Shown here in pieces: positions 1-64,000 of a stretch of 64,000 nucleotides of DNA. Below the pieces are notes generated by a model, which had not been told where the DNA came from, made no database searches, and was given only the letters and a program-made list of their open reading frames with translations. Position numbers and translations under genes: made by a program. This stretch comes from Pratylenchus scribneri (Eukaryota > Nematoda > Chromadorea > Rhabditida > Pratylenchidae): assembly GCA_030063045.1 (NCBI GenBank), contig JAQSEB010000049.1, forward strand, positions 496,001 to 560,000, written 5' to 3'. How positions within the stretch are numbered: position 1 is the stretch's first letter; every line of letters begins with the position of its first letter.

Positions 1-3000
1 CTTCCGGCTCTTCTGCTCCAATTTCTGTGCCTTCTCCAAGTCAGTTTGTTTTTTATAAGGAAGGGAATAGAAAAGGTTTGATGAAGATGGATTATAGCCT
101 TAGGGATATTTAAATAGAATATATTTTTTGATCATTTTCAACCCTAAAAGATCCTTCACCATCTGTTTCCCCATCTTCCACTGCTGTCCCAGTGCCAGCT
201 GTTTCTTCCAGCCAGCCAGCTGCCAATGTTGAAAATGCCTATGGCGGATCAGCAGCACCGACAAATTCCGCCGTAGCATCGAGCAATTCGGCGGCAGGCT
301 ATGAAGTGGCTCCATCCGCCCCAATTGCCTCAGCGGCCAATGGACCGGCTGAAAATGTTCCCACCCCAGTGGAAACGAAGCCATCCGCCTCATCCATTCC
401 ATCAGAGACAACACCGGCGCCAGCCCCTGTTTCTGCTGCCGCTTCATCCTCTCCTTCAAGTGGCTATGAAACGGGTGGTGCCTCTTCCGCATCCGCTTCG
501 TCCGGATCAATTGCCCCAGCGGCCAATGGACCGGCCGAAATTGTGCCTAGCCAAGTGGAAACTCAACCACCAGCCTCCATTCCATCAGAAACAACACCGG
601 CTTCATCCCCTGCTGGTCCATCATCAAATTCAATTTCGCCTTCGAATGGCTATGAATCTGGCAGTGCATCTTCTGCATCAGCTTCGTCCTCTGGATCTTC
701 TGCTCCTTTGGCGCCTTCTGCTCCTCTTAGTCCTTCTGTTTCTCCATCAGACATGGCTGAAGGCTATGAATCGGGTCCATCTTCTTCTTCATCAGGAATT
801 ACTTCAGCCCAACCAGCGCCTTCCCAACCTTCGGTTCCGGCAGCCCCAACCTCCAATGGTCTACTTTTTTATCAATTTCCCTAATATAAAAAGTATCTCA
901 AATTATAGGCCAATCGCCTTCAGCAGAAAGACCAGCAGCCCCCATTCCTTCCGTTCCTGCTCCATCTTCACCCTCCTCTCCTCACATTTCCATTTTAATT
1001 CCATCGCCAGAGGCACCATCCCCGCAGGCACAAGTCAGTTTAGTAGGAATGATATCGTTTTTAAATCAATCTAAAAAAATTATATTGGAAAGGTTGCACC
1101 GGCACCAGCCGTTCCTGGCCCAGATTATGGTGAAGAAACTTCTGAAGGGGCCAAAGGAAGCAGCTCTTCGTTAGTCCCACAAACAATTCCATCGAGTATA
1201 GCAACAGAAGCTTCATCAATTGTTTCGAGTAGTGCCGTCACTTCGGCTCCAGTTCCATCAAATGCAGCATCCACTAATGGATCAGGAGGAACAGGCTATG
1301 AAGCAAGTGGCCCATCAAATCCAACGGGCCCATCCCAGCCTTCTAGCGGAAATTCGGCAACGGAGAATTCCTCATCTTCGCAATCGTCCGCTTCTTCTTC
1401 CTATTCATCTTCATCATCTAGTTCATCATCTTCTTCGTCTTCGTCCTACTCCTCTTCGTCTTCATCATCTTCCTCCAATAATGGCTATGATATTGGGGAG
1501 GATTCTTCTCCTGCCAAACCAGCTCATCCTGCCCCTTCACCACATGAAACTGTCCCAAGCATCAGTGCCGTCTACGATGGTTCGGAGGAAAAATCGACGA
1601 CAGGCAACCAAGTCCCAGTCAAGGCAACAAGCCATGAACAGGTCTCCTTATTTATTCATATGAAATTGACTGTTTTTGAGTAAAAAATTTTTAAGGAAAG
1701 AAACATTGAAAAAATACTATTACAATTACAAATCAGAATCAGAATTACAATCGCAAATCAGAATTACAATTACAATCGCAAATCAGAATTACAATTACAA
1801 TCGCAAATCAGAATTACAATTACAATCGCAAATCAGAATTACAATTACAATCGCAAATCAGAATTACAATTACAATCGCAAATCAGAATTACAATTACAA
1901 TCGCAAATCAGAATTACAATCACAAATCAGAATTACAATTACAATCGCAAATCAGAATTACAATTACAATCGCAAATCAGAATTACAATTACAATCGCAA
2001 ATCAGAATTACAATTACAATCGCAAATCAGAATTACAATTACAAATCAGAATTACAATTACAAATCAGAATTACAATTACAATCGCAAATCAGAATTATA
2101 ATTACAAATCAGAATTGCAATTACAAATTAGAATTACAATTACAAATCAGAATTGCAATTACAAATCAGAATTACAATTACAAATCAGAATTGCAATTAC
2201 AAATCAGAATTACAATACAAATCAGAATTACAATTACAAATCAGAATTACAATACAAATCAGAATTACAATTACAATCGCAAATCAGAATTACAATTACA
2301 ATCGCAAATCAGAATTACAATTACAATCGCAAATCAGAATTACAATTACAATCGCAAATCAGAATTACAATTACAATCGCAAATCAGAATTACAATCACA
2401 AATCAGAATTACAATTACAATCGCAAATCAGAATTACAATTACAATCGCAAATCAGAATTACAATTACAATCGCAAATCAGAATTACAATTACAATCGCA
2501 AATCAGAATTACAATTACAAATCAGAATTACAATTACAATCGCAAATCAGAATTACAATTACAAATCAGAATTACAATTACAATCGCAAATCAGAATTAT
2601 AATTACAAATCAGAATTGCAATTACAAATTAGAATTACAATTACAAATCAGAATTACAATTACAAATCAGAATTACAATTACAAATCAGAATTACAATTA
2701 CAAATCAGAATTACAATTACAAATCAGAATTACAATTACAATCGCAAATCAGAATTACAATTACAATCGCAAATCAGAATTACAATTACAATCGCAAATC
2801 AGAATTACAATTACAATCGCAAATCAGAATTACAATTACAATCGCAAATCAGAATTACAATTACAAATCAGAATTACAATTACAAATCAGAATTACAATT
2901 ACAAATCAGAATTACAATTACAATCGCAAATCAGAATTACAATTACAAATCAGAATTACAATTACAATCGCAAATCAAAATTACAATTACAATCGCAAAT

Positions 3001-5252
3001 CAGAATTACAATTACAATCGCAAATCAGAATTACAATTACAATCGCAAATCAGAATTACAATTACAATCGCAAATCAGAATTACAATTACAAATCAGAAT
3101 TACAATTACAAATCAGAATTACACTACAAAATCAGAATTACAATTACAAATCAGAATTGCAATTACAAATCAGAATTGCAATTACAAATCAGAATTACAA
3201 TTACAAATCAGAATTATAATTACAAATCAGAATTGCAATTACAAATTAGAATTACAATTACAAATCAGAATTGCAATTACAAATCAGAATTACAATTACA
3301 AATCAGAATTGCAATTACAAATCAGAATTACAATACAAATCAGAATTACAATTACAAATCAGAATTGCAATTACAAATCAGAATTGCAATTACAAATCAG
3401 AATTACAATTACAAATCAGAATTACAATCGCAAATCAGAATTACAATTACAATTACAAATAAATCTTTCGGGAACAAAGAAAATTGAACAAATTTATTAC
3501 TTAAATTTTGAAACACAATATTACAATTTGTGTTTAATTATAGGAGATTGAATACGGGGAGGAGACCGAAGGCCCATCGCACAGTAGCCCATCGTCGGCC
3601 ACATCAATTTCGGCTTCAACGCCTGCTGCTACTCCAACTAGTCCAAAAGAGGCAAATTACGATGGAACAAAGGAATTTGAAGGCGTTACAGACAGTGGCG
3701 GATATGGTGAGGAAAAGCCGATTCAGCCAGTCGCAACGCCATCAAATGTGCATGAAAACAGCGTGAAGGTTGCTTTTTGTACAGGATTCGGATTCTTAGA
3801 TAAGCCCAACAATTTTCATTTTTCCTTTTTTAATTAAATAGAATCTTATTAGTTATTACTTATCCTTTGAAATAATCTACCATTTCTATTCCCAGACTGA
3901 CTATTCTGCGGAAACCAACGAACCGAAACCTGCGGTCCCATCACCCCCACCACATCCACCCCCACCTCCACCACCACCGCCACCCCCACCTCCTCCAGGT
4001 TAAAAAGGGCAATTTTGATGACTCAAATGTTAAATTTATAGTTGCGACTACTCGTGCGCCACCACCGCCTCCTCCAATTGTTCGCCCAGTGGCCCAAACA
4101 CCACGGCCAAAACCGCCTCCAGCGAAGCCAAAACCCCAACAGCCCAGGCCAAAGCCTAGCACCATTCAGGTGAAAAATGGAAAAGCATAAATTAATCCAA
4201 ATTAAAACTGCCATGAATTTGTCACAGGTTGCGCCAGCCCCGTTACGTCCAGCACCTCGGCCAGCTCCACCGAGACCACCACCACCACCACCACCACCTA
4301 GGCCAATTCCACAATCACCGCCACCCGTCCCACCTCCAGCCCCTCCACCCCCACCCCAGCAATTTTTGCCACCACCCAGCCAAAACATTCCCCAACAACC
4401 CCAATACCAACCTGCCCAACAACAACAACAATATCCTCAACAATCAAGTGGTGGAAGTTATGGCTATCAACAGCAACAACAAGGATATGCCCAACAGCAG
4501 CAGCAAAGTGGAGGGGATGGATGCTGTTCGGCTGGCGGTCAACAACAAAGGCAACAATGTTGCGCAAACAATGGTGGAAATGGAAATTGTTGCGGTGGTG
4601 GAAGTTAGTTTCATTTGGGATTTTCGATGTTATTTTCTTATTAGGACTGACTAAATACTTTTTTAAATGACAAATTATTCTCCTTTTTAGATTCTTACGG
4701 TGGCGGAGGTTGTTCCAGTGGAGGATGCAACAATAATAATGGTTATGGAGGAGGCGGCTATGGAGGAGACGGAGGAGGCAATGGAATTTGTTGCCAACAA
4801 AACAATAATGGTGGATGTTGCGGTGGAAATTGGTTTGGCTCAAATGGAGGCCTGTGCTTCCCAGTCAATTACAATTCATGCCAATCACAACAATGCTGTA
4901 AGCAAAATTCTCTTTTGTTTCATTTCGATTCTTCCAATTTTTGCAGATCCATGTCAAAGTCAACAACAAGAACAAGTCTACCATCCCCAATGTTCGCAGG
5001 GATGTTACCCATGTTCATCATCTGGCCAAGGATGTGGCCAACAATGTGGTGGCGGTGGTGGCAATTATTGCCCTTCATCTTGTCAATCCTCATGTTGTTG
5101 TCCGTCTTCCCGTGCGGGATATTGTGGAAAAACCAGAAGGGCCAGAGAGTGGGAAAATTTAATTAATTCATTTTAAAATTATTTTTTCCAGACTTATGCA
5201 ACAATTGGGCCTCTGTTTGAACCGAAGGTTGCATAACAAACATCGCAGATGA
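1..5252 (+). CDS. Ser/Pro/Ala-rich protein with Cys/Gln/Gly-rich C-terminus (5' partial, function unknown)
   Basis: I do not recognise this protein. Hand-built exons are 1-39 (partial), 151-858, 909-1033, 1093-1641, 3544-3768, 3896-3998, 4042-4169, 4228-4603, 4691-4897 and 4947-5176; all phases join, giving about 896 residues in the window. The first half is Ser/Ala/Pro low complexity with a recurring tyrosine motif (GYE followed by S/T/A and G or S), ending in a long Ser run. Then come polyproline blocks, a Gln/Gly/Tyr-rich part, and a tail with many Cys pairs (CCSAGG, QQCC, GICCQQ, SSCCCPSS). No membrane segment is visible. Such composition suggests an extracellular, mucin-like or cuticle-associated protein, but this is inference. 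The 3' end is uncertain: a TAA at 5174-5176, or splicing 5148/5192 (GTGGGA...TTTTTTCCAG), which would end at 5252. The 1.9 kb intron 1642-3543 holds the minisatellite. Confidence 0.6.
1719..3460 (+). repeat. 19/25-bp minisatellite, intronic copy 1
   Basis: Tandem array of two unit lengths, 25 bp (core ATTACAATTACAATCGCAAA) and 19 bp (lacking one six-base ATTACA-type step), with point variants such as AATTGCAATT. It fills most of the intron between two phase-0 exons (1641 and 3544). All three forward frames stay open through it because the units contain no stop, so long translated ORFs here are artefacts. Confidence 0.95.
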
Positions 5253-5874
5253 AATGAATTTAGGATCGTTTAAATATAATTCAAATATAAATTATTGTTT
5301 TCCTAATAATCTTCTCAATCCTTCCATCTTTTTGTAAACTTCTTTAAATTTTCTTCAGTCTCAATAGTTAACAAGATTTTCTTTAAAAACAAAGTCAACT
5401 TTTTATAAAAACCAACAAATGGATTTAAATCTTCATAATTTTGACCTTGTTTTTTCATTCCAATTCTAAAATCGCTAGAAGCAATTCAGTAACTGTAATT
5501 CTTTTCCCTGTTCTTCCCTCCTCAAATATGGCCATAATTTCTTACTTAATAAAAATTTTTATTTATACAATTTGTATGCAATATTATTTTATATTCAATT
5601 CCTTGCAATTTTTACATTTATTTATTCTGGTGAAAATAAAAGCAAAAGTCTTAAAGGTTATAATAAAGATTTAATAATGTTTCATTTCGGTGGTATTTCA
5701 TCGTCGACTCTTTCGTTGCTTCTTTTTCGCATCCGCCAACAGCAAATCGTCCATTCGGACTAATTTACTTACGCTTGAATGTTGGGTGCTCAACGAAGAT
5801 GGAGGCAACATTTGGCTGGGATTAAGCAATGAATTTTGTTGGGATTGGGAGGAGGAGGCTGAACACATTTAAAA
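5253..5874. other. Intergenic, between convergent genes
   Basis: AT-rich 3' flank shared by the Ser/Pro gene (+) and the ShKT gene (-). AATAAA-like words occur, but I see no gene or RNA. Confidence 0.5.
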
Positions 5875-8016
5875 TTAAATAATTGATCCCAAATAAAATG
5901 AACCACCGGGCAATCCTCCCAATAAATTGTTATTGCCAGTGGCAAGTCCAGCCGCAAACAATTGTTGTTGATCGCTGATACTTCCCAATTGTTGGCCAAC
6001 ATCGTCCTCATTGAACATCAACTTGAATAGCCAAAAATATTTGGTAAATTAAGGCAAAACCACCTTTGCGGTTCCCCCATTCCTTGGTTCTTTTTCCTTT
6101 CGTTCGGTGGCGGCCGATGCCCGCAATGGATAATATGGGGAATAGGGGAACATCAAGGAGGAAGTGCCGACGGTGCCACCAAGAAGTTGGGCTACAAAAA
6201 TGGAATGGAAATGTTCCCGTAGGAATCGTTTTTAAGCATCACGGCAAAAGAGGGCTTTTTTCGAGGTTTTTGAGAGTATTTTAGATGCAAAATGGTTTGA
6301 AAATCTTTCTGGGTTCAATATAAAATACTACATAGAGGATTCAGCTAATAAAAAAGGTGAAAATATTTAGGGAAAACACACTTCATAAAATCACACAACA
6401 AAAAGCATACAAAAATAGCACAAAATTGGTTCTTCGACTCACCCGAATTTGACAATGGATCCATGGCTCCAAACGGATCGTTGGAAAATTGCGGTGAAAA
6501 TGGTTCATCACGAAATGGGCCAGAAAATGAATTGCCAATGCCACCGTTCCCTCCCAATCCGCCCAACCCGAGGCCATTGCCAACAATGCCACCGACTGCT
6601 TGGCTCAATGGCAATTGGGCCCCTCCACTGCCGCCTCCATTGCAAACACCGCAACTGGCACGGCAATAATTGAGCATAAATTCGGGAACGGTTTGGCAAA
6701 AGCCATATTGTGCCCAATTTGGGCAGCCAAAAATGTGCGAATCACGGCAAAAGAATGGTGGGCCAAAGCTACCTTGGTCTTTTTGAGAGGGGGGAAATAT
6801 GCAAGCGAAGTTGTTGGTGAGGACTTTTTCATGTTTTTTTTAGAATCCAAATATACGCAACTTTTTCTCTTTTAATAAACTTAATTAGCTATAAAAATGA
6901 ATTTGCCGCATTATCCCTCACCAGCAACAAAGCCATTTGGGCCAAAAGCATCAAATTGTGTGGTGGCGCCAATTGGCGCAGATTCTAAGCCATTTTGGCC
7001 GACAAATGGCATAGAGGAAGAAGGGGAAAACGGTGCGGATTGTGGTGGAAAGCCAAATTGGCCACTCTGACCACCATCAATACCCCTATAGAATGGGTCA
7101 ATCATGCCGCCATTTACGCCGCCGCCACCGTACATATCACCGGCACAGCCAAGTCCACATGAAAGTGGGCAAAGTGCTCGAGTGGAAGTTGAGGAGGCAC
7201 ATTGCCCAGAACTGGCCATTAAGGCACAGTCCGTGGAACGATCGCGGCAATTTCCGTAACCCATCGAGCTGAAGAATGAGAGAATAATTCAATTGGATCA
7301 ATTTATGAAGGAAATATTTCACTTTTGGTTATATATTTTGATATTTTCTTACCCTAAATAGCCTTGACCGGCACCGCCATAAAGCATTGAAGGATAGGCT
7401 ACGCCCGGTTGCCAATATGTATTAATTCCATATGGAGGTCCCTTAAAATAATAATTAAAATAAATAGGCTTTGGAAATAATTCTATTTCTTTGTTAATCC
7501 ATTCATGAAGTTTTCTTTAAAATTCACGAATATTCCCTGATCATACGGAAAATTATAATTCCACCTATTCCAGAAAGAATCTTGCGTCCACCAAGTCTAG
7601 AAATTGCGTTGAGAATTCAATTCCCTATGGTGTTGTTAAAGATAAGACAAATTTGGCACTTTTATTTTACATCCAATCCCTTCCAAATTTCCCACCTCAT
7701 ATCCACTAATTCCATAGCCCCCAAACGGGGTCACATAATTGTAGCTGGGTTTGCCGTAGAATGGATATTGTTGGCCGCCCATCACTGTTGGAAAGGGACA
7801 AACTGGACACGGAAATATGTGGGCATTTGTGCCTCCCCGCCCGACAAACTTACAATACGGATTCATCATTGTGTACCGGCCAAGTGCATACGGTGAAATG
7901 GATGAAGAGGAGGAATAGGGCGAATATGGTGGCAAACTTAGGCCTCCTCCAAACGGTTGACCGGACAATGGCAAAGGCAAAAATGAGGCGAAAACAAGGA
8001 GCAAAAAGGACAACAT
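5875..8016 (-). CDS. Secreted protein with two ShKT domains and Gly/Pro-rich linkers
   Basis: Six exons on the minus strand: 8016-7696, 7441-7353, 7268-6922, 6778-6443, 6191-6064 and 6006-5875. All phases agree, giving 450 residues. The start Met opens a clear signal peptide (MLSFLLLVFASFLPLPLSG). ShKT domain 1 (exon 3) has six cysteines, beginning CRDRSTDC and ending CPLSCGLGC. ShKT domain 2 (exon 4) is classical: CRDSHIFGCPNWAQYGFC, then FMLNYCRASCGVC. Linkers are rich in Gly, Pro, Phe and Ser. ShKT domains are six-Cys, three-disulfide modules common in nematode secreted proteins, so an extracellular role (cuticle, gland or surface) is inferred. No enzymatic domain is present. The substrate or partner cannot be read from the sequence. 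Confidence 0.85.
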
Positions 8017-9759
8017 TGGCAGAGGAATTGATGCTTAAAAAATTGACAATTTATAAAAAGGAGACGCTCTGGCTTATTCAAAGATGAGTCGAATTTAGGC
8101 CATAAAATGCCTTTTTATTCGACAAACGGAAATTAATTGGATAAATAAAGGATTTGTTTTCGAATCTTATTCCTTATCAATCCATATAAGAATTTGATTA
8201 TTTCCTCTGGCATTTATTGTAAAACATACCAAATGGCAACAAAGAAGAAAATAAAATATGATTATGCTGCCGGCAAAATTGAAAGACTTGTGGAAAAACA
8301 CTTGGAAATGGTTAGTGGATTCTGGGCTAATGCCAAAATTATTTGAAACGAGAATATTCTAAACAGGAACAAATAGATTTAATTGTTTTGTGCACTTGAG
8401 TGTGTTTTTTTTTATTTAGGTAAGCCGATCGTAGATTGCACTGGCTAAATTTATTGAAAATTTGTTAATATTCAAAACATAAGGATCGGGAATATTTGGT
8501 AGGAGGATTATCCACCCAGCAGTAGTATTCCCAAATGTTAGTTTTTGAACATTTTATATGTGAATTTATATATTCATCCGCGCATCCTTTGCTGACTGGA
8601 CAATTCCACATTTTTTGGCATTTTTTTTCTGTCCCACCCCACCCGATTTAATGTGGACAATTCCATCAGTGTGAGGGAAAATGCACTACATTATTTTATT
8701 CATTTTGGCGTAAAACACAATGAAAGGACGAACACCCAGTCAGTGGCCCCCTTCAATGGCCGAATTTGGAACAAAAACAGGCAAAAAGCAGCCAAAGTCC
8801 TCTCTCAGCTGGAGATCGCCAATCGCCACCAACAAAACGCATTTTATGCTTTATATGATGATGAATGATGGACCGGACGGATCAGTCACAGTTGGCCGAG
8901 TCGACGATGTAATGTTAAATAAATCCCCTCTCTTCCACCTCTCGTTTTGAATTATTTTATTCCAATGTGCGCAGAACGTTTTGAGGGAGGAATGGCGTAA
9001 AATTGTAATATTTTCATTTGAAGGTGGCGTAACATTTTGTGAAGAACGGAACTCACACGCTGTTTTTGTGAATTGTAATGATGGTTATGGTCCATCTTGT
9101 TGATTGTGTGGTAATTTAGGACAATAGTAAAAATGTATGGGGTGTAATTTCTAAAGTCTCAGGTGTAATTTTCGATTTCAATTTTGGGATTCGAATTTTT
9201 AAGTCAATCTTCAAGGTTTCTGATTCTGAATCCAAAATCTATGCTCATATTTAAATAGTTTCTAATTTATTATTTTAAGCCTTCAAGTTATTTACTAAGA
9301 AGAACACTAAATATTTGCAAATTGCATCTTTGATTTGATTGACAGAATTCCCGTTGCTTTCCCTCTCAAAATAACAACAAAAAATTACAGCAAATTTATT
9401 CATTCATTCACTCAAAAATGATAGAAAAAATACATGTTTTTTTGATGGCAAATTGCAGATGAAAATAAAGGAAAGAATTATACGGTTATAGGAGGGAGTG
9501 GGATTGGACCTGGTTTGGTTTGAGGTGTTTTGTTTTGGTGGTTGTCTAGCGAAATTTTCAAATATAAAAATGGTCATTTTTAATGCTATTTTTATGGGAA
9601 ATTAAGTGATTAAATGATTGTGGGGGTTAAAGGAGGGAGGGAGGGAAAGGTCGAAAAAACACAACGAAAATGGACTAATAAAAAAATTGGTGTTGGAATT
9701 CATCAAGTTAAAATTTGGATGGTTTTTTCCCTCTTTCTTCGCATTTATTCCTTCTTTGA
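8017..9759. other. Intergenic region, upstream of the ShKT gene
   Basis: AT-rich, 1.7 kb. ORFs of about 70 codons (8653-8868, 9618-9827) show no splice support, domain or codon bias. No repeat or RNA recognised. Confidence 0.5.
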
Positions 9760-12668
9760 TTAACGTGCTCCTCCAAAACGTGATGGCCCTCCGCCGGTCA
9801 ATGGTTGCCGATGGACCAATGTGCTAGTGCTTGTCCCGGGTGTGTTGGAATTGGTTAGGCCTCCGGCTGAAGATGTGCCACCCGTTGTTGCTGTGGGCGT
9901 GTTGCCGGTTGGTGTTGGATAATTGTAGAAGGCCGTCCAATAATCCTAAAAATAAAAATAATGATTTAAAAATGGAATGCTAAATTTAAATATTTTAGTG
10001 TCGAAAAATTGTTATTTTTTGGGCCAAAAAAACTTGTCAAAATCATATTGCTTTAATATTCCCATCAGACTCTAAACCTAGTCTTAACCTAAATCTACGC
10101 CTACCAAAGTCCAATTTAAAAAATTTCATATTGGCCAATGGCCAAGTTATGGGGTCTCAAAAATAATTTTTATTAATTAATATTATTTCATTGTAAAAAC
10201 AATTTTCAATTGAAATTTATGTAAAATATTCTCCATACATATTCCAAATTGAGCAGGGCAAAGAGGATTTCACATTGCCGGCCGGCTTCTTGAAAATGGC
10301 GAGCGGCATCGGCGCCCAATAATGGACTCTTTGTTGAGGTTGGCGTATTATTCTGCGGCTGCAAATGAGTCAGTTTGGATGAGGTGCCAACAACGGTTGG
10401 GCCCAACACTTTGGCCAAATTTTCCAAGGGCATCTAATAAATTGGGTGGAAATTATATTAAAAAATGGAATTTGCCAATTTCACCTGATTTTCATTGGAT
10501 CGCATTGCCACTTTCTGCCAATGGGCACAAAGATAGGCCAATGTGTCCCGATTTGGGATGGGCAAAGTTTCGATGGCATATTTGAGCTGGGCTTCATCTT
10601 GGCGGGCCACTGCATTGCAAAATTCTTTGTACGAAGAGAATGGGATCAATGGTTCCTGGAAAAAGTGAAGAAATTTTAAAAATGGTTCTGGTAATCTATT
10701 TTATTTTATATATTCTATTTACCTAAAAATATATTATAAATTTATTAAAATGCACAAAAGTATTTATTAAGCCCCGAAAAATTATTGTCCTCTGAGCGGA
10801 TTCGATCCCGAGACTTAAATTTTAATTTTACTATTCCTTCCTTTGAGTCGAAAATTTTCAAAATTTCTTGAAAATCCTATTAAGCCTAAACCAAACCTAG
10901 AAAAATTAAATATATTTTACTTACTCGCATATCTCGAAGGAATTTTTTGATATATCCAGTGATGGTCTCCGGATCGAGTTGGTCCAATTTTGGCACATAT
11001 TTGGAGTTGAAATTCTCCTTCAACTTTTTGACTTCACTGTCGCATCCGGGCACTCGGTAGAGGCCAACCGTGTTCAGAAAACATCGCTCCAAAGTGACAA
11101 CGCATCGAATTAGCTGGCCAGGAATTTTGGGGGGAGTTTCATGGCATAAATCCGCCAACCGGGGTCGTTGCTTTGGATTGGGCCGTTGCGGTGTTGGAAT
11201 TATTGGAACGCATGGGAATGGGGCATTCGGGCGGCAATTCTCGTGGATTTGTAATTTGCAATCTGGAAATGAAATTGGAAAATTGATTTGATTTTCGAAG
11301 TAAATTTGAAATAAAAAATAAATATTCCCTTACCGCTGCATTTGAGTGCCCGTCCACCCAATCCGCGCATACAAATGCTGCAATGACAAAATGCGGCACC
11401 GAACCATTTGTTGATTTGGGTGAAATTGTGCCCGCACTGCTCAATTGGCCTTCCCTTTGTCCAACCGGAGCCAAAACCAATAGCCACTGCCGGGCTCAAA
11501 TGCCTTAATTAAATTCAAATTAATGGAATTAATTGCAATTACTCCTCCCATCTTTAGGTTGAAAATTTAATTTTTGTTAAAATCTTCTGTGTAAACCTAA
11601 GCCAACCTAAACCAAACTAACCTATAGGGTAAAGTCCCCAAAAATTGGCTTACATATCCAAGGAGCTGATTGCACCAAATTTGTTTAAGGTTGCCTGCTT
11701 TTGCCTCTGTTGTTCTTGTTGTTTGGCAATTTCCCTTTTGTCCTCATGTAGACGTCCTTCCGACATTGAGCGATTTACGGCACGTTGACGTGACATTCGA
11801 GTGGCCGGTTGTTGGGGGAGTACTTCGGTCATTGCGTCCTCCTCTTCCGCCAAACGTTCCATGCTTCGGTCCTGCTGATGAACAATCGAGTTTATAAGTA
11901 CGCATTATTAATTTATTAAACCTGTTTTTCCATCAATCGCTTAGCCTTTTTGTCCGGCAAAACGCCCAATGAATTGGAACGCCGCTTCCCTATTCGAACA
12001 CCGCCGCCCTCATAAAATCCATTTCCTGCATTGTTTGTGGGATTTGCTCGTTTTTGAGTGGAAAATGCATTTTGGTCGTCATTTTCGGTGTCTTCATCGG
12101 TCGGTGCCATCAATGTGACTGATTTCTGTCCGATTGGGTTGACCAGTGTGGCGTTCTGACATTTTTAGGATTTTTTCTAAGTTCCAATTTAATCGCAAAC
12201 CTGAAGTTCCAAACGTGCCCGATTGAATCGTTCTTTGTATTGGTCCAATTCGAGTCGGAGGGCGGCATTGAGTTCTTGGTCGGCTGCATGTTGCGAATTC
12301 AATCGCTGATTTTCCACTCGTGCCTCGGCCAAAGCCGTCTCGAAGTTCCTTTTGGAAATTCAATTAATTATGCATATTTTGGCTTACTCAATTTGGCGTT
12401 TGAGCCGTCCATTCTGCTCCCGTAGTTGGGCATTCTCGCCGCTGGCTGCTCGCCATCCTCGCTGCATATTCTCCATTAGATCGATCACAGTCATAACTGC
12501 AAAAAAAGATAATTATTCCATCAATTTATCATATTTGAAACCTTGCTGTTCTCTTTGCTCCTCCAAAACGGCTAGTTGGAATTGTTTGCGAATTTTGGTG
12601 AGAAGCTCGATGGATTCCCGCGATCCATTGGACAAAAATTGTTGTCGATTTTCATTATTGTCAAACAT
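9760..12668 (-). CDS. cyk-4: CYK-4 / MgcRacGAP (RACGAP1), centralspindlin RhoGAP
   Basis: Ten exons on the minus strand: 12668-12542, 12496-12388, 12348-12201, 12155-11922, 11874-11654, 11503-11334, 11262-10925, 10655-10485, 10433-10239 and 9945-9760, giving 632 residues, the family's usual size. Domain order matches RACGAP1: an N-terminal coiled coil (about residues 40-125) that in the family binds the kinesin-6 ZEN-4/MKLP1; a basic/Ser linker; a C1 zinc finger from His305 with CHC..C and further Cys/His in the next exon; and a RhoGAP domain (about 370-550) with the arginine finger in GLYRVPGC (about Arg406) and the motifs NRDTLAYLCAH and NLAKVLGPTVV. The protein works with ZEN-4 at the central spindle to direct Rho in cytokinesis. 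The exon 5 acceptor is a CAGCAG tandem site, so one Gln may be optional. It is transcribed divergently from the FKBP gene. A partial paralogue lies at 46.3-49.6 kb. Confidence 0.95.
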
Positions 12669-13146
12669 TTTCGTTGTTATTTTGAAGAAGGGTTAACCTA
12701 ATTCTAGAAAATAAAACAAAAAATTAATGATGGAAGTGACTTTTATTATTTGTTTTAACAATTATCTCACGAAAAAAACCTAGATTTGTGTTAATGACCA
12801 AAAAATTCGCGCTCCACGAACCGTGAAAACAAAAGCCATTAGGTATTTTAAACATAAAATTTTACACAAAAAATGGCATTATGTTTTAATTAAATAAAAA
12901 ATGAAATATTATCCCAAAAATCACGAAAAATTTGCCTTAGGCGGCCCGACCCAGCCTCATTCATTAATCATTAGCGTGCTTAATTGTGCCTTGCCCCGTG
13001 CCACGCCCTTTAATTTCCTTCTATGGCAACAATAAAATAATTATTTTATCCAATTCCAATTTGATTTTCTCAAAGTTTCCCTTTTAATTTTTTATTTTTA
13101 AGCAAATAAAGAATAAAAAACTACACAACAAGTTATCAAAGAAAGA
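12669..13146. promoter_or_regulatory. Shared divergent promoter region of cyk-4 and the FKBP gene
   Basis: The two start codons lie 478 bp apart on opposite strands. The interval is AT-rich with a GC-richer island near 12940-13010. No defined motif is claimed. Confidence 0.4.
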
Positions 13147-14894
13147 ATGGCGATGGCCGATTCTGCATCTACAAATCCAACTCAACAACAAGAGGTCGAT
13201 TCCCAATTCGAAACAATTGATGTGACCAAGGAGAAGGATGGCGGTGTTCTGAAAACAATTTTAAAGTTAGCGGAATTTTGACTGTTTTTAATAAAATTAA
13301 AATTTTAATCAGAGTTGGAACTGAACCAGGCGTGCATCCATCCAAAGGCGACACTATTTTTGTGCACTATACTGGCACTTTCAAGGATAGTGGCAAAAAA
13401 TTTGATGATAGCCGCGCCCGGGACCAAATCTTTTGCTTCTCACTTGGCCGTGGGCAAGTGGTCAAAGGATGGGATTTGGCAGTGGCCACAATGTGCCGTG
13501 GCGAAATTGCCCGTATCGAATGTCGCCCGGACTATGCTTATGGTGATAAAGGTTCACCACCAAGGATTCCAGGCAATCAAACGCTTATTTATGAGGTTTT
13601 CATTTCTAAAAAATAATGGAGAAAAAAAAATTTAAATAAAAAATATTTATGAAATTTTTCAGGTAGAAATTATCCGTTTTGAAGGCGAAGATTTGAGCCC
13701 GGATCGAGATGGCACAATTTGCAAAACAATCATTACGGAGGGCAAAAAGTTCGATTGTCCATCGGATCATGGGAAAGTCAAAGGTTCATCATTCATAAAT
13801 GTTAGACAAAAAAATCGAATTAAAATTTCCAGTCCATGCCGTCGGTCGTGACCCATCGGGACGAATGTTTTTGGACAAACATTTGGAATACAATTTGGGC
13901 GAAGGCACCGAATATGGACTGCCTGAAGGAGTGGACAAAGCATTACGCCGAATGAATCGAGGCGAGAAGGCCAGAGTGATATTGAAGGGACATTACGCCT
14001 ACGGGCTGGAACCGCCTCCCGAATTTGGCCTCACACCAATGGCCGAAGTGCATTTCACACTGTTCATGAAGAACTATGAGAAGGTATGAATTGTGGATTT
14101 CAAGGAAATAAAATGGATAATAGACCAAAAGAATATTCTACAGATTACTGACAAATTCAAAAAATAAGCCTATTAAATGATACATAAAAAATTAATTCAA
14201 AAATGTTTCAAAATTGACAAATCTTTATTTACAGATCAAAGCAACTTGGGAACTGACTGATGAGGAGAAATTGGACCGTGCCCTTGGCTTCAAAGACCGC
14301 GGCACCGAATTTCTGAACCAAGGCAAATTCAAATGCGCACTGAACAATTACCAAGCCGTAATCCTTTTGATGGAACATGCAAAGCCAACAGTGCCCGAGG
14401 AGAAGGGTGGCCTTCAAATAGCCGAAAGATTTGAGCAAATGTTTTTGGCCGCATTGTTGAACAGTGCTTTGGCAAATTTGCGAGCCGGCGATTCGATTGA
14501 GGCCATCAAATTTTGTGACAAAGTTTTGGAGCGAAAACCCAACCATTTGAAGGCATTGTATCGAAAAGCACAGGTTAAATTTTTTTTAATTAAATTTTAA
14601 TATTTCACTTTTTTCTAGGCCTACCAATTACGAAAGGAATTTGATGAGGCAATTCGAATATTCCAAAAATGTTGCGAATTGGAAGCGGACAACAAAGCGG
14701 CCGCCCAACAAATTTTGGATTGCCGAAAACAAAAGTCGACTGTGTACACTCATCAACGCAAAAAATTCAAAGGAATGTTCGATCGACTGGCAGAAACGAC
14801 GACGACGGAAACAATTGGGAATGGGAATAATGTGGAGATGGCAACAAAAATGGATGGGGCAGCTGCAAATGAGAATGAAGGAACGGCCGCTTGA
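13147..14894 (+). CDS. fkb-6: FKBP52/FKBP51-type immunophilin (two FKBP domains plus TPR)
   Basis: Six exons: 13147-13265, 13313-13595, 13663-13783, 13833-14083, 14235-14573 and 14619-14894, giving 462 residues (human FKBP4 is about the same). FKBP domain 1 (about 30-135) keeps the peptidyl-prolyl isomerase signature VHYTGTF, a KKFDDSR stretch, GQVVKGWD with the active-site Trp, and DYAYGDKGSPP. The second FKBP-like domain (about 140-255) is degenerate, keeping MNRGEKARV and HYAYGLEPP, as in the family. The C-terminal part (from about 260) is helical TPR repeats with NSALANLRAGD and LKALYRKAQAY, which in relatives dock the EEVD tail of HSP90. Role: cytosolic HSP90 co-chaperone. Two in-frame Met codons (1 and 3) start the ORF. 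The symbol is by similarity to C. elegans fkb-6. Confidence 0.9.
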
Positions 14895-15514
14895 TTTGGC
14901 AAATCTGTTTTTTTGGGGTGATTTTTTGTTTTTGGCTGTTCTAAATTAGATGAAATGTTAACAAATTTGGGCTGCTGGATGGACAATTTTTTCAAATTAT
15001 TAAATTAAAAATTTATCAAAAATATTTTTTTAATTCAATTAATCCATGCCATCCAGCATCCATCCAGCTTCCCCCTTTTCCTCAATGATGGTAATTTTTC
15101 TTTAACAAAAATTTTTTTTGTATATTTTTTACTCAATTCCAAACACATATCAAGGCTCTATTTTTTCCCTTTTAAATTTATTTTTAATGCCCAATTCAGT
15201 TGTGAATTTTACATTATTCCACATTTTTTGTTTTTCCCTTCTAGTCATTAATTACTCTGGAAATTATTTTTAATTCCAATTCCATATTGAATGTGATTCT
15301 AATTCCAATTTTTGTTCAATTAATTTTTTTTTGTTATTGGTTAACTTTTGTATAAATTTTTTCTATTAATCATTTTTTGGATTATTAATTAATTAGCTTA
15401 GATTTTTGCTTAAAATTTATTAGATATTTTTTAATTTGGCTTAAATTAAAGAAAAAATATTGGAAAATTTTTTCTAAAATTACAAATTAAAAAATTAAAT
15501 TTTATTGCAGCCAA
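14895..15514. other. Intergenic spacer, very AT-rich
   Basis: A 620-bp spacer between two plus-strand genes. It has long T runs and AATTAA words and no ORF or RNA. A trans-splice-like acceptor (TTTATTGCAG) lies six bases before the next start codon, so the downstream gene may be trans-spliced. Confidence 0.45.
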
Positions 15515-17823
15515 ATGTATCAATCAAAACAAATAGATGAAAATGATTTGCTTGAATTGCTCCGATTCATTCACCAAAATCAATTTCTTTATGCCCAACT
15601 AAATGTGGAATTCTTTTCGGCAAAAATTTATGAACGAATCGACAAAGAAGTTTGTTTTTCTGGGTATTTCTTAAAGCATTTTTGAGGGAAAAATGGATAA
15701 ATCATAAATCAGCGTATAACAATTAATATTAAATATTCCTTATGGACAACCCTAAAAAATTAAGCATTTATGACAAAAATTTTTCTTTCTCACCGAATGT
15801 ATATATTAAATTTTAGTGGCTCAAATTCATGACCAACCTTTCATGGACTCAACTCAATTGGTTACCCATCGATTTTGCCAAATACCAAGTAATTTACTCA
15901 AATTCATTCGAAATCTAAAATTTCCTTTTTTAAAGGATTGCCCCAATTCATTGGCCGAATTCTTTTCGCAAGCAATTTCCAACTCATTGGCTACAAAATT
16001 TGCAACCAAATTCCAAATAAATTGCTCTTCAAATGCCCAATCAAAATTCCGACGGGTTAAACCAAAAAAGGCGCATGAATTGGCGGCGATGGTTCAATTC
16101 ATTGAGATGGAATGCAAAAGGGCGAACATTGATCGAATTGTGGACATTGGATGCGGATTGGTTAGCCATTTTTTGCATTAATTAAAAATTTTTTGTAAAT
16201 TTAGGGACATTTGGGCCGTTATCTGAAGTCAAATGACGCCAAATGGGCCTCCAAAGTCGAATATGTTGGAATTGAAGCTAATCCGGAATTTTGCCATTCC
16301 GGCCAAAAAATTGGTTAGGAAAAAATTAAATAAATTACTTAAAAATTTTAAAATGATTTAAATTTTATTATTCACAGACAAAGACAATGACATCAAATTC
16401 AAGAATATTTGCTTCAGCGATGAAAACATTGAACAATGCAGAGAAATATTCACTGAAAAGGTTTTTAAAATATTTTTAATTTTAAAAAATTGTCAATTAG
16501 TTCCATCGAACGGCCATCGTCTCATTACATGGATGCGGTGAATTGCAGCGATTGATCTTGACAGAATTTGCGCAAATTGCCAATGCCCAAACGAATCCAC
16601 TGCTCATCACTATTGGATGCTGCTATCATAAAGTCAAGGATTGGGAGAATACAGGTTATTCGTTAGGATTTAAGAATGAATTGGACTAGGGCTCGGATTG
16701 TGATTTTCTACAAAATTCACTCATTCAAAAAATCCAGACCTCTTATCAGAGAAAAGGGACAATTAAGAAGAAAAATATTTAAATAAAAATTTTTTTGCGA
16801 ATTTTTTACGCCAATAACTTCCCTATAATTTGCCAATTTTTTTGTTTTTTTTTTCTTTTTTTTTAAATTTAAATAATTATATTAATTTAAACAAATCACT
16901 CTATAAATCTTTTCAAATTTTTCGCAAAAAAATCTAAAACGGCCCATCACTAAAATATTTAACTTAAAAGTTGAATGAATTATCCTTAAAATTTTTTATT
17001 CGCTAAAAATTAATATAAAATTAAAATTTAAGCCGTTGAACGTTGGATGTTAAGCAAAAGGATGTTGGAAATGTTCAAACAAATTTTTGGATCTAGTGGA
17101 TTTCCAATTCCAGGTTCTTCTTAATTATTTTAAATTCTTTATTTATTTCTATGCAAAAGGGCTTCGACTCGCTTGTCAAGCAAAATTACCAAGATGGACG
17201 ATTTTTACTGAGGAGGAACATCAAAGACACCAAAGAGCCTTCTCCAATCGGGCCTTCGTTGAATGCCTTAAACACGAAATGGAATATGGTAAGGTGCAGG
17301 AATTTTTACTCTGAAAAAAGATATATTAGAAAATATTAATGTGTAAAATTTAAAGGAAATAATTGGTCGGGACGGCCAAGGAAGCTGAACCGTCAACTTG
17401 GCACTGGTGACACGGAATTTCGTGAAGAAGTACTTCGAAGAAGTGGAGGTTTGTCATTGACAAAATTGGAAAGACCCTTTATATATATAATTAAAATCAA
17501 AATATTTTTATATTTATAAACAAATTATTTCTGTTAACTCTTCTTTTTTAGGCACCGATTGTTCACCCGAACGTCGTCAACAATGTGCCCAAATGTTGGA
17601 TGCCATCATCGACGCCCATTCCCATGCAATTCCATTCATTGAACCATTCACATGTTTACAATTTGCCCTCCAAGCCCCGTTGGAATCATTCATTCTGTTG
17701 GATCGTCTTTTCTTTTTGGAAGAACAAGGATTCAATGCGGAATTGGTCGAACTGTTCGATCCACTGCTGTCCCCACGGAACACTTGCATTGTTGGCCGAA
17801 TTGGCGGTGGAATTGATGAATAG
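15515..17823 (+). CDS. METTL25/METTL25B (RRNAD1)-family methyltransferase-like protein
   Basis: Ten exons: 15515-15649, 15817-15888, 15936-16160, 16205-16313, 16378-16460, 16501-16654, 17033-17113, 17160-17288, 17356-17448 and 17552-17823, giving 450 residues in consistent phase. The centre has a Rossmann SAM-binding motif, IVDIGCGLGHLGRYL, followed by YVGIEANPEF. Downstream are family-type elements: SLHGCGELQR and ITIGCCYHKVKDW. The C-terminus, LDRLFFLEEQGF then LFDPLLSPRNTC, is typical of METTL25/RRNAD1 proteins. Predicted activity is SAM-dependent methyl transfer; the substrate is not established from sequence. A tRNA or protein-modification role would be a guess. The start codon follows a TTGCAG acceptor. 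Exon-intron phases all agree, so the gene looks intact. Confidence 0.85.
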
Positions 17824-19078
17824 ACATAATAATTTATTCTTTGTTATTTTTGTTTTTTATTCAAATTTTTATAGAATATTTTTGTGTATAATAAATTAAT
17901 TAATAATTATATTCTCCCACAATTTTGGAATATTAATATTTCCATTATTATTATCGTTTTTATTACTCAATATCATTTATGATCAGTGACCAAAAATTGT
18001 TGCAATTTGTTCAAACTGTGCACAAATTCTCAAAACCCAATTATTGATTTTTTCCTTCCATATCAAAAATTGCCTTCGTTCATCACTGAAAAAAGGGTTC
18101 AATAACAAAGCCATTTAAAAATTGGGGGATGCACGCGGGCCTCCTCTCTATAATATGTAATGCGATTAAAAGGGGGAAAAATTGGACACCGATTGTCTCT
18201 CTCGATCAGCTGCAATACACCCCGAATGTTTATATTTATAAATGTGCGCGGATAGGTTTTTTGTTATTGTGAACGATAAAAAAATTGAAGGAAGACCACA
18301 AATTCGCCAATTTCATCCCCACCACTTCCCAATCCCGCAACCATTCTCACAAACATTTTCGACAGTCGTTAATCATTCATATTTATTTGATTCTTCTATG
18401 GGGGAGGCGCATGACACAAAATTGAACCAAAATTCTAATTCTTCTTAATCACTTCATCGAGAAACGATGATCAACAACAATTAATTAAATTGATTAGAAT
18501 GGCTTTGGGGGTTATTTGTTTTTTTTTCTTTCAATATTCTTAGCTTAAATTTATTTATCTTCTGATCTTCTCACATCACAGATCACACATCCGAGATCCG
18601 ACATTCCCATTTCCCACTCACATTTTTATTTTTATGCACGGTAAAATTTAAATTACCGCACAACGTTGATGTTTTGGCATTTAATTTTTGTTGATGACAA
18701 AAAAATCCAATTTTCTTTAAATGTTTTTCTGCCCTCCATTTTCTGAACTTTCTCATTTAGATTTTCGGTTTTTAAGGTTTCATTTTTCACAGAAATATGA
18801 ATAGTATGTAAGATAAATTTGAAAATTTCTAAATTTTCTTAATTGTGAAAATTTAACAAAACATTTCTTCCTCATTTTTATGGCCTTATCTCCTCCCCCT
18901 TCGCTTCGCTGTTTTATGTCACCGCGAGAGTTTTTACGAGCGCGAACACCACCAATAGGAACAATCATTTTTGCTCAATGGACGGCCAAAAATTCTAACC
19001 CAATACTCACTAAACGCTCTCACACGGAATTCGCCGCGGTCTTCTTCATTCATATTTACAGAAGAAGAAGAGGAAAGA
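17824..19078. other. Intergenic region upstream of MITE
   Basis: AT-rich, 1.25 kb. AATAAA-like words at 17889 fit a polyadenylation signal for the METTL25-like gene. No gene recognised. Confidence 0.45.
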
Positions 19079-19086
19079 TTGATGAG

Positions 19087-19744
19087 TAGGGGGCGGATTT
19101 ATATTGATATAGAATTCCGAAATATAGGCATAAAATATTGACATAAAATTGTCAAAATATTGATATAATTTGCAAAAATAGGCAAAATATTGATGAAATA
19201 TTGATGAAAATTTTTTTAAAAATCGCTATATTTTATAAAAATTTCGAAAAAAAAATATTTTTCATTATCCTCAATCAAAAATTATTCATATTTCAAAGTT
19301 TTTATTCAAAAAATTTCAAAATCCATTTCCTAAAAATTTTTACACACATAAATAATTTTTAAAAAATTTTCCAAAATCAATTTTTCATTAATTATTTTCA
19401 AAAAATTACAAAATGAACTTTTTCCTTAAATTTTTTAAGAAATTCTCAAAATTTTTCTAAAAATTTTCAAAATTTTTAAAAAAAAATTTTTCGATTTTTT
19501 TCAAAAAATTTCAATTTTTTTCTAAAATCTTCAAAATATTGACAAAAATGGCCAAAAATTGTCAAAAAATGCCGAAATATTGATATCAATATTGACGATC
19601 AAAAAATGGCAAAATAATGATGAATATTGACATAAAAGTTCATGCAAATCAACTAAAACCTTGATAAAAACATGTTTTATGTTGGTTTAAAGCTATTTTA
19701 AGTTCGCAAGAAAAATATTGATATCAATAAAAATCCGCCCCCTA
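19087..19744. mobile_element. hAT-like MITE (658 bp) with 8-bp target site duplication
   Basis: Terminal inverted repeats start TAGGGGGCGGATTT (19087) and end with its complement, AAATCCGCCCCCTA (to 19744); complementarity continues into ATATTGATAT sequences. Direct repeats TTGATGAG flank it at 19079-19086 and 19745-19752. An 8-bp duplication and TAGGG-type ends are characteristic of hAT-superfamily elements. The interior is AT-rich with many ATATTGAT and CAAAATATTG words and encodes no transposase, so it is non-autonomous. Confidence 0.9.
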
Positions 19745-19954
19745 TTGATGAGCGGCGAAGGAGAAGAGAAAACTATGATTTCTTCTCTTCACAATAATTG
19801 CACTTTTGCGTGACAATAATATTTTTCCAAATATTCCAAAAAATTCTCCCAATTAAAAGTCAATAATTCCATTTAATTAACCTTCATTTTAAAGATTAGT
19901 CAAGAAATTCTTATTTTGTTTTAATTATCTTGCCACCACATATTTTACTGTGAA

Positions 19955-22900
19955 ATGAACTATGATAATCAACAACAATTGGAGGAGCAAGGAAATGCGC
20001 AAAAATCGGTGGATTATTCGTGTAAGTTTTTAAAGCTTAAATGATCAAAATTAAAAGTTTAATTTTTCAGCCGATATTGTTCAATCTCAACCACAATCTT
20101 CAAATCAAACAGCTCCAGAGACATCCACCTCAATGGCAGAGGACACAGATAAACCAAAATGTGCGGTTTGCGGCGAGGAAAATGCCAAAATGCATTACGG
20201 GGTATTGGCTTGCTTGGGTTGCAAGGTCAAATTTTCAAAAATGTTTCGATTATTTTTTCAATTTTCAGGGCTTCTTCCGACGTGCACTGAAAAAACTGAA
20301 TGAATATGAATGTTTGCGCAGCAATAATTGCATCATTGATAAACGTTCGTTTTCGATTTCTTTCATTCGGCAAATTTTGATCATTTCGTCAAAAATGTTT
20401 CCACAATTTTTCAGTGGAACGTAATTCCTGCAGATCTTGCCGCCTTCAAAAATGTCTCGACGTTGGAATGGATCCGGCAGGCAATTTTAAATAAATTTAT
20501 AAAAATTTTAACGAACAAAAAATTAAAAAAAAAAACAAATTATATTTAATTCCATTAAAAATATTTTCTTTCCAGCCGTCCGCCCTGACCGCGATTTCAC
20601 TGGAAAGCAGCAATTGGCCCGCCGATTTTCCCATTCAAAAGGAAGTAGCAACAAATCCTCTCAGCCAACGGGAAAATGCAGTGGAGAGCGAAAAGGAGGA
20701 GAAGGAAGGGATGAGGAGACCACCGACAATTGGTCACATCGTCTTCCGGTGGAAATGCGCACAATGGTGATGACATTACAGAATATTGAGGCAAAGGTGA
20801 AGGAAATTACCTAATTATAATTAAATTTTGAGTCCAAATTTTTGCGAATGATTCATGAGATTTAATAGAATCAAATAAATTTGAATAGTTTTTAAAAAAT
20901 TTTTTGAATAAATCTCTAAAAATTATTTAAAAATTTAATTTTGGCCCATTTTAAAGGTTGTTCACGGCGATACGGCAAAGGACGCAGCAGAAATTTATCC
21001 ATTGAGGATCAACACAATCCGCGAGATCATCGAAGAGCCAACCAAATTGAGGGGAAGACGCACCGAAATGCGCTATGAGCCATACAGGTGAAAAATGGAA
21101 AGGGAAATTAACAGAATTAATTACAATAAATATTTATTATTTAGGATGGCAAAGAACGAAGAATTTTCGGTGATCGTTTACCGTCGACTGATTGCAGCCA
21201 TTGATTGGGTAGAATTGTTGGCGGAACGAATGGGCGGTCTTTCGATTGAGGATCGGTGAGCTTTGAGCTAATTTTATTTTTGCATTATAAATTCAAATAA
21301 AAAGCAAATTCTTCCTATAAATTATATAATTTTTCAAAAATATTTGACTCCAATTTGATTTTTTACTATCATTTTTACAGTATTGCACTGGTCAAATCCT
21401 GCTTTGGCCCCTTGACCCTGTTCAAATGTTCGGCGAGAACGGCGGTTGTGACCAGCAATGAGAATTTGCTATGCCTTTGCAATTTTGCCTATGTTCCACG
21501 AGAAATCAACAAAGCATACAATGATGCATAGTTTTGTTTTTTTTAATTACTGAAAAATTATTTAAAATTTTTCCAGTATTTCGAACCAAATAAACCTAAT
21601 TTTATAAGAATTAATTTAAAAAATTATAATTATTTTCATTCAAAAATTTTAGTCACCTGGAAAATGGCCTTGTGGACAGGCTCCTCAACGAATTGGTTGC
21701 CCCATTTCGGAAAATTCATTTAGCCGAGGAGGAAATAGTTGTGAATAATTAAAAAAAATTTTCCAATAAAATTAAATAATTTTCATGGCAGGTTTGTGTG
21801 TCGGCCATCATTGTGCTGAATCCAAGTTTTTTTCAATTTTTTAAATTAATTTTTTTTATAATTTTAGTGGCAAGGGATTTGTCAGAAAATGCAGCCGAAA
21901 AAGTTTTTCAACTACGAAATCGAGTTTACACGACACTTTATCAAATTATTAAGGTGAGTTTTATTGACAATTTTAATATTAATTCGACCATTTTGTCTAG
22001 GAATGTCGCCCAAATTGTAACACAAATTCTACATTTGGAAATTTGTTGCTTTATTTGCCAATTATAACGGTAAGTCGGACAGGAAATTAATTATTTGAAT
22101 TGAAATTTTGGGTGAAAGAAATATGCAATTGAAATTCTACACCAAATTCAATTATAAATAGCAAATTTTTAAACATTTTTTATTCATTTAGGAGGCAAAA
22201 GTTTGCTAAGAAAAAAAGCCAAATTTATATTCAATTATTCAAACTTATTGACCAGTAGCAAATTTAACCCATTATTAATTAATAAACCCATTAAAAAATT
22301 AAGGATTGGATAAAAAATCGTTTAACTGAATAAACCTCCCAAATTTAGTCCTTGGCCAATGCAATGAGCGACAATCTACGTTTTGCGCAAACATTTTCCG
22401 CACATGGAGGAAGTCCTTTGCTGACCAGTCTATTCGGCTGTTTTCCCGTCGAGCCATTTGTGGATTCGGAAATGGCACTGGTCAAAGCGGTTGAGGGAAA
22501 ATGCAGAGAAAAATCGCCATCAGCTGCTGCTGAAAAATGTGTGCAAACAGAAGAAGAGAAGAAAATCAAAGAGAAGAAGAATGAAGGAACAATGTTGCAA
22601 AAACAAAAACGGCGCCAATCCGATGCAGGCACTCAAACTGAATGGAAATCACAATTGGTCAGTTAAATTTAAATTAATTTAATTAGGCTGGGGCCAAAAA
22701 TTAAAGATTTTAAATTTTAATCCTGATTAAAAATATCTTGTTTGGGAAAAATTAATTTCACATTTTTACAACAGAATCAAATAACGCGAAAACGCCGTCT
22801 CTGTCCATTGGCTTCTGTAGAGGAAAGCAATGAATTTCGCCTGCTGAAAGCCCCGTGTTCCTATACCCTCACGGAAATGTTCGACGATCGAATCAACAGC

Positions 22901-24083
22901 AATAACGATGATGTTGCTGCTGGGGGAATGGAGGAGGAAGAAGAAGACAATATGGAAAAGAATGATGGGAACAATGCAACATTACCATTTGGTTTGGAAA
23001 ATCGGCGATTGATTCGGACAACAAGCTATGTGAGTATAATTTTTATTTATTATTGCAATCCGGAATCAAATTACATTTTACAATTACAAATCAAAATTAC
23101 AATTACAATCGCAAATCAGAATTACAATTACAAATCAAAATTACAATTACAATCGCAAATCAGAATTACAATTACAATCGCAAATCAGAATTACAATTAC
23201 AAATCAGAATCACAATTACAATCGCAAATCAGAATTACAATCGCAAATCAGAATTACAATCGCAAATCAGAATTACAATTACAAATCAGAATTACAATCG
23301 CAAATCAGAATTACAATTACAATCGCAAATCAGAATTACAATCGCAAATCAGAATTACAATCGCAAATCAGAATTACAATTACAAATCAGAATTACAATT
23401 ACAATCGCAAATCAGAATTACAATCGCAAATCAGAATTACAATCGCAAATCAGAATTACAATTACAAATCAGAACAATTACAATTCCTTTCCAAACTTTT
23501 TCAGCAACAAGTGCATCAGCAAAAGGGAATTGAAGAGCAACAAGAATTCCGGAGACCATCGGCAACATGGACAAATGCGCCATCTCAAAACCAATCCCAT
23601 GGTCAACAACAAGCACAAAATTGGCCACAACAACAGGGCTGTTGGCAAACCAATTCAACATCAACTACGAGGGGAATTCCTGCGATAAATCCACCCACCA
23701 CGCAAATTCAAGGCCTTTTTCTCAACGAGCCATCTTCCTCTTCGCAACAACAACATTTTCAAGGGATACAACAATATGGCACTGCCCAATGGACTATGCC
23801 GCCCACATCCATAATGCAACCAAATTATCCGCCAACTTTCCAACAAACATTTTCGCCCACTTATTTGCCTTGTTCATCCTCAATTTCTCCCCATTTTGCC
23901 TCAAATGTTCCAACAACACAAATTCATTATTCTCAATCAGCAGCACAATATTTTCCTCAACAATTTATCCCATCATTTAATCCACAAGAAGCACAAAGTC
24001 AGCAACAACAATATTTCTCATATCTCACAGCCAATCCTCAACAACAATTTTACAATGATAATAATCATAATAATAATAATTAA
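19955..24083 (+). CDS. Nuclear hormone receptor, HNF4-derived type, with long Gln-rich C-terminus
   Basis: Fifteen exons: 19955-20021, 20071-20225, 20269-20344, 20415-20480, 20576-20796, 20957-21087, 21145-21255, 21381-21530, 21653-21737, 21792-21825, 21868-21953, 22001-22069, 22349-22657, 22775-23029 and 23505-24083, giving 797 residues. The zinc-finger DNA-binding domain starts at Cys53 (CAVCGEENAKMHYGVLAC), with P-box CLGCKG, then GFFRRALKK, CIIDKLERNSCRSCRLQKC and an AVRPDRD extension like HNF4's. A ligand-binding domain (about 190-400) includes DRIALVKSCFGPLTLF and EEEIVCVSAIIVLNP. After it comes an acidic/Glu-rich stretch and a roughly 200-residue Gln/Ser/Pro-rich tail. It is a predicted nuclear transcription factor; the ligand is unknown. 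The intron after exon 4 begins with GC rather than GT (CAG|GCAATT), and the last intron carries a minisatellite. Confidence 0.9.
23079..23485 (+). repeat. 19/25-bp minisatellite, intronic copy 2
   Basis: Same units as at 1719-3460, but with many shortened units (ATTACAATCGCAAATCAG without the second ATTACA). It lies inside the last intron of the nuclear receptor gene (23030-23504), in the sense orientation. Confidence 0.95.
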
Positions 24084-27000
24084 TCATTTATTTCTTTTCA
24101 ATTGTAATTTTGTGATTGATATTAAAATTTTATTTGTGATTTGATAAATGAATAAATATTTGAATTTTTTGAATTTGAACTTTTTAATTTGATATAAATA
24201 AATTCATTAAATATTTAAGAGGATGCATGAAAGTACTTCAAAAGATCAATGATTTCAATGATATTAAGGTTATTCAAGTGCCATCACACCTGCTGCCATC
24301 CATCAATTGCGCCATCAATTTTGGAAGTGAATGAAAGAAATTGCCGTGCGGAGTGCAAGCGACGATATTTATTGGTTTTCAGGTTTGTGTACTTAAATTT
24401 TAAAAATTGGGGAGGTTTATTTCCTTAGGATTAGGTAATTTAAAGCATCTAAAATTGAGATCGAGAAAAAATTATGAAAAAGTAAAATTGACCGGAAGTT
24501 CTTAGCTAAACAAAAAACTGAATCTATGGAAACCTTGACTTTCAAAGTCAAATCCTCCCACCCATTTCATTAATTATTAATTTAATATAGTCTGGTGAGT
24601 TTTCATCTTCCTAAATCCTCCGACTCCCCGGTCCCCGCCAAATCCTTCATCCACCAAAATCCTCATATACAAAATGAAAAAACCACAAACACCTCTCACT
24701 TTCCCCTTCCAAAATCCATCATTGGCCTCTCCTCAAGGCCACCACTTCCATAAGGCCAAATCAATAATTTGTGCTTTGGGGTAAGGGAAGGGAAGACCCC
24801 TTTTTGCCTTTTCATTTTTCTGCTGGGTCCCCATTTTATCCCAGGAGAGCATATATCGCTGGCCGAGCGCTTCACAAAAAACTCATTTTCCCGTACACTT
24901 TACCACTTAAACCGAGACGAGAATGAGCGGCGCGCGAAAATATCCATTACTATTTTCCCAGTTTGACGCAATTAAACCCATTTTTAAACCCAAAAAAAGA
25001 GTAGACTCAGAAAAACCACTCAAAGTTGTTTTTACTTTTCCTTTTCCCCAACCTTTTCTTTACTTAACCAGATTTATTTCAGTTGTTTATCAAAATCCAA
25101 ATATGATCTGTGATTTTTAATCCAAAGACCAAACAAACTTTATTATATTGCCGACAAATAGAATCTTTTTACTATCTGATCCCATGGCCCAGACATTTTC
25201 TCGTCCTTACAATATTCTTAGTCTTTCTTTCAATAGAAATTTCCTAATAAATAAGCACCAATTCGGCGATAAGAAAATTCAGAACTTTATCTTTTAATCA
25301 TAGCCCATAAAGTGAGTAAAAAATGGAACAGAATTCTACATTCCGCAACCATTTTTATTATCGTTTACATTTCCGCCATTTTCTAACGATAATGAAAAAT
25401 GTAAAATTACTAATAAAAATTTTATTTCTTTTATTTATTTACCCACAAAAACTTTCTCTCAATTCTCAATTTTCCCATATTCATCCCCAGCAGCAAGAAA
25501 TAAACTTAAATATTATGGCGAATGGCGATTAAAAAACCATAAATCGCCGTCACTACTATGAATGGAATAAACACAAGGCTGCTAGATTAAAAAAAATGCG
25601 AGCGCAGAAAAAACAAAAACATTGTCTATTTTCACAATTTTTCAGTCAATTTATGCGGGACGGAATATTTTAATACCCAAAAAAAGCAGTGTAAGGGGAT
25701 TAATCTTTTATGTTTTATTGCTCCCTTTATATTCGCCCAAATAGAACACACGCAAAATAAAGTCTTTTCTACACCATTTGTTGCTTTTTCAATCCCAACA
25801 AAATGTTCGCAATCAGCCAGCCCCCTCCCTTAAATATTCTCCTCCGAATTCTCATCGAGCCGTTTCCCAGCTCCTATCGCGACAATAATGGTTAATAAAC
25901 ACACACCGACCGAACACAGAAGAGAACCTGTAACAACTACAACCACATTGCCTGGAATGGAAATGAATGTGGTGGTTGGCAGCAACAGAAAGGAAGGAAG
26001 GGAAACTTGTTTCCCCTTTCTCCGCGCCACTTTTCCTTCCAATTTACTCCTCCGACTATTCATTTCCCCCGTTCATTCATTCCTCTCAATATCCCCTTAT
26101 ATGGGAGGCTCATGATCCGCCCGTGAAAATATTCGCGCACAGTGCGCCATTTTCTTTGACGGTCTCCTAAATGTCGCAAATATGTTCATTATAGGCAATT
26201 GGGAGAGGACGGGGTTTGGGCGAGCGCAACATTCCCTTTTTTCATCCACCTCATTTATCATTTTCCGCTATTCTTCTCGCGGAACAACCGATCACAAAAA
26301 TAAATGATCGCACAAACTTTGATCAATTTTAATCCAGAAAATCCCACCCACTATTCTCCAAATCACAAATTTTCTTATTTTTCCATGATTGGAAATTGAA
26401 TTTTACCTCCAAAAAGTGGAATTAGTTATCTTTCCACCATTCCACATAAAAACAATCATTAAATAACCGCAATTTTCCTTGGAAATTGTCCAAAGGAAAT
26501 TTCCCACCACTTTTCTTCCTCCGTTTCCCCCATTTCTCCCTGCTTTTTTCATTCAATATTCAATCGCGCCACTCATCATCATCAATGTGTGGTGGAAGGC
26601 TGGCGTCGATGGGCGATGGTGCCCAATTTCCCCCTCGATCAATTAATTGTAAATTCTCCATTTCTCCTTCTCATTTTTCTTGATTTCCCCTTCACCCATT
26701 TTTGGCGAGAATTATGAATATTTCTCGGCCACTTAAATAATCTATTCACTCCTCTCTTTTGTTGTTCTCCAATTTTTCGACCAATAAATGAGGCAAATTC
26801 CTCAATGGCCAAATCCTTATTTTTTGGCCAAAAATATTATTCTTCTTTAGTCATTTTTATGTTTTCATAGGATTTTCTTTTTACATAAATGTGATCAATT
26901 GATAAGTAAGGAAAAAAGTGATCCATATAGAACGAAAAGATTTCATTGCACAATTCACAGCCATAAATATTGATCATTTTTCTTTGTTTGATTTTTTTAT

Positions 27001-27715
27001 CAACAATGAATCCTCTCGCCGCCATTCTCTATTCAAATAATATGATAAATCGCAACAAAAAATTGTAAAAATTCCAATATTTGAAGAAGTGAAAAACATA
27101 TAAATTTGCAACATTTCTCTCGATGAAAAAATATTTAAATATTTATGGCAACAGTGGCAGTAGATGACTAATCACAACACCATTCATCAACCAACATTCC
27201 TTATTGCTTTTCTCCCCTTCCTGACTCAATTGCCAATTCACGAGTCAGTAGACCCCCTACCCCTACCTACCCCATAAATGCTTCTAAAAGTGTTTATTCC
27301 TTCTTCACCAATTTTGGGGCTAAAACAGTATCCACAGTCCACACCCCGCAATTAATGATGACTGATTTATAAATGATTCCGGATTCCCGCTTATCTTTCG
27401 GGGTCGTTTTTCAATTTATTAAAGTATTTTAAATTTTTGTCAAACCGTTAGTATTCGTCTTATGTATTTGATGATAAAAAGTTCGAGCAGTTCGCATGAA
27501 TAATAGAAAAATGATATTTCATAATATAATAAGCATTTGATTATGATTATTAATTAATTAATGAAAATTTCTGGGTGATGATTTTAATTAGCAATCATAA
27601 AAAATGACTTTTAATCGATTAGCCCCAGACAATCAATATTTTCTAATGCAAATTCCATAAAACAATCACTAAAATTAATTCAATTACGGCAGGTAATTAA
27701 AATTGTGTTGTAAAA
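24084..27715. other. Long gene-free interval (3.6 kb)
   Basis: AT-rich with scattered pyrimidine-rich stretches (24600-24730, 25970-26110, 26500-26700) and poly-A signal words just after the nuclear receptor (24150-24200). No ORF has domain or splice support. It may hold regulatory DNA for the sphingomyelin synthase gene. I see no repeat array or RNA gene. Confidence 0.5.
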
Positions 27716-30700
27716 ATGCCCCGCATCAGTGGCTCCTCCTCCCCTATAAATGATATTCCAACGACGACAACCGCCGTCGAACCTTCATCACCGCAACGAG
27801 AACAGCAAAATCAACCGCAAACAAATCGGCAGCAATCGCCAACATCCACCGCCACATCCGCAGTTGCGGTTGTTCGTCCAATGCGCGGCCAAAGCCAATC
27901 ACTCTCATCATCGGTGGCCATCCAAATTGACCAACCACCCCAAACACAACAACCGGCCAGGGCCGTTTCGGCCACATCTTGCACATCGGATGAGTCGGAG
28001 GAGAGCAGCATCCCCGATTCGTTGGGTATGCGATTAAAGGGATAATTTCTGACTGATGAATGAGCACACAAAATAATTTGCACGCATAATTTAGCGCTAA
28101 TTAACACGTTTATAATGTTAATTGTTTGGGCGAATATGGAGCCTGGAGCGAGTACAAATGGGCGGAAATTATTAAGAGATGAAAGATTAAAATTTATGGA
28201 AATGGATGGGTAAAAAATGTTAAAAATGATCCAAAAAATATTAATAAATCGGCTTAATGAGACAATAAATAGGTCATCGATTAAGTAATTATGTTTTTCA
28301 AAAAAAAAAATTTAATAAATTAATAATTTGCACTTTTTTCAGAAGAAGGACGTGCCCCATTGCTGAGGCGATCACATTTATCATTGCTGGAAGATGAAGC
28401 CTATCAACGGGAAGATGGCAGTCAAAGGCACGAGGCGACCACGGCACAACAAGGCGAGTCACAAAAAAGGCGGCGCATCCCCAGGGAACGATACAAAACA
28501 GGGGTAAATTTTTTAATTATTAACAATTTTGGCATGAATCCATTTTTATGGATCAAAATTATTTAAAAATTTCATTAGAAATATTTTAAGTAATTCATTA
28601 AATATTCCGATTTGTTTAAAAAAATCAACTAAAATAAAATACCAGGGAATTTTATATAGAAAAGGTATTATTCATTGCAAAAAGTTGGCCTTTTTAGACC
28701 AATTTATGACCATTGACCAAGATATCCTCTAAAATTAATCCGTCAATTATATTTTTACATTATATTTTCCTCATTTGCAGATTGCCATTCTTATGATGGT
28801 TTTTGCGGGTGCCCTCAACGACTTGGTCCTCTCCTTCATTCATGAACTCGTTCCCGACACGGCTCCATTGCCGGATTTCGCCTTCTCAAATTTGCCATAT
28901 TGGGCCGGGGCATTGATTTTATCAGAATGCCTGATGATTGTCTCATTCCTCACCATGTTCAGCATTGCAATTGCTCACAAATATCGATGGATTGTATTGC
29001 GGTGAGTTCCAATTTTTTAAACATAAAAATTGTTATTTTCTGAAATACATAAAGTACCAAAAATGTTTAAAAAGTTGCCAAAAAAATTATAATAAATTTT
29101 TGAAATATATTTCAAATTTGAAAGGACGGTTTTTAAAATAATTTTCAATATTTTTTCTGAAACATTGAGAACTGAAAATCATACTTCCGTATTTAATTTT
29201 TATTTTGTGTGTAAATAATAATTTTAAAATTTATATTATATTTTCACTTTTCAGTCGAATTTTCACCATTGGCGCACTTTTGTATTTGGGCCGCTGTCTC
29301 ACAATGTTCGCTACCCAAGGTGAAATTAAATTTTAAATAATTTTAATGCAGATGATTTTTTCTACAGTCTCATTAAAAAATTCTAAATTCTGGTTTTGCC
29401 CAATTCTAATTTACTATAATTGTAATTCTGATTTGTAATTGTAATTCTGATTTGCGATTGTAATTGTAATTCTGATTTGTGATTGTAATTGTAATTCTGA
29501 TTTGCGATTGTAATTGTAATTCTGATTTGTGATTGTAATTGTAATTCTGATTTGCGATTGTAATTGTAATTCTGATTTGCGATTGTAATTGTAATTCTGA
29601 TTTGCGATTGTAATTGTAATTCTGATTTGCGATTGTAATTGTAATTCTGATTTGCGATTGTAATTGTAATTCTGATTTGCGATTGTAATTGTAATTCTGA
29701 TTTGTAATTGTAATTCTGATTTGCGATTGTAATTGTAATTCTGATTTGCGATTGTAATTGTAATCCTGATTTGTAATTGTAATTGTAATTCTGATTTGCG
29801 ATTGTAATTGTAATTCTGATTTGTAATTGTAATTGTAATTCTTTCTGATTTGTAATTGTAATTCTGATTTGCAATTCTAATTTGCGATTGTAATTGTAAT
29901 TCTGCTTTGTAATGAAAGATTTTTACTGAATTTATTTATTTAATATAAACATTAAACATGACTATTATAAATTCATTTAAGTGCCAAAGGCTGATCCCAA
30001 CTATTATTGCTCACCAAAATTGCCCAAAGAGGAGCGCACATTTTGGGCCATTTTCGTTCGGGCAATGTCCGTCCTCATTGGATTGGGCCTGGAGCTGAAT
30101 GGAAGGCACACACTTTGCGGTGATTATATTTACAGTGGACACACAATTGTGCATGTCATTTGCTATTTGTTCATCCGGGAATGTGAGGGTTTCAATTTTA
30201 AATTCCCTCTAATTATAAATACTGCTTTAATTTTCAATAAAACCAAATTTTTAAAACATAATGCAAATTTAATTCCCTATTTTTTCAGACAGTCCTCGTC
30301 GATGGCGCCTCCTCCATTGGCTCTCCTTTATATTCTCCAGCATCGGTGTCTTTTCCTTACTCATTTGCCGCGGCCATTACTCCATTGATATCATTATTGC
30401 CTATTGGATTACCACTCGCATTTTTTGGCTTTACCATACTCTGGCCGATTTGCCGGCACTTCGGGTCAGCCTTTCAGTGAAATTTTAAAATACCTAAATA
30501 AAAATGTTAAGAATTGGACTATTTTTCAAAATCAAGACATTAATATTTTTGTTACTGTTCATTTATTTTTCTCAAAATTTTCAGAATGATCTCCAAGGCC
30601 GAAACAAAATGATCAAGACAATTTGGTTCCATCTATTCAAATTCATGGAAGGAAATGTGCAACGGCCGGTGCCCAGAAAGTATGTTTTTGGCTTAAAATT

Positions 30701-30852
30701 TCCTCAAATAATTTGCCTTAATTCTTTCAATATTCAGATATGAATTCCCATTTACGATGCCCTCCCCAGTGAGACGTTGGTGGCAACAAAGACAACGACA
30801 CCGCTCTCAACAGCATGGAGGCCCCGATATGGATCATCTGATGGCCGAATGA
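27716..30852 (+). CDS. Sphingomyelin synthase-family phosphotransferase (PAP2-like)
   Basis: Eight exons: 27716-28024, 28343-28503, 28781-29001, 29255-29319, 29982-30182, 30289-30462, 30585-30679 and 30738-30852, giving 446 residues. The N-terminal 150 residues are Ser/Gln/Pro-rich and basic; I see no SAM domain of the vertebrate SMS1 kind. Six hydrophobic segments follow. The family's catalytic motifs are present: CGDYIYSGHT (His306) and GHYSIDIIIAYW (His349, Asp353), the His-His-Asp triad of SMS/PAP2-like enzymes, followed by TTRIFWLYHTLAD. It is predicted to move phosphocholine (or phosphoethanolamine) from a glycerophospholipid to ceramide at Golgi or plasma membrane. Nematodes have several SMS paralogues, so the exact orthologue and head group are not decided. 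The fourth intron (29320-29981) carries an antisense minisatellite. AATAAA at 31081 may end the transcript. Confidence 0.92.
29415..29914 (-). repeat. 19/25-bp minisatellite, intronic copy 3 (reverse orientation)
   Basis: Reverse complement of the same units, with a TTGTGATTG/TTGCGATTG variant. It lies in intron 4 of the sphingomyelin synthase gene and is the only one of five arrays antisense to its host gene. Confidence 0.95.
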
Positions 30853-31880
30853 TAATGAAAATGATGTCGGCATATTTATTTAAAAATGGATGCAAATATT
30901 AGGCGATTATATAAAGCCCTTTCCCCAATTTAATTCAGGTTTTCCCCCATCCGTTTACTCTGTCCCCTCTTTATCTTAAAAGCTTAAACACAAAAAATTG
31001 CTCATTCGCCAATTCCAATGCTGCTCATCCTTCAAAATTCCATGTTATATTTTGCCTTTTTTCCCAATTTATTTTCATTGAATAAAGTTCAACATTTTAC
31101 CACATTTCATATTTTGTAGATCATTCAATTTTTGAATGTAAATTGTAAATATAAACAACAAATATTTCATTTTTTAATGTGCCGTTGTTATCAATTAAAA
31201 TTTATTTATCAACAGTCATTCTTCCAATATCTACGCCCCATCTCAACATTTCTGACTGTTTTTATCAGTCAACTCCTTCATTTTGATTTCTTCCCAACAC
31301 ATTTCAATGCCATCGTCTCATCCACCATCCTTTCATTTTCATCTTCTCTGCCCATATTGATATTTAATATATTATTATTATTGGTCACATTTATTCTCGA
31401 CATTTTTCTCCTCAATTACATTGATCATTGTCCATAAATTTTCATTTATAACCCACCAAAAATCATCAAAAACAACCACTTCCATCATATCCTCCAAAAG
31501 AAAAGACGAGTTTACAGCAAATCCTTTGATGTATTTCCTTTTTATACTTTTTCATGAAAATGAACTCCACAAATTTATATTTCAATTTATCATTTGAAAA
31601 TTTGAGAATAAAAGAATTCAATAGAGTAGAGTGTATCTTATGAAAAATATGAATAAACGTGAATCAAATCAAATTAGTAACTACTCATTGAGAATTATAA
31701 TTATAATCCGGAAAAAATTACAATTACAATTGCTTTCCGAATGAAAATTACGCGTTTTATATAAAATTTGCAATAGTAATCAATTTTGCCTTATAATTCT
31801 TCGATCAATTTTAATTTATAAATTATCCAATAATTAAATTTGTATAAACTTCAGGTTTTTCAACAACTACAACAATTAAA
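30853..31880. other. Intergenic region
   Basis: AT-rich 1 kb between two plus-strand genes. At 31693-31735 there is a degenerate ATTACAATTACAATTGC stretch resembling one or two minisatellite units. Otherwise nothing recognised. Confidence 0.45.
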
Positions 31881-34831
31881 ATGATTTCCAATCAATTTAC
31901 ACAATTTATTAATCGATTCTCACATCGACAACAACCACAGCTGAATCGGACGGATTTCAATGATCGTCTCATTTCACTAATTATTTTGGTCATAATGTTT
32001 TCCGTCACCCCAATCGGCTATCACATCATTGCATTGAATGTGCCATCAACCGTAATTCAAGCGGCCATTGCCGACGAATTTCAGAACAAATACAGGACAC
32101 AATTGAGTCGAACAGGGATGGATTTGATTTGGTAAGCGAGGATTAAAACAAAACTTTCCATTTAATTCAAATCAAGTCAGGTTTTTAAAATTAGATTTAA
32201 AAATATTTAAATTAAATTATATTTCCTAAATTACACAGGTCTTTCATTGTTTCATGCCAAAGTATTGGCGCTTTATTTGGCTGCTTTCTGGTTGTCCCAA
32301 TGGAAAGGCGATTCGGTCAGTTTTCAAAATAAAAAATTTAAAAAAAAAGTTCTAACTGTAAAGCTACACATAGAGCATAGACCCAGGATTATAAAATCAA
32401 AAATGAATTTTAAAAAATCCACCCATCCCATAATATATTTATTTCCTTTTTGGCACGAAGCGTTCCCTTTTATTGCTGAACAATTTGCTGCTTGTCGCCG
32501 GCTCCATTGCCTTCTTTGCCATTTCTAAGGCCACCAACACTTTTGCACTCCTCACATTGGGTCGGCTGCTGATTGGACTGTACACGGGCATTGGATGCGC
32601 ACTTGTTCCCATTTATGTGCAGGAATTGAGTCCACATCAATTAAAAGTATTGCAATTTTAATCCAATTAAACTAATTTTCAAGGGCGCCCTTTGTTGCTT
32701 TGTGCACATTGCAATTTGTGCTGGTTCCGCCCTCGGTGCATTCCTCTCATTGGGCAACATTCTCGGTGGATCATCCACATGGACTGCGCTCCTTTCACTG
32801 CCAATGCTTTTTGGATTGGCCCAAATTTTCCTGAGCCAATTCCTCCGGGAAACACCCAGCTATTTTTTGAGACGAAATGATCAAGCAGCGGCAGCCGAGT
32901 CAATCAGGTTCATTCAATAATTGTGTGTAAAAATTTGAGAGGGAGAAATAATTTTGCTTCTTACCGAATTAATATAGATCTTGAGCAAAATTCCATAAAA
33001 CAGGTTTAGCTAAGCGGTAACATCCCGGCTTCAAAATTAGGAAGTCAAAAGTTCGACTCCCTTTTGCATATTCTATTTTTTTAAACAATTTTTCAATTAA
33101 ACTTTATTTTTAAATAATTTTAAATTTTTTTTTAAATTTCCACAATTTGCACAAAAATTTATTCTTTAACCATTCTTCCGTTCACAGATTTTACTATGGA
33201 CTGGACGAGAATTTGGACGTGCCCAGAGTGATTAGAGAATACCAATCGTTGGTTTGCCGTCTTCCTCCACAATTGTCCCTTCGCCAATCATTTGCACAAC
33301 CCAAATTACGCTCAAAATTGCTGTTGGGTGCGGCAATTTCAATGGCACAAATTTTCAGTGGAAGCATGGCCGCCGTCTCATATTCAACAAAGTAAGGCAA
33401 AATTTTGGGGTTAAATTGGAATAAAAATAAAAAATCCAATACAATTCAATAAAAATTCCTCTCCTTTTCTACAGTATGCTGGAATCGGTGGCCCTCACCG
33501 CTTGGCTGACCCCATTCATTCCAACCCTTGGTTCACTTCTTTCAATTGCATTGACTCTTCCCGCCCTTCGCCTCGTGGAAACCTGCGGCCGAAAGCAACT
33601 TTTGGTGAATACTTTGGGCATTTGTGCGGTTGCAAATTTTCTACTCGTTATTTTCTCATTATTGGCTCAACTTTTTGGTAAATTTTCCAATTTTTAAGAA
33701 AATAATTTTGTAATAATTATAATTCTAAATAATTTTCTATATTTTAAATAAAAAATAAAATTTATTTTTTTTGCCGGCCATCCATCATCAACCAATCAAC
33801 CTCCCCAGCAAAGTTGGGCCTCATTCGGCTTCCTTCTTTGCTTTTTCCTCTACGGCATTGGCTACAATGTTGGCGTCGGACCGGTTGCCTATTTTCTGCC
33901 CGCCGAATTGGTTCCCCCATCAGCCATTTCCGCTGGTAAATAAAAATAAAATCATAATAAATAATTTTCACTTTTTCCAGCGATGGGCAGTGCGGTCGCC
34001 GTCAATTGGCTCTCTTCAATGTTGACCACAATTGTCTATTATCCACTGAATGAGGCCATTGGCGGATGGTCATTCCTCGTTTTTGCATTGCCAACGTAAG
34101 AAATAAATTATAATTGAAAATGATTCTTTTTCGATCAAAAATTGATTTTTTATTCACTAATTTTTTTTATCAATTTTATATAATTTATTAGAAAATTAAA
34201 TGAGTTTTATTCATATCTCATAAAAATAATTGATAAATCAATAAGTTTAAAAATGCTGAAAAATTTTTATCAAATTTGTGCAACTCATAGGAAAAAATTT
34301 CTAATAACTAAATTTATTAATTTCCAAAATTTCAGCACATTTTTCGCCATCTTTTTCCATCATGAATTGCCGGATATCAACACTGAAAATGCGGCAACAA
34401 TTCTGGAAGAAAACGATGAAAATTCCGACGCCAATAATAGGCCAAATGATGCACCATCCACCTCGAAAATGATAAATGGAATTGGAGGAATGACCTCATC
34501 TATAAATGATAATATGATGAATTTCGGGAATGCCAATAAGGAAGGGAATCGGAGGAAGGAGACGGCACCAATTCGGTCAGTGGCGGATTTTCCACCCCCT
34601 GCGTCATCATCATTTGAAAGAACTCCACTTCAGGTATGTTTTTAATTTCAATAAGAGAATAACCAAATTAGGTAATAGGGAAGAAAAATTTATAAGGACT
34701 GGAAAATTTAAATTCATTTGATAATTTTTGTTAAATTTCCCCCAACCAATTTTCAGCATCAAACGAGCGCAACAAGTGCAGGAACAACGGCCAGTGGTCA
34801 ATCTTGGTATAGCACTTTTGGAGGCCCATGA
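31881..34831 (+). CDS. SLC2/GLUT-type MFS sugar transporter (two splice irregularities)
   Basis: Exons: 31881-32131, 32239-32315, 32453-32646, 32684-32907, 33188-33391, 33475-33677, 33809-33935, 33981-34095, 34336-34633 and 34757-34831, about 588 residues. About twelve membrane segments are seen. MFS/GLUT landmarks are MERRFGTKRS, GRLLIGLYTGIGCALVPIY, QELSPHQLKGAL, RETPSYFLRR, GRKQLLVNTLG and a final HHELPDIN. The canonical QQLSG of glucose transporters is replaced by AQIFSG, so substrate choice is open. A 110-residue Ser/Asn-rich cytosolic tail follows. Two joints are irregular: the second intron needs a TG acceptor before 32453, and the join 33677/33809 changes frame although both flanking exons are clearly coding. 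The gene is either decaying or affected by one-base sequence errors in T runs. Confidence 0.8.
33004..33069 (+). other. tRNA-like remnant in intron
   Basis: A box-A-like stretch (TAGCTAAGCGGTAAC) and box-B-like AGTTCGACTCC lie at tRNA spacing inside an intron of the transporter gene. The acceptor stem does not pair well, so it is probably a tRNA-derived pseudogene. Confidence 0.3.
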
Positions 34832-35270
34832 ATTTGTTTATTTATTATAACATTCCCATTAAATTTTTGCTTCGCATTTTTTTGAAATTTTTGAATAAAA
34901 AATTGAATAAATATTTGATTAAAATATTAACACTTTTGATGAATTTGTTTTCCATTAACCATTACATATTGAATCATAATTTCCAACTTTTATTCATCAT
35001 TTAACAATTTTTATATATCTTTTTCCCTCTTCCCATTCCAATCATCGCGGTTCCTCCTATTGGGGAATAGGTCAGGGAAACCCGCAATGAACTTCCAGCG
35101 AAATTTCCATAAGACGGCATCGGCCCCCACGCCAAAGATGCCATTCTCGTTTCACATCACCAAACTGTTTAGGCAAAGGTTCACGCGCAGTGTCATAGGT
35201 AAAATAGCGAATGCATTCCCTGGTCCAACTGGGTATCTGTAAAAATTTGGAATAGGTAACAATTTTATGC
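34832..35270. other. 3' flank of transporter gene
   Basis: AATAAA words at 34893-34910 fit polyadenylation. From 35060 on, the minus strand has coding-like stretches in two frames (for example a segment read as GADAVLWKFRWKFIAGF) that may be the remnant C-terminus of the fragment at 35271-35797, separated from it by a frame change. Confidence 0.35.
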
Positions 35271-35797
35271 TTAATTTCCCCCGTTTCTAGCCTTCGAAAT
35301 AACCGAGTCCCTGTCCGCTCCACGACATTCAATATTGCATAATGTTCTGACATCTGTTTCGCCTTAAATTTCCTTATTTTCATACAAAAATCCTCGCAAA
35401 ATTTTATTTTCTAACCCGAAGCCAATTGAACGGTTTCCTCATGGCATTTTGCCAGTTTCGGTTGCCCATCCTTCCTAGGGATCGGCAAATGTGCTTATGC
35501 GCACAAAATGTGCCTCTGTCATTTCGCCCTTTTGTCGTTTTCTCTAGAAAACTTTTCTCCGACGCTTCAATACATCTCTCGCTCAAGAGGAAAATGGGGA
35601 AGCACATTTGAGGCACATTTTCCTTCTTAAAAAAATAGGCGCATAAAATGTGCTTTTTTCCTCTAATCGTCTATTCTCTTTTGCACATTTTGTGCGCATA
35701 AGCACATTTGCCGATCCCTAATCCTTCCCCATTGTCAAATAGCATTGCCCGGAATTGCGTCCATTCTTGCTTGGCGCACAATAGAGAATTCGACGCT
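35271..35797 (-). pseudogene. Fragment of a Cys-containing gene, interrupted by a MITE
   Basis: On the minus strand, exon-like sequence runs 35797-35721 and continues at 35475-35416 on the other side of the MITE. With one target duplication removed, the reading fr ame stays open across the insertion site. A GT donor follows (35415), with an acceptor before 35353, and the frame ends at TAA 35273-35271. The predicted peptide has regularly spaced cysteines (ILYCAPSKNGRNSGQCYL, then KLAKCHEETV, then RTLCNIECRG), suggesting an extracellular protein, but I do not recognise the family. As it stands the MITE introduces a TAG in frame right at its edge, so the gene looks broken here. No start codon was found. 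Confidence 0.4.
35476..35720. mobile_element. hAT-like MITE (245 bp) with 8-bp target site duplication
   Basis: Long terminal inverted repeats begin TAGGGATCGGCAAATGTGCT and continue through GCGCACAAAATGTGC. ATCCTTCC is duplicated at 35468-35475 and 35721-35728. The TAGGG ends and 8-bp duplication match the hAT pattern of the 19.1-kb element, but the repeats differ in sequence, so this is another family. No coding capacity. Confidence 0.92.
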
Positions 35798-36100
35798 CTC
35801 AAAAATGTTTTTTAAACCATTGAATTAAAAAACAAAACTAACGCCATGAAATGACCATATTTGTGTAAATATTCGGTTCATTTTGGTCAATTTTTTGTAG
35901 TTCTTGACCAATTGTAGCAAATAAAAATGAAATAAAAATTAGAACCGAATACAAAATCATTCACTTATGGAAGGAAGATCACTTATTAATGGTAAAAAAT
36001 GATCAATTTCACCGCAACCAATCAAAATAATTTGACCTAATTTTTAACCACAATTTTTCAGAGATGTTTGATTAATTAATTTTGCTGCTGGTTTATTCTA
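35798..36100. other. Upstream region of WDR11
   Basis: AT-rich sequence with no gene. The WDR11 start at 36101 is the first ATG of an exon whose protein matches the family N-terminus. Confidence 0.4.
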
Positions 36101-39100
36101 ATGCCGCCATCTATTGTGACTTCTTCGCTTCATCCCAGCAATCGGGACGCAATTGCATGGTTTCTTTATTTTGCTTTTAACTCATTTTTCAATTAAATTT
36201 TTAGGAATCATAATGGCATTATTGCATTTGGCTGCCATTCAACCCTGGTTTTTCTTGATGCTCGCCGACTTGAGGTCTTCCAAACACTTGAACAACATTC
36301 AACAGCCATAAATTTGGTATTAAATTTCATCTTTGTTAAAATTATTGAGTACGAGAATATTTTAACTTGATGGGGTAAACCTTGATTTACATTATAACTA
36401 GTACGTATAATTTGGGTTTTTGGGAATTGCTATTTGCTGAGTTCGATGTAGAAGAAAGCAAAAAATCGACAGCTAACAATTATTTTCTAAATTTAATATT
36501 GGTAAAACCCATAAAAAATGAGAACAAATCAACCAAATATGTCAAATATAAAACCAAGATTTCACAGGTTTCCTGGCCACCGCCATCCCAATTATTGTTT
36601 CGATCGAAAACGGATGCAAATGGAGAACCACCACCACTGAAATGTGCTTCCTCCGACATCAGCGGCAACATTTTCGTCTGGGATGTGCGGTTGGGCATTG
36701 TTCTCGCTTCTTTTCGTCATTCAACCACACCGGTCACAGGTTTTTATTTTCATATAAAAAACTAAATTAAAATAATAAAAAAAACTCATTCAATTTTCCT
36801 ATTAAAAACTGCTGATTTAAAATGGATGAATTGGCCTCCTTCCTCTTCCATCGATAATGGAAAGGAGGATTTCCCACCTCTTCTTTCACTTCACTCAAAT
36901 ACTTGGCTAATTTGTTGGCACGTTGGGAGGCAAGAACGCATTTGGGAACATAAATTCTCGACAGCCGTCTTCAAAATCAGTTTGGATCCATTTGAGCCCA
37001 ATCGAATGGCATGTAAGGTTTTTCTCGTTATTAAATAAATCAAAAGGAAATTCCTAGTTTAATTTTTTTTTTCTATCCAAATAAAAATTCAATTTTTATC
37101 AATTAATTCAAAACCAAATAATTTCAGTGGCCTCAACCGGATGCGCCATTCTTTTGCTGGACTCAATTGGCCCGGCCCAATGGCCACAAACTTCCACCAA
37201 TCCCACCGTCGATTCTCCCTCCTCCAGCCAATCTGCCTCCACCTCAACACATTCCATTCAAATTCACTCAATGGCACTGGAACCAAGGACAATCGCCGCA
37301 TCGGTGGCCAAATCCACAGTGGAAAGTGCCATCGTCCAGCTGAAACATCATTCGGCCTTTCCTCACCTTCTCTTCGTCCTATTCCCCAATGAACTGTGCC
37401 TGGTCGAGTGCCAACATCGCCAAGTCCTCTACAGTGCCATCATCGATGTGGGCGCACCAATCATTCAGGTTAATGCCAAAAATAAATATTAATATGAAAA
37501 AATTATTTTAAGGCTTAAAATATTTTGCCTAATTTCGGGCTAACATAGAATAGTGATTTTTGGGTGAAAAATCTATATTTAGATAAATAACCGAAATGTA
37601 CCCTTTTCTGATTATTAAAATCAAATTTATTTAGAAAATTTAAAATTTTGGAATTGCACAAAGCAGGAAATGATAGGAAAGAAATAAGCAAAAAGTCAAA
37701 CAAATGTTCAAAAAATAAAAATAATTCATATGCATTTTTTGCTGCCAACTGTCAAAAAATTTTCAGAAAAGGAAAGGCTTGATGTTTTAAAATTTAAAAA
37801 AAAATTATTTAATACCACCCAGTTTTTATCAAATAAATCCATTCTCATCCAATATCTTTACAGATTTTGCCTTGTGCCCGTCGCGATGCCCTCTTCCTCG
37901 TCCACCAAAATGGCCTTTGCTCATTTCGATTGGCCAATTTCCAAATTTGCGAGGAGAGAATGAACGCTTCATTGGACTATGAACGAAAATGTTTTGCCGA
38001 TGCAATGCCCCGCCAATCGGCCCGGCTTCGAGTGATGGGCGCCGTCCTCTGCCCAACAACAAATTCCACATTGGCATTGTTGATGAATTCCGGCCGAGTT
38101 TTGTTCTATCAATTGGTTAGTTTGCTTTTTATTTTATTATTTTTTAAGCTTTTAATTAATTAATTTCGAATTATAAATTTTTATAATTAATTTTAGGAGG
38201 AAGCCAAGCAAAACATTGAGCCTTACCGAATTCAATGCATCGAAGATATTGTCCAATTGGATCCAATCGATTGGCAGAGTAAATGTCCTCCATTGAGGTT
38301 ATTTTTAAACGAAAATTGGAGAAAAGCTTTTAAAAATTAATATAAAATTTATTGAAAAATTGATAAGAAAAAATTACAGTAAAAAAACCAAAAAGTTTCT
38401 GTTCAAAGCTTCTTAAATGAGCGCCAGTAGTTAAAAAAAACACTAAATAATTAGGAATTTTCTATTAAATTTTTAAAAAAATTTTGCGCCTTTCACAGAT
38501 TGACCCAACACGGTTGCTATTCCGCTTTGAGTACGACGGCCACAGTCATTCGAATGCGACCAATCCAACAGCAAATTGTGGAGGAAGGCGATGAAAAGCC
38601 GAAAGAAGAAAGTCCAATTCCCTCCAAACCAACAACGACAATGACCAGTCCCAAAACGCAATTGGATGGAATTGGCCAAATGGCTGCGATTGGCACCAGC
38701 GTTGGCATTGTTCATTTGGTGGACGTTTTCGCTGGAAAAATTGTTCGCGACATCCAAGTGCACACATTCCCCGTCAAGTTAGTTAAAATTTTTAATGAAA
38801 TATTAAAACTAGTTTACACAGAAAAATAAAAATAATTTAATTAATTTTTGATTAATTCTTTAAATGATAAGAAATAATTCGTGGGCACTGAGTGATTGCG
38901 TAGTCGAATTGGTAACGGTCCTTGCTTCAGATTTTCATTACCCGGGTTCGATTCCCATTGGCATCCAATATTTTATTTTTCCTTTTTATAACCAATTAAA
39001 ATAATAATTTTTTGAAATAAAATAACTCACTATTAATTTAAAATTATTTTTTCCAGATGCCTAGAATGGGCCGGCCATAATGCATTTGTGTCGGCTGCCT

Positions 39101-42100
39101 ACATTGCCTCATTGAGTTCCTCATCCACTGTTCGAAATGATTTGTTCCTGACGGACATTCGAACGGGTCAAAAACGACGCATTCGACCCGAGCAAGAGGA
39201 ATCGCCGGTGGAAGCAATTCGCGTGTCGCATTATAGGTTTGCAAAATTAGTAAATGAATTTGGAATTTTGGAGGCAATTTTTGAATGGGACATTTTTAAT
39301 TTCTTTAATTTAACTGTCCTATCTCGACCAGAGTTAATTAACTCTCCCAGCAGAAAACTCTAAATATTGATTAACAAATTGAGGAATAAAATTGAAAATT
39401 AATTTAAAAAATGAATAATTAAATGTTTGCATCCTATAAAAATGCAAAATTAAATTCATAAAAATCCATATTTTATTTTTCCAGTTCCTATTTGGCCATT
39501 TCCTTTCGACAACATCCCCTGGAAATTTGGGACCTAGGAACGCAAAGATTGCTTCGTCGAATGAATAAACGGTGCCCAATAATTGTGGACATGTGCTGGA
39601 GTGGAAAACATCATCAAGCCAAAATGGTCGGGGAAAAGACGCGGATTTACCGCGAAAATTTGGTCGTTTTGGACAATGACAATCATTTGTGAGTTTACTA
39701 ATTAAATTTAATATTTAAAAATAAATTATTTATGTTTAACAAAAGCAATTTTTCAGGTACCATGTAGTGGTGAAGGGATTGCATGTTAGGGATGGGAAGG
39801 AAGTGTCCACCCAATGGAAGAGCGGTGCCGCCTTTTTGCGTTGTATGGTTTGGAAGGTTTTCAATTTCATTTTAAATATAATTAAAAATCTATTCTCAAT
39901 AAAAATGATTTAATTAATTAATTAATTAATTTCAAAGGAGGATGTGTTGGCATTTGGCGACTCCGCCGGCCGAATTGGTGTCTGGGATTTAGCCCGTTCG
40001 CAATGTCGACAATCTGGCCTAAGCCATTCCACCCGAGGTCCAGTCCACCGAATTGTGTTTTCCAAACTGGCCGGCGATTATACTTTAGCGGTTTCTTTTT
40101 ATTTAATTTTTAATTGGGAAATAATTAAATAGAACATTGATAAAAAAAATTTATTTTAAAATTTAAATTTATTTTAATATGGGAATAATTACCTAGTACA
40201 TTGGAAAAGATTTTAGTTTAAAATTTAAAAATTTTTCCGGATTTTAACTTTATTTAATTAAAAATTCGAACTTTAAAAAATATAAAAAAAATATTGCAAA
40301 TATCTCACCAACGAGTTTAATAATTAAAAAAATATTTTTTTTCAGGCCCAACATCCAACTTCAATCGTGATTTGGGACACTGAAAAATTGAGCGTAATTT
40401 TCTCAATCCAACGCTCGGGGCTTAGCATAATTGATGTAGATATTTGCGGATTGACGCCAGGCAAGTCATTTACAGCCAACAAATTAATTTTATTTAATTT
40501 TGCAGTTTATTTGACTTCGGATGGAATGTTCCGAATGGCATTGTCCTCCACTGATAATGAGAAGGAACGGAACACGTCTATTAATGATTCGGGTAATTTT
40601 ATTATATATTTCATTTTAAAAATAAATCCTAAATCCAATTCACCCATGTAGAAACGCCTCTTCTCCTTCAGCCAAAATACATTGAAGCAATCCAACAAAT
40701 TGCATCAACACCAACAATTGATGACAAAAAATCATTGCTCAAAGAAATGGACCCGGTGGATTGCGATTTTTTGCTTGACCGAATTGCCCAAAAGCCAAAT
40801 TCACTTCAACGATTGGCTTTTGCCCATCAATTCAATGGCAATTCGGCGCTGGCCAATTTTTGTAGAGTCGTGGACGGCGCAAAATGTGACAGAGAACAAC
40901 AATTACCAACCGAATTGTTGCTTTTCTGGGGCAAAGAGGCTTATAAGGTTTACAATAATTATTTAAAAAATGAAAAAGAAAAGGATAAAAAAGAAAAGAC
41001 CCCAAGGGAATTGAACCGCGACTAAAGAAGAAAAAATCCAGGGCGTTTATCCATTAGGCCATCGGGTCCAACGGCGATGGATTAAAAATTAAAATTATAT
41101 TTTGGAATAAAATAAAATTTAATTTCAATAATTTCCCATAAATTGACAGAAACGAATGGAATTGTTGACCCGGCTTCTTCTCGCAACGAGTCGAAATGAA
41201 CAACAATTGGAACAGGCAATTGAGAAATGCATAATCATGAAAAAGGTTGGTCCTATTTATTTTTTAATATTAAAAATTTTAAGAAAATTGTTTTGAATTT
41301 TCGAATTAAAATATTCAATTTTTTCCAAATTCACGAATATTTTGTGATTTTTTACAGACCGAATTGGCCATGTACTATTTGTTGAACAATGAACAAATGC
41401 TTTCAAACCGCCGGGAGACAATTCGACTGAATGGTCAGAAATTTATAAATAAATTATTAATTAATTTAATTATTTCTACAGCCTTTCGTGCCTGCGTTCT
41501 GTCAGCCAATTTCGAAGGCGAAGAGGCCAAATGTTTGGTTAAGTTGACTGCCACAAATTTAATTGCTCAAAATTTCGTTTCTGGTTCGTTTTTTCATAAA
41601 ATTTTTTATTTAATTTTTGATTTAATTATTTCCAAAATATTAATTTATCCTCTATTCAGAAGGAATTCAATTGCTTTGTTTGATTGACCAAAGTTTGGAT
41701 GCCTGCAAATATTTGATTTCTCAAGGCCTCTGGGAAAGAAGTTTGTTATATTCAAAGGTTGGATTTGGATTTAAAAAAATTGAAAAATTCAAATTAATAA
41801 TTAGATAAATCCAAATTGCGATTTTGTGGAAATCTACGGCCGCTATGCGGAATATTTGGAATCAATTGGACGGAAGGTTAATTAAATTTTCGATAAATTA
41901 AATTTTTTATTATTATTAATTTAAAAAATAAGCATTTAAAATCATTATTCATTATTTCCATCATCTTTTTTTTTTCAGAGTTTGGCATTGATGGTTTTGG
42001 TCAATTTGGGCGGAAAATTACGACAACATGAACGTTTTGGCCCTCTAATCGAAGGAATGGCAAATGCACAAGAAATTAGTCGAATTTTGAAAATTGCAGA

Positions 42101-42107
42101 AGAATAA
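36101..42107 (+). CDS. WDR11: WDR11, WD-repeat protein of endosome-to-TGN vesicle capture
   Basis: Twenty-one exons: 36101-36159, 36205-36316, 36568-36739, 36815-37012, 37128-37468, 37864-38115, 38197-38297, 38499-38777, 39057-39236, 39485-39688, 39757-39856, 39938-40090, 40346-40460, 40506-40592, 40652-40947, 41150-41245, 41358-41433, 41482-41583, 41660-41757, 41805-41876 and 41979-42107, giving 1073 residues (human about 1224). Family landmarks along the length: GIIAFGCHSTLVFLDARRL, ASSDISGNIFVWDVRLG, SLDPFEPNRMA, LPCARRDALFLVHQNGLC, AAIGTSVGIVHLVDVFAGK, SYLAISFRQHPLEIWDLG, LAFGDSAGRIGVWDLARS and IQLLCLIDQSLDACKYL. Two beta-propellers are followed by a helical C-terminus. In other animals WDR11 binds FAM91A1 and acts in AP-1 vesicle tethering. 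Intron 36740-36814 lacks any AG and appears to end in TG. Intron 40461-40505 starts with GC (CAG|GCAAGT). The last codons lie in a tandem duplication. Confidence 0.93.
38894..38967 (+). other. tRNA-like sequence in WDR11 intron
   Basis: TAGTCGAATTGGTAACGG resembles box A, and GGGTTCGATTCCC is a good box B with paired T stem. The acceptor stem pairs only partly (about five of seven) and the anticodon arm is weak, so a tRNA pseudogene or SINE head is more likely than an active tRNA. Confidence 0.35.
40997..41067 (-). tRNA. tRNA-Arg-like gene or pseudogene in WDR11 intron
   Basis: Read on the minus strand it starts GACCCGATGGCCTAATGGAT, the usual tRNA-Arg D-arm layout, and ends GGTTCAATTCCCTTGGGGTC. 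Six of seven acceptor pairs form. The anticodon stem is weak, with GT pairs and an oversized T-rich loop, so the anticodon cannot be assigned with confidence and this may be a pseudogene. Confidence 0.4.
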
Positions 42108-42446
42108 TAAATTATAATATTGGATTTTTGATACAGAACAGAGCTTTATTGAATTATACTCCACAAATTCCCATTGATTTTATTTTAGTCCACTCCAAAA
42201 TAATGTGATTTTTCTTATTTAAATTGACCAAAAATCTATTTTTTGATTGTATAAAATTATTTACGAATTTTGAAAATTGCAGAAGAATAATAAATTATAA
42301 TATTGGATTTTTGATACAGAACAGAGCTTTATTGAATTATACTCCACAAATTCCCATTGATTTTATTTTAGTCCACTCCAAAATAATGTGATTTTTCTTA
42401 TTTAAATTGACCAAAAATCTATTTTTTGATTGTATAAAATTATTTA
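42081..42446 (+). repeat. 183-bp tandem duplication of the WDR11 3' end
   Basis: Two apparently identical 183-bp copies, 42081-42263 and 42264-42446. Each contains the last nine codons including the stop, plus the first part of the 3' flank. Only the first copy is joined to the reading frame. Confidence 0.9.
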
Positions 42447-42481
42447 AAATAAACTGATGCATCCATTAAAACAGAAGATGC

Positions 42482-42930
42482 AAAACAATTTTTATATCAT
42501 TATATAGCCCAGAATCTGCCCTTTAATTTGATATAAAATTTATTTAATTTGGCCAATTTATTCCAGAGTTATGGCCCGAAAATCTGGTGCATTCCCCTTT
42601 GGATTTCATCGTTGATTTTTGCCTATTAAGTTCTATAATTTTATTTAAATCAAAACAATTTTTATATCATTATATAGCCTAGAATCTGCCCTTTAATTTG
42701 ATATAAAATTTATTTAATTCGGTAAATTTATTCCAAAGTTATGGCCCAAAAATGCTGCCCACTTCCCTTGGATTTCATCCATGTGTTTTTGCCTATTAAA
42801 TTCTATAATTTTATTTAAATCAAAGAAATTTTTATATCATTTTATAGCCCAGAATCTGCCCTTTAATTTGATATAAAATTTATTTCATTAGGCCAATTTA
42901 TTCCAGAGTTATGGCCCAAAAATGCTGAGC
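42482..42930 (-). repeat. About 170-bp satellite, left arm (about 2.7 units)
   Basis: Units start near 42491, 42660 and 42831 (TTTTTATATCATTATATAG), a spacing of 169-171 bp. Orientation is opposite to that of the right arm. Confidence 0.85.
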
Positions 42931-42984
42931 ACAATTCTTCCAATTGCCCTTTCATCCTTAAATAAAAGAAATTAAGTTCATCGT

Positions 42985-43560
42985 CCAGTGACCGCCTAGC
43001 GCATTGGTAATGTGCTTGGGTGAAAGTGGTTCGGGTTCGATTCCCGGCCGGGGATTGTATTTTTCCCCCTGCTTCCTTGTTCGCATTGAAGTGATGTCGT
43101 TGCCTCTCATGAACCAATAGAGTTAATACACAACAGCCGAGTTCCCGAGGGCTAGCCCTCCTCCAAAAGGAGTTTGGGGGCGCTTAGGCGACTGTGGGCC
43201 TCTTGGTTTGGGTTCCAAGACGGATACCATGCGGCACTATATGTGTCGGCGGACATGGGCCGACGTCCCCATTGGAGCATGAGAGGTGTCGATGTTCCCG
43301 ATTTGTGGCTTGGAAGTTAGGGCCATCTTCCCTAATCGACCAAGAGCTAGACGAATATACTCAATGGAAGAACTGGCACGGTTACGCCGACATTGAGGAG
43401 CCCTCATTTTTAGCATTTTTTTTTCAAATTAAAATCATTATGGAATTGGAAATTGGAGAAAAAAAGATGAAACAAATGGATTTAATTTGTATTTTGCCTT
43501 CATTTTTGCATACTTTTGCTTCATATTTCAGTTGTTAATCATCGTAAGACATGGTGAATA
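42985..43560 (+). mobile_element. tRNA-derived SINE-like module, left copy
   Basis: Begins with a tRNA-like head: box A TAGCGCATTGGTAATGTGC and box B GGGTTCGATTCCC, then GGCCGGGGATTG. The body is non-coding, GC-richer than its surroundings, with a CGAGGGCTAGCCCTC hairpin near 43147. A 114-codon ORF (43194-43538) occurs in both copies but shows no domain. Confidence 0.6.
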
Positions 43561-43660
43561 GACTCATTTGATGCGCAAGAGTGGATTTAGTATAAAAATT
43601 TCAAATCCAACTTATAATTGATAATAGCCCAAAAAGAATTGAGGAATATAAAGGGAAATA

Positions 43661-44400
43661 GTTTTTTGGCCATATCTTTGCTGGATGGCCATATATCGGA
43701 TACGAAATTGAAATTTTGCCTGTTAATTCGATCATTGCGCGTCGAATGAGCTATGGCCAAGGCCAAGTTGTTTTTACCGAAATTTGGACCCTCAATCCTC
43801 CATAAACCATAAAGCCCATTGGAATAAGGTGAAGTGGTTTTTTGGCCATATCTTTGCTGGATGGCCATATATCGGATACGAAATTGAAATTTTGCCTGTT
43901 AATTCGATCATTGCGCGTCGAATGAGCTATGGCCAAGGCCAAGTTGTTTTTACCGAAATTTGGACCCTCAATCCTCCATAAACCATAAAGCCCATTGGAA
44001 TAAGGTGAAGTGGTTTTTTGGCCATATCTTTGCTGGATGGCCATATATCGGATACGAAATTGAAATTTTGCCTGTTAATTCGATCATTGCGCGTCGAATG
44101 AGCTATGGCCAAGGCCAAGTTGTTTTTACCGAAATTTGGACCCTCAATCCTCCATAAACCATAAAGCCCATTGGAATAAGGTGAAGTGGTTTTTTGGCCA
44201 TATCTTTTGCTGGATGGCCATATATCGGATACGAAATTGAAATTTTGCCTGTTAATTCGATCATTGCGCGTCGAATGAGCTATGGCCAAGGCCAAGTTGT
44301 TTTTACCGAAATTTGGACCCTTAATCCTCCATAAACCATAAAGCCCATTGGAATAAGGTGAAGTGGTTTTTAGGCCATATCTTTGCTGGATGGCCATATA
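43661..44400 (+). repeat. 176-bp tandem array at palindrome centre
   Basis: Units begin at about 43661, 43837, 44013, 44189 and 44366: four full copies and a partial one. They are nearly identical (one copy has an extra T). Each unit starts TTTTTTGGCCATATCTTTGC. Confidence 0.92.
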
Positions 44401-44439
44401 TCGGAATCGAAATTGAAATCTAGACTACTAAATCCACTC

Positions 44440-45040
44440 TTGCGCATCAAATGAGTCTATTCACCATGTCTTACGATGATTAACAACTGAAATATGAAGC
44501 AAAAGTGTGCAAAAATGAAGGCAAAATACAAATTAAATCCATTGTTTCATATTTTTTTTCTCCAAATTTCCAATTCCATAATGATTTTAATTTGAAAAAA
44601 AATGCTAAAAATGAGGGCTCCTCAATGTCGGCGTAACCGTGCCAGTTCTTCCATTGAGTATATTCGTCTAGCTCTTGGTCGATTAGGGAAGATGGCCCTA
44701 ACTTCCAAGCCACAAATCGGGAACATCGACACCTCTCATGCTCCAATGGGGACGTCGGCCCATGTCCGCCGACACATATAGTGCCGCATGGTATCCGTCT
44801 TGGAACCCAAACCAAGAGGCCCACAGTCGCCTAAGCGCCCCCAAACTCCTTTTGGAGGAGGGCTAGCCCTCGGGAACTCGGCTGTTGTGTATTAACTCTA
44901 TTGGTTCATGAGAGGCAACGACATCACTTCAATGCGAACAAGGAAGCAGGGGGAAAAATACAATCCCCGGCCGGGAATCGAACCCGAACCACTTTCACCC
45001 AAGCACATTACCAATGCGCTAGGCGGTCACTGGACGATGA
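44440..45040 (-). mobile_element. tRNA-derived SINE-like module, right inverted copy
   Basis: Reverse complement of 42985-43560, including the tRNA-like head (44950-45035 when read on the minus strand). Differences are a few substitutions and short indels, so the duplication is recent or has been homogenised. Confidence 0.6.
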
Positions 45041-45086
45041 ACTTAATTTCTTCTATTTAAAGGGTGGAGGGGCAATCGGAAGAATT

Positions 45087-46032
45087 GTGCTCAGCATTTT
45101 TGGGTCATAACTCTGGAATAAATTGGCCGAATTAAATAAATTTTATACCAAATTAAAGAGCAGATTCTGGGCCATATAATGATATAAAAATTGTTTTGAT
45201 TTAAATAAAATTATAAAATTTAATTGGCAAAAATCAACGGTGAAATCCAAGGGAAGTGGACAGCATTTTTGGGCCATAACTCGGGAATAAATTGGCCAAA
45301 TTAAATAAATTTTATACAAAATTAAAGGGCAGATTCTGGGCTATAAAATGATATAAAAATTTCTTTGATTTAAATAAAATTATAGAATTTAATAGGCAAA
45401 AACACATGGATGAAATCCAAGGGAAGTGGACAGCATTTTTGGGCCATAACTCGGGAATAAATTGGCCAAATTAAATAAATTTTATACAAAATTAAAGGGC
45501 AGATTCTGGGCTATAAAATGATATAAAAATTGTTTTGATTTAAATAAAATTATAAAATTTAATTGGCAAAAATCAACGGTGAAATCCAAGGGAAGTGGAC
45601 AGCATTTTTGGGCCATAACTCGGGAATAAATTGGCCAAATTAAATAAATTTTATACAAAATTAAAGGGCAGATTCTGGGCTATAAAATGATATAAAAATT
45701 TCTTTGATTTAAATAAAATTATAGAACTTAATAGGCAAAAACACATGGATGAAATCCAAGGGAAGTGGGCAGCATTTTTGGGCCATAACTCTGGAATAAA
45801 TTGGCCAAATTAAATAAATTTTATACAAAATTAAAGGGCAGATTCTGGGCTATAAAATGATATAAAAATTGTTTTGATTTAAATAAAATTATAAAATTTA
45901 ATTGGCAAAAATCAACGGTGAAATCCAAGGGAAGTGGACAGCATTTTTGGGCCATAACTCGGGAATAAATTGGCCAAATTAAATAAATTTTATATCAAAT
46001 TAAAGGGCAGATTCTAGGCTATTAAATCATAT
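45087..46032 (+). repeat. Satellite array of alternating 169- and 170-bp units, right arm
   Basis: CAGCATTTTTGGGYCATAAC recurs at 45092, 45261, 45431, 45600, 45770 and 45939. Units alternate between a type with AAATCAACGGTG and TTGTTTTGATT and a type with AACACATGGATG and TTCTTTGATT, giving a dimeric repeat of about 339 bp. Confidence 0.9.
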
Positions 46033-46290
46033 GGTTTTTTAACTTTATTTCATTTTTCCTATTAATTAAAATGCAGCCATATAATTCGAAAAACATTTAT
46101 TTATTTTAAATGTCTAAGCGAAACAAAATAAAGTTTGAAATAAGTGAGCTGAGATTTTGGGGGAAATAAAGGCAAAAACACAAATTATGGCTTACAAAAT
46201 ATTGTTTTATATGTATGTATGAGTGAGAGGTTAAAATTTTGTGTGATCCGTAATTCATCAATCATCATATTCTTTCCCATCATTCATCCA

Positions 46291-49200
46291 TCAATAAAGC
46301 TTTCCAAGTGTTTGCTTCCATTGGGCCGGCAATTTCGGGCGGATTGATGGCAAATATTGTTTTTCCGTCGACGATTCTTGTTGTTGTTCTCCTTGTCCGG
46401 CATTTTGTCCATCGCCATTGCTCAGGAATGAGCCAAGTGTGATGCCGCCGCCAGCATTGGTTGGATTTGTTGGTTCCATTAATGGTGGCAATGCCGCCGG
46501 CGCCGGTCCCCCACTTTCCAATGTTGTCAAAATTGTCTTCATTGGTTTTGGTTGTTGTTTGGAAGAAAGCGGCGGCGGCGGTGGTGGCAATGTGGCAGAG
46601 CCGGTGGAAAAATTAATTGGAATTGGACTGGCCATTCGGCGATTGTTGTGGCGATGTTGTTGTTGGCGACAAAAAATGGACGAGGCCGGCGAGTAGGGTG
46701 TAAGTCGCTGAAAAATTGTTCAAATTTATTAAAATATATTTTTTTAAATTTAATTTTTAGTTTAGAGAATATTTGGAAATGGGAATTATTAAAAAGCATT
46801 CAAACTTCTTAAAGAAAAGAGAAAATGGGGTCGGGGGTTCGAACCCGCGTGGAGGCATGTAATTTTTTTCTGATGGGAATTTTTTAGTAAAGAGAATATT
46901 CGACAAAATTGAGTCTTTTTTAGGTTGAAATTATTTAAAATAAATATTTTAAAATTTTTAACCAAAAATAAAAGTGAAAAGGGTCGAGAGTTCGAACCCG
47001 CGTGGAGGTGGGAGGTATGTAATTTTTTCTGGTGGGTTAGTGAAAAGAATATTTGGAAAAATTGAGTCTTTTTTTAGGTTGAAATTTATTAAGTGTTTTA
47101 AATTTTTTAAAATTAAATTAAACAACAATTAAATACAAAAAAAGGTCGAAAGTTCGAACCCGCGTGGAGGCTTATAATTTTTTGGTATAAAAATTTTAGG
47201 ACCATTTTTAACACTTACATATTTGAATGATTTTCCGCGTGGTTCCGAGCTCGGCGGCGGATATTGTTGTTCGCCATCGTTGCCTTCACCATTTTCCCGT
47301 CCTCCTCCTCCCCACTTCCTTCGGCTGGGCGGAGTTCCGCCAATTCGCACGGGGATTCGATGGCGCGGCCGAGTGGACACCGGCGTCAATTGATGGTTTT
47401 GATGCATTTGCTTGGATTGAGGCGGCGGCGATTTTTGCACTGACATTTTTGGCGTTGGCATTCGATTGGCGGAATTGGCAGCCGCCGATGGGACGAACAA
47501 TGGGCCAAGCACCAATTTTGGCGGATTCACGGGGAAAGGCGAGAGGAAATCCAACGGCTGAATAATAATAATAATAAATATTAATAAATGAGGGATTTGT
47601 TGAATTTTTTTGAATTTTTCATTCCAAAAAATTATTCTAAGCATTTTGAAAAGGAAAAAGAATTATATGAGAATACTTTCCCTTTCTCAAATTTTATTTT
47701 CCTCATTTTTTAGACAGATTGAAAAATTTTTTTATATATAAAATTTAAAAAATGAAGAGAGCGCTTTCTATCCCCAATTCATATTCCTATGTTTTTTTTA
47801 TAATATTGGTACTAATGGAATTTGTCCCCTACGGGGGAAAGGATGAGGATGAAGAAGAAGGGAGCTAAGGTGATTTTCTTCATTATCTTTTTTATCATCA
47901 TCCTCCTTCCCTTGCAGGAAGACAAACTCCATTAGTACCAAAATATTTTCCAAATTTGCCATATCCCAGAAAACCCTAATTTAAACCTGTTTATCGGACA
48001 AAACGCCCACTGAATTGGAACGTCGCCTCCTTGCACGGTCTCCTCCTCCGGCCGCAAGCGGCGGCAATCCATCCTTTGGACCATGATTTGTTGGTTGTTG
48101 AGCCAAAAATACATTTTCGTCGTCATCCTCTTCGGTTGTGTCCTCATCCGCCGGTGTGACTTTCTTCTGCGGCTGGTCGGTTGGTGGCATTCCTATTCCT
48201 ATTTCGAGTCCGGCGTTCTTAAATTATTAAATCATTTTTATTTGAATAGAATGACATTAATATTGGTGGTTTTTGCCTTTTTCAGTTCCTAGGATTTATA
48301 TTCCCTAGCAGGCACACCGAGCACCGAGCAGCAGGGGGCTGGGACCTGGGAGGGAGTTTACTGAAATCAAATAAAAACCCCCAAGTTTTTCGTTCTCTTG
48401 TTTTTCGGTGCTGGTGGAAAGATTTCTAGTCATTTTTAACCAAAAATTGTCATCAAAATTTTCCGAATTTTAGTGAAAATTTTGCCTAGAAAATCTTCCA
48501 ACTTCCAGCCATTACTTTCAATTCTACTTCAGTTTTTTATTCGGTTGCCATTGGATTGGGGGAAACATTGGAACTTTTTGCCTATTCAGAACTATCTTTT
48601 AATCTTCGAGATTTTTTATTCCAAGGAAAGCACCCTCTCTCTCTTCTCTTATGGCTATAGCCCATCTACCGTCCAAAAATCCAATTTTAAAAAAGAATCA
48701 AAATTTGAAACCTGAATTTCCAAACGTGCCCGATTGAATCGTTCCTTGTATTGGTCCAATTCGAGTTGGAGGGAACCAATGAGTTCTTCGTCGGCTGCAT
48801 GTTGCGAATTCAGTCGCTGATTTTCCACTCGTGCCTCGGCCAAAGCCGTCTCGAAGTTCCTTTTGGAAATTTTCAATTAATGAAGCAAATTTTGGACTTA
48901 CTCAATTTGGCGTTTGAGCCGTCCATTCTGTTCCCGAAGTTGGACATTCTCGCCGCTGGCTGCTCGCCATCCTCGCTGCATTTCCTCCATCAAATCGACC
49001 ACATTCATGACTGAAATATGATGATAATAAGTTGAGAATAATTGTATTGATTTTTTGTGGGAAGTTTGTCTTAATCAGCTCTTAATGCTCTATCAATATT
49101 ACCCCGATCATTCATTCCAATGGGAAGACTTAAAATCATCTAGCAAAAAACCTTAAGTTTCGTTCTCCATAAAACCTTAAGTTTTGGTATAAAAAACCCT

Positions 49201-49557
49201 TGGTTTTGTTCATCCAAAAACCCTAAGTTTTTGGATATTGTCAAAAAAGTTTCATAAATTACTTTTTGTCATATAAACTTTAAGAATTTCTTTCCAGCAG
49301 CTTCTTTGATAAAGAATGCATAATATTCCTAACTGGTGGGATTAATTCCTAACTTTCTCTTGATTTCATTTTCGCCCAGTTAATTGAATAATTGACCCAT
49401 ATTCCCATTTCATTTTTATTTGTAAACCTTGTTGTTCTCTGTGCCCTTCCAGCACTGCTTGTTGGAATTGTTTGCGTATTTTGGTGCAGAGTTCGATGGA
49501 TTTCCGCGATTCATGGGACAAAAGTTGTTGATTTTCATTGTCGTCGGCAGGAAACAT
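46291..49557 (-). CDS. Chimeric gene: duplicated CYK-4 N-terminal coiled coil joined to a Pro/Gly-rich C-terminus
   Basis: Exons on the minus strand: 49557-49428, 49010-48902, 48859-48712, 48217-47987, 47557-47219 and 46707-46291, giving 457 residues with all phases compatible. Exons 1-4 are a close copy of cyk-4 exons 1-4 (12.7-11.9 kb): same intron positions and phases, and long identical blocks such as MQRGWRAASGEN and NFETALAEARVENQRLNSQ. It then departs: after SDKQ there is no C1 finger and no RhoGAP domain. Exons 5-6 encode a Pro/Gly/Gln-rich, basic stretch (RRKWGGGGREN, PPPPPPLSSKQQ) ending QWKQTLGKLY, which I do not recognise. If exons 4 and 5 are one transcript, the product could bind the CYK-4 partner ZEN-4 or CYK-4 itself without GAP activity; this is inference. 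The two halves might instead be separate genes. Confidence 0.65.
46826..47175 (+). repeat. Three intronic copies of a box-B-like motif
   Basis: GTTCGAACCCGCGTGGAGG occurs near 46842, 46989 and 47151, each preceded by GGTCG and followed, usually, by TAATTTTTT. Spacing is about 150-160 bp within one intron of the chimeric gene. Box-B-like GTTCGAACCC suggests degenerate tRNA-derived repeats. No full tRNA fold is visible. Confidence 0.6.
47806..47942. mobile_element. Hairpin/MITE-like element, 137 bp
   Basis: TTGGTACTAATGGAATTTGT at the left is matched by the complement at the right (CTCCATTAGTACCAA), and the inner parts (GATGAGGATGAAG against ATCATCCTCC) pair loosely. It lies in the intron joining the CYK-4-like and Pro-rich halves of the chimeric gene. 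No clear target duplication. Confidence 0.6.
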
Positions 49558-50738
49558 TTTTGTTGTTAATTTGAATGAAGTTAAGGAACACAAATTATTT
49601 TATTCTTTTGGTTTTTATCTAATCTGGAATTTTGTTTATTTAATTTAATTTGAAATGATTAAACATATTCGCGGATACAAATCGATGAATTGTTAAAAGG
49701 GCGATGCGATTTTTGTGAATGGATATAGCTAGACTAGCGGGCTGCGGGCGGTATGGGAACCATGGATATTATTCACAGTTTATTTTACAAACGCAATAAT
49801 TTTAGGACAAATTTTTGCACTTAATTCTTAAAGGATTCTTCTCAAAGTTTCCATTTATGTTCATGTTCAGCAGTTGTTTTCGTTCTCAAGTTTCAACTTG
49901 ATTTTTTGCAAATTAAAAATTGAATAAAATATCGCAAATTTTGGCGTAATGTAATGTCTATCAATTATTTAATTCCATTTCAAATCCCTTCCTTTTCCAC
50001 AGTATGCTTGTGCTTGGAGAATTTGCTTTTTTTGCCTTTTTTTTGGAATTTTCGAAAAAAAGATCATTTTTTGATTGTTCTTGATTTTTTTTTAATAAAA
50101 ATTTAGATTGAATTCCTAATAAAATAGGAGTGGAAGTGGAGATGAATGAATGAGCTCTGCTGGGAAAGTATAATTATAAGTAGGATAAGGAGTGGATGTT
50201 TCCATTGTTAGTTGGTAGAATTATAATAAGAATGAAAAGAAAAGGAGGAGGATGCTAAAGTAGTGTATTTAGTCATTTAGTGGGTAAAATGGGATGGGAT
50301 GATGGACGACACATTCACTCATCAGACTTATATGAACATTTTGTAGGGTTAAATTTTGTGTACTTTGCTTTTATCTTTAATTTGCTTTTTTGTTGTATTC
50401 TATCTAATTGCGGATTTTGGAAAGGGGTTGGGGATTAACGATTCTCCCTGTGGATGGATGGCAGAGGAGAGATTTTGCCCAGCTTTTTAAAGAAGAGACT
50501 GCGCGTGGAAATATGGATGGCAAATGTGGGAATGCCGCGCACTACTTTTAATTTATTAGCCATGGAATTTGTATGGATTTGTGTGCCACACATTTGATGG
50601 AAATTGAATGATGGAAAGGGAGGGGAAAAATGGATTCATTTGAGGAGGAAGCAAAAGTGAAAAAGAAGGAAAGTGCGCGGATTTGGGTGGCAGTTTTCAT
50701 TGGTGCCACCGATTAAATTTTCTTTTTGCCATTTAAAA
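49558..50738. other. Intergenic region between divergent genes
   Basis: AT-rich sequence with G-rich stretches (50100-50260, 50580-50670). It presumably holds the promoters of the chimeric gene (-) and the MGC gene (+). No further gene seen. Confidence 0.45.
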
Positions 50739-53700
50739 ATGGGCTGCGCATTCAGCAGTTCCACACAAATTTTTGTGATCGATGCTGGCCATCGCCAGCA
50801 GAGGAGAATTGGCCGACAAAATAATGGCGGTGCATTTTCATGGTTTTCTCATGTTCGACAAGGTAAAAAGTCGTAATGGCAGGCACATTGTGCAATTAAA
50901 AAAAGATACCTATATAGTAATTTAATTAGTCGAAAAAAGAGTTAACAAACATAACGATAAATTGATTAAGCCAAACAAAAAAAAAACATAAATAGAATTA
51001 CAATTACAATCGCAAATCAGAATTACAATTACAAATCAGAATTACAATTACAATCGCAAATCAGAATTACAATTAGAATCGCAAATCAGAATTACAATTA
51101 CAATCGCAAATCAGAATTACAATTACAAATCAGAATTACAATTACAATCGCAAATCAAAATTACAATTACAATCGCAAATCAGAATTACAATTACAAATC
51201 AGGATTACAATTACAAATCAGAATTATAATTACAAATCAGAATTACAATTACAATCGCAAATCAGAATTACAATTACAAATCAGAATTACAATTACAAAT
51301 CAGAATTACAATTACAATCGCAAATCAGAATTATAATTACAATCGCAAATCAGAATTACAATTACAAATCAGAATTACAATTACAATCGCAAATCAAAAT
51401 TACAATTACAATCGCAAATCAGAATTACAATTACAATCGCAAATCAGAATTACAATTACAATCGCAAATCAGAATTACAATTACAATCGCAAATCAGAAT
51501 TACAATTACAATCGCAAATCAGAATTACAATTACAATCGCAAATCAGAATTACAATTACAATCGCAAATCAGAATTACAATTACAATCGCAAATCAGAAT
51601 TACAATTACAATCGCAAATCAGAATTACAATTACAAATCAGAATTACAATTACAAATCAGAATTACAATTACAAATCAGAATTACAATTACAAATCAGGA
51701 TTACAATTACAAATCAGGATTACAATTACAATCGCAAATCAGAATTACAATTACAAATCAGAATTACAATTACAATCGCAAATCAGAATTACAATTACAA
51801 ATCAGAATTACAATTACAATCGCAAATCAGAATTACAATTACAATCGCAAATCAGAATTACAATTACAATCGCAAATCAGAATTACAATTACAAATCAGA
51901 ATTACAATTACAATCGCAAATCAGAATTACAATTACAAATCAGAATTACAATTACAATCGCAAATCAGAATTACAATTACAATCGCAAATCAGAATTACA
52001 ATTACAATCGCAAATCAGAATTACAATTACAATCGCAAATCAGAATTACAATTACAAATCAGAATTACAATTACAATCGCAAATCAAAATTACAATTACA
52101 ATCGCAAATCAGAATTACAATTACAATCGCAAATCAGAATTACAATTACAATCGCAAATCAGAATTACAATTACAATCGCAAATCAGAATTACAATTACA
52201 ATCGCAAATCAGAATTACAATTACAATCGCAAATCAGAATTACAATTACAAATCAGAATTACAATTACAATCGCAAATCAGAATTACAATTACAATCGCA
52301 AATCAGAATTACAATTACAATCGCAAATCAGAATTATAAATCAGAATCTTTTTCAAGAATTTTTTTGAACAATTAAATATTATTATTTCCAGGTTTAAAC
52401 TCACAGCAAAGAAGACCATCCAAAATTGCGGGCAGTACCGCCTTTTGGCTTTCCAAAACGAAAAGTGGAAATGATGCAGTGTTGGTTGGCCAATTGAAAT
52501 CCAATGGAACGTATTCGAGGCGAAGGCCAAGCAGTGAGGCACGATTCATTGAGCATAGGTCCAGAATTTCATTGCGCAATGGGCAACAGCATTTGGCAAA
52601 TGGGAATGGCCAAAACAGGTCCTAAAAAATTTTGATGAATTAAAATTTAAATAGAATAAAGCTGTAAAAATTATTAAAAGATGATCAAATATATTAATTT
52701 CTTTAATTTTTAAAGGCAAAATCACTATCCCGATGGTCGGAAACTCTCAAATCCCCAAAGAAAAAATTCCCCAAAAAATGAAACTGCTCAAGGCCATTAT
52801 GGACTCATGGATTTTCAAAAGCGTTTGGAACGTTTGAAAAACCGCAAATTTGAGGGACAAAATGAAATGGAAAGGGCGGAAATGGGAGGAGGAGGAGGAA
52901 ATGGCCCAGCAAAGGGGGAGGATGGAAACGCGGAATTGGGGCCAAAAATGACCGAAATGGAGAGGCCAATGATGCCAATAACAATAGGAAAAAGGCAAAT
53001 GATGAATGGTGGAATTGGAATTGTTGGAGGAGGAGGTAATATGAAGGCAAAAGAGCCAGTGGAGCCCCTCATTGTCAACCATTTGTCGGCAATTGGGGAA
53101 TTAAGCGGCGATGAGCATCATCTATTCGATTTGAACGATGGGTGCGTCCCAAATTACCGTATTCTTCTCCAATAGAAAAATCTCTAAGAGAGCTCACGTT
53201 CCCTGACCCTGACGCTAGATACAACTCCCAATCCATGCCCAAAATTTCACTATCCCGGTAATATAGTGCAAAATTTAATTATTCTTAAAATTATGTTAGA
53301 ATATTGTAAATTATGAAAATATCACAAAGTTTAAATTATGAAAATTATTCTAAGATATGAAGCTAAAAATATAGGCAGAATTTGTCATTATGAAAATATA
53401 TCGCAAAATATGCGAATTATAAACATATGACTGAAATTAGACTATTCTGAAAATAATAGGGAAATCTAGTAAATTATTAAAATAATTCTGAAAATTTCTA
53501 AATTCTCAACATATCTTATTTTTTATATTTTAAAATTATTCTTAAAATATGATTCATTTTTATGTTGAAAATAAATATATTCTGAGCATATATTTTGAAT
53601 TCTAGAAATTCCCACAATTATTTTTAAAATAGATCTTTATTGGCAATGCTAGTATTGTGTACTATTTCTGTTAGACGAACAGAGATGGGCTCTGTTTATT

Positions 53701-54955
53701 TCCTCCTATTGTGTGCTTCTCATAAAATTTTTTTACCCTCCAGCCCATATAGTACCCAGATTTATAAGGTGAAGTCATGGCTGCTGCCCCCTTTGGGGCA
53801 TGCTTCCGGCGTATTAGCCTTTTGGGATTGGACTCGCGCGAGGTCCTAACACTCCCGAGTGCGCGGGATCTTGGGATTCTCGAGATCCTTGGACTCCCGA
53901 GTGCGCGGGATCCTTGGATTCTCGAGTTCCCGGTGTGCACGAGATCCTGGGACTCCCGAGTGCGCGGAATCCTGGGATTCTCGAGGTCCCGGGGTGCGCG
54001 AGAACTTATTTTGACTAATAATGGATAAAAATTTTATTCAAAAATAATTTTTCATAATAGTCAGATTCTGAGCATATGCTGAAAATATGTATATTTTGAA
54101 AATTGGTTTTTCCACTCGTATCTTGACATATATACTGAAAATAATGATTAAAAATAATTTTCAGAACCTCTAAATCTTAACATAATTATGAGAATTTGAT
54201 TATTCTAAAATTATATTTTCTGGCTGTATTTTCATCATATTGTCAAAATATGATTGATTTAATAAATTTTGAAAATTTCCACATTCTAAAATAATTCAAA
54301 AATATGTTAAATTCTCAAAATTATGCTCAAAATAAGGGTGTATCTGGATTGGGGCATACGATTTGCGATACGCATATTTTCGGCATATTTTCAGAATCCG
54401 CATCTATTTCCATAGTCAGGGTTTGAGGTTTTTTAAAGTGAAAAGGGGTAAAAGTTATTTTTTCTTCCTTAGGAGAATCTCTGATGAAAATAAAAACCCA
54501 TGGGCTTATATTAAAGAAAAGATGGTATTTCTAGATATGGAAAAGTTGCCTTTGATTTCGTTCCAAAATAATCCAAAGGAGAATTGTATTTTTCTTATTC
54601 ATTAGGGAAGTATGGCGGGAATGGGATGAGCTGAGCGCCGAATGCTGCTCCGTCCAAATTGGGCCTAATCAAATGGCCGCTTGGCATGATGGTGAAGTTA
54701 GCGAAGCCAGTTTTGTGCTAGTCAAAAAGCGACTTAAGGTAAAAATTCCGAAAAAAATATAAATTTTATTTTGCTCCAAAATTTCAGGTAGCCTGGGAAC
54801 ATCGACAGCTGCAGCAAATGCGTAAATTGAGTTTGATGCGGCGTGAAAGTGCCGGATTGGCAAAGGAAACCAACATGACCCATTCAATGGTAAACATTTT
54901 GGAAGCAACAAAAAGGAATAATTGGATACCCGAAATTTCGCAAGTGGATGAATGA
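50739..54955 (+). CDS. Unknown protein with N-terminal MGC lipidation-type start
   Basis: Five exons: 50739-50862, 52393-52618, 52716-53141, 54606-54738 and 54788-54955, giving 358 residues in consistent phase. The start MGCAFSSS fits an N-myristoylation site (Gly2) with a palmitoylatable Cys3, suggesting membrane attachment. The middle is basic and Ser/Arg-rich (SRRRPSSEARF), then Gly/Met-rich. The C-terminal 100 residues look like a folded, charged helical domain (EVWREWDELSAECCSV, WEHRQLQQMRKLSLMRRES). I do not recognise the family. Intron 1 is 1.5 kb and filled with the minisatellite. Intron 3 (53142-54605) contains a GC-rich repeat block. The start is the only Met giving a long exon that joins in phase. 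Confidence 0.65.
50995..52347 (+). repeat. 19/25-bp minisatellite, intronic copy 4
   Basis: About 1.35 kb of the same units, mostly the 25-bp form with interspersed 19-bp forms, in intron 1 of the MGC gene in the sense orientation. Variants include AATCAGGATT and AATTATAATT. Confidence 0.95.
53834..54006 (+). repeat. GC-rich palindromic repeat block in intron
   Basis: ACTCCCGAGTGCGCGG occurs at 53851, 53893 and 53952, alternating with GGGATTCTCGAG-type segments (CTCGAG several times). The block is sharply GC-rich within AT-rich intron sequence. Spacing is 42 then 59 bp. Confidence 0.8.
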
Positions 54956-55426
54956 TTTTTGAAGGAAAAAATTGGTCATCGCATTTAAATTTTTATTTTT
55001 GTTGAACTTTTTTTTGGATAAAAAATATTTGGCTAATTTTTTTTCTACGAATTCCAAGTCCCTCTTTTATTTCTAAATTTGAACGCGTCATTTTGCTTTC
55101 TTTTATTGGAATTCTTAAAATTTGTCCATCCTTCGAGTTTCCTTATCTTTCTTATTCATTATTTTCTTCTTAAAATCCTAGGCGGTGCGCAGCTTTGGGA
55201 TTCGCCCCCTTTCCTATTTTTTTGTATGAAATTGCAGCCTTCCGGCAATGCATTCGCGCGAAAATGTAAAACTAATTGGCCTTGGGGCCAATTAAAAATG
55301 ATGAGTTGGCCTGGCAAAATTTTGAAGAACCCATCCATTTCATTTCATCCAAAGGCAAAAACCTCCCATAAAACATATAAATTCCCTTATATTCTATTCT
55401 TATATTTTTAAAAAATTTGATTTGCA
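54956..55426. other. Intergenic spacer
   Basis: AT-rich, 470 bp between two plus-strand genes. No feature recognised. Confidence 0.4.
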
Positions 55427-56437
55427 ATGTTTATGAACATTTTACATTTGGTTCTCCTACTTTGTGCGCAACTTTGGCTTGCAAAAATTGGAAAAGGAGC
55501 TGCTGATGTGGGCGATTTGGGATTTTGCAAAGAGTAAGTAAAAATTCTTTTTCAAATCAATTTAAAAAACTATCTTCCGAAAATACCAATCTGGCCAGAG
55601 ATTTTGAATTTTAAAGAAAAAATATCCCTTTGATGGATTTTTCAATTTTTTTTTAATAATAATTCGAAAATTCTATTAGATTTGCCCACCTTTCAATGTG
55701 CCAATTGCGCCAGCAACTTGGCCAACTTGAGCAACTCCTCGACTCGGCCATTGGTGAAATCGATTTCTTGGCCGATGGTGGGCAATCTGCTGATGCCGAA
55801 TCCTCCCAATCTTCGTCAAGCGCCGTTGAAGAAGCGGAAACTGGAGATGGTAGGGAAATTTTATTATTGGAGTCTGATTTTTAATAATTTATAGGACAAT
55901 AACCTAATCGAGTCTTTTATATCGAGTTAAAACCATGAGAAAAATAAATATTAAATGAAATTTTTGGTTCGGATACGGTCTCTAAATCATAGGTACTTTT
56001 CCCATTTAAGAATTAAAAAAAATATTCCATAAAACTTTTATTTTCACCCAAAATAATTTAACTTATCTGATTTATCCAATGAAGATACGTTGCCGTCATC
56101 AATGCAAAAACGTGCCACTACCCGTTCCCTTGCCGGTGCCCCTCTCCTTGTCCGTTTGGCCAGTCGGGGTGGCTCCGGTGCCCAATCATCGGCAAAAAAT
56201 GCGGCCACTAAAATCCTCCGAGCCGGAAATGCTGGAATTCTAATTGGCGGTGGCCCACTTCGTCAATCGCCTTCTGGCCAACGAGCATCCACTTATCGAC
56301 TGATCAGATTGCCAGCCGGTGCCAAATCCCCATTGATGAATGCTGGACGTGTGGCAGCCGGAACGGGAATTGGTGGAGGAGCATCACAGGGCCAAATGAA
56401 GTCGGCTAATCAATTGTTGCGTCAATTATGGGCTTAA
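55427..56437 (+). CDS. Small secreted protein, possible neuropeptide-like precursor
   Basis: Three exons: 55427-55533, 55680-55849 and 56085-56437, giving 209 residues. The start opens a hydrophobic signal peptide (MFMNILHLVLLLCAQLWLA). An acidic, Ser-rich middle is followed by a dibasic site (SMQKR), and then by a Gly/Ala/Leu/Arg-rich C-terminal half with many single Arg/Lys sites and short hydrophobic-basic segments (APLLVRLASRGG, STYRLIRLPAG, QLLRQLWA). Signal peptide, acidic spacer and KR site are the layout of peptide precursors, but no known peptide motif such as FMRFamide is seen. Function is unassigned. Confidence 0.6.
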
Positions 56438-56857
56438 AAATTGATATTTTCTGCTGGGCATTTTACTTTTTGATGAATGATTCACCCACCTTTTTTGATG
56501 GATTTGATTGGAATGATGGCACCAAATTTTGTCCCCTTCCCTTCCTCCTTCTGTGTATTGTGGAACATGTTCATAAATGATAAAATAGTTGGAAATTCAT
56601 ATTATTTATTAACAATATATTTTCAATGGTTTTTGAGAATGACTATAATTATAATATAGGTAATTAATTTATTAAAAAAATGAATTTTATTCAATTAAAT
56701 TTAAATATATAATTAATTTAAAAATAATGGTGTGAAAGACTAGTTTGAAAAATGCATTAAATAAAAGGGGATTCCTGAGTTTTGTAAAAATAAAAATTGT
56801 TAAAATGATTTCTGATCCATTTATTATTCATATTCATCCTTCCGAAAAATCCTTCCT
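56438..56857. other. Intergenic, between convergent genes
   Basis: AT-rich 3' flanks of the peptide-like gene (+) and the Mesh-like gene (-). Nothing else seen. Confidence 0.4.
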
Positions 56858-59800
56858 TCAAACATTTGTGTTCAATCCAACAAATGGCATTGGTTCGCCG
56901 CCTCCTCCGGCTGGCACTTGGCGCTGACGAAGTTCGCCGCCACCGATTGCTGGAGGTTCGGGTGATAATGGAATTGGGGCGGCACCACCAACAGTCAATT
57001 CCCCGCTAGTCGGTTCCTCTATTGGAAACTGTGTGAGAAAAATTTATTTTTTAATATATTTATTTTAAAGTTTATTTTTATGTTATATTTTTTAAATACT
57101 GTAGCCAAATCATGCGAAAATAATTCATATGGAATTTTACTTAAATCGATGGAAAATCAAATTCAGAATTTTAATAATTTAAAAGTAGACAATATTTATT
57201 GTTTTTTGGATTTGCCAGTTAATTAATTGTTAAATAAAATAAAAATGATTCACCTCTTTTCGTTGGAATGGCGGTGAAATGGTTGCAATCGGCCTTTGAG
57301 CGTACAATGTGGCCATTGAATCGGAGATGGCATTCAGTCGTCGTTGTTTGACACACCAGCAAGTGGTGAAGATGAGAATCAAAGCAACAATACCTATTTT
57401 AATAAAATTTAAAAATTGCTAATAATCATCTTTTGAATTACAAAATATTTGGCGAAAAAGATTACCTTTTCCTGAGTACATGAATTTTCCTATCTCTTTT
57501 TTAGAAGTAAATTCTGAATTGTAATTGTAATTCTGATTTGCGATTGTAATTGTAATTCTGAATTGCGATTGTAATTGTAATTCTGATTTGTAATTGTAAC
57601 TTAGATTTGTAATTCTGATTTTTAGTTTTAATTTGTAATTTTAATTCTAGAATTGCAATTGTAATTTTATTCCGTAAAAAATATTTTAGTAAAAATTTTA
57701 CTCATTTACTCCAATTTCCCCACTAATTTAATTTTTTTATTAATTTACCGGCTATTGTTCCCATTATGGCAACCAAATATTTGAGGAAATTGTCCATTTC
57801 GCGGGAACGGCACCATGGCTGACTGCCTTTGTTCCATTCGAAACGATAACTTTGTGGATTGTTGTAGTCCACCAAAATGCTGCCTGAAAAAGGAATTACG
57901 GTATGGTATTAACTGTTACTAGGAATAAAAATGTGCCTTACACTTATATTCAGCATCGCCCTTGATCCAATGGGTCTAAAATTAATAATTAAAGGAAATA
58001 TATTGTATATATATATTAAGAAATCACCTGGAAGCAATCAAAACGGACGACATCGCCTTCAAGATAGCCGGGAGCAAATGCCGGAATCTTGTACAAATAT
58101 TCTGGATATTCAATGTTGATTGGGCCGCAGCTATTATCTAAAATTGGAATCAATTTAAAAAATGACCATTATTTATTCAAATAGATTAAATCACTAAAAT
58201 TAAAAATTCAATTTTTCCTTCCTTATATATTAATTATTTTTCATCTCTTTAAAGAATTTATTGCTTTAAATGATCTGATTAATTTGCAATTTATCTAAAC
58301 CCACATTGTCTGATTGTCTCCCAGCGGTCCAATTCAAATCGATTCCTGTGAAAATATATATTTGAATAAAAAATTTATGAATACGTCTTTTCCTCACCAA
58401 TTATTTTGCACTTCATGTCCCAATATTTTTGAATTGAACATTGCATAATCATGAGTGCATGCAACACTGTCCCCACATTCGGCAATTAATTCGCCCGGAT
58501 TATCGGGGCAATGCTCGCGTCCATAGCGTTCGGTGATTGCCGCCTGCAAGGGTTGAAGACCAACCATCGGATTTTGTTGAATGTCGCGACAACGTTGGAC
58601 CAATTGGACCTGGAAATATAAATGATGAGATTTTATATTTTTAAAAATTAAAATTTATAATTATGTTTTTTAAATAATAAACAGTACCAAGTCCATTCCG
58701 GTGACTGGTCGGAATCGATAAACGCCCGTCTCATATTTGGGTGCCACTGTGTAGATTGGCGTGTTGACCATTGCCACTTCCGGGAACACTTCGTATTTTT
58801 TGTCCTCATCTCTGCTGGTCAAAAACCTACAAAAAAATTAATTTAATGGGAAGGAATTTTGATTTTTATGATTATTTGGGTTTAAATTTTTTATTTTTAA
58901 TCAATTTTCTAAAATTAATACATACATATTATCTGTTGGCATCATCTGATTCAGCATTCCCATCGTGTTTTGGGTGCCTGGCCCTCCACTTCCAACAACT
59001 CGATATGCATTGATCACTTGTTGGCGAATGGCTTCCGGGTTTACATCATTGAATGTGAGTCCTTGGAAGAGGGAGCCGGTGGTCTGATCGGGAAATGGGC
59101 GGATCAAGCCGGACACTCGGGGTAAATTGTAGCGCAGTCGGATGTCTTGATCGCGGGTATTATCCCCGTCAGGACGCTGTAAACAACAAGAATTAATTAA
59201 TTTTACATTAATTGACTTAAAGTTTGTTGGCTTTTTTGAATATAATCTATACAATATGTTACTTACAACGCCATATCTGGGTGGAACACTCAATGCAACA
59301 TCCAAAATGCCCATCGACTCTTGGAACATGGAAAGTCGATCAATGTCCAATGAATAACTTTCCCGAATGCGAATGCCAATTTCGGCCTCTTCGAGTACAA
59401 CATAAATTTCGGGTTGACCACGTTCCACATTGTTCACATAGATGAGCACACCTTTAATTTATTTTGCTTTTATTAAAATTAAAAAATTTGAATAGATTTT
59501 GCTGATTCGAAAATCAAAATCTCTTTGAAGAATTTTTTATTTTTTTGCCTATTTAATTGTAAAATAATTGTGAAAAAATATGGAAAAATTTGTATAAAAT
59601 AAGATGAAAAATCATAAACAACTTTGACTTGATAAATCTTTTCGATACCTCGGAATCGTTGCAATCGCATTGTGTCAAAATAGCGAAGCAAATTGCCCAC
59701 AACAATGTTCGTTCTGTAGCGGAATCGACGGGTATCGCCTCGGGCCGTCACATGCACCTAAAATAGAAATGAGATGATCAATGAAAATGAAACAATAAAA

Positions 59801-62800
59801 ATGAATACCCGATCTGTGCCGGTGGCCTCAATTGCAACTCCGGTGACTACAGTGGCATTGGTTGGCTGTACTAAATCCGCTTGAGACATATAGCGACCGA
59901 GCAAACCTTTTAAGTGGAAAAGGGTTAGATGTTTACTAAATAAGAATGATTTTTGTCCTATCAATTTATGATTCTTGTCAGCATAAAATGTGAACTCACT
60001 GAAGTCAACGCGTCTATTCGGGTATCGTTCAAGACGGACTTGAATGCGCACTTCCAGATTATGCAATGTTTTTGGAATATACAAAAGTGTATAGACGCCC
60101 GGTTCAGCAAATATGAATTTTTGGTTGTCAATTGTATGGAATGTGCCGGCGCCAAGGGCGAAACCTGTAAAATGGAAATGGTTTTAAAGGTCGAGGGTTT
60201 GAATTCGTGGATTTTTAAGTTGATAACATATTCTTTTGGCCTTATAAATTGCCCTCAAAAGTTAAAACCAACCAACTGCCGGCGGCTGATATTGTTGGCA
60301 TCCACTGCTGGGTCGACGCCAATAGAACAATTGGCAACGGAATTTGGCAAATTTGCAACATAGATGATATGGAGCATAATCGTGATGGAATGCGGAGAGA
60401 CCGGGAACCTAAAATTTAAATATTTTATTAAATTTTAATATTTTGTGAAATCACCTCAAATTGGCCCAAATATGGTTGTGAGCCGAATTCGTAGGCACGA
60501 AGTGGAAATCCCGGATTGTAATGCATATTTTCGATGACTTTGATCACTGGTTGATAGGTGGTTTGTTGTAGGAAGCCTTCTTGATCATAGCAACAAACTT
60601 GTCCATAATGTGTTGGGAAACGACTGAAATTTTTGGTGAATAATGAAATGGCGGCAAATATTAATTTTGATATATTATTTGAATTGAAAACAGTAATTTT
60701 TAACAATAACAATTTCTTTTTTGTAGTATAATTTCTAAGTAAATAAAGACGTTGAAAATAATGAAATTATTGCATAATGTGTACACCTTTGTAAAAAGTA
60801 GTAATAGAATGGTATTTTTTGTGATGGTTTAGTCAAAATAAAGAGTATTGAACTTCTAAACAGATTAATTTTTGGTTCAAAAATTAAAACTAAGTTGGAA
60901 TTGGCTAAAACCTATGCAAAAGCATTATCAAAAGATGTGCCTTGACGAGATCCATCAATTGGATATATATGTTACGCCGAATATGGGGAATTGACGATTC
61001 CGCGGAATCGTCAATTCCCCATAATCGTTGTAACATATATAAGGTTTATGTAGTATAAACTTTCTGAACGGTTAAAATCCATTCAACATTTTCAATTTTT
61101 TTGACAAATTTAATATTCCCCGATTAAAAAATGCCCACATAAATAATAATAATAAAACTCACTTCAATCCGCCCTCCTCAAATTGACGTAGGCCCTCACG
61201 TGTGGTGAATTGAGCCCCAGTGCCAGTCCATCCCGAATAGAAAGGGTTTTGATAATTCAAATCGGCTTTTCCCGTATATGAGCCATACACGTTTTGGGCA
61301 CTCATATAGCAATTCTTGGCGCCAATCATCTCACTGCATGTGATGTCCCGAAATTCTTGTGAGCAACGAGGATGTGGCATAAATCGGCCCAAGTCCAATT
61401 TGGCTTGTTTCTCCGTGCAGGGACAGGAGCTTAAAAAGTGAATATATGTACCATCTCTATTATAAGATTTATCTCAAATTAAAAATTATTATATTTGCCA
61501 TCATTAGGGGTTAGGGCGAGGATTTTTAGGTAGCAAAAATCGCAAAAATCAAGCCAAAAACATGAAATGAATCCTCAAAAAATTTTAATAATAAGTGTTT
61601 TTCTCATTAAATCTAATATCTAATACATACAAAAAATAGGTAAAAAGTCAAAACCTAAAAATCTGGACCTAATAAATGCTTGAAAATAAATTTTGTTCTC
61701 TTCATTAAAAATAATGCAGTTACAAATTCCTATACCCAATAATTTCTCGAAATGGAAATCGAATTATTTATATTTTGGAAATCATTTTTTAATATAAATT
61801 CCACAAATAATTTAAATTTGAAACGACATACGCATTTGTCTCCACGTCGCGAATGAAATTCCATTGGGCGCCATCTTCGTCGTACCAATCATGGCACATT
61901 TCTCTGGCTTTTTGCTCAACAAACAATTGTCGGGTGTTGGCCTCTTGGTTCGAGAATGTGGTCGTTTGGTATTGCTTTGATTGGGAAAAATTATTTTTAA
62001 GTTTAATAAAGATTTTGTTTATAAAATCATAGTTAAGTTAATCCCATTAATTTAATCTATCTCTAAATCCTATATCCCCATGGCAAATTATCTTTTAATG
62101 GGCCAAAAAGATGAATATTATGGAAAAATATTGAATATTAATCAGATTCGAATTATCATTTTAAAATAAAATTCAAGGCCAAATTTCTTTGTTAAATTCA
62201 GTGGAAATTTTCTCAGAGAAAAAAAGTTTAGAAAGGAAATAAATTGATTTTTTGGCACTTTTCTTAATTTAATTTCCGATTTTCAAAATAACCAATACCT
62301 ACCGGATTATCCATTGTCCAAAGAAAATGCAATGAAATTGGAGCAGAGACTAAACTGAAAAAGTAAAACATATTAGAAATATGATAAAATTGCCGGTTTA
62401 AACCAACCCGGAAAGAAGTTGTGGTGCGGTCATTTCATTCGGCCGAACTGGTGCCAATTTCAAATAGCCAAAACGGAATGAATAAAGCTAAAAAATAACA
62501 CAAAATTTTGAAAAATATTCCCCCAAATTTGTACATCTTGCATTCGTTCCCAATCATTCAAATACCATTGTTCCACTTGATACAAATTGATTCGTTCCTC
62601 TTGTGGCCGCCAACGATAATCGAGCGTATTTCTGTTTTGATAGGTCCCAAGTCGGGCGAGTACTCGATGCTCGGGGCGGAATTTTTTCAACTGTATAAAG
62701 GGAAAAAATGTTCATTTATTTGAATTCCTCTTTTTTTGGTTAAATTGTTTGACTTATGGTAATTTTTAAAAATTATTTAATTAGAGGTTAATTTTTGGGG

Positions 62801-63839
62801 CTTGGAAATATCGGAAAAGGGGGAATAATATTCAATTATAAATTCTTTTTTGGCTATATTGTTCTATAAATTGTTTTAAATTGAGGTTGATTTTGTTGAA
62901 TTTAAATAATGGGGAAAGTACAAATAAAATATAAAATTAATTTTGATTTTCGATCCAACCTAATATCTTATATTGGTGTGGTAGCCATAAAGATAAATAA
63001 GACTTGGGGGCATATCACAGAAAATTCTTTCAATTTTGATTTTTCTAAAACTATAATTTTACTGTTTCGTTTCCAAAAATGTAGACCCAAATTCTTAATG
63101 TAATTAGTCGATGGCAATTAGAGAAAAATGAATGAGAAGGGGGAGGGGAGTGGTTTATTCCATTTAAATCTTTTAAACTTTGACTTTTTTTGCCCTAAAA
63201 ATGTTTGTTTCCGCCCACCTTATCGTCCTTGAATTCCTTGTAGCCAATCACATATAAACCCAATTGGACCGCATAAAGTGCATCGTCGCTTAACCTCACC
63301 GTTTGGTCCAAATAATTCAAATCGGGGTTAGTGAAATTGCGCGGATACCAGCTGATCGGCATCACCTTTAAAATATTTGAAAAGGATAAAGGATTTATTA
63401 TTTTACTTGGTATGGATTTGGGTTGCGCCACCAATCGTAAATATTGCCAATATCCAAGCGCATTGGATCCAAAGTGGGCGGCACAAAATACACATAACCA
63501 ACATAGGCCTTTTCGTCCATTGCCTTGCCTAAAACATAAAAATAAAAATATTTAATTAATTTTATAATTAAAAAACTAGCCGGTTTGAGGCTGGAAGAAC
63601 ACAGTTTTGGTGCCCCAATCGTAGATGCGTGGTAAATTGCATCGAGCCACGGATGGATTCAGTACCATGCAGGAGGCGGTCTGTTTGGAAATGAATGTTT
63701 ATTTTCAATAAAATTGAATTTACCATTCGTTGTTCAATCATCAAAATATATGTTTGGGTTCGATCCAAACACATTGCATTGATGTCGATTGTCATTTCGC
63801 CCAACATGTTCACGATGTTCGGGTAGATTAGCATTGGAT
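56858..63839 (-). CDS. Mesh/SUSD2-like membrane protein: AMOP, VWD, sushi, transmembrane (5' partial)
   Basis: Twenty-four in-phase exons on the minus strand from 63839-63724 to 57028-56858, about 1090 residues; the N-terminus lies beyond the window. In order: an extracellular E-set-like part (YDWWRNPNPYQVMPISWYP); an AMOP domain beginning MCHDWYDEDGAQWNF and ending AYEFGSQPYLGQFEVPGLS, HLCCKF, YWRRPSSGCQQYQPPA; a VWD region (GAGTFHTIDNQKFIFAEPG); a sushi module (NSCGPINIEYP, VVRFDCFQTHW); the membrane-proximal WNKGSQPWCRSREMDN; one transmembrane helix (LVAIMGTIAGIVALILIF); and a roughly 95-residue Pro-rich cytosolic tail. This order is that of Drosophila Mesh, a smooth septate junction protein, and its nematode homologue. 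It is likely a gut/epithelial apical or junction protein. Intron 63580-63529 uses a GC donor. Introns also hold a minisatellite and a perfect palindrome. Confidence 0.9.
57511..57669 (-). repeat. 19/25-bp minisatellite, intronic copy 5 (short, decayed)
   Basis: About 160 bp of degenerate reverse-complement units (AATTGTAATTCTGATTTGCG and variants) in the Mesh-like intron 57394-57748. Relative to the minus-strand host gene it is in the sense orientation. Confidence 0.85.
60982..61023. repeat. Perfect 42-bp palindrome in intron
   Basis: Centred on CCGCGG at 61000-61005, with GGGGAATTGACGATTCCG on the left exactly complementary to the right. Imperfect arms (ATATATGTTAC and GTAACATATAT) extend it to about 80 bp. 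Confidence 0.9.
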
Positions 63840-64000
63840 CTATGTTAATAAATTTATTTTGATAATTATAATTATTGATTAGAGTTTGAATTTTTAGGTT
63901 TTGAGCATTTATTTTCTTGATTTTGACTTAATTTTTTGACCTATTTTACTTATTTTGTCACTTTTATGAAGGAATATTTCATTAGAAAAATGCCAATCAT

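What the first reader, a model, noticed from the sequence alone, without database searches (positions are those of the whole stretch)
46291..49557. Partial cyk-4 paralogue keeps only the coiled-coil half and appears fused to a new C-terminus
Seen directly: exons 1-4 copy cyk-4 exons 1-4 in sequence, intron position and phase, 35 kb away on the same strand; there is no C1 or RhoGAP sequence after them. Known: in CYK-4/RACGAP1 the N-terminal coiled coil binds the kinesin-6 partner. Inference: a truncated product could compete for ZEN-4 or dimerise with CYK-4 without GAP activity, a possible new regulator of centralspindlin; alternatively it is a decaying duplicate.
Basis: partly seen in the sequence, partly recalled or inferred. 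Interest (0 to 1): 0.8.

Follow-up and report, generated by a model that had tools for sequence, protein, structure and literature searches.

The report
Conserved GAP-less CYK-4 paralogue in nematode
Next to a normal cell-division gene (cyk-4), this worm genome carries a second, shorter version that keeps the half by which such proteins pair up but has swapped the signalling half for a new tail; three diverged copies in the genome indicate that selection has kept it as a coding gene.

Summary
A six-exon gene at 49557-46291 (minus strand, 457 aa) copies cyk-4 exons 1-4 in sequence, intron position and phase, then continues into two Pro-rich exons with no C1 or RhoGAP. It does not look like a decaying duplicate. 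The genome (by its statistics the Pratylenchus scribneri assembly) holds three diverged copies, on contigs C49, C58 and C11. In all three the splice sites and frame are kept. Exon gaps are multiples of three in 13 of 13 blocks, against 22 of 90 in introns, and whole-protein dN/dS is 0.20-0.31. The duplication is older than the split of the three copies. Coiled-coil exons 2-3 and the intron between them are much closer to cyk-4 than exons 1 and 4, as gene conversion would give. No homologue of the tail was found in this genome or in the protein database searched. Best reading: a GAP-less, C1-less CYK-4-type subunit that dimerises through the coil, possibly with CYK-4, and acts on centralspindlin. 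Transcript joining, binding and function are untested, and ZEN-4 was not recognised here. A more novel reading, that the tail keeps the PRC1-docking motif lost from full-length CYK-4, is only hinted at (LVLGPLFVP; 6-7% by chance).

The parts
49428..49557 (-). exon 1: start codon and N-terminal segment before the coil, counterpart of the CYK-4 region that binds ZEN-4 in C. elegans
   Evidence: PMC4395295 passages
48902..49010 (-). exon 2: start of coiled coil, homologous to cyk-4 exon 2 (12496-12388)
48860..48901 (-). intron 2 (42 nt): across the copies 0-5 differences from cyk-4 intron 2, a mark of gene conversion
48712..48859 (-). exon 3: rest of coiled coil, homologous to cyk-4 exon 3 (12348-12201)
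47987..48217 (-). exon 4: acidic linker and basic RRRRSNSVGVL stretch, homologous to cyk-4 exon 4 (12155-11922)
47558..47986 (-). intron 4, where homology to cyk-4 stops; if retained, the frame ends after one codon (GTT TAA)
47219..47557 (-). exon 5: new C-terminus (113 aa), contains LVLGPLFVP and RPRHRIPVR
46291..46707 (-). exon 6: Pro/Gln-rich last exon (138 aa and stop), ends TEKQYLPSIRPKLPAQWKQTLGKLY
9760..12668 (-). parent-type gene cyk-4, ten exons, coiled coil + C1 + RhoGAP, 631 aa

Best explanation
A protein-coding gene made by an old duplication of cyk-4 in which the downstream part (C1, RhoGAP, tail) was lost or replaced at intron 4 by two exons coding a Pro-rich tail that looks disordered by composition. 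Its product is a CYK-4-type subunit without GAP or membrane module. It should dimerise through the coiled coil, with itself and probably with CYK-4. By holding the ZEN-4-binding N-terminus without C1-GAP, it would make centralspindlin that still supports the central spindle but cannot dock on membrane RhoA. Shown: gene structure, conservation, selection, absence of C1/GAP, coil identity. Inferred: joined transcript, dimerisation, ZEN-4 binding, effect on cytokinesis.
For: Three copies (C49, C58, C11), each on a contig with cyk-4. All 10 intron ends and the frame kept in 3 of 3. Exon gap blocks 13 of 13 multiples of 3, introns 22 of 90; exon identity 0.93-0.99, introns 0.71-0.87 apart from the 42-nt intron 2. 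dN/dS 0.26, 0.31, 0.20, upper bootstrap limits 0.43, 0.56, 0.34; exons 1-3 0.10, 0.17, 0.09. Coil 76/86 identical to CYK-4, same heptad register with a 3.5-residue peak. Synonymous change against cyk-4 on the same contig is 0.14-0.20 per site in exons 2-3 and 0.46-0.51 in exons 1+4, Fisher p 6e-5 to 7e-4; intron 2 differs at 0-5 of 39-42 bases. In C. elegans CYK-4 1-120 suffices for dimer and ZEN-4 complex, and its dimerised first 40 aa suffice to slow the motor (PMC4395295 passages). CYK-4(E448K), impaired in C1-GAP, still binds ZEN-4 and supports the central spindle, and the authors raise the possibility that complexes with even one mutant C1 or GAP fail to target (PMC6056237 passages).
Against: No transcript or protein evidence. 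Taken alone, exon 6 (dN/dS 0.60, 0.79, 0.28) and exon 4 (0.36, 0.29, 0.24) each have two of three intervals that pass 1. Exon 1, the presumed ZEN-4-binding part, has drifted (32/41 identical to cyk-4) and is poorly alignable to other nematodes. No ZEN-4 orthologue was recognised in the assembly with two C. elegans ZEN-4 fragments (inconclusive). No homologue of the short protein in the protein database.
Confidence: 0.5

Rival explanations
1. Conserved gene, but no longer a centralspindlin part: a coiled-coil scaffold that took on a new role through its tail (neofunctionalisation), with the coil kept like CYK-4's merely by gene conversion.
For: Exons 1 and 4 diverged from cyk-4 (dN 0.11-0.15 and 0.27-0.31); ZEN-4 not recognised; constraint is looser than in cyk-4, whose exons 1-4 have dN/dS 0.04-0.06.
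Against: Exons 1-3 have dN/dS 0.09-0.17 among the copies, so the coil half is itself under selection.
Confidence: 0.22
2. A natural 'coil + tail' CYK-4: exons 5-6 descend from the post-GAP tail of an ancestral CYK-4, so the gene is cyk-4 minus C1-GAP and docks centralspindlin on PRC1/SPD-1.
For: Exon 5 holds LVLGPLFVP, resembling SILGPVTT, an SPD-1-binding motif of the CYK-4 tail; an artificial CC+Tail CYK-4 binds SPD-1 (PMC4557309, passages and section 7). Plectus CYK-4 tail against exon 5: 3 of 2000 shuffles reach the score. The P. scribneri full-length tail and the 6 tails scored among its 10 closest hits lack a convincing motif.
Against: Motif score reached by 345, 321 and 287 of 5000 shuffles of the three tails, 6-7%. 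Own cyk-4 tail against exon 5: 630 of 2000. The Plectus result is the best of 20 comparisons.
Confidence: 0.12
3. Two transcripts: exons 1-4 end just past the exon-4 donor (stop GTT TAA, 207 aa coil-only protein) and exons 5-6 belong to a separate or alternative transcript.
For: The in-frame stop after the donor (CAGGTTTAA) is present in all three copies.
Against: Donor and acceptor kept in all three and both phase 0; exon 5 is open and conserved from its first codon, 32 codons before its first Met; GTTT donors are also used by other exons of both genes.
Confidence: 0.1
4. Decaying duplicate or annotation artefact.
For: Only genomic sequence is available; exons 4 and 6 taken alone are not clearly constrained.
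Against: Frame, splice sites and stop kept in three copies with 13 of 13 exon gap blocks in threes; whole-protein dN/dS intervals all below 0.6.
Confidence: 0.04

Closest known systems
CYK-4 / MgcRacGAP / RACGAP1 (centralspindlin subunit)
   Same: N-terminal segment, coiled coil and linker homologous to cyk-4 exons 1-4, with the same intron positions and phases
   Different: no C1, no RhoGAP; new 251-aa C-terminus; upstream region not shared (homology starts only about 23 bases before the ATG)
Engineered CYK-4 fragments C120 and C40G (PMC4395295) and CC+Tail (PMC4557309), passages seen
   Same: coil half alone, or coil plus a tail, without C1-GAP
   Different: those are laboratory constructs; this is a genomic gene, and its tail is not demonstrably a CYK-4 tail
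CYK-4(E448K), cyk-4(or749ts) (PMC6056237), passages seen
   Same: ZEN-4-binding half present without working C1-GAP
   Different: a point-mutant allele, not a separate gene

Membership tests
CYK-4/RACGAP1 | N-terminal dimerising coiled coil homologous to CYK-4 | tested here: met
   76/86 identical to cyk-4 residues 43-128; heptad pattern with 3.5-residue peak; dimerisation itself not tested
CYK-4/RACGAP1 | short ZEN-4-binding segment before the coil | tested here: inconclusive
   homologous segment present (32/41 identical to cyk-4) but drifted; binding cannot be tested
CYK-4/RACGAP1 | C1 domain | tested here: not met
CYK-4/RACGAP1 | RhoGAP domain | tested here: not met
   0 of 3 copies
CYK-4/RACGAP1 | SILGPVTT and K/R-X-K/R tail motifs that bind PRC1/SPD-1 | tested here: inconclusive
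   LVLGPLFVP, 6-7% by shuffling; RPRHR present but easily met by chance in a basic stretch
centralspindlin | kinesin-6 partner ZEN-4 in the same genome | tested here: inconclusive
   not recognised with two C. elegans fragments; 4 of 18 rows were not read; the Pfam kinesin search did not complete
centralspindlin | PRC1/SPD-1 in the same genome | not tested
   the PF03999 search did not complete (7 tries)
processed or decaying pseudogene | lost introns or disabling changes | tested here: not met
   introns and frame kept in 3 of 3 copies

The most novel reading that the evidence does not exclude
Centralspindlin has been split between two genes: full-length CYK-4 keeps C1-GAP but has lost the PRC1-docking tail, while the short paralogue is a natural coil+tail subunit carrying that docking motif. 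The two heterodimerise through coils kept alike by gene conversion, so the ratio of the two proteins sets how far midzone bundling is uncoupled from membrane and Rho signalling.
Probability: 0.1. Interest if true: 0.8.

Novelty: new variant of a known kind. Interest (0 to 1): 0.5.

Why it matters
In the C. elegans papers seen here, the coil half (midzone building) and the C1-GAP half (membrane and Rho signalling) of CYK-4 were separated by mutants and constructs. A conserved gene that encodes the coil half without C1-GAP would be a natural separation-of-function subunit, and would let one ask whether an animal tunes cytokinesis by mixing GAP-bearing and GAP-less CYK-4 dimers.

Tried and rejected
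Rejected: pseudogene. Rejected: remnants of C1-GAP in or near the gene. Rejected as far as searched: tail borrowed from a gene that still exists elsewhere in this genome. The protein search with the first 153 of 251 tail residues found only the same three copies, and the DNA search with exons 5-6 and intron 5 found these and three short matches of 80, 39 and 53 bases on C1, C98 and C64.

Not supported enough: tail as ancestral CYK-4 tail. Own cyk-4 tail against exon 5 was no better than shuffles (630 of 2000). The two clear positives (P0012, P0020) helped build the matrix, so they are no independent control.

Led nowhere: homologues of the short protein (the 7996 candidates sharing most words scored, none at E <= 0.001, residues 205-335, 90 candidates, none at E <= 10). 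The database does hold tylenchid CYK-4 proteins (19 hits to C1-GAP), but the best identity was 71-72% and none was named Pratylenchus, so absence from other Pratylenchus is not shown. PDB search with the coil gave only weak GpsB coil matches. ZEN-4: one search gave three rows, of which one locus (L057) was readable and looked like kinesin-2; of the 18 rows, 14 were read (10, 4) and none showed the ZEN-4 THLF stretch; 4 rows were not read, and locus L058 was fetched but not used. Kinesin class labels are my reading. Structure prediction was not used, because the spliced protein is not contiguous in the window.

Print searches in the held library: 'Pratylenchus'+'cyk-4' 0 papers; the RACGAP1/centralspindlin paralogue searches listed nothing whose title or abstract start spoke of a GAP-less paralogue (listings only).

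Full report
Source. The genome holding the window has 276 contigs and 227,248,964 bases. A published Pratylenchus scribneri assembly has 276 contigs, 227.24 Mb and contig N50 1.72 Mb (PMC10138993, abstract start and passages), and contig C58 is 1,720,069 bases long. I therefore take the species to be P. scribneri, a root-lesion nematode; this is an inference from the statistics.

The observation. The short gene (49557-46291, minus) and cyk-4 (12668-9760, minus) were modelled exon by exon. The short protein is 457 aa: 206 aa from exons 1-4, 113 from exon 5, 138 from exon 6. cyk-4 is 631 aa with C1 and RhoGAP and matches RACGAP1 GAP structures best. Exons 1-4 share intron positions and phases. 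DNA homology covers the coding exons, about 23 bases upstream of the ATG, and ends at the exon-4 donor; introns 1 and 3 differ greatly in length. No C1 or GAP remains were found.

It is a kept gene. DNA searches found two more copies, on C58 and C11, each on the same contig as a cyk-4 about 37-39 kb away. Aligned, all three keep the start, the stop, all ten intron ends and the frame. Distinct gap blocks: 13 of 13 in exons are multiples of three, against 22 of 90 in introns (two pairs among the 13 overlap, so the number of events may be 11). Exons are 93-99% identical, introns 71-87% (the 42-nt intron 2 is 88-98%). dN/dS (Nei-Gojobori, 300 bootstraps) is 0.26, 0.31 and 0.20 for the three pairs, upper limits 0.43, 0.56, 0.34; tail alone 0.32, 0.42, 0.23, upper limits 0.65, 0.90, 0.45. 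Taken singly, exon 5 gives 0.11, 0.21, 0.16 (upper limits 0.32, 0.73, 0.61), exon 4 gives 0.36, 0.29, 0.24 and exon 6 gives 0.60, 0.79, 0.28; exons 4 and 6 are each not separable from 1 in two of three pairs. cyk-4 exons 1-4 are tighter (0.04-0.06). So the short gene is constrained, most in the coil exons and exon 5, least in exon 6.

Age and gene conversion. Between short gene and cyk-4 on the same contig, dS is 0.51-0.60 in exon 1 and 0.82-1.0 in exon 4, against 0.09-0.13 among the short copies over the whole gene and 0.12-0.21 among the cyk-4 copies over exons 1-4: the duplication predates the split of the three copies. Exons 2-3 are much closer (0.14-0.20 synonymous changes per site against 0.46-0.51 in exons 1+4; Fisher p 6e-5, 6e-4, 7e-4), and intron 2 differs at only 0-5 of 39-42 sites. 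Gene conversion confined to the coil exons explains this best. Over exon 2 to exon 3 the cyk-4 copy nearest to each short copy is the one on its own contig, but by small margins (20-23 differences against 21-30 in about 298 bases, one near-tie). A caution: synonymous rates vary between exons without any paralogue being involved; among cyk-4 copies exon 3 dS is 0.26-0.41 while exon 1 is 0-0.04. The coil is 76/86 identical and keeps the same heptad register. Conversion could be neutral; it would also keep the dimer surfaces matched.

The tail. Neither exon 5 nor exon 6 gave a homologue in this genome apart from the three copies or in the protein database. One lead: among non-tylenchid nematode CYK-4 tails printed, P0012, P0014 and P0016 have S-I/L-L-G-P and P0015 has SILGS, while Strongyloides P0017 ends before it. 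Lee et al. found that SILGPVTT and K/R-X-K/R in the CYK-4 tail bind SPD-1, and that a CC+Tail construct binds (PMC4557309, passages and section 7). Exon 5 has LVLGPLFVP, inside a 43-nt run identical in all three copies. But a motif matrix from six sequences gives that score in 345, 321 and 287 of 5000 shuffles, so it stays a lead. The full-length P. scribneri tail and the six tails scored from its ten closest hits show no convincing motif; by eye P0009 has GYLGSMTP, a possible remnant.

Mechanism. In C. elegans CYK-4 1-120 dimerises and binds ZEN-4; suppressor mutations fall in CYK-4 12-39 and ZEN-4 477-515; dimerised residues 1-40 suffice to slow the motor (PMC4395295, passages). CYK-4(E448K), compromised in C1 and GAP, still binds ZEN-4 and supports the central spindle but fails in cytokinesis, and the authors raise the possibility that complexes with even one mutant C1 or GAP cannot reach the rachis surface (PMC6056237, passages). 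A protein with only the coil half is thus expected to support or compete for midzone assembly and to weaken membrane and Rho signalling when paired with CYK-4. Every step after the gene structure and its conservation is inference.

Limits. No RNA data. ZEN-4 was not recognised, but the search used short fragments and a heuristic first look, 4 of 18 rows were not read, the assembly reports 65.4% complete BUSCOs (PMC10138993), and the family searches for kinesins and PRC1 did not complete. No other Pratylenchus sequence was reached.

Noticed in passing
G000:C11:1228500-1235500 (L039) and 1265000-1272000 (L040): C11 carries two cyk-4 copies about 36.5 kb apart, 100% identical over 6997 bases, both broken off inside exon 8 so that the second half of the RhoGAP and the tail are missing; all ten exons were found only on C49 and C58. 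Recent duplication or assembly artefact.
   Followed up: partly
contigs C49, C58, C11 (and RhoGAP rows on C14/C35/C103): Three copies diverged by 1-7% in exons and 13-29% in most introns sit oddly with the published diploid estimate for P. scribneri; a triploid or hybrid genome is one possibility.
   Followed up: partly
window 42081-46032 and 50990-52000: The short gene lies between satellite-like tandem arrays: several arrays of 169-183 bp units downstream and a 25/44 bp array upstream, which reaches the end of the stretch scanned.
   Followed up: no
P0002, P0003, P0005, P0006, P0009, P0011 and window cyk-4 tail: These full-length CYK-4 tails (tylenchid or unnamed near hits) lack a convincing SILGPVTT motif, which is described as widely conserved in animals (PMC4557309).
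   Followed up: partly
G000: No clear ZEN-4 (kinesin-6) was recognised with two C. elegans ZEN-4 fragments; inconclusive.
   Followed up: partly
window 46816-47183: Intron 5 holds three copies of a repeat with GTTCGAACCCGCGTGGAGG, like a tRNA T-arm; ARAGORN (bacterial code) calls no tRNA gene in the window.
   Followed up: partly
window 49144-49248: Intron 1 contains a stretch with many dispersed relatives across the genome (by my count 131 of 144 listed matches lie in or around it).
   Followed up: no
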